A stretch of DNA of 53,266 bases from Dehalococcoidia bacterium (GTDB lineage Bacteria; Chloroflexota; Dehalococcoidia; Bin125). Positions 1-53,266 of this stretch are shown one piece after another (the first letter of the stretch is position 1; each line of letters starts with the position of its first letter). The notes under the pieces are model-generated. The model was not told the DNA's origin. It saw nothing but the letters and a program-made list of their open reading frames with translations, and ran no database searches. The DNA is taken from NCBI GenBank assembly GCA_022824765.1, contig JAJDZG010000163.1, forward strand, positions 1-53,266. The letters are read 5' to 3'. Made by a program: the position numbers and the translations under genes.

Positions 1-9
1 CCCCCTCCG

Positions 10-339
10 TCACTGCGTGACACCACCCCCCGAGGGGGAGGTTTGGGTGGGAGCTTTGACACCACACCCGGCGGGGGAGGGTTGGGTGGGAGCGTTGCCG
101 ATGGCTACTGTGTAATCCTCGATGACTGGGTTGGCTAGGAGCTGGTTGGACATCTCGTTGGCCAAGCGTTTTGCCTCTTCTGATGTCTCGGCTTCTAGCC
201 AGACCTCGATAAACTTGCCTGCGCGGACGGACTCTACTGACTCGTAGCCGAGCGAGTGGAGACCGCCGCGGATGGCGAGTCCTTGCGGATCGTTGACCGT
301 TCGCTTCAGTGTGACGTGGATGTCGGCCTTGAACTGCAT
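10..339 (-). CDS. purS: Phosphoribosylformylglycinamidine synthase subunit PurS, with a repeat-derived C-terminal tail
   Basis: MQFKADIHVTLKRTVNDPQGLAIRGGLHSLGYESVESVRAGKFIEVWLEA matches the PurS fold; located next to purC; start taken at the internal ATG at 339. Confidence 0.9.
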   Translation of the reverse strand: MQFKADIHVTLKRTVNDPQGLAIRGGLHSLGYESVESVRAGKFIEVWLEAETSEEAKRLANEMSNQLLANPVIEDYTVAIGNAPTQPSPAGCGVKAPTQTSPSGGGVTQ

Positions 340-349
340 CGTTGATCGC

Positions 350-1261
350 TCAGCCGGCCGCAATCAGGTCGCGGCCGGTGACGCGTTCGAAGGCGGTGCG
401 GTAGCGGCTGCGGATGTTCTCCACGACATCGTCGGGCAGCGGCGGGCCGGGCGGCTCCTTGTCCCAACCCGTGCCCGAGAGCCAATCGCGCAACGGCTGT
501 TTGTCGTACGACGGCTGTGACTGGCCGGGCTTGTAGATTTCGGCGTCCCAGAAGCGGGAAGAGTCGGGCGTGAGCGCTTCGTCGATCAGGATCACCTCGT
601 CTTCGCCCTGGTCGTTCTGGGTGACGCCGAACTCGAACTTGGTGTCGGCGAGGAAGAAGCCGGCCTCCTGCGCCCGCGAGAGTCCGTAGGTGTAGAGCGC
701 CATCGAGCGCACCTTGACCGTGTTGGCGGTGTCCTCGCCGACGATGCCGACGGCCTGCTCGTAGGTGATGTTCTCGTCGTGCTCGCCGACCTCGCCTTTG
801 GTGGACGGCGTGAAGATCGGATTGGGCAGCGGCTCCGACTCGGTCAGTCCGCCGGGCAGCGGGATGCCGCAGACGGTGCCGTCGCGCTGATACTCGGCCC
901 AGCCAGAACCGGCCAGGTAGCCTCGCACGATTGCTTCGAGCTTGACCGGTTCGCACTTCTTGACCAGCATCGAGCGTCCGATGTACTCAGGCCCCAGTGC
1001 AACCGGGATATCTGGATTCTCGGTCGAGTCGATCACGCGGATCATGTGGTTGGGCACCACCGACTCGGTGGCTTCGAACCAGAAGGCGGACATCTGGGTG
1101 AGCACGCACCCCTTGTCGGGAATCCCGGTCGGCAACACGACGTCGAATGCCGAGACGCGGTCGGTAGTGACCAGCAGCAACCGGTCGCCCAGGTCGTAGA
1201 TATCGCGCACCTTGCCCGAGTGCTTGGGCAGGTCGAGGTTGGATTCCATCATCACGGTCAT
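350..1261 (-). CDS. purC: Phosphoribosylaminoimidazole-succinocarboxamide synthase
   Basis: HSGKVRDIYDLGDRLLLVTTDRVSAFDVVLPTGIPDKG and FEFGVTQNDQGEDEVILIDEALTPDSSRFW are SAICAR synthase motifs. Confidence 0.97.
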   Translation of the reverse strand: MTVMMESNLDLPKHSGKVRDIYDLGDRLLLVTTDRVSAFDVVLPTGIPDKGCVLTQMSAFWFEATESVVPNHMIRVIDSTENPDIPVALGPEYIGRSMLVKKCEPVKLEAIVRGYLAGSGWAEYQRDGTVCGIPLPGGLTESEPLPNPIFTPSTKGEVGEHDENITYEQAVGIVGEDTANTVKVRSMALYTYGLSRAQEAGFFLADTKFEFGVTQNDQGEDEVILIDEALTPDSSRFWDAEIYKPGQSQPSYDKQPLRDWLSGTGWDKEPPGPPLPDDVVENIRSRYRTAFERVTGRDLIAAG

Positions 1262-1285
1262 TTGATTGTCCCTTCAGTGCGGTGG

Positions 1286-2578
1286 CTAGAGTGCCAGTCG
1301 CGCGAATGCGTCGTCGATGTGTCTGGTGAAGTAGCTGGGATCAAAGACCTCGTTCATCGCGGACTCGTCCAGCGCGGCGGCGATGACCTCGTCCTGTTCG
1401 ATCAGCTCGCGGAACTGGATGCCCTCGTCCCAGGCCTGCATGGCGTAGGACTGGACGCGCTTGTAGGCGTCGTCGCGGCCCACGCCGGCCTCGGTGAGGG
1501 TGAGCATGACGCGCTGGCTGTAGATCAGACCGTAGGAGGAGTCCATGTTCTCGCGCATGCGCTCTGCGTCGATGACGAGGCCGTCGATGATCCAGGCGAG
1601 CATGTCCGTGATGTAGTCGAGCGCGAAGCAGGCGTCGGGAATGGCGATGCGTTCGGCGGAGGTGTGCGAGATGTCGCGTTCGTGCCAGAGGGCGACATTC
1701 TCCAGCGCGGTCATGGCGTTGGCGCGGATGGTGCGGGCGAGCCCGCAGACGCGCTCGGCCTTCTCGGGGTTGCGCTTGTGCGGCATCGCCGACGATCCGG
1801 CCTGGCCTTCTGCGAAGGGTTCGCGGACTTCGCGGACTTCGGTTCGCTGCAGGTGGCGAATCTCGGTCGCGAATCGCTCCAGAGACGCGGCGATCACCGC
1901 CAGAGTGGTCAGGAAATGCGCATGTCGATCTCGCTGCACGACTTGCGTCGAGATCGCCTCGACGCCGAGTCCCAGCTCGCGGCAGACGCGTTCCTCAATG
2001 TGCGGCGGCACCGTGGCATGGGTGCCGACGGCGCCGGAGATCTTGCCGACGGCGACAGAATCAATCGCGTCTGCCAGACGCCGGCGATTGCGGCGCGTCT
2101 CGTCGACCCAACCGGCCAGCTTGAGTCCGAAGGTCGTCGGCTCGCCGTGGATGCCGTGCGTGCGGCCGATGCACAGGGTGTGCTTGTGCTCCACGGCGCG
2201 TTTGGTGATTGCGCGTTCCAGGCGTTCGAGGTCGTCCTCGATGATTCGGGCGGCGTCGCGAATCTGCAGCGCGGAGGCGGTGTCCCAGACGTCTGAGGTG
2301 GTCAGTCCGTGATGCACCCAGCGCGACTCTGGACCGAGCGTGTCGGCGACGGAGCGCAGGAACGCGAGCGTGTCGTGGTGGACTTCGGCCTGGTAGCGGT
2401 CGATGTCGGCGACGTTGAAGCCGGCGTTCGTGGCAACCAGCTCTGCGTCCTCGCTGGGCACGACGCCCTCATCAGCCCAGGCGTTGACGACGGCAATCTC
2501 GACATCAAGCCAGCGCTGCCACTTGGCCTCGTCGGTCCAGAGCGCGGCCATCGCCGCGCGTTGATAGCGGGGGATCAT
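1286..2578 (-). CDS. purB: Adenylosuccinate lyase
   Basis: GSSAMPHKRNPEKAERVCGLAR signature of the fumarase/aspartase superfamily; purine gene context. Confidence 0.97.
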   Translation of the reverse strand: MIPRYQRAAMAALWTDEAKWQRWLDVEIAVVNAWADEGVVPSEDAELVATNAGFNVADIDRYQAEVHHDTLAFLRSVADTLGPESRWVHHGLTTSDVWDTASALQIRDAARIIEDDLERLERAITKRAVEHKHTLCIGRTHGIHGEPTTFGLKLAGWVDETRRNRRRLADAIDSVAVGKISGAVGTHATVPPHIEERVCRELGLGVEAISTQVVQRDRHAHFLTTLAVIAASLERFATEIRHLQRTEVREVREPFAEGQAGSSAMPHKRNPEKAERVCGLARTIRANAMTALENVALWHERDISHTSAERIAIPDACFALDYITDMLAWIIDGLVIDAERMRENMDSSYGLIYSQRVMLTLTEAGVGRDDAYKRVQSYAMQAWDEGIQFRELIEQDEVIAAALDESAMNEVFDPSYFTRHIDDAFARLAL

Positions 2579-2925
2579 TAGGGGATGTACTCCTCGCGAG
2601 CCGGGGAAAAGATGTCCAGCGCAACCGCGTCTTCGAGCGCGGTCACCTCGTGCGGGACCTCGGAGGGGATGATCCAGGAATCGCCCGCCGACAGTTCTCG
2701 GACCTCATCGCCGAGTTCAAACTTGACGCGGCCCGAGACGAGGTAGCCAATCTGCTCATGCGGATGGGTATGCATGGGCACGACACAGCCGGCCGCGATC
2801 TCAATCTCGTGGATCGACGTGCGTTCGCCCGCGTTCAGCGTTCGGCGCGCAACGCCGGGGAACATCTCGATCCGCTCTGCCTCGTCGTGCGCCTGCAAGT
2901 TGGGGGCGATCGATCTGGTGGTCAT
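2578..2925 (-). CDS. Cupin domain protein
   Basis: HTHPHEQIGYLVSGRVKFELGDEVRELSAGDSWIIPSEVPHEVTALED cupin motifs; overlaps purB start and purD stop. Confidence 0.88.
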   Translation of the reverse strand: MTTRSIAPNLQAHDEAERIEMFPGVARRTLNAGERTSIHEIEIAAGCVVPMHTHPHEQIGYLVSGRVKFELGDEVRELSAGDSWIIPSEVPHEVTALEDAVALDIFSPAREEYIP

Positions 2926-4190
2926 CTCGTAACCTCTCTGAGCGCGATATCGGTCCGGAAGAACGAGTTCTCGAAGCTGATCCTGCGGACATTGTCGTAG
3001 GCGATCCCACGCGCCGCCTCCAGCGTATCGGCGACCGCCGTGACGGCCAGCACTCGGCCGCCCTCGGTGATGACTCGTCCGTCATCGTCGAGGGCTGTCC
3101 CGGCGTGGAAGACGGTGACGTCGGTGTCAACGGCATCGAGGCCGTCGATCACGTGGCCGGTTTCATACGACTGCGGATATCCGCCGCTGACGATGGCCAC
3201 GCTGACCGTCGCGCGTCCGCTGTTGACGATGGCGTCGGACGGCAGCGGCTCGCCGCGCGCGGACGCCGCCAGCGCGGGCAGCAGATCGCCGTCGATCATC
3301 GGCATCAGGGCCTGCGTCTCAGGGTCGCCGAAGCGGACGTTGAACTCCAACACGTTGGCATCGCCGTCGTCCACCATCAGTCCTGCGTAGAGGACACCGC
3401 GAAACTCGCAGCCGTCGTCGGCCATCTGGCGCAGCACGCGACCGTGAACGGACTCGAACAGCGCTGCGTCGGACGGGACGAAGCCGGGCGGAGCGTAGAC
3501 GCCCATGCCGCCCGTGTTGGGTCCCTGATCACCGTTCATGACGCGCTTATAGTCGCAGCTCAGCGGGAGCGGCAGGATGTCCGCGCCCGAGACGATGGCC
3601 ATCGCCGAAGCCTCGGTGCCGACGAGGCGGTCCTCAATCACCACTCGTTCGCCGGCGGAGCCGAAGCGCCCGCCGAAGAGGTCGTCGACGGCTGCATGCG
3701 CGTCGTCAATGTGATCGGGCACGATCACGCCCTTGCCGGCGGCCAGGCCGTCGGCCTTGAGCACGGGCAGAGCGTCGGGGCCCAGTATCTCGATCCACTT
3801 GTGCGCCGGCGCGGCAGACTCGAACAGCTCTCCGCGGGCGTGCGCAACGCCGGAGCGCTGCATGATCGATTTGGCAAACCACTTGGAAGACTCAAGCCGG
3901 GCCGCAGCCTGCGAGGGACCGAATGCCGCGATGCCGCGTTCGCCCAGTGCGTCGACGAGGCCAGCGGCCAGCGGCGCTTCGGGTCCGACGACGACGAGGT
4001 CGATCCGTTCGCGGGCCGCGGCGTCGCAGATGCCGTTGATGTCGGTGTCACGGGTCGGGAGATTGCGGCCGAGATCGGCAGTGCCGGCGTTGCCGGGCGC
4101 GGCCAGAATCTCGCTACAGAGCGGCGACTGCGCCAGCTTCCAGGCCAGCGCATGCTCGCGACCGCCTCCGCCAACAATCAGGACTCGCAT
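2922..4190 (-). CDS. purD: Phosphoribosylamine--glycine ligase
   Basis: MRVLIVGGGGREHALAWKLAQSP; LKADGLAAGKGVIV; FNVRFGDPETQALMP are GARS motifs. Confidence 0.97.
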   Translation of the reverse strand: MRVLIVGGGGREHALAWKLAQSPLCSEILAAPGNAGTADLGRNLPTRDTDINGICDAAARERIDLVVVGPEAPLAAGLVDALGERGIAAFGPSQAAARLESSKWFAKSIMQRSGVAHARGELFESAAPAHKWIEILGPDALPVLKADGLAAGKGVIVPDHIDDAHAAVDDLFGGRFGSAGERVVIEDRLVGTEASAMAIVSGADILPLPLSCDYKRVMNGDQGPNTGGMGVYAPPGFVPSDAALFESVHGRVLRQMADDGCEFRGVLYAGLMVDDGDANVLEFNVRFGDPETQALMPMIDGDLLPALAASARGEPLPSDAIVNSGRATVSVAIVSGGYPQSYETGHVIDGLDAVDTDVTVFHAGTALDDDGRVITEGGRVLAVTAVADTLEAARGIAYDNVRRISFENSFFRTDIALREVTR

Positions 4191-4227
4191 ATGGTGAGTC
4201 TATCTGCGGTACCATGCGGGCAGGAGA

Positions 4228-4650
4228 TTGGCCGTGGTCACGACGCCTCGCGAGGTTGCGGAAGCCTTGATCAACGTCGGCGTGCCCGACGATCGGGCGC
4301 ACCGCATCGCGCACTCGATCGATCCATCTCAGTGCACGTTGAGCGAGGAAGAGCTAGCGGAATCGATCAAGACCATGCGCATCGGTTTGAGCGTTCTAGT
4401 CCGTGCGCTGCGCTTGAGCACCGAGGAACAGAGTCGTCGTGCGCTGCTTGATTGGCAGGAATCAATCCGCGTTGGCGTCAGGCTGGCTGACGAAGCACGA
4501 TGGCAGCAGATCAAAGAGAAGTGGGATGAGCAATCGCTGCGCGCTGAACGACAACACCGTCAGCAACTGCTCGCGATATGGGGACTTGGCGCACTCACTC
4601 TCATAGTTTGGACAGCAATTCTTGTGGTGGTGTTCCTGACTACTTCATGA
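4228..4650 (+). CDS. Hypothetical protein with one C-terminal transmembrane segment
   Basis: Open frame divergent from purD; C-terminal hydrophobic LLAIWGLGALTLIVWTAILVVVFL. Confidence 0.6.
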   Translation: MAVVTTPREVAEALINVGVPDDRAHRIAHSIDPSQCTLSEEELAESIKTMRIGLSVLVRALRLSTEEQSRRALLDWQESIRVGVRLADEARWQQIKEKWDEQSLRAERQHRQQLLAIWGLGALTLIVWTAILVVVFLTTS

Positions 4651-5062
4651 TGCGTGCAAGATCAATCCTCGACAGATCTCCGTCGATCACGATTGGATCC
4701 ATGGCCAGCATCTCTGACCGATAGCCCGTGTCTGGCACCGTCTGCATCAGGTAGATCGGGATGTCGAGCACGTGCGCGAAGCCCATTTCGAGGAAGCTGT
4801 TGCCGCCGATGTGTCGCGGCTTGCCTGGCAGGTCCTCGTTGAGCACCAGGATCGCGTCCGAGGTCTTGATCTTCTCGTAATGGGTGCGGATCAGGTCCTT
4901 GGCGCGCTTGAGTTCCGCGCGCTCGAGATCGTTGGCCGACTCGTAGTTGAACTCGCGCGTGTCGACGGGCGTGCGGACCTCGTGTCCGGCCGCCTCGAGG
5001 ACGCGGCAGACCTCGGGCAGCCGATGCCGCAGCGACATGCTCATGCAGATGGTGATGACCAC
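4640..5062 (-). CDS. Nucleoside 2-deoxyribosyltransferase-like protein
   Basis: VITICMSMSLRHRLPEVCRVLEAAGHEV ... SDAILVLNEDLPGKPRHIGGNSFLEMGFAHVLDIPIYLM resembles NDT-like folds; GTG start at 5062 preceded by GGAGG. Confidence 0.65.
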   Translation of the reverse strand: MVITICMSMSLRHRLPEVCRVLEAAGHEVRTPVDTREFNYESANDLERAELKRAKDLIRTHYEKIKTSDAILVLNEDLPGKPRHIGGNSFLEMGFAHVLDIPIYLMQTVPDTGYRSEMLAMDPIVIDGDLSRIDLARIMK

Positions 5063-5087
5063 ATGGCCTCCATTGCCTCCAGCCCCG

Positions 5088-6677
5088 TCATTCCCACTCA
5101 ATCGTGCCTGGCGGCTTCGACGTGATGTCGTAGACGACGCGGTTGATCTGCGAAATCTCGTTCACGATCCGATTCGCGATCGCGCCCAGCACGTCGTAGG
5201 GGATTCGCGCCCAGTCGGCGGTCATCGCGTCGTCGGCGGTGACGGCGCGGATGGCGCAGACCCAGCCGTAGGTGCGGGCGTCGCCTTGCACGCCGACCGT
5301 CCTCGTGTCGGTCAGGATCGCGAACGACTGCCAGAGATCGTCATAGAGTCCGGCGGTGCGGATCTCTTCCATCACCACTGCGTCGGCCTGTTGTAGCACG
5401 GCCACCTTCTGATGCGTGACCGGTCCGATGATGCGGATCGCGAGGCCCGGTCCGGGATACGGCTGGCGCCCGACGATCTCCTCTGGCAAGCCCAACTCGC
5501 GGCCGACCTCTCGCACTTCGTCCTTGAACAGGTGGCGCAAGGGCTCGATCAGCTCGAAGCGCAGGTCGTCCGGCAGTCCGCCGACGTTGTGATGCGACTT
5601 GATCACCGCCGTGGCCGAGCCGTGACCGGAGCCGGCCGACTCGACGACGTCGGGATACGTCGTGCCCTGCACCAGGTAGTCGACGCCGCGCTCGTCAGAT
5701 GCGATCTCTGCCGCGGTCTGCTCGAAGACGGAGATGAACGTCTCGCCGATGCGTTTGCGCTTGGTTTCAGGATCGTCGACGCCGGCTAGCTCCTCCAGGA
5801 ACTGGTCACCGGCCGAGACGGCGCGCAAGTCCATGCCCATGTGACGCTGGAACGTCTCGACGACCTGTTCGGTCTCGCCCAGCCGCATGAGTCCGTTGTC
5901 GACGTAGATGCAGGTCAGCTGGTCGCCAATCGCGCGATGCACCAGAGCGGCGGCGACGGAGGAGTCAACGCCGCCGGACAGTCCGCAGATCACGGACGCG
6001 CCGCCGACGCGTCGGCGGATCTCATCGACCGACTCAGTGACGAAGTGGGCAGCGTCCCAGTCGCCGACGCAGCCGCAGATGTGGTGCACGAAGTTGCTCA
6101 GCAAGTGCAGCCCGTGCGGCGTGTGCACGACCTCAGGGTGAAACTGAATGCCGAAGCGTCCGTCGTCGTCGCCCATCGCGGCGATCGGAATGCTGTCGGT
6201 GCCGGCTAGCACGCGGAAGCCCGACGGCAGCTCGTCGACTCGGTCGCCGTGCGACATCCAGACGGGCATTGGTCGGGGCAGGTCTTCGAGCAGCGCTGAT
6301 GTACCGCTCGGGTAGATGTGCGCCGCGCCGAACTCGCGCTCGCGGCCAGCTTCGACGCGGCCGCCGAGCTGGCTCGCCATCGCTTGCATGCCATAACAGA
6401 TGCCGAGCACCGGCAGGCGTCCGTCCAGCGCCCAGTCGGGCGCGGCGGGCGCGCCGTCGTCGTGGACGCTGGCCGGTCCGCCGCTGAGGATGACACCGCG
6501 AGGATTTAGCTGCGACACGCGCTCCCACGTCGCGCCAGGCGGGACCAGTTCGCAGTAGACGTTGAGCTCGCGGACGCGACGCGCGATCAGCATCGCGGTC
6601 TGCGAGCCGAGGTCGACGATCACGATCGACTCGTGCGCGGACTCCTCAGCGGGTTTCTGCGTTGCTGTGTTCGTCAT
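5088..6677 (-). CDS. guaA: GMP synthase (glutamine-hydrolyzing)
   Basis: GICYGMQAMASQLGG amidotransferase; GLSGGVDSSVAAALVHRAIGDQLTCIYVDNGLMR; PPGTIEWE C-terminus. Confidence 0.98.
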   Translation of the reverse strand: MTNTATQKPAEESAHESIVIVDLGSQTAMLIARRVRELNVYCELVPPGATWERVSQLNPRGVILSGGPASVHDDGAPAAPDWALDGRLPVLGICYGMQAMASQLGGRVEAGREREFGAAHIYPSGTSALLEDLPRPMPVWMSHGDRVDELPSGFRVLAGTDSIPIAAMGDDDGRFGIQFHPEVVHTPHGLHLLSNFVHHICGCVGDWDAAHFVTESVDEIRRRVGGASVICGLSGGVDSSVAAALVHRAIGDQLTCIYVDNGLMRLGETEQVVETFQRHMGMDLRAVSAGDQFLEELAGVDDPETKRKRIGETFISVFEQTAAEIASDERGVDYLVQGTTYPDVVESAGSGHGSATAVIKSHHNVGGLPDDLRFELIEPLRHLFKDEVREVGRELGLPEEIVGRQPYPGPGLAIRIIGPVTHQKVAVLQQADAVVMEEIRTAGLYDDLWQSFAILTDTRTVGVQGDARTYGWVCAIRAVTADDAMTADWARIPYDVLGAIANRIVNEISQINRVVYDITSKPPGTIEWE

Positions 6678-6713
6678 AACGACTGCATGATACGAGTGAT
6701 CTAAGCTGGGATC

Positions 6714-7418
6714 GTGTCAAACGGATCACTTGATCATGCAGTTGAGCACTTGCGCGGCGGCGGAGTCGTCGCGCTGCCCACGGATACCCAGTACGGTCTG
6801 GCCGCTGTCGCGTCCGATGACATCGCGGTCGGCCGGGTCTTCCGGCTCAAGCGTCGGCCCGGCGGTGAGAATCTGCCGGTGTTTCTGCCGCCGCGACGCT
6901 GGCGGGCGCATCTCGCGGAGATCGCGGCGCCGCTGGATGAGCGGGTGGAGACGCTCGTCGCGGCGGCCTGGCCGGGCGCATTGACGCTGATCGTGCCCAA
7001 ACGCGATGACTGGCCGACCCGAGCCGTCGAGGGCGGCACGATTGCCCTGCGCATCCCCGATCATCCGGTGGCTGCGTCGCTGCTGGATCTGGTCGATGCG
7101 CCGTTGACGGGTACATCTGCCAATCTGCATGGCGAGGCGGCGGCGCTGACGTCCGCTGAGGTGCGCCGACAGTTCAGCGCTGACTTGTCAGCGCCTTCGG
7201 CAAGTGAAACACTTCACATACTGGAGGATGGCGGCGTCCCACCTGCCGGCGCCGCCTCGACTATCTTGGATTGCAGCGGTCGAATGCCGCGCGTCCTGCG
7301 TCGCGGCGCCGATCTGCCGCCAGCGGTAGGCGACCTGTTGGCGGAGCTCTGGGGACTCGCCGACATCGACGCGGAGCCGGACGCCAAACTGGACGCAACG
7401 CCCGAGCGCCGAAGCTGA
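6714..7418 (+). CDS. Sua5/YciO/YrdC L-threonylcarbamoyladenylate synthase
   Basis: GGVVALPTDTQYGLAAVASDDIAVGRVFRLKRRPGGENLPVFL YrdC motif. Confidence 0.92.
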   Translation: MSNGSLDHAVEHLRGGGVVALPTDTQYGLAAVASDDIAVGRVFRLKRRPGGENLPVFLPPRRWRAHLAEIAAPLDERVETLVAAAWPGALTLIVPKRDDWPTRAVEGGTIALRIPDHPVAASLLDLVDAPLTGTSANLHGEAAALTSAEVRRQFSADLSAPSASETLHILEDGGVPPAGAASTILDCSGRMPRVLRRGADLPPAVGDLLAELWGLADIDAEPDAKLDATPERRS

Positions 7419-7465
7419 ACACCCCACGACCACCTGCGAAACGAGGTCAGCGCGCAGTGAGTCAC

Positions 7466-7984
7466 ATGACTGAGACGAGCCGGTCAAGCCATCAGTACCA
7501 GCAGTCGATCGCGATCGGCAGCGACCACGCCGGATATGAGCTGAAGCAGCATCTGCTGCAGTATCTGACCGCTCAGGGCTGGGACGTGGCCGACTTCGGA
7601 CCGTCCGCGCCTGACCCGACCGACTATGCCGACATCGCCGCGCCGCTGGCCGAGGCGGTGGTCGACGGACAGCACCGACTGGGCATCGTGATCTGCTCGA
7701 ACGGCGTCGGCGTGAGCATCGCGGCCAACAAGGTCCGCGGCGCGCGCGCGGCGCTCGTCGCCGATAGCTGGTCTGCGCGGCGCGCCCGCGAGCACACCGA
7801 CTGCAACATTCTCGCGCTGGGCGCCTATGTGATCGGCTCGCAGATTGCGAGGGAGATTGTCGACGCCTTCCTCAGCGCCGAGTTTGAGGGCGGACGCCAC
7901 GCACGACGCCTGGGCAAGCTGGCCCAGGTCGAGGCGCGGCACAGCTCTGTAGAACGTTCGGCTGAACTCTCGCCGATGACCTAG
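7466..7984 (+). CDS. rpiB: Ribose-5-phosphate isomerase B (RpiB/LacA/LacB family)
   Basis: IAIGSDHAGYELKQHLLQYL, GIVICSNGVGVSIAANKVRGARAAL; start refined from ORF-track start 7271 to ATG 7466. Confidence 0.93.
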   Translation: MTETSRSSHQYQQSIAIGSDHAGYELKQHLLQYLTAQGWDVADFGPSAPDPTDYADIAAPLAEAVVDGQHRLGIVICSNGVGVSIAANKVRGARAALVADSWSARRAREHTDCNILALGAYVIGSQIAREIVDAFLSAEFEGGRHARRLGKLAQVEARHSSVERSAELSPMT

Positions 7985-8005
7985 CGGCGACTCGATGGAT
8001 TCCTG

Positions 8006-9217
8006 ATGACGAAGCGATCGATCCGCGAACTCGACCTCGCCGGCAAGCGGGTGCTGCTGCGGCTCGACCTGAACGTGCCGATGGACGAGGGCCGGGTCGC
8101 CGATGACACGCGGATCAAGGCGTCCGCGCCGACGATCCGCTACGCCCTGGAGCAGGGCGCGTCGGTCGTGGTCTGCTCGCATCTGGGACGACCGAAGGGC
8201 GAGCGCAACCCTGCCTTTGATCTGACGCCGGCCGCCGTGCGTCTGGCGCGTCACTTGCGCATGAATGTGCAGATGGCGCCGGACTGCATCGGATCGGTCG
8301 CCAACGAGATGGCCGGCAATCTCAATCCGGGACAGGTGCTCGTGCTGCAGAATCTGCGCTTTCACGAGGAAGAGGAGGCGAACGACGCCTACTTCGCCTC
8401 GCAACTGGCCGACCTGGCGGATGTCTACGTCAACGACGCGTTCGGCGCGGCGCATCGTGCGCACGCGTCGACGCACGCTGTCGCCAGGCAGCTGCCGTCT
8501 GCGGCGGGGCTGCTCTTGCAGCGCGAGATCGCGGCGCTCGATCCGATTCGCAACGGCCAGGCTGGCAAGATGGGCTTCATCTGCGGCGGAGCCAAGGTCT
8601 CGGACAAGCTGGGACTGCTGGAGCGGCTCGCCGAGATTTCCGAGGTGATGGTGATCGGCGGAGCCATGGCCAACACCTTCCTGCTGGCGCAGGGACTGCC
8701 CACCGGGTCGTCGCTGCTGGAGCAGAACATGGTCGAAGCGGCGAACGAGATTTCGGCCGTCGCCGCGGAACAGCACTGCCGCCTGCTGATCCCCAGCGAC
8801 GGCGTGATCGCGCGAGGCGCCGACGCGCCCCCGCGCGCCAAACCGCTCGCCTTTGCTGAGGAAGATCTGCCCGACGATTGGCAAATCCTCGATGTCGGGC
8901 CGGCCACGGTGGAGGCCTTCGCGGCAGCCGTCGGCGACTGCGACACGGTGGTCTGGAATGGTCCGCTGGGGCTGTTCGAGCGCGAGGCGTTCTCGGGCGG
9001 CACGCGCGCCATGGCTGAGGCGCTCGCCGCGCTCTCGGACACCCAAACGGTCATCTGCGGCGGCGAGACGGCGGCCGCGGTGGCCCAGTTCCGACTGACC
9101 GACCGGATGACCCATGTGTCGACCGGCGGTGGAGCGGCGCTGGAGTATCTGCAAGGACTCGAACTGCCCGGCATTGCCGTCTTGCCGGACGCTGATGACG
9201 CTGAAGAGGACGCCTGA
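8006..9217 (+). CDS. pgk: Phosphoglycerate kinase
   Basis: KRVLLRLDLNVPMDEGRVADDTRI; VCSHLGRPKGER; YVNDAFGAAHRAHAS. Confidence 0.98.
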   Translation: MTKRSIRELDLAGKRVLLRLDLNVPMDEGRVADDTRIKASAPTIRYALEQGASVVVCSHLGRPKGERNPAFDLTPAAVRLARHLRMNVQMAPDCIGSVANEMAGNLNPGQVLVLQNLRFHEEEEANDAYFASQLADLADVYVNDAFGAAHRAHASTHAVARQLPSAAGLLLQREIAALDPIRNGQAGKMGFICGGAKVSDKLGLLERLAEISEVMVIGGAMANTFLLAQGLPTGSSLLEQNMVEAANEISAVAAEQHCRLLIPSDGVIARGADAPPRAKPLAFAEEDLPDDWQILDVGPATVEAFAAAVGDCDTVVWNGPLGLFEREAFSGGTRAMAEALAALSDTQTVICGGETAAAVAQFRLTDRMTHVSTGGGAALEYLQGLELPGIAVLPDADDAEEDA

Positions 9218-9972
9218 TGCCACGAACACCGATCGCGGCGGGCAACTGGAAGATGAACGGCACGAGCGCCGAAGCGCGTGCGCTCTGTCGAGGGCTGAGC
9301 GGCATCGATCAGATTGCCGGCGTGGAGGTCGTGCTCTCGCCCAGCTTCACGCAGCTCGGACTCGTCTGGGACTTCTGGTGCGGCACCGATGTGCACATCG
9401 CGGGCCAGAACATGCACACCCAGCCCTCCGGCGCGTTCACCGGTGAGGTCTCGCCGCTGCAGCTCGCTGAGGTCGCCGATTGGGTCATCCTGGGACACTC
9501 CGAGCGCCGCCAGTTCTTCTGCGAGGATGACCAAACGCTGGCGCTGAAGCTGCGCGCCGCCGACGCGCACGGCCTGACGCCAATCCTCTGCGTCGGCGAG
9601 TCGGAGGCCGAGCGCGAGAACAAGCGCACGTCAGCGGTGCTCACGCGGCAGGTGTCGCTGGCGCTGGGCGACGATCCGCCGCCGGCTGGTCTCGTCATCG
9701 CCTACGAACCGGTCTGGGCGATCGGGACGGGACAGGCGGCGACGCCCGAGGAAGCGCAGTCCGCCTGCGAACTGATCCGCAGCGTCGCGGCCGACAAGCT
9801 GGGCGCTGACACCGCTGACGCCGTGCGCATCCTCTACGGCGGTTCGGTCAAGCCCGACAACATCGCCGACTTCATGGCGCAGCCGGATATCGACGGTGCG
9901 CTCGTGGGCGGCGCCGCGCTCGACGCCGATGCGTTCCTCGCGATCACCCGTGCCATCGCCGCCAACTCGTAA
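9217..9972 (+). CDS. tpiA: Triosephosphate isomerase
   Basis: AAGNWKMNGTSAEA; ILGHSERRQFFCEDD; AYEPVWAIGTG; LYGGSVKPDN. Confidence 0.98.
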   Translation: MPRTPIAAGNWKMNGTSAEARALCRGLSGIDQIAGVEVVLSPSFTQLGLVWDFWCGTDVHIAGQNMHTQPSGAFTGEVSPLQLAEVADWVILGHSERRQFFCEDDQTLALKLRAADAHGLTPILCVGESEAERENKRTSAVLTRQVSLALGDDPPPAGLVIAYEPVWAIGTGQAATPEEAQSACELIRSVAADKLGADTADAVRILYGGSVKPDNIADFMAQPDIDGALVGGAALDADAFLAITRAIAANS

Positions 9973-10852
9973 CCCACGCCCGATTGTCATCGTCGGTCCG
10001 ACCGCCAGCGGCAAGACCGACTGGGCCGTCCAGATCGCCCAGCGGGTCGACGGCGAGATCGTCAACGTCGACAGTCGCCAGGTCTACCGCCGCCTGGATG
10101 TCGGCACGGCCAAACCCACGCCCGCCCAGCGGTCTGCGGTCCCGCATCACTGTCTCGACCTGGTGGACGCGGCCGAGCGCTACTCGCTCGCGGAGTATCT
10201 GACCGCCGCACGGGCTGCGATTGCGGACATTGAGTCGCGCGGCAAGCGCCCGGTCATTGTCGGCGGCGCGGGACAGCACATGCGCGCCATTCGCGAGGGT
10301 TGGCAGATCCCGCCGTCGCCGCCCAACCAGGCGCTGCGCGGCCAGCACCGCTACGTTGCCGATCGACGCGGACGCGGCGCGCTGCACCATCAGCTCCGAC
10401 AGGTCGACCCGGCCGCTGCTGAGGCCATCCCGGCCGGCAATCTGCGCCGCGTGAGCCGAGCGCTTGAGGTCTACGAATCGACGGGCGTTCCGATCTCGGA
10501 GTGGCAACAGCGGCGCGCGCCGCTGGCATGCGTCGCCATCGGACCACAACTGACCCCAGAGAACCTGGCGCGCCGGATCGAGGACCGCACCGAGGCGATG
10601 TTCTCCGGCGGCATCATTGAGGAGACGCGCGTCCTGCTCGGTGAGGGCGTGTCGGCCAACGCGCCAGGATTCGACAGCATCGGTTACCGCGAGACGATCG
10701 ATCTGCTGCGCGGCCGCATTGAGCGGAGCGCCGCGATCGCACTGGTCGCGGAGCACACCAAGCGGCTCGCGCGGAACCAGGCAAAGTGGTTTCGGCCCGA
10801 TGATTCGAGCATTCATTGGGCGGCGTCGATCCCATGGCGTGTGCTCGAGTAA
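9950..10852 (+). CDS. miaA: tRNA dimethylallyltransferase
   Basis: PIVIVGPTASGKTDWAVQIAQRVDGEIVNVDSRQVYRRLDVGTAKP; QAKWF C-terminal motif; GTG 9950 is the likely start, overlapping tpiA. Confidence 0.94.
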   Translation: MPSPPTRNPRPIVIVGPTASGKTDWAVQIAQRVDGEIVNVDSRQVYRRLDVGTAKPTPAQRSAVPHHCLDLVDAAERYSLAEYLTAARAAIADIESRGKRPVIVGGAGQHMRAIREGWQIPPSPPNQALRGQHRYVADRRGRGALHHQLRQVDPAAAEAIPAGNLRRVSRALEVYESTGVPISEWQQRRAPLACVAIGPQLTPENLARRIEDRTEAMFSGGIIEETRVLLGEGVSANAPGFDSIGYRETIDLLRGRIERSAAIALVAEHTKRLARNQAKWFRPDDSSIHWAASIPWRVLE

Positions 10853-10861
10853 GCTGAAGTG

Positions 10862-11800
10862 ATGACGACTCAACCGCTCAGCGTGCCATTTCTGAAGGTG
10901 CAAGGCGCTGGCAACGACTTCGTGCTGATCGACGCGCTGGGGCCGAATGCGGATCGGCTCGAGCAGGATTGGTCGGCGTTGGCGCCGCGCATCTGCGACC
11001 GTCACCTCGGTGTCGGCGCGGACGGCATCCTGATCGCTCAGGACTCCGACACCGCCGCCGCCGCGCGGATGGTGATCGTCAACTCGGACGGCTCCGACGG
11101 GGAGATGTGCGGCAACGGCCTGCGCTGCTTTGTCAAGTACCTGATCGAGCGCGCCGGTATCAGGCCGGAGGGCGACTCGCTCTCGATTGAGACCGGCGCC
11201 GGTGTGCTCGACGCGTACATCTTCGATTGGGAAGACGGCGACGTGGACATCGTCACGGTCGACATGGGTCCGGCGCTGCTTGAGCCTGAGCAGATCCCGG
11301 TGCGGCACGATGGTCCCGGTCCGGTGCTGGAGCACATGATTGAGTTCCCGCTTGGCCCGGTCAACTTCACCTGCGTCAGCATGGGCAACCCGCATGCGGT
11401 CTGGTTCATGGACGGCGAGTATCAGGACGTGGACGATTTCGCGCTCGACGCGTATGGGCCGATCGTCGAGACGAACCGCGACTTTCCCAACAAGACCAAC
11501 GTCGAGATTGTGAACGTGCTGTCGCGGACTCAGATCAAGATGCGCGTGTGGGAGCGCGGTGTGGGTCTGACCCAGGCCTGCGGGACCGGTGCGTGCGCGG
11601 TCATGGTGGCCGCCCGGCTGCGCGGTCTGGTTGACGAAGAGGCCACCGTCTCAATGCCGGGCGGCGACGTTGACATCACCTGGCAGGGGCGCGAAGACCC
11701 GTCCGAGTCGGTCTTCATGACCGGCGAGGCGCGATTCTCCTTCGAGGGCGTGCTCGATCACAACCTGCTGACCCTGCCCGACAAACGAACGGACGATTGA
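10862..11800 (+). CDS. dapF: Diaminopimelate epimerase
   Basis: VQGAGNDFVLIDALG; NSDGSDGEMCGNGLRCFVKYL; ERGVGLTQACGTGACAVMVAA. Confidence 0.97.
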   Translation: MTTQPLSVPFLKVQGAGNDFVLIDALGPNADRLEQDWSALAPRICDRHLGVGADGILIAQDSDTAAAARMVIVNSDGSDGEMCGNGLRCFVKYLIERAGIRPEGDSLSIETGAGVLDAYIFDWEDGDVDIVTVDMGPALLEPEQIPVRHDGPGPVLEHMIEFPLGPVNFTCVSMGNPHAVWFMDGEYQDVDDFALDAYGPIVETNRDFPNKTNVEIVNVLSRTQIKMRVWERGVGLTQACGTGACAVMVAARLRGLVDEEATVSMPGGDVDITWQGREDPSESVFMTGEARFSFEGVLDHNLLTLPDKRTDD

Positions 11801-12732
11801 TGGTCACCCCCGATTACTCACGACACCAGCAGGACGTCGCGCCTGGCATGGTCCGCGAGCTGCATGAGACGCTCGCGTCCAAGCAGCTCGCGTATCGAAA
11901 CCAACCTGATCTCGATTACGACGCGCTCGTCCGCCGGCCGCGCCTGATGTCGACGCAGTGCGACGACGGCTATGTGATCGGCGTGCCCTACGGCCGCCAC
12001 CTCAGGCTGTTCTACGAGTTCGACACGATCAACCACATTCGACTGCACCTGACCAACCTGCTCAACGACATGGGCGAGCTCGCGAACGAGCACTCGGAGA
12101 CCGAGCTGATGGTGCTCGATTTCACCGACTTCCCGCACCGCCATTACGTGGAGCCGATGCTGATCGGCGCAGGGTTCGTCTCACCGTCGGAGGTGGCGGT
12201 GATGCGCTGTCGGGACGTGCGCGATCAGGCGCTGCCCGAGTTGAACGGCGATCTGAGCGTGCGCGGCGCGGAGCAGAGCGACGCCGATGCGATCGTTGAG
12301 ATTGAGGCATCGGCCGCGGGTGAGGCGGCGCACACGCCGCCGCTCGCGCCGCAGTTCTTCGAAGAATCGGAATGGATCGGGATCGCGGAACGCGGCGGCT
12401 CGCCGGCCGGCTACATCCAGGTCGGTCCTGCGGAGAAGCGGGGGATTTCGGCTGAGGAGCTGGTCGTGCATCCCGACCACGACTTCACCGAGGTCTCGCG
12501 GGCGCTGTTGGCCGCGGCGATGCAGCGCGGCGCGGCCGACAACCGGCGCGCGATGACGCTCCGCGTCGCGGGTGAGAGCGCGGGCGATCCGCTGCTCAAA
12601 GAGTTCAGCTTCCGCCACATCACCAACGAGTTGACCTATCAGCGGCCCGCGGATCCGGCAGAGGTGCAGCGCCGCTACGACGAGAAGGTCACGACGTTCG
12701 TCAAGGTCGGCAAGATCTGGGGGCGCTTCTAA
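11797..12732 (+). CDS. Hypothetical protein with a putative C-terminal GNAT-like domain
   Basis: LSVRGAEQSDADAIVEIEASAAG...YIQVGPAEKRGISAEELVVHPDHDFTEVSRALLAAAMQ resembles a GNAT half; N-terminal half unassigned; overlaps dapF stop. Confidence 0.6.
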   Translation: MMVTPDYSRHQQDVAPGMVRELHETLASKQLAYRNQPDLDYDALVRRPRLMSTQCDDGYVIGVPYGRHLRLFYEFDTINHIRLHLTNLLNDMGELANEHSETELMVLDFTDFPHRHYVEPMLIGAGFVSPSEVAVMRCRDVRDQALPELNGDLSVRGAEQSDADAIVEIEASAAGEAAHTPPLAPQFFEESEWIGIAERGGSPAGYIQVGPAEKRGISAEELVVHPDHDFTEVSRALLAAAMQRGAADNRRAMTLRVAGESAGDPLLKEFSFRHITNELTYQRPADPAEVQRRYDEKVTTFVKVGKIWGRF

Positions 12733-12812
12733 GCGTCACGGTCTCCCCCTCTGGGGGAGATGCCGCAGGCAGAGGGGGCTTCCCCGAATTCGATGATCCG
12801 AAGGAACGACGT

Positions 12813-13976
12813 ATGCGCACCGCTCAACGAGTTCAAGACCTCCCGCCGTACCTCTTCGTCGAGATTTCGCGCAAGATTGCGGAGCAGCGCGAGAAGGGCG
12901 TGCGGGTCATTTCGTTCGGCATCGGCGATCCCGATCTGCCGACGCATCCGCACATCCTCGAGGCGCTGCACGAGCACGCCGATGTGCCGGCCAATCACCG
13001 CTATCCGGAGACGGAGGGCCTGCCCGAGCTGCGCGAGTGCATCGCCCGCTGGATGTCCGAACGCTTCGAGGTCAGCCTCGATCCGGCGACGGAGATCGTG
13101 CCGCTGATCGGGGCCAAAGAAGGCATCGCCAACACGGCGCTCTGCTTCATCGATCCCGGCGACGTCGCCCTCGTCCCCGATCCTGCCTATCCGGTCTATG
13201 CGATCGGCACGATGTTCGCGGGCGGCACGTCGTACCATCTGCCGCTGACCGAAGAGCACGGCTTCCTGCCCGACCTCGATGCCATTCCCACCGATGTGCG
13301 GGAGCAGGCACGGGTCCTGTGGCTGAACTATCCGAACAATCCGACGGGCGCGCTGGCAGACGTGGACTTCTTCGAGCGGGCCGCGCAGTTCGGGCTCGAC
13401 AACGAGATCGCCGTGCTGCACGACAACGCCTATTGCGATGTCACCTTCGACGGCTACGAGGCGCCCGCCTATCTGCAAGCGCCCTCGGCCAAGGCCGCGG
13501 GGATGGAGTACTTCTCGCTCTCGAAGACGTTCAACATGACCGGTTGGCGTCTCGGCTGGGCTTGCGGACACGCCGAGCTCGTCGATCCGCTGCTGCGCGT
13601 CAAGTCGAACATCGACTCGGGCATTCCCCAGGCGATCCAGCGGATGGCCATCGCCGCGCTCGACGGCGACCAGTCGGTGATCGAGGCGAACAACGCGATC
13701 ATCCAGCGTCGGCGCGACAAGGTGGTCGCCGCGCTGCGCTCGATCGGCCTCGAAGTGACCAATCCCAAAGCCTCGCTGTACATCTGGGCCAGGATTCCGG
13801 AGGGCGACACCTCCGCCGACTTCGCCGCGCGGTTGATTGAGGAGCAAGGCGTCGTGGTCACGCCGGGCAACGGCTACGGACCCGCCGGCGAGGGCTACAT
13901 TCGCCTCAGCCTCACCCTGCCCGACGACGAGGTCGACGAAGGCGTCGAACGCATCGCCGCGTTCACTTCGCAGTAG
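12813..13976 (+). CDS. Class I/II aminotransferase, LL-diaminopimelate aminotransferase-like
   Basis: VISFGIGDPDLPTHPHILEALHE; WLNYPNNPTGALAD; SLSKTFNMTGWRLGWACG PLP-lysine motif; two genes after dapF. Confidence 0.85.
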   Translation: MRTAQRVQDLPPYLFVEISRKIAEQREKGVRVISFGIGDPDLPTHPHILEALHEHADVPANHRYPETEGLPELRECIARWMSERFEVSLDPATEIVPLIGAKEGIANTALCFIDPGDVALVPDPAYPVYAIGTMFAGGTSYHLPLTEEHGFLPDLDAIPTDVREQARVLWLNYPNNPTGALADVDFFERAAQFGLDNEIAVLHDNAYCDVTFDGYEAPAYLQAPSAKAAGMEYFSLSKTFNMTGWRLGWACGHAELVDPLLRVKSNIDSGIPQAIQRMAIAALDGDQSVIEANNAIIQRRRDKVVAALRSIGLEVTNPKASLYIWARIPEGDTSADFAARLIEEQGVVVTPGNGYGPAGEGYIRLSLTLPDDEVDEGVERIAAFTSQ

Positions 13977-14078
13977 GCTGGGATCAACGAGACGATCCAG
14001 GAGGTCCGCGTCGACATGGACAACTAGGCTCCGTCAATCTGCCTGACTAGACTGAATCGCGCATGCGGCGTCGGCCGC

Positions 14079-15296
14079 GTGAGCGTAGCGACGGAGACTC
14101 CCATTTCACGCATACGCAACAGACGACCGAAGAGCGGCCGCCGACAGCATCCCACTCATCCTCCACGCGAGCGCGCGATACTCGTCGGCGTTGACGCCCG
14201 ACGCTCGGTCCATTGGAACATTGAGGCGTCGCTCGAGGAGTTGGCGCAGCTGGCCGTCACGGCGGGGGCGATGCCGCTCGCGCGGGTCAAGCAACGGCTG
14301 CGGCATCCCGACCCCAACTCCTACGTCGGCAAGGGCAAGCTGGAGCAGTTGGTGGAGCTGCGAGACGAGCTGCGCGCGACGCTGGCGATCTTCGACGACG
14401 AGCTGACGCCGGCTCAGCAGCGCACGCTGGAACGGCGGCTGGGCATCAAGATCATCGATCGCACGGCACTGATCCTTGACATCTTCGCGCAGCGCGCGAG
14501 AACGCGGGAAGGCGTTGTCCAGGTCGCGCTGGCGCAGCACGAGTATCTGCTGCCCCGCTTGACCGGTCAGTGGGAGCACCTGGAGCGGATGGAGGGCGCG
14601 ATTGGATCGCGCGGACCGGGCGAGACGCAGCTGGAGACCGACCGACGCCTGATCCGCAACCAGATCAAGCGGCTCAAGAAGGACCTCGACCGCGTCCGCA
14701 CGCATCGGCAGCAGCACCGCAACAAGCGTGATCGGGCGGGCATTCCGCTGGTCGCGTTGGTCGGATACACCAACGCCGGCAAGTCGACGCTGATGAATGC
14801 CATGACCGACGCCAACGTCCGCGCCCGCGACCGACTCTTCGAGACGCTCGATCCAACCACGCGACGCTGCCGCCTGTCCGACGAGCACACGGTGTTGCTC
14901 TCCGACACCGTGGGATTCATCCAGAAGCTGCCGACCCAGCTCGTGGCCGCGTTTCGAGCGACGCTCGAGGAGCTGGAAGAGGCCGACCTGCTCCTCCACG
15001 TCGTGGACGGCGCCTCGCCCGACATTCTTGAGCAGATGGAGAGCGTCGAGGGCACGCTGCGCGACCTCGGGGTCGACCAGCGGCCGACGCTGACGGTGGT
15101 CAACAAGATCGACCTGCTGGATGAGCCCGCAGATCAGATTGCGGAGATCGAGGCGGCACTGGGCACGAAGGTCATCGCTGTGTCGGCGCAGGAGGCGGTC
15201 AATCTGGACACGCTGCGGTTCGCGATCGCGGGCATCTTGCCCAGCCTCGATGACGTCCACATCGTTCAGCGTCGCGGCGCGGCCGCCGCCGGCTAG
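14079..15296 (+). CDS. hflX: GTPase HflX
   Basis: PNSYVGKGKLEQLVEL; GSRGPGETQLETDRRLIRNQIKRLKKDL; GYTNAGKSTLMNAMTDA; LSDTVGFIQKLPTQLVAAFRATLEE. Confidence 0.97.
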   Translation: MSVATETPISRIRNRRPKSGRRQHPTHPPRERAILVGVDARRSVHWNIEASLEELAQLAVTAGAMPLARVKQRLRHPDPNSYVGKGKLEQLVELRDELRATLAIFDDELTPAQQRTLERRLGIKIIDRTALILDIFAQRARTREGVVQVALAQHEYLLPRLTGQWEHLERMEGAIGSRGPGETQLETDRRLIRNQIKRLKKDLDRVRTHRQQHRNKRDRAGIPLVALVGYTNAGKSTLMNAMTDANVRARDRLFETLDPTTRRCRLSDEHTVLLSDTVGFIQKLPTQLVAAFRATLEELEEADLLLHVVDGASPDILEQMESVEGTLRDLGVDQRPTLTVVNKIDLLDEPADQIAEIEAALGTKVIAVSAQEAVNLDTLRFAIAGILPSLDDVHIVQRRGAAAAG

Positions 15297-15305
15297 CATG
15301 TCGCC

Positions 15306-16580
15306 ATGACTGGTTCCATGACAGGGTCTGCGTCTGCCGGCCCGCTCGCGCCGTTCCGAGTGCTCGATCTGACCAACGAGTTGGGGCAGCTCGCCGGGCG
15401 GATGCTGGGCGATCTCGGCGCGGAGGTGATCAAGGTCGAACCGCCGGGCGGCGATCAGACGCGCTTCATCGGGCCGTTCCGCGGCGATGTCGTGGATCCC
15501 GAAGCGTCGTTGCACTGGTGGACATTCAACACCAACAAGCTCAGCGCGACGCTCGATCTGACCACAGCCGCCGGGCAGGAGCTGTTTGGACGGCTGCTGG
15601 ACACGGCTGACTTCCTGCTTGAGACGACACCACCCGACGCCGCGGCCGCGATTGGGCTCGGCGTCGAGTCGATCCGCGCTTCGCATCCGAAGCTGGTCCA
15701 CACATCGATCACCCCGTTTGGGCGCGACGGGCCGTACGCCCATTGGAAGGCCACCGACCTCGTGGGGACGGCGATGGGCGGGCTGTCGTCGCTCTGCGGC
15801 GCGCCGGGACGGCAGCCGATTCGGCCGACGGCGTCGCAAGGCTTCGCCCAGGTGTCGGCGCAGGCGGTCGTGGGCACGCTGATCGCGCACTACCAACGGA
15901 CCAGAACCGGCCGTGGCCAGCACGTCGATCAGTCCATGCAGGAGGCGGTCACCTTCACGCACGACAACGCGTCGCCGACCTGGGACATCCGCGGCATCAA
16001 CAACGGACGGCCTGGCAACGGACGCGAGATTGGCGGCTACAAGTCGGGCCAGTATGTCTACGAGGCCGCCGACGGCTACGTCGCGGCGCTCTCCTACGGC
16101 GGACTCTTCGGTCTCACCGCGCGTCAGACGATCGCATGGCTCGATCATCACGGCATGGCGCGCGATCTCACCTCGGAAGAATGGCTGACGAAGCTCGACG
16201 CCACGCAGGGAGTCCTGATCCCGCCGGCCGGCCCGGACGCGGACTATCTGAACGAGACGCTCGTCGCCTTCTGCAAGCAGTTCACGCGGGCGCAGCTCGT
16301 CGCCGAGGCGCAGCAGATCCGCAATGGCTGGGGCATCGTCCATACGCCGCGGGACTTGCTGGAGAACGAGCATCTCGCCGAGCGGGAGTATTGGCAAGAG
16401 ATCGAGCATGAGGATGCGCATGTGACGTATCCGGGCCCGTGGGCGAAGCTGAGCAAGACGCCGCTGAGCACTCGGCATCGCGCGCCGCACGTGGGCGAGC
16501 ACAACGACTACGTGTACGGCGAGCTGCTGGGCCTCGCGGACGACGAGATCGAGCAGCTCGCGAACGCAGGCACGATCTGA
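15306..16580 (+). CDS. CaiB/BaiF-type CoA-transferase (family III)
   Basis: FRVLDLTNELGQLAGRMLGDLGAEVIKVEPPGGDQTR typical family III N-terminus. Confidence 0.93.
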   Translation: MTGSMTGSASAGPLAPFRVLDLTNELGQLAGRMLGDLGAEVIKVEPPGGDQTRFIGPFRGDVVDPEASLHWWTFNTNKLSATLDLTTAAGQELFGRLLDTADFLLETTPPDAAAAIGLGVESIRASHPKLVHTSITPFGRDGPYAHWKATDLVGTAMGGLSSLCGAPGRQPIRPTASQGFAQVSAQAVVGTLIAHYQRTRTGRGQHVDQSMQEAVTFTHDNASPTWDIRGINNGRPGNGREIGGYKSGQYVYEAADGYVAALSYGGLFGLTARQTIAWLDHHGMARDLTSEEWLTKLDATQGVLIPPAGPDADYLNETLVAFCKQFTRAQLVAEAQQIRNGWGIVHTPRDLLENEHLAEREYWQEIEHEDAHVTYPGPWAKLSKTPLSTRHRAPHVGEHNDYVYGELLGLADDEIEQLANAGTI

Positions 16581-16740
16581 CTCCTCGACACAGCCGTGAT
16601 CACCTGCGTCACATCCGCCCGGCAGCCTCCATCATGCCTGCCCTGACCGCAGATATCTTGGTCTACCAAGTCGTGTGTTGCGATGCCAAGAGCCTTAAAC
16701 TGAGCTGAGCTGAGCAACAACGCACGCGAAGGGAGCATCA

Positions 16741-17100
16741 ATGGGCGCGATCACCGCAGAAGTCACCATCACAAACCCGGCTGACCCAGCCCGGCACTGG
16801 CAAGGCGAGTTCCTCATCGACACGGGCGCGATCGACACGGTCGTACCGGGAAGTCGATTGCGCGAAATCGGCATTGCCACCGTGGAAACAAGGCGCTACA
16901 CCCTGGCTGACGGCAGCTCCCGCGATCTTGAGGTTGGCGGAGCGCTCGTCGGGCTCATGGGCGGTTTTGCCGGTGTCACCGTCGTCTTCGCCGACGACAA
17001 CGTTCAGCCGTTGCTCGGCGCGACCGCCATGGAGTCGCTCGGCATCGAGATCGACATGAATAGCGAAACCCTGCGTCGACTCCCCTCGGTTCAGCTCTAA
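16741..17100 (+). CDS. Retropepsin-like (clan AA) aspartic protease
   Basis: GEFLIDTGAIDTVVPGSRLREIG contains DTGA; LLGATAMESLGIEIDMNSETL second hydrophobic-hydrophobic-G motif; RBS aagggag before ATG. Confidence 0.8.
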   Translation: MGAITAEVTITNPADPARHWQGEFLIDTGAIDTVVPGSRLREIGIATVETRRYTLADGSSRDLEVGGALVGLMGGFAGVTVVFADDNVQPLLGATAMESLGIEIDMNSETLRRLPSVQL

Positions 17101-17143
17101 CGCTGCATTGGGAACAGTGTCCTGATACTGGAGTGTCGCTGCC

Positions 17144-18364
17144 ATGACCACCGAGCTACCCGACCGCGTCTTTGAGGGTCTCCGCGTCGCCGACTTTGCC
17201 TGGGTCGGCGTGGGACCGTTGGTCTCCAAGTACCTCGCCGACCACGGCGCGGAAGTGATCCGAATCGAGTCCTCGGTGCGTCCGGAGCCGCTGCGCCGCG
17301 CGCCGCCGTTCGTCGATGATCAACCTGGCCTGGACAACAGCGGCTACTACGCCGATTTCAACTCGTCCAAGCAGTGCGCGTCGCTCAACTTGCAGCATCC
17401 CGACGGCGTCGCGCTGGCCAAGCGGATCGTCGAGCACTGCGACATCGTGACGGAGTCGTTCACGCCCAAGGCGATGCGCGGCTGGGGCATGACCTACGAG
17501 GACCTCTGCGAGGTTCGGCCCGACCTGATCATGATCTCGATGCCGATGTACGGGCTGACCGGTCCCTGGTCGATGTGGCAGGGGTACGGCCATGTGCTGC
17601 AGGCCGCCGCCGGCATCTCGCATCTGACTGCGTATCCCGGCGAGGAACCGATTGGCACGGGTGTCGCCTACACCGACTTCCTCGTCCCACACTTCGCTGC
17701 CGCCGGGTTGCTCGCGGCGCTCGACCATCGGCAGCGGACGGGCGAGGGCCAGAACATCGACTTCGGCCAGATGGAGGCCGCGATCCACGCCACCGAGACC
17801 ATGGTGCTCGACTACACGGTCAACGGCCGCGAGCAGAGCGCACGCGGCGCCGGCCATCAGGCGTACCACCCCTACAACACCTACCAGTGCGCTCCGCGCA
17901 GCGGCGATGTCGGCGGTGACGACGACGATCGCTGGATTGCGATCACCGTCACCAACGACGCCGAGCTGACGGCGCTCCTGCAGGTCGCCGGCCAGCCCGA
18001 CTGGCGGTCGCTGAGTGACGATGCGCTGGACGCCAGGATTGCGGAGTGGACGCGCACGCAGCAGGCAGAAGCGCTCATGCAGCAGCTGCAAGAGGCGGGT
18101 GTCCCGGCCGGCGTCGTGCAAACGCCCGAAGACCTGCGCAACGACCCGCAGCTCGCGCACCGAGGCCACTTCTGGTTCCTGGACCATCCCACGATGGGTC
18201 GGCGAGCCTACGACGGCCCATCCTTCCGACTCTCCGAAACGCCCGCCGAGCTGACCAAAGCCGCACCGCTGCTCGGAGCTGACAACGAGTACGTCTACAA
18301 GGAGATCGTCGGCATGTCGGAAGAGGAATACATCAATCACCTGGTCTCCGGCGCGTTCGAGTAA
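17144..18364 (+). CDS. CaiB/BaiF-type CoA-transferase (family III)
   Basis: FEGLRVADFAWVGVGPLVSKYLADHGAEVIRIESSVRPEPLRRAPPF; YADFNSSKQCASLNLQHPDG. Confidence 0.93.
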   Translation: MTTELPDRVFEGLRVADFAWVGVGPLVSKYLADHGAEVIRIESSVRPEPLRRAPPFVDDQPGLDNSGYYADFNSSKQCASLNLQHPDGVALAKRIVEHCDIVTESFTPKAMRGWGMTYEDLCEVRPDLIMISMPMYGLTGPWSMWQGYGHVLQAAAGISHLTAYPGEEPIGTGVAYTDFLVPHFAAAGLLAALDHRQRTGEGQNIDFGQMEAAIHATETMVLDYTVNGREQSARGAGHQAYHPYNTYQCAPRSGDVGGDDDDRWIAITVTNDAELTALLQVAGQPDWRSLSDDALDARIAEWTRTQQAEALMQQLQEAGVPAGVVQTPEDLRNDPQLAHRGHFWFLDHPTMGRRAYDGPSFRLSETPAELTKAAPLLGADNEYVYKEIVGMSEEEYINHLVSGAFE

Positions 18365-18424
18365 CGCCTCAGATTCCCTGACCATCCCCGATCGGCACCC
18401 TCCGCGAACACACTGCACTCGCCG

Positions 18425-19000
18425 TTACTCGGGCCAGGCAAACTCAACACACTGGAACGTCCACGCTAGTTTGGCTTGCCTGAACCCCCTGGAGAGATCG
18501 ATCTCAAGCCGCGGCGTCGAGTCCCTGATTGAGACTTGAATGCCGAAGAGCGATAGGTTTCTGAATGCCTGCGCTAGCTGAGCGGCCCACGCGTCCAGCT
18601 CGCTCTCAGCATCGGAGAGTGGAGCGGTGACTGACACGAACTTGGTATCGTCCAGTGTGAACTCAGTCCACGTGTCTGCATCCTCGTCATTCAGCCAAGC
18701 CGATGCATCGATGTATCCAGACGGCAGATCGTCCTCAGATCCGTCGTGGTTGCTGATGAAGCGACAGGCGTGGTCACCGACCGGAAGATCGAACCTGAAC
18801 GCCCCTTCCCGAGTGTCTGAACGGGTGTATGAGTAAGGTTCGCTGTCATCGGGCGATTGTGCCGCTACCAATGAGAATCCGATTGCAACCGCTCCAATCG
18901 AGAGGAGTATGGCAATGAGCCGCACTCTCCGTTGCATAAGCATCCTCCAGTTCGCACACAGTTGCGAGACGAATCGACTACCAGTGCCCAGGCCTCGCAA
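18425..19000 (-). CDS. Hypothetical secreted/membrane-anchored protein
   Basis: N-terminal hydrophobic VRLIAILLSIGAVAIGFSLVAAQ followed by a polar domain. Confidence 0.55.
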   Translation of the reverse strand: MRGLGTGSRFVSQLCANWRMLMQRRVRLIAILLSIGAVAIGFSLVAAQSPDDSEPYSYTRSDTREGAFRFDLPVGDHACRFISNHDGSEDDLPSGYIDASAWLNDEDADTWTEFTLDDTKFVSVTAPLSDAESELDAWAAQLAQAFRNLSLFGIQVSIRDSTPRLEIDLSRGFRQAKLAWTFQCVEFAWPE

Positions 19001-19073
19001 CTGAGTGGCGCCTTGAGCCAGACCAGGCTATCGCGTTCCCTATCAAGATTCCGATGACCTGACCACAGTCCAG

Positions 19074-19357
19074 CGATCGCTGGATTTCCATTACGGTCAC
19101 CTGCGATGACGAGCTACAGGCGCTGCTGCTCGTCGGGGGCGATCCACGCTGGCGAGGCCTGGATGCTGACGAGCTGGACGTCCGGGTCGTCGAGCGGGTG
19201 CACGCTCAACAGGCACAGGATTTGCCGCGGCCCTTGCAGGAGGCATGCGACCAGGGCAGCGCGACCGCCGGGCGAAGACAACGAGTACGTCGACGAGGAA
19301 CCAGTGGGTATGTCCGACGAGGAATACGTCGAGCACCTGGTCTCCGTCGCGTTCGAC
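19074..19357 (+). pseudogene. Decayed CaiB-type CoA-transferase C-terminal fragment
   Basis: DRWISITVTCDDELQALLLVGGDPRWRGLDADELDVRVVERVHAQQAQ parallels DRWIAITVTNDAELTALLQVAGQPDWRSLSDDALDARIAEWTRTQQAE of the 17144 gene; after a deletion/frameshift EDNEYVDEEPVGMSDEEYVEHLVSVAF parallels ADNEYVYKEIVGMSEEEYINHLVSGAF. Confidence 0.88.
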
Positions 19358-19480
19358 CAGTGGTTCGGCGGGGACACGCCTCCGTCGCACGGGAAACCTG
19401 CGCCAAGTCCCCCTCCGGTCCCCTCTCCCTCTGGGAGAGGGAGTCAACCTCGTTCCATCTGCGCGCGTCTGGTCGGGCGA

Positions 19481-19500
19481 GATTCCAGACAAGCTGGAAT
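19481..19500. repeat. Palindromic repeat A (GATTCCAGACAAGCTGGAAT)
   Basis: 7-bp arms ATTCCAG/CTGGAAT; same element found at 31847, 45612, 45753, 45904, 46057 and 50376. Confidence 0.85.
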
Positions 19501-19643
19501 GACGGTGGGGGCTGGAATGACGGTGGTCGCTGGGATGGCGGTGTGGGCTGGAATGGGGAGCGTTGGCGATTAGACCGTCGCGGCGCTGAGGCATAGTCTA
19601 CGTGCCGCGCGACAGAGTTCGACCCCGGCTACCTGCTCAGCCC

Positions 19644-20534
19644 TTAGTCCTCGGAGCAGTCTCTGGCGACTGTTTGGATGGTCTTGGCGACGGCGTTGGG
19701 GCGGCGCATGGGGATGAAGTGGTCGGAGTCGGCGACGACTTCCTCGAAGGCGTTGGGGAAGACGTCCGCTGCGCTCTCGCCTGTGGGCGACCCATGGCCT
19801 TCTGTCTCGCCGGCGACCAGAATCAGCGTCGGTTGGGACACGCGCGCCATCTCCGGCCATGCATCGACGGTTGGCGCGTGTTCGAAGCACCATGCCTCGA
19901 CCTGCGGATCGCAGGCCAGCTCCCACTCTCCCAACCGACCAGTGGGATTCAGTCCGTACCGGACATAACGCTCGACCGCTTCCTTCGGCCAGTGAGTGAA
20001 CGCTCCCCGACCAGTGAGCGAATCCGACATCTCGCGCGGAGTGCCCCAGATCCGACGCCGCTTGCGCGTCGCCGCCGCCAATCCGCTCGGCGGATTCGGC
20101 GGCATCGGACCGCGCGGGTCGATCAGGACGGGATCGATCAGCGCGAGGGACGTGATCCGATCGGTGTTCGCAGCGGCGATCGTGCAGACCGCGCCGCCCA
20201 TGGAGTGTCCAGCGGCGGCGACATTTCGCAGGTCGCGCTGCTCCAACCACTCAACCAGGTCGGCGGCCATTTCACGCCAGTCTGCGCCGGACGGGTCGGT
20301 CGGAGCTTGCGACGCGCCGTGCCCCCGCATGTCGATTGCGAACACGCGCCAGTTTCTCGGCAGCAACCGCACCACGTCATCCCACGTGCGAGCATGAAAT
20401 CCGGTGGCGTGGATCAACACCGCCGTCTGGGTCGCGGCCCAAAAGCTCGGCCACTCCCAGACACGCAAGGCATATCCGCGAACATGCGCGGTCGAAGCGG
20501 TGGGCAGAGGTCGATCGGTCATCGGTTCACGCAC
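19644..20534 (-). CDS. Alpha/beta hydrolase
   Basis: FAIDMRGHGASQAP; AAAGHSMGGAVCTIAAANTDRI nucleophile elbow; C-terminal DSDHFIPMRRP. Confidence 0.9.
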   Translation of the reverse strand: MREPMTDRPLPTASTAHVRGYALRVWEWPSFWAATQTAVLIHATGFHARTWDDVVRLLPRNWRVFAIDMRGHGASQAPTDPSGADWREMAADLVEWLEQRDLRNVAAAGHSMGGAVCTIAAANTDRITSLALIDPVLIDPRGPMPPNPPSGLAAATRKRRRIWGTPREMSDSLTGRGAFTHWPKEAVERYVRYGLNPTGRLGEWELACDPQVEAWCFEHAPTVDAWPEMARVSQPTLILVAGETEGHGSPTGESAADVFPNAFEEVVADSDHFIPMRRPNAVAKTIQTVARDCSED

Positions 20535-20606
20535 TCCCTACCACTTGGAGCGGAATCAGAACGACGAAGAGACGCCGCGTCATTGCCTACGTGCGCCTGC
20601 CAGCGC

Positions 20607-21491
20607 TTACGTGCGGCGGCGGATCTCGCCTCGGCCGTCGCCGAAGGGATCGTCGCGCCATTCCAGCGCGACCTTGAGACCCTTCTCCCTCGAGATGGTG
20701 GCGAACTCGGCGATGCTGGGCGCTTCGTGCCAGATGGCGTCGAAGTCGGCGCCCTCGGAGGCGGCGACTCTCAGACCCATCAGCTCGAACCAGCGGTTGG
20801 TGGAGTGCTTGTGCACGGTCAGACCGTCCATCGGCACCTGCGCGATCCGCTGGCAGTAGTCCATGGTGGCCTGGTCGAGCTGGTCTTCGGGATAGGCGCG
20901 GTTGATCATGCCGATCCGTTCGGCCTCGAGCCCGTCGACCGTGTCGCCGCTGAAGAGCAGCTCCTTGGTCTTGAGCATGCCGATCTTGACCGGCCACATA
21001 CCCAGCGTCGGCGGGATGCCGATGGCGCGGCCGGCTGGATGTCCGAAGCGGGCGGTGTCCGAGGCGAAGACGATGTCGCACGCGCCGATCATCTCGCCGC
21101 CGCCGGCCAGGCACCAACCATGCACCTGCGCGACGATCGGTTTGCGGTAGGACCACATCCACAGCCAGCGGTCGACCGAGACGCGCAGGCCTTCGCGGTC
21201 GAGCGCGATGCGCGATTCACCGAGTTCCCAGGCCTGGTCGCCGCTGCGCTGGTTGGGCCGCCAGTTGAGCGCGCCCCGCTCAGGCGAGAGATCGTACCCA
21301 GCGCAGAAGGCGCGGCCGGCGCCCTTGAGTCGGATCACGCGCACGTCGTCGCCCGGATTGAGGTCGCGCAGCGCGGCTTCGAGATCGTCGCGCAGGCCGT
21401 TGGAGATGGCGTTGAGCTTCTCCGGACGGTTCAGCGTCACCGTCGCCACCGCGCCGTCGATCTCAACGGCGACATTCTCGTAGTCGGTCAT
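20607..21491 (-). CDS. Enoyl-CoA hydratase/isomerase family protein
   Basis: VATVTLNRPEKLNAISNGLRDDLEAAL; GAGRAFCAGYDLS; GWCLAGGGEMIGACDIVFASDTARFGHP. Confidence 0.93.
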   Translation of the reverse strand: MTDYENVAVEIDGAVATVTLNRPEKLNAISNGLRDDLEAALRDLNPGDDVRVIRLKGAGRAFCAGYDLSPERGALNWRPNQRSGDQAWELGESRIALDREGLRVSVDRWLWMWSYRKPIVAQVHGWCLAGGGEMIGACDIVFASDTARFGHPAGRAIGIPPTLGMWPVKIGMLKTKELLFSGDTVDGLEAERIGMINRAYPEDQLDQATMDYCQRIAQVPMDGLTVHKHSTNRWFELMGLRVAASEGADFDAIWHEAPSIAEFATISREKGLKVALEWRDDPFGDGRGEIRRRT

Positions 21492-21549
21492 GATGCGTCC
21501 TCTCAGCTGCACGACTCAGCTACACGACATGCAGCATCTGCGGATCAGG

Positions 21550-22560
21550 CTAGCGGCGAGATCGCGACGCGCTGGCTCGCCTGCTTGCCCGATCGGCGTT
21601 TCGTTGCAGGTAGGCCTGTCGATGGTCGGCGCAGAAGCGACGCAGACCCAGCACGGTCTGGACCGGCTCGGAGAGTTCCTGCGACACATCGCAGCCCTTC
21701 CAGGCGCAGCGGCCAGCCTCACGCGTTGATCGGGCGGACGCGGTGTCGTGTCGGACGGCTGGCGCGGGTGTCCGACGGCGCGGTTCGGGCTTGGGCGGCT
21801 CGGTGCGCTGGGCCCAGCGGGGACGGCTCTGCTCGCGGCGTTTGGCCTCGGCAGCTTTCTCGGCTGCCTCCTCGGCCCGCAAACGCTCGAGCCGTTCGCG
21901 CTCGCGCTGCTGCGCCTCCGCCTCGCGACGCTCCGCCTCGGCGGCGCGGGCCTGCTCGGCTTGCTTTGCTCGCTCGCGTTCCTGACGGCGCAGCTCGGCC
22001 CGTTGGCGCTCGAGACGCCGACGCCGTTCTAGCTCCTCTCGGGCCTGCGCTTCCTGCTCTCGCTCGCGTTCCTCCTGCTGGGCCTGACGTTCCTGGCGTT
22101 CCCGTTCCAGACGCTCGCGGTTGCGCCGTGCGGCCTCTCGATACTCCTGCGCTTCGCGCTCGGCCCGGCGCTCGCGTTCTCGTCGCGCCTGTTCGCCCGC
22201 CCGCTTGGCGCGGCGCGCCCTGCGGCTGACCGTGGCCTGCTGACGGTTCCCGTGGCGCTGTTCGGCGCGGCGCATGCGGCGCGTGTGCTGGATGATGCGC
22301 TCTTGCTCATCCTCGTCAACAGGCTGCGATGGGGTGTAGCGGTCGGCTGCGCTCGGAGGCGTCGGCAGCACTTGCTCCAGGCGTCGGATCAGCAGGTCTC
22401 TCGCCTCGGTCAGGCGCATGAACTGCTCCGTCGCGTCGGGCGCGGAAGAGACATCGGGGTGCACATGCTTCGCTTTCCGAAGCCACGCCTTCTCAATCTC
22501 GTCCTTCGACGCGCCGAGTCCGACGCCGAGCAACGCATGCGGATCGTAGGAGTCAGGCAT
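21550..22560 (-). CDS. J-domain protein with a long charged coiled-coil and a Cys/His C-terminal module
   Basis: YDPHALLGVGLGASKDEIEKAWLRKAKHVHPDVSS J domain with HPD; ~150-residue R/E/A-rich segment; C-terminal CAWKGCDVSQ...FCADHRQAYLQ. Confidence 0.85.
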   Translation of the reverse strand: MPDSYDPHALLGVGLGASKDEIEKAWLRKAKHVHPDVSSAPDATEQFMRLTEARDLLIRRLEQVLPTPPSAADRYTPSQPVDEDEQERIIQHTRRMRRAEQRHGNRQQATVSRRARRAKRAGEQARRERERRAEREAQEYREAARRNRERLERERQERQAQQEEREREQEAQAREELERRRRLERQRAELRRQERERAKQAEQARAAEAERREAEAQQRERERLERLRAEEAAEKAAEAKRREQSRPRWAQRTEPPKPEPRRRTPAPAVRHDTASARSTREAGRCAWKGCDVSQELSEPVQTVLGLRRFCADHRQAYLQRNADRASRRASASRSRR

Positions 22561-22638
22561 CGGCCACCTCGGCCTCGGCCACGATGCCCTGGTAGTGGTA
22601 GAGCATTAGCGCCACGCAGCTGTCCGATGCGGCCGACA

Positions 22639-23142
22639 TCAGAGCTGAGTCTCGAACCACGCCGCCTGGCCGGGCATTTCTTCCACCCCCACTCGCAGCC
22701 TCGCCAAAGCAGGCGGCCCCGATGCGGCCAGCGACGCGGTCAGTTGCCCTGCGATGTACTGCGCCAGCCGTTCGGCCGTGCTGTTGTCAATGGGCAACGC
22801 GGCCACGTCGTGCTTGGGCAGCCGATAGGCCAGCTCGTCGCGGTACTGGATGACATAGTGCGTGTCGTCATCGCTGATCGTCAACGCACGGGAGTCCATT
22901 TGCAGCAGAAACTTGTGGTCGAGCGTCTCGCAGACCTCGCGCGTGAGCCGTTTGAGCAGGGAGAAGTCGATCACCCACGACTCGTCGGTGAGCGGTCCCA
23001 CCACCTCGACGAAGACGTCGTAGTTGTGGCCGTGGATCGGCTCGAGCTCGTCGGCAAACGTGGCGAAGTGTCCTGCGGCAAAGCGCAGCCGCTGACGTTC
23101 GACGGTCACCGAGTGCCACGACTGCTGTGAGGGGTTCGGCAT
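22639..23142 (-). CDS. 6-pyruvoyl tetrahydropterin synthase / QueD-like protein
   Basis: FAAGHFATFADELEPIHGHNYDVFVEVVGPLTDESWVIDFSLLK zinc-His motif HGHNY. Confidence 0.9.
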   Translation of the reverse strand: MPNPSQQSWHSVTVERQRLRFAAGHFATFADELEPIHGHNYDVFVEVVGPLTDESWVIDFSLLKRLTREVCETLDHKFLLQMDSRALTISDDDTHYVIQYRDELAYRLPKHDVAALPIDNSTAERLAQYIAGQLTASLAASGPPALARLRVGVEEMPGQAAWFETQL

Positions 23143-23164
23143 AGGTGCAGCCTACCCTGCATCG

Positions 23165-24430
23165 ATGAACCTGCCACCGCCGCTGACCTCACCGTCCACG
23201 TTCATGACCTGGCTGGTCGAGTCGTTTACCACCTGGCGGCCGCCAATCCTCTTGGGCGTCCTGACCTGCGGATCGTACGGCCTGGTCCTCTACGGCTTCG
23301 GGATCATCTCGGGCCCCATGCAAGAGGACGAGGGTTGGTCTTCGGCCGGGGTCAATGCGGCGTTCATGGGCTCGTACCTGTTGGGCGCCGCGGCGTCGCT
23401 GGTCTCGGGACGCGTGCTCGATGCGTTCGGACCGCGCCCGGTCTTGTGGACGGGGCTGATCGCGGGCACGATCTTCCTTTTCGCCGCGTCCTACGTGGAC
23501 AGTCTGTGGCTGTTCATCTTGTTCTGGACGCTGGGAGGTTCGGTCACCATCGCCGGACTCTTCTACAACGTGACGATGCCGATCACCGCGCGGCTGTATC
23601 CGCACCGGCAGACCGCCGCGATGACTGTGCTCGTGACCACGGGCGGATTCTCTTCAGTCATCTTCATGCCGCTGACCGGGCTGTTCACCGAAGAGCTGGG
23701 CTGGCGCTGGGCGGTGCGCATCCTGCTGATTCTGGCTGCGGTCATATCGCTCCCGGCAACGCTCACGGTCAGGCGTCTGCCGCCGATCCCGTCGGCTGAT
23801 CCGATCTCTGCCGGCGGCGGATCGGTGGATCGGCACGGATTCGGCGGCGTCCGCGAAGCGCTGCGTTCGCGGGAGGTGCAGATCATGCTGGCCATGATTC
23901 TCTGCAGCTCGTTCGCGCTCGGCGCGCTGCTCAACCACTTCGTGCCCGCGGCCACCGCCGCCGGACTGTCGGTCACCGCCGCGGGCGCGCTCACCGGCCT
24001 GCGCGGATTCCTCTCCATTCCCGGCCGTGCGTTGATCGGTCCGATGGCGTCCGTACTCGGGCTCAGACCGGCGCTGGGCGTGGGCTATGCCGTCATGCTG
24101 CTCGGCACGCTGTCGCTGTTGGCGGCTGGTCCGATGGTCTGGATCTACCTGTCAGCGGTGATCGCCGGACTCGTCTGGGGCCAGACCAATCCGCTGCAGG
24201 GATTGATCGCCTCCGACGTCTTCGGTCTGCGCCGACTGGGCACCTTGATGGCGATGCAGACGGCGATGGGCAACGTGGCGCTGGCGATCGGTCCGTTTGC
24301 GGCGGGGCTGCTGCTCGACAGCTTCGACGGCGACTATCAGCCGGTGCTGATCGGGATTGCCGCGATGAACGCGCTCACGCTGGCGTTCCTCGTGCTCCTG
24401 ACGCGCGCGCGAAGGCGTGCGCTAGCCTGA
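23165..24430 (+). CDS. MFS transporter
   Basis: Multiple hydrophobic segments; SGRVLDAFGPRPVLWTGLIAGT typical MFS loop. Confidence 0.9.
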   Translation: MNLPPPLTSPSTFMTWLVESFTTWRPPILLGVLTCGSYGLVLYGFGIISGPMQEDEGWSSAGVNAAFMGSYLLGAAASLVSGRVLDAFGPRPVLWTGLIAGTIFLFAASYVDSLWLFILFWTLGGSVTIAGLFYNVTMPITARLYPHRQTAAMTVLVTTGGFSSVIFMPLTGLFTEELGWRWAVRILLILAAVISLPATLTVRRLPPIPSADPISAGGGSVDRHGFGGVREALRSREVQIMLAMILCSSFALGALLNHFVPAATAAGLSVTAAGALTGLRGFLSIPGRALIGPMASVLGLRPALGVGYAVMLLGTLSLLAAGPMVWIYLSAVIAGLVWGQTNPLQGLIASDVFGLRRLGTLMAMQTAMGNVALAIGPFAAGLLLDSFDGDYQPVLIGIAAMNALTLAFLVLLTRARRRALA

Positions 24431-24479
24431 GCGGCGGAACACTCCACACACCACCAACTAGAAGGCGTGGACGACTCAC

Positions 24480-25271
24480 ATGGGACGCTTGGACGATAAG
24501 GTTGCGCTGGTCACCGGCGCGGCGCGGGGGATTGGCAAGGGCATCGCGACGGAGCTCGCCAAAGAGGGCGCGGACATCGTGATCTGCGACCTGCTGATCG
24601 ATGATGCCTTCCGCACGGCGGGAGAGTTGCAGAACAAACACGGCGTGACCGCCATCGCGCTCGAGATGGACGTGACCAGCGATGACTCGGTCGCAGCGCA
24701 GGTCCGCGAGGCGTTGTCGCAGATGGGCAAGATCGACATCCTCGTCAACAACGCCGGCGTGCCGCCTGACAACTTCGGCGCCGACGAGACCGAGGCAGAC
24801 TGGGACCGCTGCTACGAAGTGAACCTGAAGGGCATCTGGAAGGTCACCACGGCCGTCGTGCCGCACTTTAAGGAGCGCAACGAGGGCAAGATCGTCAACA
24901 TCGCCTCGATCGCCGGACGGCTCGGCGGCGGGATGTCGTCGTACTCCGCATCGAAAGCAGGCGCGATCAGCATCACGCAATCGCAAGCGGCGGAGTACGG
25001 CCGCTTCAACGTGAACGTCAACGCGATCTGCCCCGGTCTGCTCTGGACCGATCTCTGGCGTCAGATCGAAGGGATGTTCGCCGGCGACCACACCGAAGAG
25101 GTCGTCGACCGCCGCGAGCGGTTCGAGGCGGTCGTCGCCAGCAACATGCCGCTGGCTCGCGAGCAGACTCCAGAGGACATCGGCAAGGCCGCGGTCTTCT
25201 TTGCCAGCGACGACGCCAAGAACATCACCGGACAATCGCTCAACGTCGACGGCGGCATGCGCATGAACTAA
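24480..25271 (+). CDS. SDR family oxidoreductase
   Basis: KVALVTGAARGIGKGIATELAKEGAD; ILVNNAG; SYSASKAGAISITQSQA; GQSLNVDGGMRMN. Confidence 0.96.
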   Translation: MGRLDDKVALVTGAARGIGKGIATELAKEGADIVICDLLIDDAFRTAGELQNKHGVTAIALEMDVTSDDSVAAQVREALSQMGKIDILVNNAGVPPDNFGADETEADWDRCYEVNLKGIWKVTTAVVPHFKERNEGKIVNIASIAGRLGGGMSSYSASKAGAISITQSQAAEYGRFNVNVNAICPGLLWTDLWRQIEGMFAGDHTEEVVDRRERFEAVVASNMPLAREQTPEDIGKAAVFFASDDAKNITGQSLNVDGGMRMN

Positions 25272-25299
25272 CCCACACCCCACTCCCCCGCCTAACCGC

Positions 25300-25490
25300 T
25301 CCCCCTTCCAAACGGAGCTGCCGAAGAAACAAACCGCTCCTCCTTTGGGAGAGCTGCCGAAGGAACAAACCGCTCCCCCTTTGGGGGAGCTGCCGAAGGC
25401 TGTGGGGGGTTCCCCCTTCCAGACGGAGCTGCCGAAGGAACAAACCGCTCCCCCTCTGGGGAGCTGCCGAAGGCTGAGGGGGCTCCGCCC
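25300..25490. repeat. Five degenerate tandem units around GCTCCCCCTTTGGGGGAGCTGCCGAAGGAACAAAC
   Basis: Five imperfect ~36-38 bp copies, each with an inverted-repeat CTCCCC..GGGGAG core or a derivative. Confidence 0.85.
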
Positions 25491-25566
25491 ATTCATCTCG
25501 GCATAGCCCGGCAAGAACGGCGCTCAGCGCCTCCAACCGATCGCTCAGAGAAAGCGAGACGCCCCA

Positions 25567-26373
25567 ATGTCCGACGAACTGCTCTACGACGTTCAGGATC
25601 ACGTGGCCGTGATCACGCTGAACCGTCCCGAGAAATTGAATGCGTTTTCGAACGAGATGCTGCACGCGTGGCAGGAGTCCATCGTGCGCGCATCGACCGA
25701 TCAGGACGTGCGCGTGATCGTGGTCACCGGCGCTGGACGCGGCTTCTGCTCGGGCGCTGACGTCGGACGCGAGCGGGCCGGCGCGGACGTGCTCGGCGGC
25801 GATCCCAACGCGCCGGCGGCCAACCGCAACTCGCTGCGCAACTCCGTCCAACGCGTCCCCAGAGCCCTGTTCAACTGTGAGAAGCCGTACATCGCCGCGG
25901 TCAACGGCGTCGCGGCCGGTGCCGGCATGGACATGGCGTCGATGGCTGACCTGCGGATCGCCAGTGATCGGGCGCGATTCGGCATGCGCTACGTGAACAT
26001 GGCGCTGATCCCCGGCGACGGCGGTTGCTACTACCTGCCGCGCATCGTGGGGATGTCCAAGGCGCTCAAGCTGATGTGGACGGGCAAGCTTTTCAACGCG
26101 GACGAAGCGCTGGAAATCGGTTACGTGAGCCAGGTCGTCCCGCACGACGAGCTGATGGATCGCACGCTCGAGTTCGCCGGCGAGATCGCGAAGATGCCAG
26201 CGGTCAGCGTGCAGCTGATCAAGCGCCTCGCCTACCGTTCGGCCGAGACCGGACTGCACGAGTCGCTCGAGATGGCGGACCACGCGATGGTGATCGCGAG
26301 GTCAACCGAAGACGCCGTGGAGGGTCCGCGCGCGTTCGCCGAGAAGCGCGAGCCCAACTTCCAGGGCTTCTAA
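25567..26373 (+). CDS. Enoyl-CoA hydratase/isomerase family protein
   Basis: VAVITLNRPEKLNAFSNEMLHAW; TGAGRGFCSGADVG; NGVAAGAGMDMASMADLRIASDRARFGM. Confidence 0.94.
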   Translation: MSDELLYDVQDHVAVITLNRPEKLNAFSNEMLHAWQESIVRASTDQDVRVIVVTGAGRGFCSGADVGRERAGADVLGGDPNAPAANRNSLRNSVQRVPRALFNCEKPYIAAVNGVAAGAGMDMASMADLRIASDRARFGMRYVNMALIPGDGGCYYLPRIVGMSKALKLMWTGKLFNADEALEIGYVSQVVPHDELMDRTLEFAGEIAKMPAVSVQLIKRLAYRSAETGLHESLEMADHAMVIARSTEDAVEGPRAFAEKREPNFQGF

Positions 26374-26493
26374 CCCCCTGTTGCTGCGTGGGGATCAGCG
26401 GCGAGACAGCGGCAGCGGGCTTCGTGATCGACGCTGAGCTCCGTCGCCGCTCTCTGTCAAGCGGAACATTACACTGAGGTCAGAGGAATCCTG

Positions 26494-27198
26494 ATGACCA
26501 CGCTCAAACCCGCTGTGACGACTGCTCGCTGGGAGCTGCCGGAAATCCCGCAGCGACACGAGGACGAAGTGACCCAATACGAGCATCTGTTTCACGACGG
26601 GAACTCCCACCACCTCCTGCAACATCTGTTCATTCGCGGCGCCGACCGCAACACGACACTGATGACCGCCGACAAGTGGATCATCGAAGACTTCTCCACA
26701 TTCGTCGACAAGGCGAGGTACCCCGATCTGCTCGTCGCCTTCCACGTCGATCCAGCGGCGTACCAGGCCAGCAACGGATACGTCATCACCGAACAGGGCA
26801 AGCCTCCCGACTTCATTCTTGAAGTGGGATCGCCAAGCACCGGTGATCGGGATATCGGTGCCAAGCGGGACGACTACGAGTATTGGGGCGTGCTGGAGTA
26901 TTGGCGATTCGATCCAGACGGCAAATCGCACGGCGCCCGACTCGGCGGAGACCGCCTTGTCAACGGTCGTTACGAGCCGATCCCTGTGCGGGAGATGGCC
27001 TCAGGCAGTGTCGAGGGGTACTGCGAAGTGCTCGACATGATCCTGCGCTGGGAAGATGGTGACCTCTATTGGGTCGAGCCTTCGACGGGCAGACCAGTGT
27101 CGACGTTCGAACAGGAACGTCAGGGCCGCATCGAAGCCGAGCAGCGCATCGCGGAGCTTGAGGCCGAGTTGCGGCGTCTGCGGGAGCGCGACGACTGA
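26494..27198 (+). CDS. Uma2 family (DUF820, PD-(D/E)XK-like) protein
   Basis: PDFILEVGSPSTGDRDIGAKRDDYEYWGVLEYWRFDPDG characteristic motif; coiled-coil C-terminus. Confidence 0.87.
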   Translation: MTTLKPAVTTARWELPEIPQRHEDEVTQYEHLFHDGNSHHLLQHLFIRGADRNTTLMTADKWIIEDFSTFVDKARYPDLLVAFHVDPAAYQASNGYVITEQGKPPDFILEVGSPSTGDRDIGAKRDDYEYWGVLEYWRFDPDGKSHGARLGGDRLVNGRYEPIPVREMASGSVEGYCEVLDMILRWEDGDLYWVEPSTGRPVSTFEQERQGRIEAEQRIAELEAELRRLRERDD

Positions 27199-27202
27199 TC
27201 GA

Positions 27203-27580
27203 TCACTCGTCCGAGACGTAGATGGTGCCGTCGGCCACGCGCGTGGAGAAGGTTTGGATTCGTTCCGGCTCGATCTTGTTCTTGATGAACCCCGGTGGCG
27301 GCGGCATCAGCTTGTGGATCATGTTCCAGACGCCGTTTGGCAGCCAGGCCTTGGTCTGACCGGTGCGCATGTCGAACTCGCAGTCGTGCCAGGGGCAGAC
27401 GATGTGCGAGTTCTTCAGCTCGCCCACCGAGAGCGGCGCGAACAGGTGCGGGCACTTGTCCTGCACGGCGAAGATCTCACCGTGCACATTGGCCACGCAG
27501 ACGCGGGTGCCATCCACATCGGCGGCGGTCACTTCTCCCGGCGGCAGCTCGGACACGGGACAGACGGCGGTCTCGGCCAT
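27203..27580 (-). CDS. Rieske [2Fe-2S] domain protein
   Basis: CPHLFAPLSVGELKNSHIVCPWHDCEFD (CxH...CxxH); start refined to ATG 27580. Confidence 0.92.
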   Translation of the reverse strand: MAETAVCPVSELPPGEVTAADVDGTRVCVANVHGEIFAVQDKCPHLFAPLSVGELKNSHIVCPWHDCEFDMRTGQTKAWLPNGVWNMIHKLMPPPPGFIKNKIEPERIQTFSTRVADGTIYVSDE

Positions 27581-27729
27581 GGTGCGCCTCCCTGAAATGG
27601 CGGTTCTTCGCTCTGGCAGGTCCGCCTCGATCATCGCGCGGACGGCCAGCACAGTCAACGCGTAACACTTGCCCAATCGGTCTGGCGCATAGACTGGATC
27701 AGTCCCCGCCGACGAGAACGGAGCCCAGC

Positions 27730-28557
27730 ATGGTGTTCGAACAGTACCTGTCGCCTCAGCGAATTGCGATCATCGAAGTCGCTGGGCAGATCGGCACGCG
27801 GATCAATCCGCGCGAGCTCTCGCGCACCTTCCAGCGCGTCGCCGAGAACGACAGCTATCCCGCGGTCGTGCTCGACATCGACTCGCCCGGCGGCGGCGCG
27901 GCGGCGTCTGAAGCGCTCTACATCGCGGCCCAGCGGATGGCCGAGAAGAAACCCGTCGCCGCGGCGATCCGCGGCGTCGGAGCCTCGGGCGGATACATGA
28001 TCGCCTGCGCTGCCAACCCGATCTTCGCGCTGCCAACCTCGATCGTCGGATCGATCGGCGTGATCTGGACCGCGCCGATGATCTCCGACGCGCTCGACCG
28101 TGTGGGTGTCAAAATGCGGACTCGCGCCGCCGGCGAGTACAAGGACATGGGCTCGCTCTTCCGCGAGAACACGCCTGAGGAAGACGAGAAACTCGACGCG
28201 CTGATCGCCTCGGTCTACGGCCGGTTCGTGGACATTGTGGCCGAAGGCCGGCCTGATCTGAGCCGTGAGCAGGTTGAATCGCTCGCATCGGGCGAGATTC
28301 ACACTGGCGCTGAGGCGCAGGAACTCGGCCTCGTCGATCGGCTGGGTGATCTGAGTGACGCCATCGACTGGGCGGCGGAACAGGCCGGCATCGAGCGCCG
28401 CACATCGCTCGTGCGGCCCAAGCGCGGCATCCTGCAGATGTTGATGACACAGGGCGCCGACTCGATGGCGCAGGCCGTCGTCAACGCGCTCGTTGACCGA
28501 GTCGAGACGAGCCGCGTCGAGCAGTTGCTCGAGGCCCGCTTCCGCATCCAGCGCTAA
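27730..28557 (+). CDS. S49 family signal peptide peptidase (SppA-like)
   Basis: LDIDSPGGGAAASEALYIAAQRMAEKKPVAAAIRGVGASGGYMIACAANPIFALPTSIVGSIGVI with Ser nucleophile context. Confidence 0.93.
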   Translation: MVFEQYLSPQRIAIIEVAGQIGTRINPRELSRTFQRVAENDSYPAVVLDIDSPGGGAAASEALYIAAQRMAEKKPVAAAIRGVGASGGYMIACAANPIFALPTSIVGSIGVIWTAPMISDALDRVGVKMRTRAAGEYKDMGSLFRENTPEEDEKLDALIASVYGRFVDIVAEGRPDLSREQVESLASGEIHTGAEAQELGLVDRLGDLSDAIDWAAEQAGIERRTSLVRPKRGILQMLMTQGADSMAQAVVNALVDRVETSRVEQLLEARFRIQR

Positions 28558-28597
28558 GGCGCCGTCCCCGTCCCCGTGCCCCGTCCCCATGCCCCGC

Positions 28598-28636
28598 GCC
28601 CCGACACGGGGCGTGCCCCGTGCCCCGACACGGGGC
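28598..28636. repeat. Two copies of palindrome GCCCCGACACGGGGC with period 24, preceded by C-rich GTCCCC/GTGCCCC repeats
   Basis: Exact copies at 28598-28612 and 28622-28636 in a convergent intergenic gap. Confidence 0.85.
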
Positions 28637-29193
28637 TACAGCGACCGCATCATCTTCGGGCCGTTGATGATGTCGTCCGCGTGCCCGTTGTCGTGCTCCG
28701 CCCAGGCTTCGAGCAGCGACAGCGCGTTACCGGCGAAACCCATCCGCATCAGCAGGTGATCCTCGGTCAGCGCGGCGAGCAGGATGGTCGACTTCTTCGA
28801 GCCCGCCTGCAGCTGGTCCGCGAGCGCGTCCACAGATACTCCCGCAAACCGCTCGGCGCCGAGCGCGTTGGCCAGGTGCAACTCTGGACTGGGCAACGAC
28901 GGATCCGGCGACCACTCGTCGAGCGGCGATCCGTTCAGCGCCGCGTTGAGCACATCGTGATAGCGACGGTCCGCTGCTGCGACGTGCGCCAGCACGTCGC
29001 GGCGAGACCACTCTGGCGCCGCCGATGCTTCCAGCCAGCTTGTGGCGGGCAGGCTCTCCACCATCTGAATCAGACGGCGCCGCGCCCGCAGGGCGCGGGT
29101 CAGCGGGACCCAGATCGCCGGCGCGAAGTCATCCGCCGGCAGCGGCGGATCTGTCGCCAGAAGCGGTCGGTCATCTGATTGCGGCACGCACAC
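28636..29193 (-). CDS. DinB-like / maleylpyruvate-isomerase-type domain protein
   Basis: WSRRDVLAHVAAADRRYHDVLNAAL...SLLEAWAEHDNGHADDI resembles DinB-like four-helix proteins. Confidence 0.65.
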   Translation of the reverse strand: MCVPQSDDRPLLATDPPLPADDFAPAIWVPLTRALRARRRLIQMVESLPATSWLEASAAPEWSRRDVLAHVAAADRRYHDVLNAALNGSPLDEWSPDPSLPSPELHLANALGAERFAGVSVDALADQLQAGSKKSTILLAALTEDHLLMRMGFAGNALSLLEAWAEHDNGHADDIINGPKMMRSL

Positions 29194-29221
29194 GCCGGGC
29201 AGGCTCCGCGCTGCTCGCTTG

Positions 29222-29731
29222 CTACCAGCTCATCGAAGGATCGGGCGGGCCGAGCTTCCGATAGTTGCCGCCGTAGAAGATGATCGGTTCGTCGTCCGAC
29301 TGCTTCTCGAAAGCCTTGACCTCGCCGACGATGATCTCATGGTCGCCGCCGTCCAACACCGAATGGATGGAACAATCGAACACCATCGTGGCGTTCGCGA
29401 GCCGCGGCTGACCGGTGGCGCCCAGCGTGTGATCATGATCGTCAAACTGGTGCGGCGGAGCGGCGCGCTTGCTGCTGGCAAAGTAGTTGGAGGTGTCCAT
29501 CGCGCTGTCGGGCAGAATGTTGACGGTGTAGGCGCCGGTCTCCTTCAGGAGCGGCAGCACGCTCGCGCCCTTGTCCACGCAGACCAGCACCAGCGGCGGA
29601 TCGAGCGAGAGCGATGAGAACGACTGCGCGGTCATGCCCACGAAGTTGGGGTCCGTACCGGTCGTAATCACGGTGACGCCGCTCGGGAACATGCCCAGCG
29701 CGTTGCGGAATTCTCGGTCGTCGAAGTCCAT
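29222..29731 (-). CDS. Flavin reductase-like FMN-binding protein
   Basis: FRNALGMFPSGVTVITTGTDPNFVGMTAQSFSSLSLDPPLVLVCVDKGAS. Confidence 0.93.
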   Translation of the reverse strand: MDFDDREFRNALGMFPSGVTVITTGTDPNFVGMTAQSFSSLSLDPPLVLVCVDKGASVLPLLKETGAYTVNILPDSAMDTSNYFASSKRAAPPHQFDDHDHTLGATGQPRLANATMVFDCSIHSVLDGGDHEIIVGEVKAFEKQSDDEPIIFYGGNYRKLGPPDPSMSW

Positions 29732-29776
29732 GACGTGCCCTCTCAGCGTCGAGATGCGTGTCTGCGGGATCGCAGG

Positions 29777-30736
29777 CTAGCGCAGCGGCAGGTCGAGCAC
29801 GGTCATCAGGCCGCGTCGAGTGTGCGGTATCACACGGCAGGCGCGCAAGACCGCCGCCGCCGTCGCATCGTCGCCAAAGACGCCGCCCTCGAAACGCAGT
29901 CTCAGCGGCGGCGTTCCGTCGACCACGATCTCGTCGTACTCCATCTCCACCGCTGCGTTGGCTTCGAAGTGTAGCCGCACCGTGTGGCCGTCGAAGGTGG
30001 AGCCTTCCAGCGTCTCCAGCGTGCCGGCCACCAACTCCTGGCCCTCGACCTCGCAGGGGACCATGTCGTGGCGCCAATCGGTCAGCTTCCAGCCGAGCGC
30101 ATATGCGAGCAACCGGGCAGACTCCTCCAGTCCGACGTGACCGAAGCCGCCGCCGGCATTCTTCTCATCCCATTGCGCCTTCGAGATGCCCATACCGACC
30201 TTCTCCTGGAACGGCACGCGCCGCCGCGACGGATCCTGCACTCTGCGCACCGAGACCGACGTAATGCTGTGCGAGATCGATGACAGCGACGCCGGCAATG
30301 CGTCCATCAGGAAGCCTGGATTGACGCCCGTGCCGACCACCGTGCGTTCCGCTCTGCGCGCCAGCACGTCGAGCCCTGCCGCAATCTCCGGGTGACGCGC
30401 ATGCGCGAACGACAACTCCTCGCAGGTGGAGACCACGTGCAGCTCCTGCCGCAGGGCTTCTTCGATCTGCCCCGACACCTTGTCCAGATAGGAACCCGTG
30501 CAGTGGATCAGAATCCCCCCGTCGGAGCGGGAGTCCACGCGCGCCGCCGCGACCGACTGCCGAATCGCGATCTGTGGTGCGCCCTCCACGAAGTCCGACA
30601 GCGAACGCCCAACCATCTCAGGATTGATCTCCACCGCGCCAACGACCTCAAGGTATGGGTCGCCCAGCGCCGCCTCGATCACTCGCAGGCCGATCGGTCC
30701 CAATCCCTGCACGATGACTGGCAGCGGTGCGCTCAT
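29777..30736 (-). CDS. Dihydrodipicolinate reductase-like NAD(P)-binding protein
   Basis: VIVQGLGPIGLRVIEAALGDPYLEVVGAVEINPEMVGRSL Rossmann start; GTGVNPGFLMDALP. Confidence 0.8.
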   Translation of the reverse strand: MSAPLPVIVQGLGPIGLRVIEAALGDPYLEVVGAVEINPEMVGRSLSDFVEGAPQIAIRQSVAAARVDSRSDGGILIHCTGSYLDKVSGQIEEALRQELHVVSTCEELSFAHARHPEIAAGLDVLARRAERTVVGTGVNPGFLMDALPASLSSISHSITSVSVRRVQDPSRRRVPFQEKVGMGISKAQWDEKNAGGGFGHVGLEESARLLAYALGWKLTDWRHDMVPCEVEGQELVAGTLETLEGSTFDGHTVRLHFEANAAVEMEYDEIVVDGTPPLRLRFEGGVFGDDATAAAVLRACRVIPHTRRGLMTVLDLPLR

Positions 30737-30812
30737 ATCGTTCCTCCAACCTCCGTCAACGGTGATAATCTCAGCAGTCTGCGCTGAGGGTACCAACGAA
30801 TCGGAGGCTGAC

Positions 30813-31628
30813 GTGGTCGACTTTCCCGAGCACAACGCCGAGTCGCTCGACGCCTGGAACGTGAACTCGGAGCTGTGGGATCAGGTGCAGGGCGACGACG
30901 GCAACTTTTGGCAGCGAGAGCTCGTCTTCCCCGCCACCATGGAGCTGCTCGAGCCGTTGCCAACGTCCGTGCTCGAAATCGCCTGCGGGAACGGCAACTT
31001 CGCCCGCACGCTGGCGAGACGAGGAGTCTCCGTCACCGCGACCGATGGGTCGTCAGCACAACTCGAACGCGCCAGGAAACGTTCAGCAGGACTCAAGATC
31101 AACTGGGTCCGCGTCGATGCCACAGATCGCTCCGCGCTCGCGGCAATCGCCGATGCCGCGAACGCGCCGTTCGGCGCCATCGTCTGCAACATGGCGCTCA
31201 TGGACATCGCGGAGATCACGCCGCTGTTCGACATGTTGCCACTCGCTCTGGCACGGGACGCGCCGCTGATCTTCTCAATCCTGCACCCCGCCTTCAATCT
31301 GGGCCCCGATGTCCGACTGTTCGCCGAACGACTGGAGACTCCAGACGGCCAACTGGTCGAGCAACGCGGAGTGAGAATCACCGGATACCTCGACATCGGC
31401 GTACAGCACGGCATCGCGGTCGCCGGGCAGCCAAGCCAGCAACCTTACTTCCATCGACCACTACAAGACCTACTGAGCGCCGCCTTTGAGCGCGGCTGGG
31501 TGCTCGACGGTATCCGCGAACCCGCCATGACCGACGGAGGCGAAGGCGACTCCGACAACCGCCTCAGCTGGGATCATCTGCCCAGCATCCCACCAGTCTT
31601 CGTCGCCAGACTCCGCCACCAAGGCTAG
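30813..31628 (+). CDS. Class I SAM-dependent methyltransferase
   Basis: VLEIACGNGNFARTLARRGVSVTATDGSSAQLERARKRS motif I; GTG 30813 start chosen. Confidence 0.88.
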   Translation: MVDFPEHNAESLDAWNVNSELWDQVQGDDGNFWQRELVFPATMELLEPLPTSVLEIACGNGNFARTLARRGVSVTATDGSSAQLERARKRSAGLKINWVRVDATDRSALAAIADAANAPFGAIVCNMALMDIAEITPLFDMLPLALARDAPLIFSILHPAFNLGPDVRLFAERLETPDGQLVEQRGVRITGYLDIGVQHGIAVAGQPSQQPYFHRPLQDLLSAAFERGWVLDGIREPAMTDGGEGDSDNRLSWDHLPSIPPVFVARLRHQG

Positions 31629-31690
31629 GGGATGTTCACAGAAACTGGAGGGCGTCCCAGATCATGGCGAGACCGGGGTCGTGGATCGTC

Positions 31691-31866
31691 GTCCCAGCGA
31701 AGTCTGGGACCTCGCTTGGGGCTGGACGGCGCATCATCCGTCGTCCCAGCGAAGTCTGGGACCTCGCCTGAGGCTGGACGGCGCATCATCCGTCGTCCCA
31801 GCGAAGTCTGGGACCTCGCTTGCGGTTTGTGTAGCTGGCCAGGCGAGATTCCAGACAAGCTGGAAT
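31691..31866. repeat. Tandem 52-bp repeat (palindrome B x3) followed by palindrome A
   Basis: GTCCCAGCGAAGTCTGGGAC at 31691, 31743 and 31795 (exact 52-nt spacing), then GATTCCAGACAAGCTGGAAT at 31847. Confidence 0.92.
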
Positions 31867-31915
31867 GACGAACCCTCACCCCCGCCGCTCAGGATGCTCA
31901 AACCCCTCGTAAGCC

Positions 31916-32257
31916 TCACTCGTCCCAGTCGTCGAGTTCGTCGAGGTCGTAGAGCCGGGCTCTGCCCGCAGCCAGGTCTTCGTCAAGTCGGCGCAGCAGC
32001 TCAGAGATGAACTCTTCGCCCGCTGGCGTCAGCTCGGGGTCGTAACAGATGCCGACGCCGGGGTCGGGATCCCACATCGGTACCCATGCCTGACCTTGCG
32101 GATCGATCATCCGACGCGACAGCCGCGACTCAGTCCACTCCCACCAGGGGTGCTGTTCGCAAAACTGCTCGAAGAGCATCCCCTTGCGACGGCGAATGTC
32201 CGCCATCGACATCGGCGTACCAAGCGTCGATTCGCCCTCAATCCGCCTCAGAGTCAT
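31916..32257 (-). CDS. Hypothetical protein, acidic C-terminus
   Basis: MTLRRIEGESTLGTPMSMADIRRRKGMLFEQFCEQHPWWEW...DLDELDDWDE; start refined to ATG 32257. Confidence 0.55.
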   Translation of the reverse strand: MTLRRIEGESTLGTPMSMADIRRRKGMLFEQFCEQHPWWEWTESRLSRRMIDPQGQAWVPMWDPDPGVGICYDPELTPAGEEFISELLRRLDEDLAAGRARLYDLDELDDWDE

Positions 32258-32300
32258 GCTGGACCTCCCGATGGCACTCAGGATATCCAATCGCTGAGGC

Positions 32301-32627
32301 CTATGGCATCGGCGACCATTCGGTCGGCTGCAGGATGCGGTTTTCGATGTGGTGGACGAGCGGACCGGCCTCCTCGGACGCCGCCCGAGCCGCCTGCCAC
32401 TCAGGGTCGGACGCGAAGTTCTTCCACGCCTCCTCGCGCTGGCCATGACTCTCGAAGCTGACGATGTACCACAGCTCGTCCGAGCGGCCGCCGACGGAGT
32501 TCGTCCAATAGCCCACGTTGCGGATGCCGTGGCGCTCGAACAGCTCCATCGTGTGGTCGCGGAAGCGCTTCATCAGCGCTCCCATCTTGCCCGGATGCGC
32601 GGTGTAGATGCGGAGTTCGTAGATCAT
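32301..32627 (-). CDS. NIPSNAP family protein
   Basis: MIYELRIYTAHPGKMGALMKRFRDHTMELFERHGIRNVGYWTN. Confidence 0.92.
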   Translation of the reverse strand: MIYELRIYTAHPGKMGALMKRFRDHTMELFERHGIRNVGYWTNSVGGRSDELWYIVSFESHGQREEAWKNFASDPEWQAARAASEEAGPLVHHIENRILQPTEWSPMP

Positions 32628-32669
32628 GTCGGTCCCTCTCAATGCTCTCTTGCAGCTCTCTGTGAGCGC

Positions 32670-34403
32670 TCAGTCTCGCAGCTGGTAGAAGCGCAGCGCC
32701 GACGGATGATCGCCGCCGCGCCTGATGCGATTGACTGCCGTCTGCATCCCGGTCGATGCGTTGACCGATTCGCCGTCGTGCGAATTCGGCATGAACCGAG
32801 GATAGTTGCTGCTCGAAACCTCCAGCCGAATCCGATGACCCACATCGAAGCGGTGGCCGAGCGAGGCGAGGTCGACGGTCACCTGTGCCACCTCGCCTGG
32901 AGTCAACAGCACCTCTCGGTCGAACCCCTCGCGGAACCGCGCCCGCATGATGCCGTCCACGAGCGACACCGGCGTGCCGTCGGGATGCACATCGACGAGC
33001 TTGGCCGTGATGTCGGTGTCCGGCCGATCGCTGGAGAACCAAATGTCGACCTCGACGGGACCGGCCGCGTCAATCGGTTCGGTCAGCACGTCGGTCGTGT
33101 AGCAGAGCACGTCGTCGCGATTCTCCGCCTTCGACTGGTCACGGGGTCCTGGCTGGGCGACACCGACGTGCAGCGTCGATCCGCCGTTGGACAGGACCGG
33201 CTTGTAACCCGAGCAGCTGTACTCGTCCCAGCGATGGTCATCCTCCGGGCACGTGTCTGTCAGCCGTCCGTCGCCCCAGGTCATGCTGCCGCCGCCGTCG
33301 GAGCCCAGGTAGAGGGTTCGCTGCACCGCCTCCGCCGGCGGCCACGATTCGGAGGTGCGCCACTCGTTGGCGCCCATCAGGAACCAGCGCACGCCGGGCA
33401 GGTCTCGGTCCTTGCCCTTCAGGTGTCTGTCCAGAAATACATTGATGTCCGCGATCACGTTCGCCGCCGCTGCCGCTCCCGTGGGTCCGAACTCCATCTC
33501 TCCCAACCAGCGGTCATAGTTGGTGTGGGCCCACGGACCCATGATCAGCCGCTGCTCGGTATTCCCCGATTCGCGAATCCCGCGATAGTTGCGCACCGTG
33601 CCGATGCCGAAGATGTCGAACCATCCGCCGATGTGCAGCATCGGCACCTCGAACCGCGAGTAGTCGGCCGAGTGCCGCACCGACTCCCAATACTCGTCGC
33701 GCGTTTCGTGCTCCAGCCACTCGTGCCAGTACGGCGCGACGCCGGGCTCTGAGATGCCCGCCATCCCGTTCAGCGGGCGCGCAGACAGTTGGCGGAAGGC
33801 GTTGTCCATGACCGCTTCCATCATCGCCTCTCGCGACCCATCGGGCCGCTGATGGTCGCGCTGCAGATATCCAGTCGCGGCCAGACCGCTGCCCCACAGG
33901 CCGATGAAGCCCAGCTGGAACGCGCCGCCCTGATACGTCCAGCCGTCGTAGTAGTCGTCGGCGGTGATGATCGGAATCGCACAGCGCAGCGACGGCGGAC
34001 GTTCCCGAGCGGCGAGCATCGTCGTCGCGCCTACGTAGGACGGTCCGTAGATGGCCGTGTTGCCGTCGCACCAATCCTGAGCGGCGACCCATTCCAGCGT
34101 GTCGTAGCCGTCGGGACCTTCCTGGTGGAAGGGCTTGAAATCGCCTTCCGACGCGTAGCGGCCGCGGCAATCGCAGACGACGACCGCGTAGCCGCGCTCG
34201 GCCAGCTTGAGCGCGCTGGGCATCACGGCGACCAGACCAGCGCCCGACATCTCCTTGTCGTACGGCGTGCGCGTGACGATCCCGGGCACCGCGCGGCCGG
34301 GCTGATCGGCGTCCTCCGGGCGATACAGGTCCGCGCGCAGCATGATCCCGTCGCGCATCGGAATCTCGACGTTCTTCTCCACCAGCACCCGTTCGACGCT
34401 CAT
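32670..34403 (-). CDS. CocE/NonD family hydrolase (X-Pro dipeptidyl-peptidase S15-like)
   Basis: VEIPMRDGIMLRADLYRPEDADQPG; GNTAIYGPSYVGATTMLAA; start refined to ATG 34403. Confidence 0.93.
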   Translation of the reverse strand: MSVERVLVEKNVEIPMRDGIMLRADLYRPEDADQPGRAVPGIVTRTPYDKEMSGAGLVAVMPSALKLAERGYAVVVCDCRGRYASEGDFKPFHQEGPDGYDTLEWVAAQDWCDGNTAIYGPSYVGATTMLAARERPPSLRCAIPIITADDYYDGWTYQGGAFQLGFIGLWGSGLAATGYLQRDHQRPDGSREAMMEAVMDNAFRQLSARPLNGMAGISEPGVAPYWHEWLEHETRDEYWESVRHSADYSRFEVPMLHIGGWFDIFGIGTVRNYRGIRESGNTEQRLIMGPWAHTNYDRWLGEMEFGPTGAAAAANVIADINVFLDRHLKGKDRDLPGVRWFLMGANEWRTSESWPPAEAVQRTLYLGSDGGGSMTWGDGRLTDTCPEDDHRWDEYSCSGYKPVLSNGGSTLHVGVAQPGPRDQSKAENRDDVLCYTTDVLTEPIDAAGPVEVDIWFSSDRPDTDITAKLVDVHPDGTPVSLVDGIMRARFREGFDREVLLTPGEVAQVTVDLASLGHRFDVGHRIRLEVSSSNYPRFMPNSHDGESVNASTGMQTAVNRIRRGGDHPSALRFYQLRD

Positions 34404-34474
34404 GAGGCACCTCTGCCGCTGTTCAAGTCGGTTGCTCGCTATGCTAGGAAACAACACGCGGACGGGGGTACGAG

Positions 34475-35083
34475 ATGACGACCAACGTAAACGCCAGCGA
34501 GCTGGGCATTCGCTTTTCGGAAGTCGCGCGCGACAAGCTGGTCGAAGTCTTGACCGGTTATCCCGAGGAAGTCGCCGGGCTGCGCTTGAAGATCAACGGG
34601 CGTACCTCGCAGGGATTCGAGCACGTCCTCACGATCGTCGAGAAGGGCTATGAGCCCGAAGAGGACCTCGTCGCCGACTACCCAGACTTCCGGCTGTTCA
34701 TCGAGGGTGAGCGCGTTGACGATCTGCGCGGTGTCAGCGTCCACTACGAGTTCAAGGGCCCGAACGTCTCGGGGCTCGAGTTCGACAACCCCAACCCCGT
34801 CTGGCGCGACCCGCTCGCGGAGGAAATCCAGCGCATCTTCGACGAACAGGTCAATCCGCAGATTGCCGCGCACGGCGGCTTTGTGCAGCTGCTCGATGTG
34901 CAAGGGTCAAAGGCGTACATCGAAATGGGCGGAGGCTGCCAGGGCTGCGGCATGGCCAACGTCACCCTCAAGCAGGGCATCGAGGTCGCCGTCAAGGAAC
35001 AGCTGCCCGAGATCGACGAACTGATCGACATCACCGACCACCAAAGCGGCGACAACCCCTACTACAAGCCGTCCAAGAAGTAA
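34475..35083 (+). CDS. NfuA-type Fe-S carrier (A-type-like N-domain plus NifU C-domain)
   Basis: NPQIAAHGGFVQLLDVQGSKAYIEMGGGCQGCGMANVTLKQGIE (CxxC) NifU domain; N-terminal HesB/IscA-like region. Confidence 0.9.
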   Translation: MTTNVNASELGIRFSEVARDKLVEVLTGYPEEVAGLRLKINGRTSQGFEHVLTIVEKGYEPEEDLVADYPDFRLFIEGERVDDLRGVSVHYEFKGPNVSGLEFDNPNPVWRDPLAEEIQRIFDEQVNPQIAAHGGFVQLLDVQGSKAYIEMGGGCQGCGMANVTLKQGIEVAVKEQLPEIDELIDITDHQSGDNPYYKPSKK

Positions 35084-35140
35084 GCGCCGCGCCGCTCGTT
35101 CGCCGTCCGATCGCTGTCGACTGGCTGAGGGCGCAAGATC

Positions 35141-36511
35141 GTGGCAATCGTCCTGCTGCTCTCGACGTATGAGCAAGGACACCAACCGCTCGGCATCGCC
35201 GCGCCGGCGGCGGCACTCCGTGCCGCAGGCCACGACGTCTCCGCGTTCGACCTCGCCGTCCAATCGATCAGCTCCGACCAACTCCTCGACGCCGCGGCCC
35301 GCGCCGATCTGATCGGCATCTCCACGCCGATGCACACCGCAGCGCGACTCGGCGTCCGCGTGGCCCGTCAGCTGCAGGCCTCCTCTGATCGGTCTGATCG
35401 GATCGTCTTCTACGGTCACGCGGCCAACTCGCTGCGCGACTTGGGACTGGGCCGAGCGGTGTCGGGCGATGTCGATCTGCAGCTGGTGGCGTTGGCTGAC
35501 GGCGGCGATGCGTCGGTCGTGCCGCTCTTCGACCGCGAAGCGCGTCTCACGCCGGACCGATCGCTGCTGCCGCCGCTCGATCAGTACGCCCGTTACCGCT
35601 CGGCCGACGGCGACACGCACCTGGCCGGCTACGTCGAGGCGACACGCGGTTGCGCTCACCGCTGCACGCATTGCCCGCTCACGCCCATCTACGGCGGGCG
35701 GCTCCGATTGAACGGCGCGGCGGCCGTGCTGACAGACATCGACCAGCAGGTCGCGGCCGGAGCCGAACACATCACCTTCGGCGACCCTGACTTCCTCAAC
35801 GCGCCCCAACTCGCCGTGGAACTGCTGGAGGCTGCCTCAACAGCGCACCCGCAACTCACGTTTGATGCGACGATCAAGGTCGAGCATCTGCTCGAACATC
35901 GAGCGCTGCTGCCCCAGATGGCCTGCTGCGGCGTCACGTTCATCACGTCGGCCTTTGAGTCAGTCGACGACCAGCTGCTCGACGTCCTCGACAAAGGCCA
36001 CACCGCTGCCGACCTCGACACGGCGCTTGGCCTGGCCGAGCTGGCAGGCATCGCGCTGCGACCGACCTGGCTGCCCTTCACGCCCTGGACGTCGCCGCAG
36101 CACTATCTCGACCTGCTGCAGTTCGTGGAGACCCGCCAACTGGTCGACGTCACACCGCCCGTCCAGCTCGGCCTGCGGCTGCTGGCACCGGACGACTCGC
36201 CATTGGTGGCGCCGATGCGCGAGATGGGGGCGCTCGTCGACTACGACACGGATGGTCTGACCTGGAACTGGCGGCATGCCGACCCGCGCATGGATGATCT
36301 GCAGGGCGAGCTGGCACGACTGGCAGAGATGCAGGCGGACTTCGCAACAATCAAGCGCGCCGCCTGCGAGGTGCTGGGCATCAATCCCTGGCCCGACATC
36401 AACGCGCCGCACCTGCACCGTCCCGGCCTGACCGAAGATTGGTTCTGTTGAGCAGAGCCAACCGGAGACCAGTTGGCCCCCACAGACACCATCAGCCTCA
36501 TCAACGTCTAG
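35141..36511 (+). CDS. B12-binding-type radical SAM protein, predicted selenoprotein with C-terminal CUAEP tail (TGA at 36449-36451 read as Sec)
   Basis: RGCAHRCTHCPL radical SAM CxxxCxxC; N-terminal LLLSTYEQGHQPLGIAAPAAALRAAGHDV; after FC the TGA is followed in frame by GCA GAG CCA ... GTC TAG (AEPTGDQLAPTDTISLINV-stop at 36509-36511); SECIS-like hairpin immediately 3'. Confidence 0.88.
36457..36477 (+). promoter_or_regulatory. Putative bacterial SECIS hairpin for the Sec codon at 36449
   Basis: GCCAAC-C-GG-AGA-CC-A-GTTGGC: 6-bp stem, C/A mismatch, 2 bp, AGA loop; loop G at 36467, 16 nt past the TGA. Confidence 0.7.
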
Positions 36512-36517
36512 TCAGTT

Positions 36518-38544
36518 CTAGTCGTCGTCCAAGATCGTGATCTTCACGTACGACGACTCGCCGACAACATACCCCTCTCCAGGCAGGATACGCATCGCCA
36601 AGAAGCCATCCGGCTCCGCTTCGTCATCCCAGCGGACTGCAGCAATGTACGAGCCAAAGCCGTTAGAGCGGATCGTCATCTGTTGGCCGAAGCCGATGTT
36701 CCAGTCGTCTCGATAGTCACCGAGCCGGATCAACTGAAAGTTGACGACGATCGAGTCCTCAGGCGGCGGATCGGCCGTGACGCGGAGTCGGAACGTGTTC
36801 TGGGGGTGATACCGACTCTCGGTGATCGTGTTGTTCTTGACATTGGGAGAGTTGTAGTACAGCGTACCTACCGAAACGACCGGCAGATTCGCATCTGGCT
36901 GGCCGGTCGAAGCTGACGTATCAGGTCCGGTGTTGATGTGTGTTGCAACAGCATTGGCATGTTTGCCGTCATTGTCCAACACCTTCACCTGCGCCGACCA
37001 CGGTGTAGCGATGGCATACGTGCTGGAATTCAGCAGCCACACTTGAATGTAGTCAAACCGGGCTTCCTTGACATCATCGTCCTCAGTTGTGACTGTAAAC
37101 GTCGCTTGCCCGCTCGACGAGACGGTGATCTGCCTGGTCTCGTTGCGAACTCCGAAGTCACTGAGTCCGTCTCGCTGCTTGATGCCCACAGCAACAGTGA
37201 TCGGACTGGTCGGCGGCGGGGTCACATGTAGGGTCAGCTCGATTGAGTCGCCCTCGACAATCTCGGGGATGGACCATCCGTAGTGCCGAGCGTAGAACTC
37301 AGCAACGATCGGCGCGGCACCGGTCATCGTCACCACTGGGAGCGATGCGGCAGCGTCGTCGTTGTCGCGAACCTTCACAGTCGCCGATGACGGCGATCCG
37401 AGTACATAGCCGTCGCGCAGGAACACCGATGCCGTCAATGATCCGTTCGGCTCGTCGACAGCATCATCCTCAGTCTCCACCTTCACTTCGACTGATCCGC
37501 TGGTCGGAATCGTCACCCACTGGTCGTGCTTGCTGACGCCGAAGTCTCCGTCGGGCACGAAGTGAACCAGTACCTTGAAGGGCTGCGCCGGGGCGGGCGT
37601 CGCCGTCACGGTGAAGCGGGCCAGCTTGCCCTCCGCTCGTGCGTTGCCGCCTGAGATCGTCACGGATGGAGGCGCAGGAACGTCATTGTCTTTGACTTTG
37701 ACCGTCGCCGATGACGGCTTCCCTACTTCGTAGCCGTCTCGCAGGGACACCGATGCCGTAACGGAGCCGTTCGGCTCATCAACCGAATCGTCGACTGTGG
37801 CGATGCCGACATTGACAGTCCCGCTGGTCGGAATCGTGACCCAGCGATCATGCTTGCTGACGCCGAAGTCTCATCGGGCACAAAGTGCACCAGAACATTC
37901 AACGGAAGCGCCGGGGACGGCGTTGCCGTGACGAGAAATCGAGCTGGCTTGCCTTCACTGAGCGGAAGCCTTCCTGCAATTGTCACCTCGGGGAGCACTT
38001 GCTGGGGCTTGTCGTCGTCTGTAATGGAAACGGTCAGCTCGCTCTGAGCAACGTTGACGCCTCCAGTCACATGACGCGCCAACACGGGTTGATGACCACC
38101 GCCGAGGTTGACGTTCAGGACGCGATTCGTTTGATCGTTGTTGTTGAGGGCAACCAATCGGATCGTTGCCATCTGTGCGCCAGCAGTGAACCGCACGCGC
38201 CGACTGCCGTCATTGCGCTTCAACCGCGTAATGCTGGTGTCATTGTCGCGGCGGAGGAACCTGTCTCGGTAGTGGACACCGGCTTTGGCGCCGCTGATCT
38301 TGTAGTTGACGTCGATGCGCTCCTTGCCGGTCAGCTCCCGGCTGAGCTCGATTCGCATCCGAGTGCTGCCGCCGTCCTCTTCAACGCTGTCATCCTCGAC
38401 GCCCATAACAATTTATATCGCCCCCCCCCCCCCCGAAACTCTTGTTCCGAACGGGCTCACAGCGCTCAACAATCCAGCCACAACAACACCAGCGATGAGA
38501 ATCGCGGGCAACACGGCAGCCAATCGAGTCTGAGCAAACATCAT
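36518..38544 (-). pseudogene. Calx-beta repeat surface/secreted protein, interrupted by a 1-nt frameshift near 37872 and an in-frame TAA at 38413-38415
   Basis: ORFs 36518-37750 and 37723-38406 carry near-identical Calx-beta repeats (VLVHFVPD..., SLRDGYEVGKPSSATVKVKDND); ORF 38413-38595 supplies a signal-peptide-like MMFAQTRLAAVLPAILIAGVVVAGLLSAVSPF in the same frame. Confidence 0.82.
38421..38434. repeat. Homopolymeric C14 (G14 on the coding strand)
   Basis: cg-cccccccccccccc-gaaact. Confidence 0.95.
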
Positions 38545-38650
38545 CGTTCCACTCCTGACAACATCATCCTCATGCGTGGATAGGCAGGCTAACACAAGCT
38601 TTCGCCGTCACTGGATCGGACCGTAGCGGCGCGTGCCGCCGCTGCTGACC

Positions 38651-39781
38651 CTAGGACGCGGCCTCGAGCTGCCTTAGGCGATCCACGAGTTGTTTGGCGT
38701 CGTTGAGCACGGCTTGTTGGTGCGGCTGAATGTCCTGACCTCCGGCTGTCGCCGAGTTGTCCTCGAACGGATCGCCGGCGATCGATCTGCGGCCGCTCAG
38801 CTCCTCGACGACGGCCAATCCGCAGAACGGCACATAGGTCGGGCTGTAGCCGCCCTCATGGCTCAGGACCAGCCGCCCGCCGCAGAGCTGATCGGCGGAT
38901 TCCATCAGCAACCGCGTCATCTCGCGGAACGTCTCGGAGTAGGCCATCATCCGACCGAGCGGGTCGTACATGCTGCCGTCGAACCCGGACGGAACCAGGA
39001 TCAGGTCAGGCTGGAACGCCTCCAGCGCAGGCATGACGACCTGGCGGATGGTCTCGACGTAGGCGCCGTGACCCGAGCCAGGCGGCAGCGGAACGTTGAT
39101 GTTGTAGCCCTCGCCTGCACCCTCGCCGACTTCCGACAACGCGCCGCTGTCGCGCGGATACCACTGATCCTGGTGGATCGACATGGTCAGCACATCGGCG
39201 CGGTCGTAGAAGGCTTGCTGCGTGCCGTTGCCGTGGTGCACGTCCCAGTCGAGCGTCGCCACCTTGTCGATCCCGCGGTCGGCCAGGGCGTGCATCGCGG
39301 CGATGGCGACATTGCCGAAGATGCAGAATCCGCGCCCGCGATCTCGCTCGGCGTGGTGTCCGGGAGGTCTCACGAGCGCGTACGCGTTGTCCAGCTCGCC
39401 GTCGAGCACGGCATCGACCGCGGTGATCGTGCCGCCCGCGGCGAGCAGGGCGATCTCGTATCCGCCGTGCGAGAACGGCGCGCCCTCGCCGGCGTCGCCG
39501 CCGTCTGCCGCCGACAGCGCCCGCACGTGGTCCACATACTCGGGCGTGTGGAAGCGCAGAATCTGCTCCTCGTTGGCGGAGCGCGGTTTCAGCGGGATCA
39601 GCTGTTCGGAGAAGTCCGACACCTCGAGCAGGTTGTTGAGCCGCCGCTTCGTCTCGGGATTCTCCCAGTGCTCGATGGCCTGCATCCAGCGTTTCAGGAC
39701 GGGGTCGAACGCTCGAGTGCGGCCGGTGTCGTGCCACATGTAGGTCTCGTGGTAGACCCAACCGGTTCTTCGCTCGACCAT
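38651..39781 (-). CDS. Histone deacetylase family protein (arginase/deacetylase superfamily)
   Basis: RPPGHHAERDRGRGFCIFGNVAIAAMHAL; LDWDVHHGNGTQQAFYDRADVLTMSIHQDQWYPRDSG; start refined. Confidence 0.95.
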   Translation of the reverse strand: MVERRTGWVYHETYMWHDTGRTRAFDPVLKRWMQAIEHWENPETKRRLNNLLEVSDFSEQLIPLKPRSANEEQILRFHTPEYVDHVRALSAADGGDAGEGAPFSHGGYEIALLAAGGTITAVDAVLDGELDNAYALVRPPGHHAERDRGRGFCIFGNVAIAAMHALADRGIDKVATLDWDVHHGNGTQQAFYDRADVLTMSIHQDQWYPRDSGALSEVGEGAGEGYNINVPLPPGSGHGAYVETIRQVVMPALEAFQPDLILVPSGFDGSMYDPLGRMMAYSETFREMTRLLMESADQLCGGRLVLSHEGGYSPTYVPFCGLAVVEELSGRRSIAGDPFEDNSATAGGQDIQPHQQAVLNDAKQLVDRLRQLEAAS

Positions 39782-39876
39782 GTCGCGCTCCTCCCTCATC
39801 AGTGACGCTGCGCGCGGAATCAGCAGCAGTCTAGACAAACAACGGCGTCTGCTGCCGTCCCTGTCGGGCATATGCT

Positions 39877-41322
39877 GTGATGACCCGCTCCATCCTCTGT
39901 GTCGAGGCAGTGCCCAACTCCATGTCCCAAGCCGCCGACAGCGAGGACGTCTGGGCCCGATCACCGCAGCGCCCGCTCGCGGCGCGGCTGCTGCCACAGC
40001 GGTTCTACTACGGCTGGGCGATCGTGTTCGCCTGCGCCGCGTTGATGTTCGTCTCGGTCGGCGTCGGCTACTACGGGCTCGCGGTCTATCTGGGACCGCT
40101 GCGAGAGCTGCACGGTTGGTCGAACGCCGACGTCTCGCTCGCGACGGGCATGTACTTCGCCTTCTCGGGCCTGTCATCAGCGCTCGTCGGGCCGCAGATT
40201 GACAAGCATGGCGCGCGGCGCTGGATGATCCCCGGCCTGCTGCTGATCGCCCTGGGATCGGTGTTCATCGGTCAGGTAGCCGAGCTCTGGCAGCTGTATG
40301 TGACCTACATCATGCTCGCCGTCGGCTCGGGCATGAGCGCCGGGGTTGCGGTCAACGCGACCCTGGCGCGCTGGTTCGTCCAGCGTCGAGCGTGGGCCAT
40401 GGCCATGGCGTCGACGGGCGTCTCACTGGGCGGCGCGGTGCTCTCACCGCTCAACACGTTCCTGATCGAGCAGTGGGGCCTGGAGGTCGCCACGCCGATC
40501 ATGGGATTGCTGATCGTGGCCGTCGGCATCCCGATCGTGGTCCTGGTGCTGGTCTGGGATCCGCGCCAGATGGGACTGCCGCAGGACGGCCTCAAGGTCG
40601 TGGCGACGGCGACCACCAACGCGGCGCGCTCAGCGGCCAATCAAACACGCCGCTGGACGCCGCGACAGGCGCTGCGCACCCTGCCCTTCTGGGCGATCCT
40701 GGTCAGCTTCGTGATCGTGTTGCTGGCCCAGACCGGGTTCATTCTGCACCAGGTGGCATTTCTCGAGCAGCGGCTCGGATCGCTCACGGCAGCAGGCTCG
40801 ACGCTGTCGCTCACCGCGATTGGCAGCATCGTCGCGCGGCTGATCGTGGGCCGCTTCTTCGCCGATCGCGTGGACTTGCGCATCCTCACCGTGATCATGT
40901 TCCTGGTCCAGGGCACCGCCGCGTTGGCCGTCATCCACATCGACCATCCCGTCTCCACGTTTGTCTCGATCCTGATCTTCGGCTTCACGATCGGCAACGT
41001 CTACATGTTGCAGTCGCTGCTCACGTCGGACGTGTTTGGCTACGTCAGTTTCGGCGCGGTGTATGGCATGATCGCGTTTGCCACGCAGCTCTCGAGCGGG
41101 TTCGGCCCGTGGCTGATCGGCGCCCTGGAGGATCTGACCGGATCCTACGAAGTGCCGCTCACGGTCGTGGCCATCCTGACCTACGCGGCGCTGCTCCCGA
41201 TCTACTTCGCCCGTCCGCCCAAGCGAGCCCTGCGTCGAGCGCTCAGCAGCGCCATCTCAGTCATGGTCACCAGACCCGCACCGCAACAGAGCGCCGTGGA
41301 CGAGAGTATGCTGGGCAAGTAG
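39877..41322 (+). CDS. MFS transporter
   Basis: FYYGWAIVFACAALMFVSVGVGYYGLAVYLGPLRELHGWSNADVSLATGMYF; 12-TM-like pattern. Confidence 0.92.
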   Translation: MMTRSILCVEAVPNSMSQAADSEDVWARSPQRPLAARLLPQRFYYGWAIVFACAALMFVSVGVGYYGLAVYLGPLRELHGWSNADVSLATGMYFAFSGLSSALVGPQIDKHGARRWMIPGLLLIALGSVFIGQVAELWQLYVTYIMLAVGSGMSAGVAVNATLARWFVQRRAWAMAMASTGVSLGGAVLSPLNTFLIEQWGLEVATPIMGLLIVAVGIPIVVLVLVWDPRQMGLPQDGLKVVATATTNAARSAANQTRRWTPRQALRTLPFWAILVSFVIVLLAQTGFILHQVAFLEQRLGSLTAAGSTLSLTAIGSIVARLIVGRFFADRVDLRILTVIMFLVQGTAALAVIHIDHPVSTFVSILIFGFTIGNVYMLQSLLTSDVFGYVSFGAVYGMIAFATQLSSGFGPWLIGALEDLTGSYEVPLTVVAILTYAALLPIYFARPPKRALRRALSSAISVMVTRPAPQQSAVDESMLGK

Positions 41323-41344
41323 GACCCACCGCAAGGAATCGAAG

Positions 41345-41479
41345 ATGCCCGAGTCCGCCGAGCAGAAGCAGCCGCAACAAACAGAGCCGGAGCAGGCAAC
41401 GGCAGAGTCAACATCCGACCGCAGGCCAACGCCTCCCCCGCCCGGCGTTCCGTTGCGGTTGACAAAGCGGGGCTTCTAG
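41345..41479 (+). CDS. Small Pro/Gln-rich ORF (44 aa)
   Basis: MPESAEQKQPQQTEPEQATAESTSDRRPTPPPPGVPLRLTKRGF with aagga RBS upstream; below the ORF-track length cutoff. Confidence 0.4.
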   Translation: MPESAEQKQPQQTEPEQATAESTSDRRPTPPPPGVPLRLTKRGF

Positions 41480-41481
41480 CA

Positions 41482-42018
41482 TCAAGTCGTGTTGAGAATC
41501 AGTGCGGCAACCAAGGCCGCGAACTCCAACACGAGCCCAAGCGCGGCGACCCTGAAGAAGGTGCTGCGCAGCTTCAGTGTTCCGTCATTCAATCTGGCGC
41601 CATGAATCAAGGCGGCGAGGCTTCGGGCCCTCATCAGTAACAGTTCAGGCTGATTCCATTGGCTGTACCAATCCAGATCGAGTCCTGTTCCCCAAGTTCG
41701 AGGCCACATTGCCAGGATCCCTGAGACCAGGGTCACAGAAGCCCCGACGATGGCCAAGATCGCGGGCACGCCATTGCTGGACCACGCGAACGTGAGATCG
41801 CCCGCAATCAACAAGGTTCCGACTCCGACGATGGCCCAACCGACCGTAGCGAACACGCGGGAGTCGAGTGTCGCACTGTCCTGACGATCGGATTCCGTGC
41901 GGTTTTGGGCTTCCGCCAGTAAGTAGTCAAGCTGTGGTTCAGGCAGCGCCTCTGTCCACCGAATCAGGTCTTCGAGGGAACGATGGTCACTCACAGCACG
42001 AATTCGATCTTCGACCAT
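41482..42018 (-). CDS. Hypothetical membrane protein
   Basis: Hydrophobic VFATVGWAIVGVGTLLIAGDL, VPAILAIVGASVTLVSGILAM and LGLVLEFAALVAALIL segments. Confidence 0.6.
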   Translation of the reverse strand: MVEDRIRAVSDHRSLEDLIRWTEALPEPQLDYLLAEAQNRTESDRQDSATLDSRVFATVGWAIVGVGTLLIAGDLTFAWSSNGVPAILAIVGASVTLVSGILAMWPRTWGTGLDLDWYSQWNQPELLLMRARSLAALIHGARLNDGTLKLRSTFFRVAALGLVLEFAALVAALILNTT

Positions 42019-43220
42019 GACTCGCGCAGCGCCGACTCGACCTCTGACGGATCACCGCCTCGAGCGAATATGAAGCCCGGATAGTCCGCGCCATCGGGCA
42101 ATGGGACCAGCCGGTCGCCGACGCGCGCTTCCATCTCGATCTGCTCGATCAGCGGCACGGCGGATGCCTCCTCGAGACCGTGGATCGCTCTGATCCGCCC
42201 GCGTCCCACAATCGGCATCATCATCACGCCGGCCGCCCGTGCGTCCCGGTTGAGCGATTCCAACGGTGCGCTGATCGCATGCCTCAGCACGATCTCCTCC
42301 AGCGACATGCCAGCGCCAAACTGCAGCGTTCGCGCGCAGAGTCCGCCGATCGTGCGGGCGGCGACGTCGACCGGCCAAGCGCCCTCGTCGTTGAGCCTCA
42401 GCTCGGCGTGCAGCGGACCATCGCGCAGACCGAGCGCCTCAGCCGAGCGTCGCGCAGCCTCCACCACCTGGTCTTGCTGCTGCTGCGGCAACCGCGACGG
42501 CGTGACGTAGATCGTCTCCTCGAAGAAGGGACCATCGAGCGGATCGGGCTTGTCGAAGATCGCGAGCGTGTGCAACTCGCCGTCGCGCAGCAATCCCTCT
42601 AACGCCACCTCGATGCCGGGGATGTATCCCTCGACCAGATAGCGATCGGCCAGATCGCCGCATTCTTCGGCGGCCGACTTGCTGCTCAGCAGACGCCGCA
42701 GCCGCTCTACGGCCTGGTCGAACGACGACGCATCGTCCGCCCGCATGACGCCGCGCGATCCGTTCAGGCCGAGCGGTTTGATCACAACGGGATACTCAAG
42801 CTGCGCGGCGGGACTTGGATCGTCGAAGCGGCAGACCTGCCAGCTCGGAGATTGCACGCCGGCCTCGTCCAACGCCTGGCGCAGCGCCGACTTGTCGCGC
42901 GTGCCCATCACGGATTCCGGCGAGTTGCCCGTCAGCTGCAGCTCCGCGCTCGCGTGGGCGGCGAGGATGGTGCCAGGATCGTCCACCGCGACGACCGCGT
43001 CCAACGGGAACCGGTCGGCGTATCGAGCGACCGCCTGCGCGCCGCGCTCGATGTCGTGGTAGGGCAACGTCAGCCAACGGCCGGGATACATGTCGGCCAG
43101 CGGTTGGTCGATGTCGGAGGCGACCACGACATCCAGGCCCAGCTTGTCGGCGGCCGACATAAAGTCGGGCGCACGGTACGACGCGGTTGGGATGAGCAGC
43201 ATGACGCGCGGCATACGCAC
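41991..43220 (-). CDS. ATP-grasp domain protein
   Basis: [87 protein letters not shown]. Confidence 0.9.
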
Positions 43221-43268
43221 AGGCTACCGCTCCAACACCCTCGGCATCGGCGGCCATATCCTGCGGTA

Positions 43269-45524
43269 ATGACCACAACGACCGAGCGCGCGTCACAGAC
43301 CCTGCAGATCGACGGGATGCACTGCGCCGCCTGTGTCCGCCGGGTCGAGCGGGCGCTGGTCAAGGTCGACGGCGTTGCCTCGGCCAACGCGGACTTCATC
43401 GCCGGACGCGCGATCATCGCGGTCGAGCAGCCGGTCCAGTCCGATGCACTGAGCGCCGCAATCTCCGGCGCGGGCTACGAGCTGGTCGACCGCGTCGAGG
43501 ACGCGGCACCCACAGCGGCCGAGCTTGGCCCCATGCTGCTCCGCGCGGGACCGGCGCTGCTCGTCGGATGGGGTGTCTTCTTTGCCATGCAAGCCAACCG
43601 CTGGGCGACGCTTGGCTGGGACCCCGATCTGCTGCATCCAATCCTCTTTGCAATCTCCACGCCGATCCTCGCCTGGGCGGTCTGGCCGATGCTGCTGCGA
43701 GCCGCGCAATCTGCAGCCAACCGCCGCACGGACATGGACACGCTGATCGTGATCGGCGTAGCCGCTGCCTGGGGCTACAGCACGCTTGCGGCGCTCGCGC
43801 CGTCCGTGCTTGATCAGGCCGACACCGACCGGGACGTCTACTTCGATACGGCGTTGATCATCGTCGGATTCGTCAGCCTCGGTCGAGCGCTGGAAGCGCG
43901 TGTCCGAATTCGAGCCGCTGCGTCGCTGACACGCCTGTTGGAACTCACACCGCAAAGAGCTCGCGTGGTCGAAGACGGAGTCGAGCGTGACATCCCCGCA
44001 GCCGATGTCGAACTGGGCGACACCCTGCTCGTCCGTCCCGGCGAACAGGTGCCGGTCGACGGCCAGGTGTTAAGCGGGGCGAGCGCGGTTGACGAGTCAA
44101 TGCTCACCGGCGAGAGCCTGCCCGTCGCCAAGTCAATCGATGACATGGTCTTCGCTGGCACACTGAATCTGGACGGCGCGTTCCGCTATCGGGCGATGCA
44201 AGTCGGAGCCGCGACAGCGCTGGCGCGGATCACGTCGGTGGTGGAACATGCGCAGGCATCCAAGGCGCCGATCCAACGACTCGCCGATCAGATCGCGGGC
44301 GTCTTCGTACCGTTCGTGATCGCCGTTGCGGCCATCACGCTGGTCGCCTGGGGTCTCTTCGGGGGCAGCGTCGGCTGGACGAGCGCTCTGCTTAGCGCGG
44401 TGGCCGTGTTGGTCGTCGCCTGCCCTTGCGCGTTGGGCTTGGCGACTCCCGCCGCGGTCGCCGCCGGATCGGGCCGAGCCGCCCGGCTCGGCATCCTCTT
44501 CCGCGACGCCGAGTCACTCGAAGCGGCCGGACAGATCGATACCGTCGTCTGGGACAAGACAGGCACGCTGACCAGCGGCCGCCACGAAGTGGCCGAGGTC
44601 GAAGCATCCCACGCCGCCTCGGCGGATACGGTCGTTCGGCTCGCCGCCGCAATCGAGGCGCAGTCGGAGCATCCACTCGCCGCAGCCATCGTCGCCTATG
44701 CCGAAGACGCGAACATACAGCCACCGTCCGTTGTCGATGGATTCCAGAACTCACCCGGCCGCGGCGCTGCTGCGACCGTTGGAGGCCGACGAATCGTCGT
44801 CGGCAGCGCCAGACTGATGGCCGATCAGTCCGTCGCGATTCCCGAACGATCCGTTGATCGTCCCGACACGCCGGTCTACGTCGCCGCAGATGGACAACTG
44901 CTGGGAACAATCTGGCTGCGCGATCAGCTCCGACCGGGCAGTCCAAAGGCCGTCCAGCTGCTGGCGGAACGGAACGTCACGTCGCTGCTCGTCTCTGGGG
45001 ACACGGCTGCGGCCGTGCGCGCTGCCGCGGCGCAGACCGGCATCCAGGACTATCGATTCGGCGTGCTGCCGACGGACAAGGCCGCGGCGGTCTCCGCCCT
45101 GCAGTCGGACGGCCAGCGCGTGGCGATGGTCGGCGATGGAGTCAACGACGCGCCAGCGCTCGTGCAGGCCGACGTGGGATTCGCAATGCGCACCGGCTCG
45201 GACATCGCCCTGGAGGCGGCAGATGTGGGATTGATGCAGTCCAATCCGCGCCGCGCGGCTGAGGCGGTGATCCTCGCGCGATCGGTTCGCGCGGTCATTC
45301 GCCAGAATCTCAGCTTCGCCTTTGCCTACAACCTCCTGCTGATTCCGCTCGCCGCCGGCGTCGCCGTGCCCGTCTTCGACGCCGTCGGCGGCGTTCCCGA
45401 CGGCCTGCAGTGGCTCTTCGGCGAGCGCGGCCAGTTCGAGCCAATCGCCGCCGCGCTCGCAATGGTCGCCAGCTCGCTCAGCGTCCTCACCAACGCCCTC
45501 CGCCTCAACCGCTGGTCCATCTAG
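43269..45524 (+). CDS. Heavy-metal (copper-type) translocating P1B-type ATPase
   Basis: [56 protein letters not shown] 43269. Confidence 0.95.
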
Positions 45525-45590
45525 CCCCAGCCACCGTCACTCCAGCCCCCACAGCCATCCCAGCGACCACTGCCATCCCAGCCCCACCCC

Positions 45591-46128
45591 GTCATTCCAG
45601 CCTCCCCCGTCATTCCAGCTTGTCTGGAATCTCGCCCGTCCCGAAGCACCCACAGCAAACGAGGTCCCAGACGTAGCTGGGACGACGAACCGCAACCATC
45701 CTCCCAACGTCCGCCATCCCACCGACCACCGTCATTCCAGCCCCACCCCGTCATTCCAGCTTGTCTGGAATCTCGCCCGTCATCTCGCCCGGCCCGAAGC
45801 GCAAACCGCAAACGAGGTCCCAGACGTAGCTGGGACGACGATCACGCCAACCTCCCAACGTCCGCCATACCAGCGACCACTGCCATCCCAGCCCAACTCC
45901 GTCATTCCAGCTTGTCTGGAATCTCGCCCGTCATCTCGCCCGACCCGAAGCGCAAACCGCAAACGAGGTCCCAGACTCCGCTGGGACGACGGACCGCGAC
46001 CATCCTCCCAACGTCCGCCATTCCCGCGACCACCGTCATTCCAGCCCCACCCCGTCATTCCAGCTTGTCTGGAATCCCGCCCGACCCGAAGCACGCGCAG
46101 CAAACAAGGTCCCAGACGTCGCTGCGAT
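45591..46128. repeat. Four-unit tandem array of composite A-B palindromic repeats (period ~150 bp)
   Basis: Palindrome A (ATTCCAGCTTGTCTGGAAT) at 45612, 45753, 45904, 46057; palindrome B (GTCCCAGACNNNGCTGGGAC) at 45664, 45817, 45968, with a degenerate copy at 46109. Confidence 0.93.
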
Positions 46129-46170
46129 GACAATCTACGACCGCTTCCTCGCCGTCACCGTGAACGGACC

Positions 46171-47784
46171 CTAGGCCGAGTCTTCCCTTAGCTGCTCCGA
46201 CGGCGGTGGCTGCGTGCCGTCTTCGAGGATCACGAAGCGACGGTGAAGCTCGACGAAGTAGTCGCGGACGGCTTGCGCGCGCTGATCCTCCGACCAGCCG
46301 AGTCGATCGCCCATGATCTCGGACGTTGACCGCGCTGCGCTGCGGCCCAGGTCCCTGGTCAGACCGACGACCGTGCGTCGGAGCAACACGTCGGCCACGG
46401 TCCGGGCGCCCTCGTGATCGACGCCGTAAGCGACCTGAGCGCCGATGTCGCGGTGTTGGTCTGAGATCGGGCGGGCCAGGCTCGAATCGGCGGCGGCGTA
46501 CGCGGCGACTTGCGGCGCGCTCAAACCGTAGACCGTGCGCAAGTGCTCCTGTGTGTCCGGCGGCAGGAAGACGGCGCGACTGGTCGGAATGGCCGGCAGC
46601 GCCGCGATGCCGCGCGCTCGCGGACGGCCGATCATCCCCGCCACCGCTTCCGCGACCTTGCGGCCCAGCTCGGCAGCGGTCGTGAGCTTCCCGCCCACGA
46701 TCGAGATCAGCTGTTGCACGCCCTCCGAACTGTGGTCGGCGATGATCGACTTCCGCGAGATCGCGCCCTCGAAGACTCCCTCGCCCGCGCGCGCCAGCGG
46801 TCGCACACCCGAGTAGGCGTACAACACGTTGCGATGCTCGACGCCGACGCCGGGCAGGATTCTGGCCGCCTCGGCGACCAGATAGTCGATCTCCCAGCCG
46901 GCCGCGCGGACGCCTGACGGATCCTCGTCGTCGCGCACGTCGGTGGTGCCGATGATGTGATGGTCAAGCCAGGGCGTGATGAACATCGGCCGACCGTCCG
47001 ACTTGGCCGACGCCAGCACCGCGTGGCGCGGACCGCGACCGTCCAGGTCGACCACCAGGTGTGAGCCTCGCGTGCCGCCGACCCGTCGGCGCATCGCGCG
47101 GCCAGTGGCGTCGAGCACCGCGTCGACCCATGGTCCAGCCGCATTGATCACGAGTCGCGCCGACGCGGTTGACCGCCGACCCGTCAGTGCGTCGTGGAAG
47201 TCGACCCCGCGCGCGCGGCCGCCGTCGACGATGATGAAGTCCACCGGCGCGTGATTGCGCAGGTCCGCGCCCGATGCCCGCGCCTGCGCCAGATACTCCA
47301 GCGTCAGCCGCTCTGGCGACCAGACCTGCGCGTCGTGGTAGAGATAGGCGGCCTTGATCTGCTCAGTCGAGACCGATGGCTCGAAGCGCTGCAGCTCCCG
47401 CTCCGAGAACGAGGAGTGCCACGGCGATACTTTGCGAGGCGAGAGCAGGTCGTACAGCGCCAGGCCCGTGCGGATGTACCACGACGGACGCGGGTCGCCC
47501 TCATAGACCGGTAGGATGAAGCCCATCGGACGAACCAGATGCGGCCGCTCGCGCAGCAACCGTTCCCGCGATTGCAGCGACTCGTGCACGAGCCGCGCAT
47601 CGCCCGTCTCCAGGTATCGCAGCCCGCCGTGAATCAGCTTGGTGGACGCTGAGGTCGTGCCCGACGCAAAGTCGTCCCGCTCGAGCACCAGCGTGCGATA
47701 TCCGCGTGCGGCGACAGCAGCAGCGGTTGCCGCGCCGTTGATCCCGCCGCCGATGATGATCACGTCGTACTCAGCCGTCGCCAT
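46171..47784 (-). CDS. glpD: Glycerol-3-phosphate dehydrogenase (FAD)
   Basis: YDVIIIGGGINGAATAAAVAARGYRTLVLERDDFASGTTSASTKLIHGGLRYLE. Confidence 0.96.
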   Translation of the reverse strand: MATAEYDVIIIGGGINGAATAAAVAARGYRTLVLERDDFASGTTSASTKLIHGGLRYLETGDARLVHESLQSRERLLRERPHLVRPMGFILPVYEGDPRPSWYIRTGLALYDLLSPRKVSPWHSSFSERELQRFEPSVSTEQIKAAYLYHDAQVWSPERLTLEYLAQARASGADLRNHAPVDFIIVDGGRARGVDFHDALTGRRSTASARLVINAAGPWVDAVLDATGRAMRRRVGGTRGSHLVVDLDGRGPRHAVLASAKSDGRPMFITPWLDHHIIGTTDVRDDEDPSGVRAAGWEIDYLVAEAARILPGVGVEHRNVLYAYSGVRPLARAGEGVFEGAISRKSIIADHSSEGVQQLISIVGGKLTTAAELGRKVAEAVAGMIGRPRARGIAALPAIPTSRAVFLPPDTQEHLRTVYGLSAPQVAAYAAADSSLARPISDQHRDIGAQVAYGVDHEGARTVADVLLRRTVVGLTRDLGRSAARSTSEIMGDRLGWSEDQRAQAVRDYFVELHRRFVILEDGTQPPPSEQLREDSA

Positions 47785-47793
47785 GACGCCAGC

Positions 47794-49272
47794 CTATTCA
47801 CTCCAGCCGGCTTCGCGCGCAATCTCTGGAGCAGTCTCCCGCGCGAATCGCTGTACCGCGCGCCGCGCCGATGTCCACGCTGAGAACTGCGCCTCCAGAT
47901 CGCCGTCAGGGACGAAGCGATCGTCGGACCGCTCAATCTGCGCCTCGAACCCGGCGCTCTGCATCGCCAATCGGGCCACGCCGAGCGACGTCGTCTCCTG
48001 GATCGTGGGCCGCAGAATCGGACGCTGCAGCGCGTTGGCCTGAATCTGCATCATCACGTCACTGGCGGTCATCCCGCCGTCGACGCGCAGCTCGTCAATC
48101 GGGCCGCTGCCGATCTCCATCGCTTCCACGATCTCGCGGACGCGGAAGGCGATGGACTCCAGCGCAGCACGGGCGATCTGAGCCGACGATGACCCTCGCG
48201 AGAGGCCCAGCACGGCGGCCCGCGCGTCAGGATCCCAGTGCGGCGAGCCGAGTCCGGCGAACGCTGGAACGACCGTCACCCCGCCAGAGTCCTCAGTCGA
48301 CGCGGCCAACGCCGACACGCCCGGCGCAGAGTCCGCAAGTCGGAGCGCATCCCTGAGCCATTGGACGACGGAACCGGCAGTGAACACGCCGCCCTCGAAC
48401 GCAAAGCCGCCGTCTGCGGCGGCGGTCGTCAGCAGTCCCCGCGGAGGCGGGACCGCATCGCGGCCCGCGTGCGCCAGGACGAATGCGCCGGTGCCGTACG
48501 TACACTTCGCGGAGCCCGGCTCGACAATCTCGTGACCGTAGAGCGCCGCCTGCTGATCTCCCGCGACCGCGAGGATGGGCAGTCGTCGACCGAGCAGATC
48601 GGGCGCGGTCTCGCCGAACTCACCCGCGCTCGACCGCACCTCGGGCAGGATCGATCGCGGCACACCCTGCCAACGGCACAGATCATCGTCCCAACAGCGA
48701 TCCGACAAGTTCCAGAGCATCGTGCGGGACGCGTTCGTGGTGTCAGTCGCATGAACGCCCGCATGGTCGCTGCCGCTCGTCAGCTTGGCGATCAGCCAGC
48801 TGTCGACCGTGCCCGCAGCGAGGTCTCCAGCCTCCGCCAGATCGCTCGCGCCAGGCACGTTGCGCAACAGCCAGGAAAACTTAGGACCCGAAAAATAGGC
48901 GTCGGGCGTCAGACCCGACTTCTCGCGGATCGCGTCGCCATGTTCCGCCGCCAGCCGCGACGCGACGCCCGACGTTCGCCGGCATTGCCAGACGATCGCA
49001 GGGCCGATCGGCTCCAATGTGTGACGATCCCAGAGCAGCGATGTCTCGCGTTGATTGGCAATGGCCACGGCGCGGATGTCGTCCACGCCGACCGTCGCCA
49101 CCGCCTCACGAGCGACCGCAAGTTGGGAGTTCCAGAGATCGGCGGGCGACTGCTCGACCCAGCCAGGATTCGGATAGCTGGACTCGACCGCGCGTTGGGC
49201 GCGGGCCACGATACGGCCGCGCGCGTCCCAGATCAGCGCGCGACTCGATGATGTGCCCTGGTCGAGCGTCAG
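47794..49272 (-). CDS. glpK: Glycerol kinase (conserved N-terminus lies upstream of the ORF-track start)
   Basis: TLDQGTSSSRALIWDARGRIVARAQ...NPGWVEQ; QCRRTSGVASRL; PAFAGLGSPHWDPDARAAVLGLSRG; 5' limit set at CTG 49272 because no ATG/GTG/TTG precedes DQGT in frame. Confidence 0.88.
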   Translation of the reverse strand: MTLDQGTSSSRALIWDARGRIVARAQRAVESSYPNPGWVEQSPADLWNSQLAVAREAVATVGVDDIRAVAIANQRETSLLWDRHTLEPIGPAIVWQCRRTSGVASRLAAEHGDAIREKSGLTPDAYFSGPKFSWLLRNVPGASDLAEAGDLAAGTVDSWLIAKLTSGSDHAGVHATDTTNASRTMLWNLSDRCWDDDLCRWQGVPRSILPEVRSSAGEFGETAPDLLGRRLPILAVAGDQQAALYGHEIVEPGSAKCTYGTGAFVLAHAGRDAVPPPRGLLTTAAADGGFAFEGGVFTAGSVVQWLRDALRLADSAPGVSALAASTEDSGGVTVVPAFAGLGSPHWDPDARAAVLGLSRGSSSAQIARAALESIAFRVREIVEAMEIGSGPIDELRVDGGMTASDVMMQIQANALQRPILRPTIQETTSLGVARLAMQSAGFEAQIERSDDRFVPDGDLEAQFSAWTSARRAVQRFARETAPEIAREAGWSE

Positions 49273-49286
49273 AAATAGGCGGGAAG

Positions 49287-49385
49287 CTACGCCTCGTCCT
49301 CCGCGTCCTTGCGACGGCCCATGACCACTCGGGCAACAGCGGCCACGACGGCCAGCAACGCGCCAACACCAACGATGCGCCTCAT
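49287..49385 (-). CDS. Small single-pass membrane protein (32 aa)
   Basis: MRRIVGVGALLAVVAAVARVVMGRRKDAEDEA: hydrophobic helix plus charged tail. Confidence 0.45.
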   Translation of the reverse strand: MRRIVGVGALLAVVAAVARVVMGRRKDAEDEA

Positions 49386-49508
49386 GTTGTGTCCTCTTCT
49401 GCTTGCGGCCGCGCCTTCTGGCGACCCGTCTGTGCGCACAATATCACGATCAACCAGACGCCGCGCGAGCCCACGTTGCACGGCCCTCGCACGGCGACGA
49501 CTCGACAC

Positions 49509-50072
49509 CTAGCCTTCAGGCAGCAGCGTCTGCGGAATGCGGACGCGGTCGCCGATCGCCACCCCCAACGCCTCAAATCCGCCGCGCGGCATCTCCAACG
49601 CGAAGAAGTACGGTTCGCTCGGCCACTTCGACGTCTGATCCTCTGCCAGCAGCGTCGAGAACTCCAGAATCGTGCCATCGCGGTCGAGCCAGGCCACGTG
49701 CAGATCGATCGGCACGTTGTTGTTCCAGAATCCGCCCCCGCGCGGCTGCGTGTCCTCCCAGATGAAGATCATGCCCGTCGCCGGCGGCAAGCCGTGCCAA
49801 TGCATCAGCCCGCGCTGCCGACGCTCGCTCGTATTCGCGACCAGCACGCCCAGCGTCAACTCCCCCGCCGACGTCGCAACCGTCACTTCCGACCAGGGGA
49901 AGACCACCTCGTCCGTGAACGCGGGAATCTGCAACAGACCCGACAGCTCGTCGGGCCGTTCGAGCGCCGGCGCGATCACGCCGCCGCGCAAGGCTGGATC
50001 GCCCGATGGACCGCAGGCCAGCCCGAGCAGCATCGCCAGCGCGACCAGCAGCAGTCCCCAACGTCTCGGCAT
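49509..50072 (-). CDS. DUF192 family lipoprotein
   Basis: LLGLACGPSG lipobox; LGVLVANTSERRQRGLMHWHGLPPATGMIFIWEDTQPRGGGFWNNNVPIDLHVAWLDRDGTIL. Confidence 0.9.
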   Translation of the reverse strand: MPRRWGLLLVALAMLLGLACGPSGDPALRGGVIAPALERPDELSGLLQIPAFTDEVVFPWSEVTVATSAGELTLGVLVANTSERRQRGLMHWHGLPPATGMIFIWEDTQPRGGGFWNNNVPIDLHVAWLDRDGTILEFSTLLAEDQTSKWPSEPYFFALEMPRGGFEALGVAIGDRVRIPQTLLPEG

Positions 50073-50113
50073 ATCGTCAGTCTATCCGCCCGCACCCGAT
50101 ACACTGGAACCCC

Positions 50114-50189
50114 GGGCCGGTAGCTCAGGGGTCAGAGCAGGCGGCTCATAACCGCTCGGTCGTTGGTTCAAATCCAACCCGGCCCACCA
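50114..50189 (+). tRNA. tRNA with CAT anticodon (Ile2-like, possibly Met), encoded CCA
   Basis: Cloverleaf gggccgg/ccggccc acceptor, D-stem gctc/gagc, anticodon loop CTCATAA, T-arm gttgg-ttcaaat-ccaac, 3' CCA. Confidence 0.92.
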
Positions 50190-50366
50190 CCCTGAACGCA
50201 ACAAAGAACTTTCGCGTTGACGTTCCCGATGGCGCTAGAGGGACGACGGCGCACGGCGTCACTGTCCGCTCTGGCAAACGCATCCGCGAGTGGGACCTAG
50301 GGTCTGTTCACATTTCGCCGCAGATGTGTCAGAGCGGTGCTGCGTGGCGGCGCGGTCTGATCTCCA

Positions 50367-50447
50367 GGGTTCGTCATTCCAGCTTGTCTGGAATCTCGTC
50401 TCGCCAGCTACACAAACCCCAAGCGAGGTCCCAGACTTCGCTGGGAC
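50367..50447 (+). repeat. Single composite A-B palindromic repeat unit (81 bp)
   Basis: Nearly identical (3 mismatches in 81 nt by eye) to the reverse complement of 31795-31875. Confidence 0.92.
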
Positions 50448-50583
50448 GACGATCCCCGACCGCGGCGGAGCGTGCGGAGAGCGGCGCTGAAGCCCCGCGC
50501 TAGGCCGTTCTCGCGTCCCCTACACTTGGTCTGCCCCGCTTGCGTGCCGGCGACGGCGCCCGAGTTGAGCCTGAGGCCGCGTG

Positions 50584-52233
50584 ATGCCGAAGCGATTTAC
50601 TCCGCCCAAGCTGCACTACGACCTGTCGACCTTCAGTGGCGACGTGATGGGCGGTCTCACAGCGGCGATTGTCAGTCTGCCGGTGGCGCTGGCCTTCGGC
50701 CTCGCGGCCGGGCTGGGTCCGGCGGCGGGGATCTACGGCGCCGTCTCGGTGGGCTTCTTCGCCGCCGTGTTCGGCGGCACCCGCTCGCTCATATCGGGAC
50801 CGACCGGTTCCATGACTGTCGCCATGGCCGTGATCGTCACCGGCCACGCAGACAATGTCTCGGAAGCCTTTACGATCGTCGTCATCGCCGGCCTGATCCA
50901 GATGCTGTTCGGCCTGCTGAGAATCGGACGGTACGTTTCGTACACCCCCTACTCGGTCGTCTCAGGGTTCATGACCGGGGTCGGGATCATCATCATCCTG
51001 GTGCAGACCTTACCCTTCCTGGGCGTTGCCGTGGTTGCCGGCGGGCCCGTCGACACGCTGCGCAACTTGCCCGAGGTCTTCGAACACTTCGAGAGCAGTG
51101 CGGTCGCGATCGGCACCATCACCTTAGCCATAGCGTTGCTCTGGCCCAGGAGATTCCACCGATATCTGCCCTCGACCCTGGTCGCGCTGCTGATCGGGTC
51201 GCTCACCGGCGTCTTCTGGCTCACGGACGCCCCGTCGATCGGCGTGATCCCCACGGACTGGCCCTCGTTCACGTTGCCCGAGATGTCCCCCGCCGTGCTC
51301 CTGCGCTCGATTGAGCCGGCCCTGGTCATCGCGCTCGTCGGATCGGCGGACACGCTGCTCACCGCGCTGGTCGGGGACTCCATGACGAGAACGCGTCACG
51401 ACCCCAACAGGGAACTGCTGGCCCAAGGCGTGGGCAACGTCTTCAGCGGCGTCATCCAGGGTCTGCCCGGGTCCGGAGCCACGCCGAGCACCGTCGCCAA
51501 CATTCGTGCGGGCGGCAGCACCCTCGTCTCGGGAGTGCTCTCCGTGGCCGTTCTGCTCATGCTGGTGCTGATCCTGAGCGACGTCGTCGCCTCGATCCCG
51601 AATGCCGTCCTGGCCGGCATCCTCGTCAAAGTGGCGCTCGACACCATTGACTGGAGATTCGTCACCCGCATCCACAAGGTGCAGCGCGAGCACATGGTCG
51701 TGATGCTGCTCACGCTCGGCATGACGGTGTTTCTGGACCTCGTGACCGCCGTAGCGGTCGGCCTGATTGCCGCGGCCGTCACGAGTGCGCGACAGTTCGA
51801 GCGCCTCGAGATGGACAGCGTCCTCTCGATACCGATCTTGGACCGAACGCTCTTCGCCCTCGAGGACGATGAGGAACAGGACCGCTTCGCGGCCCGAGTC
51901 GGCTTGGTCGCCCTCAAGGGCACCTTTACCGTGGCCTCCTCCAGCAAGCTGATCGAGACCATCGGAGCAGACGTCAGAGAACACGAAGTCGTAATCCTCG
52001 ACTTCTCCGATACGGTCTATATGGACGACAGCGCCGCCCTCGTCGTCGAGCAACTCGTCGAGACCGCCATCAGCCAGGACACCGACTGCATCGTCTTGGG
52101 ACTCTCGGGCATGCCCGCCCGCAACCTGCAGGCGCTCGATGTCCTCAAACGCGTCCCGCCCGAACAGTTCGTCAGCGGTTGGGACGATGCAAGAGAAACA
52201 GCAGCCCGCCTGCTCGCCGATCATGGTGCATGA
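50584..52233 (+). CDS. SulP family anion permease with C-terminal STAS domain
   Basis: GDVMGGLTAAIVSLPVALAFGLAAGLGPAAGIYGAV; DSMTRTRHDPNRELLAQGVGNVFSGVIQGLPGSGATPST; STAS VVILDFSDTVYMDDSAALVVEQLV. Confidence 0.95.
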   Translation: MPKRFTPPKLHYDLSTFSGDVMGGLTAAIVSLPVALAFGLAAGLGPAAGIYGAVSVGFFAAVFGGTRSLISGPTGSMTVAMAVIVTGHADNVSEAFTIVVIAGLIQMLFGLLRIGRYVSYTPYSVVSGFMTGVGIIIILVQTLPFLGVAVVAGGPVDTLRNLPEVFEHFESSAVAIGTITLAIALLWPRRFHRYLPSTLVALLIGSLTGVFWLTDAPSIGVIPTDWPSFTLPEMSPAVLLRSIEPALVIALVGSADTLLTALVGDSMTRTRHDPNRELLAQGVGNVFSGVIQGLPGSGATPSTVANIRAGGSTLVSGVLSVAVLLMLVLILSDVVASIPNAVLAGILVKVALDTIDWRFVTRIHKVQREHMVVMLLTLGMTVFLDLVTAVAVGLIAAAVTSARQFERLEMDSVLSIPILDRTLFALEDDEEQDRFAARVGLVALKGTFTVASSSKLIETIGADVREHEVVILDFSDTVYMDDSAALVVEQLVETAISQDTDCIVLGLSGMPARNLQALDVLKRVPPEQFVSGWDDARETAARLLADHGA

Positions 52234-52236
52234 AAC

Positions 52237-52413
52237 AGAACGCGTCCCCGGCGGAGATCGCCCGCGTCGATGCGTTCAAAGTACGGCTCGGAAGCCCAGT
52301 CGACCGCCTCCACGACGAACCAGGCCAGGTGGTCCTCCGGCAACCAATCGCGCAGACTGGCCGGCCGCAAGTACTGTTGCTCACGCTCGCACGGCGGATA
52401 TCGCAGCGATACG
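52237..52413 (-). pseudogene. IS1182/IS5-type transposase N-terminal remnant
   Basis: Frame reads ...LRYPPCEREQQYLRPASLRDWLPEDHLAWFVVEAVDW then diverges and stops; the (M)PxSLRDWLPEDHLAWFV motif is typical of these transposase N-termini. Confidence 0.75.
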
Positions 52414-52551
52414 GCCCCCGCGCCCTACCTCACAAGCTCCCCCGGTCTGCCCAGCCTCAGTCCGACGGGTCTGCGAGACGGTTTGCGCGAAAGCCTGTGC
52501 TAGTATGTCCCCGCCAGTGGCGTCCGGTGCACTCACCTGAGGAGCCGAGAC

Positions 52552-53266
52552 ATGCGGACACGACTTCGGACTCTGCGGCTCCGGGATGTGTTCATGTTTG
52601 TGGCGGTTGGTGCCGTGGTGGCGATTGCGGTCGTTGTCGTTGGACGGGAACTGGGAGTCGGCCGCCAAGCCGTCGCAACCTTGGAAACGTCACATCAGGC
52701 GACTGAACCCGCAGAAGCTCCCGACCAAGCAGAGAGCACACTGACACTGTCGCTCGAGGCCGCTCCCTACTGTGAGACCGGCGGAGGTGTGGGCTTCTCT
52801 GGCTCAGTGTTCGAGTACGACGACGACGGTAACCCGGTCGGCCGCACGGATGTGGACCTCGGCTACGGCCGGATCGCAGAGACGGATGTCCGTTGGACCG
52901 TCACAGGCGGCACTGCGCCGTACCGGTTGACGATCGACAACGAACCTCGGGACGGCCACGGTGCCTACGAGGGAGCATCAGGCGTCGCCTCAGTCAGTTG
53001 CGCCCCCAATCCGGGCGAGGTCTTCTACGACGACTACGAGGAAAAGCGGCGTTACCGCGAAGACCCGATGATTGACTCTGGTCCGAAGACGATTCGCGCC
53101 GTTGTCACCGACGCCGCAGGTGCGACCGCGACTGCATCAATCGACATCTACGTGATTCTTCAGGCACACGACTCAGGCACGCCGCTGACCGCTGGTGAAA
53201 CGTACCGGCTCAATGGCACCCTATTCAAGATTCCCGACGGTGTCGAGGCGAAGATCGGTTCGGGCG
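52552..53266 (+). CDS. Hypothetical membrane-anchored extracellular protein (partial, runs off window)
   Basis: MRTRLRTLRLRDVFMFVAVGAVVAIAVVVVGREL signal anchor, then open frame to the window end. Confidence 0.75.
   Translation, partial: MRTRLRTLRLRDVFMFVAVGAVVAIAVVVVGRELGVGRQAVATLETSHQATEPAEAPDQAESTLTLSLEAAPYCETGGGVGFSGSVFEYDDDGNPVGRTDVDLGYGRIAETDVRWTVTGGTAPYRLTIDNEPRDGHGAYEGASGVASVSCAPNPGEVFYDDYEEKRRYREDPMIDSGPKTIRAVVTDAAGATATASIDIYVILQAHDSGTPLTAGETYRLNGTLFKIPDGVEAKIGSG

Follow-up and report, generated by a model that had tools for sequence, protein, structure and literature searches.

A predicted CUAEP-tail radical SAM selenoprotein of Chloroflexota, related to ArsL and co-inherited with an ATP-grasp ligase and Fe-S maintenance proteins

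ArsL, an enzyme of arsinothricin biosynthesis that forms a C-As bond, carries a vicinal cysteine pair in its C-terminal RCCLKC tail and is not known as a selenoprotein. AprD4 (PDB 6fd2), a radical SAM 1,2-diol dehydratase, is not known to have a C-U tail. ArsL was proposed to transfer the 3-amino-3-carboxypropyl group of SAM to As(III) (PMC8552651), and enzymatic work on the protein is cited in a later review (PMC12159101). Two families of radical SAM enzymes that contain selenocysteine (Sec), TIGR04167 and TrsS (NF045646), are listed in a 2026 review of prokaryotic selenoproteins (PMC13188914); both are separate from the CUAEP family, whose name and accession searches of that review did not find. 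The CUAEP/CCAEP-tail radical SAM (seleno)proteins (NF040546) are named in NCBIfam without a function, and the literature searched contained no paper naming either CUAEP or NF040546, although an earlier mention may exist.

The window, i.e. the whole stretch of 53,266 nucleotides that was analysed, carries a protein with this tail, together with the following features.

34475-35083, plus strand: NfuA-like Fe-S carrier (degenerate A-type domain; CxxC-bearing NifU C-terminal domain), 57 nt upstream of the radical SAM gene
35141-36511, plus strand: predicted CUAEP-tail radical SAM selenoprotein, 456 residues, Sec437; GTG start, TAG stop at 36509-36511
35651-35674, plus strand: CxxxCxxC motif (C171, C175, C178) of the radical SAM [4Fe-4S] cluster, invariant in 57 relatives
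36446-36460, plus strand: C-U-A-E-P tail, identified by alignment of relatives: Cys436, predicted Sec437 (TGA 36449-36451), Ala-Glu-Pro
36464-36482, plus strand: SECIS-like hairpin, 16-34 nt counted from the T of the TGA, from covariation and shuffle controls; the window copy is weak
38651-40177, minus strand: histone-deacetylase-family protein
39877-41322, plus strand: MFS transporter, start codon uncertain, the ORF overlapping the preceding gene
41991-43220, minus strand: L-amino-acid-ligase-like ATP-grasp protein, co-inherited with the radical SAM gene

The radical SAM frame starts at GTG 35141, 9 nt downstream of a ribosome-binding-like GAGGG, and passes through the in-frame TGA at 36449-36451 into 19 further codons, AEPTGDQLAPTDTISLINV, before the TAG is reached. 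The extended product of 456 residues reads ...WFC-U-AEPTGDQLAP..., with U at position 437. The ORF, TGA and extension coordinates and the translation given in an earlier sequence-only reading of this DNA proved exact in every position, and the three elements that it had recognized, the CUAEP tail, a B12-binding-like N-terminal domain and CxxxCxxC, were all recovered by alignment or Pfam match. Virtually all full-length relatives share the tail consensus P-x-L-[ST]-E-x-W-[FY]-C-[U/C]-A-E-P. In an alignment of 57 proteins no variation is found at C436, A438, E439 and P440, at residue 437 (always U or C) or at the three cysteines of the cluster motif. Despite the match of the N-terminal domain to Pfam B12-binding, the DxHxxG cobalamin ligand motif was not seen in the protein sequence; some radical SAM enzymes bind cobalamin without this motif. 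The AlphaFold model is confident on the whole (mean pLDDT 91.6) but not over its last 14 residues, and the block that contains the C-U pair averages only 71.

The NCBI family of CUAEP/CCAEP proteins that the sequence-only reading had named does exist, and NF040546 is the best NCBIfam match, spanning positions 1-467 of the 468 in the profile. The score of 475.2 bits (468.1 in the genome search), however, falls below the curated cutoff of 500 bits, as do those of three relatives of the same genus (465.5-479.3 bits). The clade, at 465-479 bits, has the same tail and domains and is treated here as part of the CUAEP lineage that lies below the cutoff. The cutoff is passed in 95 of 399 sampled genomes of the phylum, and about seven more, the window's clade included, lie just below it. 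One Baikal MAG (isolate Baikal-deep-G124) holds two divergent CCAEP copies on different contigs.

Sequence comparison indicates that translation continues past the TGA. When the ten codons that follow it are compared with those of 14 close relatives, first, second and third codon positions show 0, 1 and 58 differences, and 53 codon changes are synonymous and five nonsynonymous; the corresponding position counts for DNA lying mostly beyond the true stop are 325, 329 and 276. Judged from these substitutions, the coding pattern is far beyond chance. At the aligned site a TGA is found in 71 family sequences, counting that of the window, and TGC or TGT in 36; on a tree built without the tail, about ten changes between Sec and Cys are needed, at least eight of them on well-supported branches. 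The hairpin 3' of the TGA has 80% of its pairs formed in Sec members vs 42% in Cys members, and covariation is present in the former and absent in the latter. The arm match of distant Sec members is 0.81, compared with a maximum of 0.74 in 2000 shuffles, while that of the Cys members does not exceed their own shuffles. The window's own hairpin (five of six pairs, bulged register) is among the weaker ones, so that a SECIS-type element is predicted with family-wide support rather than from this copy alone.

The genome to which the window belongs also contains the Sec machinery: selA (523 bits), selB (329 bits over its best part), selD (352 bits) and a tRNA-Sec(UCA) gene (anticodon tca). Because of the third-position bias, the Sec/Cys interchange, the hairpin covariation and this machinery, the TGA at 36449-36451 almost certainly encodes Sec. 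The same observations speak against an ordinary stop followed by accidental similarity, a reading for which no point in favour was found and which, being refuted by the sequence evidence, is practically untenable. The claim of the sequence-only reading that this TGA is not a stop is thereby borne out; the selA, selB, selC and selD genes that it had proposed to look for are all four present, and homologs carry CUAEP or CCAEP instead of ending at the Cys. The selD gene, too, encodes a selenoprotein, its CGGUGSK motif containing an in-frame TGA (positions 1515-1550 of locus L010, genome contig C55). Across genomes, selB was detected in 76 of the 80 that carry the family, whichever tail is encoded, and in 60 of 80 without the family, and its presence failed as a discriminator of Sec and Cys members. 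A single-contig CCAEP genome (G238) is without selA and selB.

A cultured carrier is known. In Thermomicrobium roseum DSM 5159 the family gene resides on a 918-kb plasmid, and the annotated protein (WP_012643191.1) ends at ...LTESWFC while the DNA continues TGA GCG GAG CCG. Public annotation thus cuts the protein at the Sec codon, just as had been expected of gene callers from the window sequence.

Neighbourhood comparison showed that the ATP-grasp gene recurs next to radical SAM genes of the family. Its product resembles, over nearly the full length, the L-amino acid ligases BL00235 (PDB 3vot, E = 4e-43), its closest solved relative, and BacD, yet it forms a distinct orthologous group tied to the radical SAM gene. 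A profile search recovered the orthologue from all 80 genomes that have the radical SAM gene and from only four of 80 that lack it, one of the four being weak, which makes the link to the ligase near-obligate. The associated Fisher p value of 4e-41 overstates the number of independent events because closely related genomes are counted repeatedly; 40 genera are, however, represented among the 80 genomes. The two genes lie within 75 nt of each other in 26 of the 80 genomes (21 on the same strand), and in the remaining genomes the two matches are further apart or on different contigs. The radical SAM enzyme and the ATP-grasp ligase very probably constitute a functional module. Three genomes (G040, G054 and G142; loci L172, L173 and L174) have a strong ATP-grasp orthologue but lack a CUAEP radical SAM match that approaches the family score, for which loss, replacement or incomplete assembly may account; one of them, G142, retains YggX next to the orthologue.

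The second recurrent partner is an Fe-S maintenance protein. YggX (Iron_traffic) is encoded by 30 of 40 genomes that have the radical SAM gene vs two of 40 that lack it, and often adjoins the ATP-grasp gene where the latter is unlinked. The same 30 genomes encode a formyltransferase-like protein that, at a threshold of at least 170 bits, occurs in none of the 40 others. For the ten radical SAM genomes that lack both, the loci of their lineages show, where seen, an NfuA-like gene adjoining the radical SAM or the ATP-grasp gene, as is the case at many family loci. The window is of this NfuA type, whereas the main NF040546 lineage pairs with YggX and the formyltransferase-like protein. Together, the YggX counts and the NfuA-like genes of the other lineages establish a strong link to an Fe-S maintenance protein. 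In one family (L154, L156, L160, L161 and L171), unlinked ATP-grasp/YggX/formyltransferase-like genes adjoin genes that, judged by eye from their sequences, encode SAM synthetase, adenosylhomocysteinase and methylthioribose-1-phosphate isomerase; such neighbours would be in keeping with a pathway that consumes SAM.

Among characterised proteins, ArsL is closest to the radical SAM protein, at 30-34% identity and with kinship over residues 4-396, and its model (NF040542) is the second NCBIfam match (238.5 bits vs a cutoff of 450). The two proteins have common fold elements, and the vicinal Cys pair of the ArsL tail aligns with C-U. An ATP-grasp gene is present in two ArsL-type operons as well, those of Priestia and Alicyclobacillus. 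The product of that gene was considered as an orthologue of the window's ATP-grasp and rejected at 23-24% identity. The systems also differ in that the ArsL tail is RCCLKC rather than CUAEP and in that ars genes surround ArsL and not the CUAEP family: no ars genes occur in the conserved clusters of neighbours or among the families listed for 122 neighbouring proteins, and the same survey found no arsR, arsM, arsN1 or arsenic pump beside family members. Arsenic itself is therefore unsupported as the substrate and is not claimed. The metal- or Se-handling role that the sequence-only reading had proposed is still hypothetical: the ArsL kinship speaks for a function of this sort, but no arsenic genes were seen beside family members.

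What is new here is the co-inheritance of the enzyme with an ATP-grasp ligase and an Fe-S maintenance protein, the family name having been known before. The explanation that best accommodates the data, and that we hold with somewhat better than even confidence as a whole (a compromise over the Sec, module and chemistry steps), is a radical SAM and ligase module that makes a small molecule from an amino acid and in which the Cys-Sec tail of the enzyme sits in the active site. SelB and the SECIS-type hairpin would insert Sec at the UGA at 36449 to give the full-length selenoenzyme, and SAM would be cleaved at the CxxxCxxC cluster. As to the position of the tail, the transferred fragment, the substrate and the product, we infer that Cys436-Sec437, in place of the Cys-Cys of ArsL, most likely folds to the active site, where it would bind or attack a soft substrate, be it a metalloid, a thiol or a selenol, and that the SAM-derived radical fragment may be joined to this substrate. 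The L-amino-acid-ligase-like ATP-grasp enzyme would then couple the resulting amino-acid product to another molecule, and NfuA here, or YggX in other lineages, presumably maintains the oxygen-labile cluster. That the tail specifically performs chemistry like that of ArsL is, by analogy, a tentative proposal.

Conventional 5'-deoxyadenosyl chemistry that dehydrates, methylates or rearranges an ordinary metabolite, with the ligase acting on the product, stays a serious rival because the best fold match is AprD4 (TM about 0.68, about 15% identity), which fits such chemistry equally well. The Cys-Sec pair would then have a redox function, as electron or hydrogen donor, or protect the cluster in aerobic bacteria; vicinal Cys-Sec pairs act as redox centres elsewhere, and co-inheritance with YggX or NfuA is consistent with oxygen stress. 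On balance this rival is judged rather unlikely, as ArsL, and not AprD4, is the protein of known chemistry that comes closest in sequence, and the vicinal Cys pair is common to ArsL, where it suggests soft-substrate binding.

Taken strictly, the ArsL kinship over residues 4-396 and the ATP-grasp genes of ArsL operons could also point to an organoarsenical (arsinothricin-like) synthase that uses As(III). That the gene lacks the arsenic companions surveyed above, and that the family occurs in many genera without visible resistance islands, makes such a synthase improbable. Quite improbable, too, is a tail that coordinates an auxiliary Fe-S cluster or a different metal, with NfuA or YggX aiding its delivery: the C-[U/C] pair is strictly conserved and Fe-S factors lie beside the gene, but the tail offers only two chalcogen ligands and the other invariant columns of the 57 proteins include no Cys beyond CxxxCxxC.

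Under the preferred module reading, a family known by its database name only changes, through its ligase and Fe-S links, from an orphan selenoprotein into a pathway with testable members, and, if the Cys-Sec tail is catalytic, the enzyme would parallel ArsL, which forms a C-As bond, but depend on selenium. Possibly, about a quarter of the sampled genomes of the phylum harbour a pathway in which a Cys-Sec- or Cys-Cys-tailed radical SAM enzyme, a ligase, an Fe-S guard and, in one lineage, a formyltransferase-like protein would make a new peptide-like metabolite or cofactor by transferring part of SAM to a soft element. That about one in four sampled bacteria of the phylum inherit the enzyme along with the ligase and an Fe-S helper points to a small-molecule pathway, of which the literature searched contained no description.

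The genes between the radical SAM and ATP-grasp genes are of more local distribution. The histone-deacetylase-family gene is syntenic in this interval in close relatives only, and the MFS transporter gene is likewise syntenic in close relatives. On the minus strand, the ORFs at 36518-37750 and 37723-38406 overlap in different frames, contain repeated stretches, and look like one repeat protein broken by a frameshift near 37.87 kb. Since the histone-deacetylase-family gene directly follows the radical SAM gene in close relatives, the 36518-38406 segment looks like an insertion in the window lineage.
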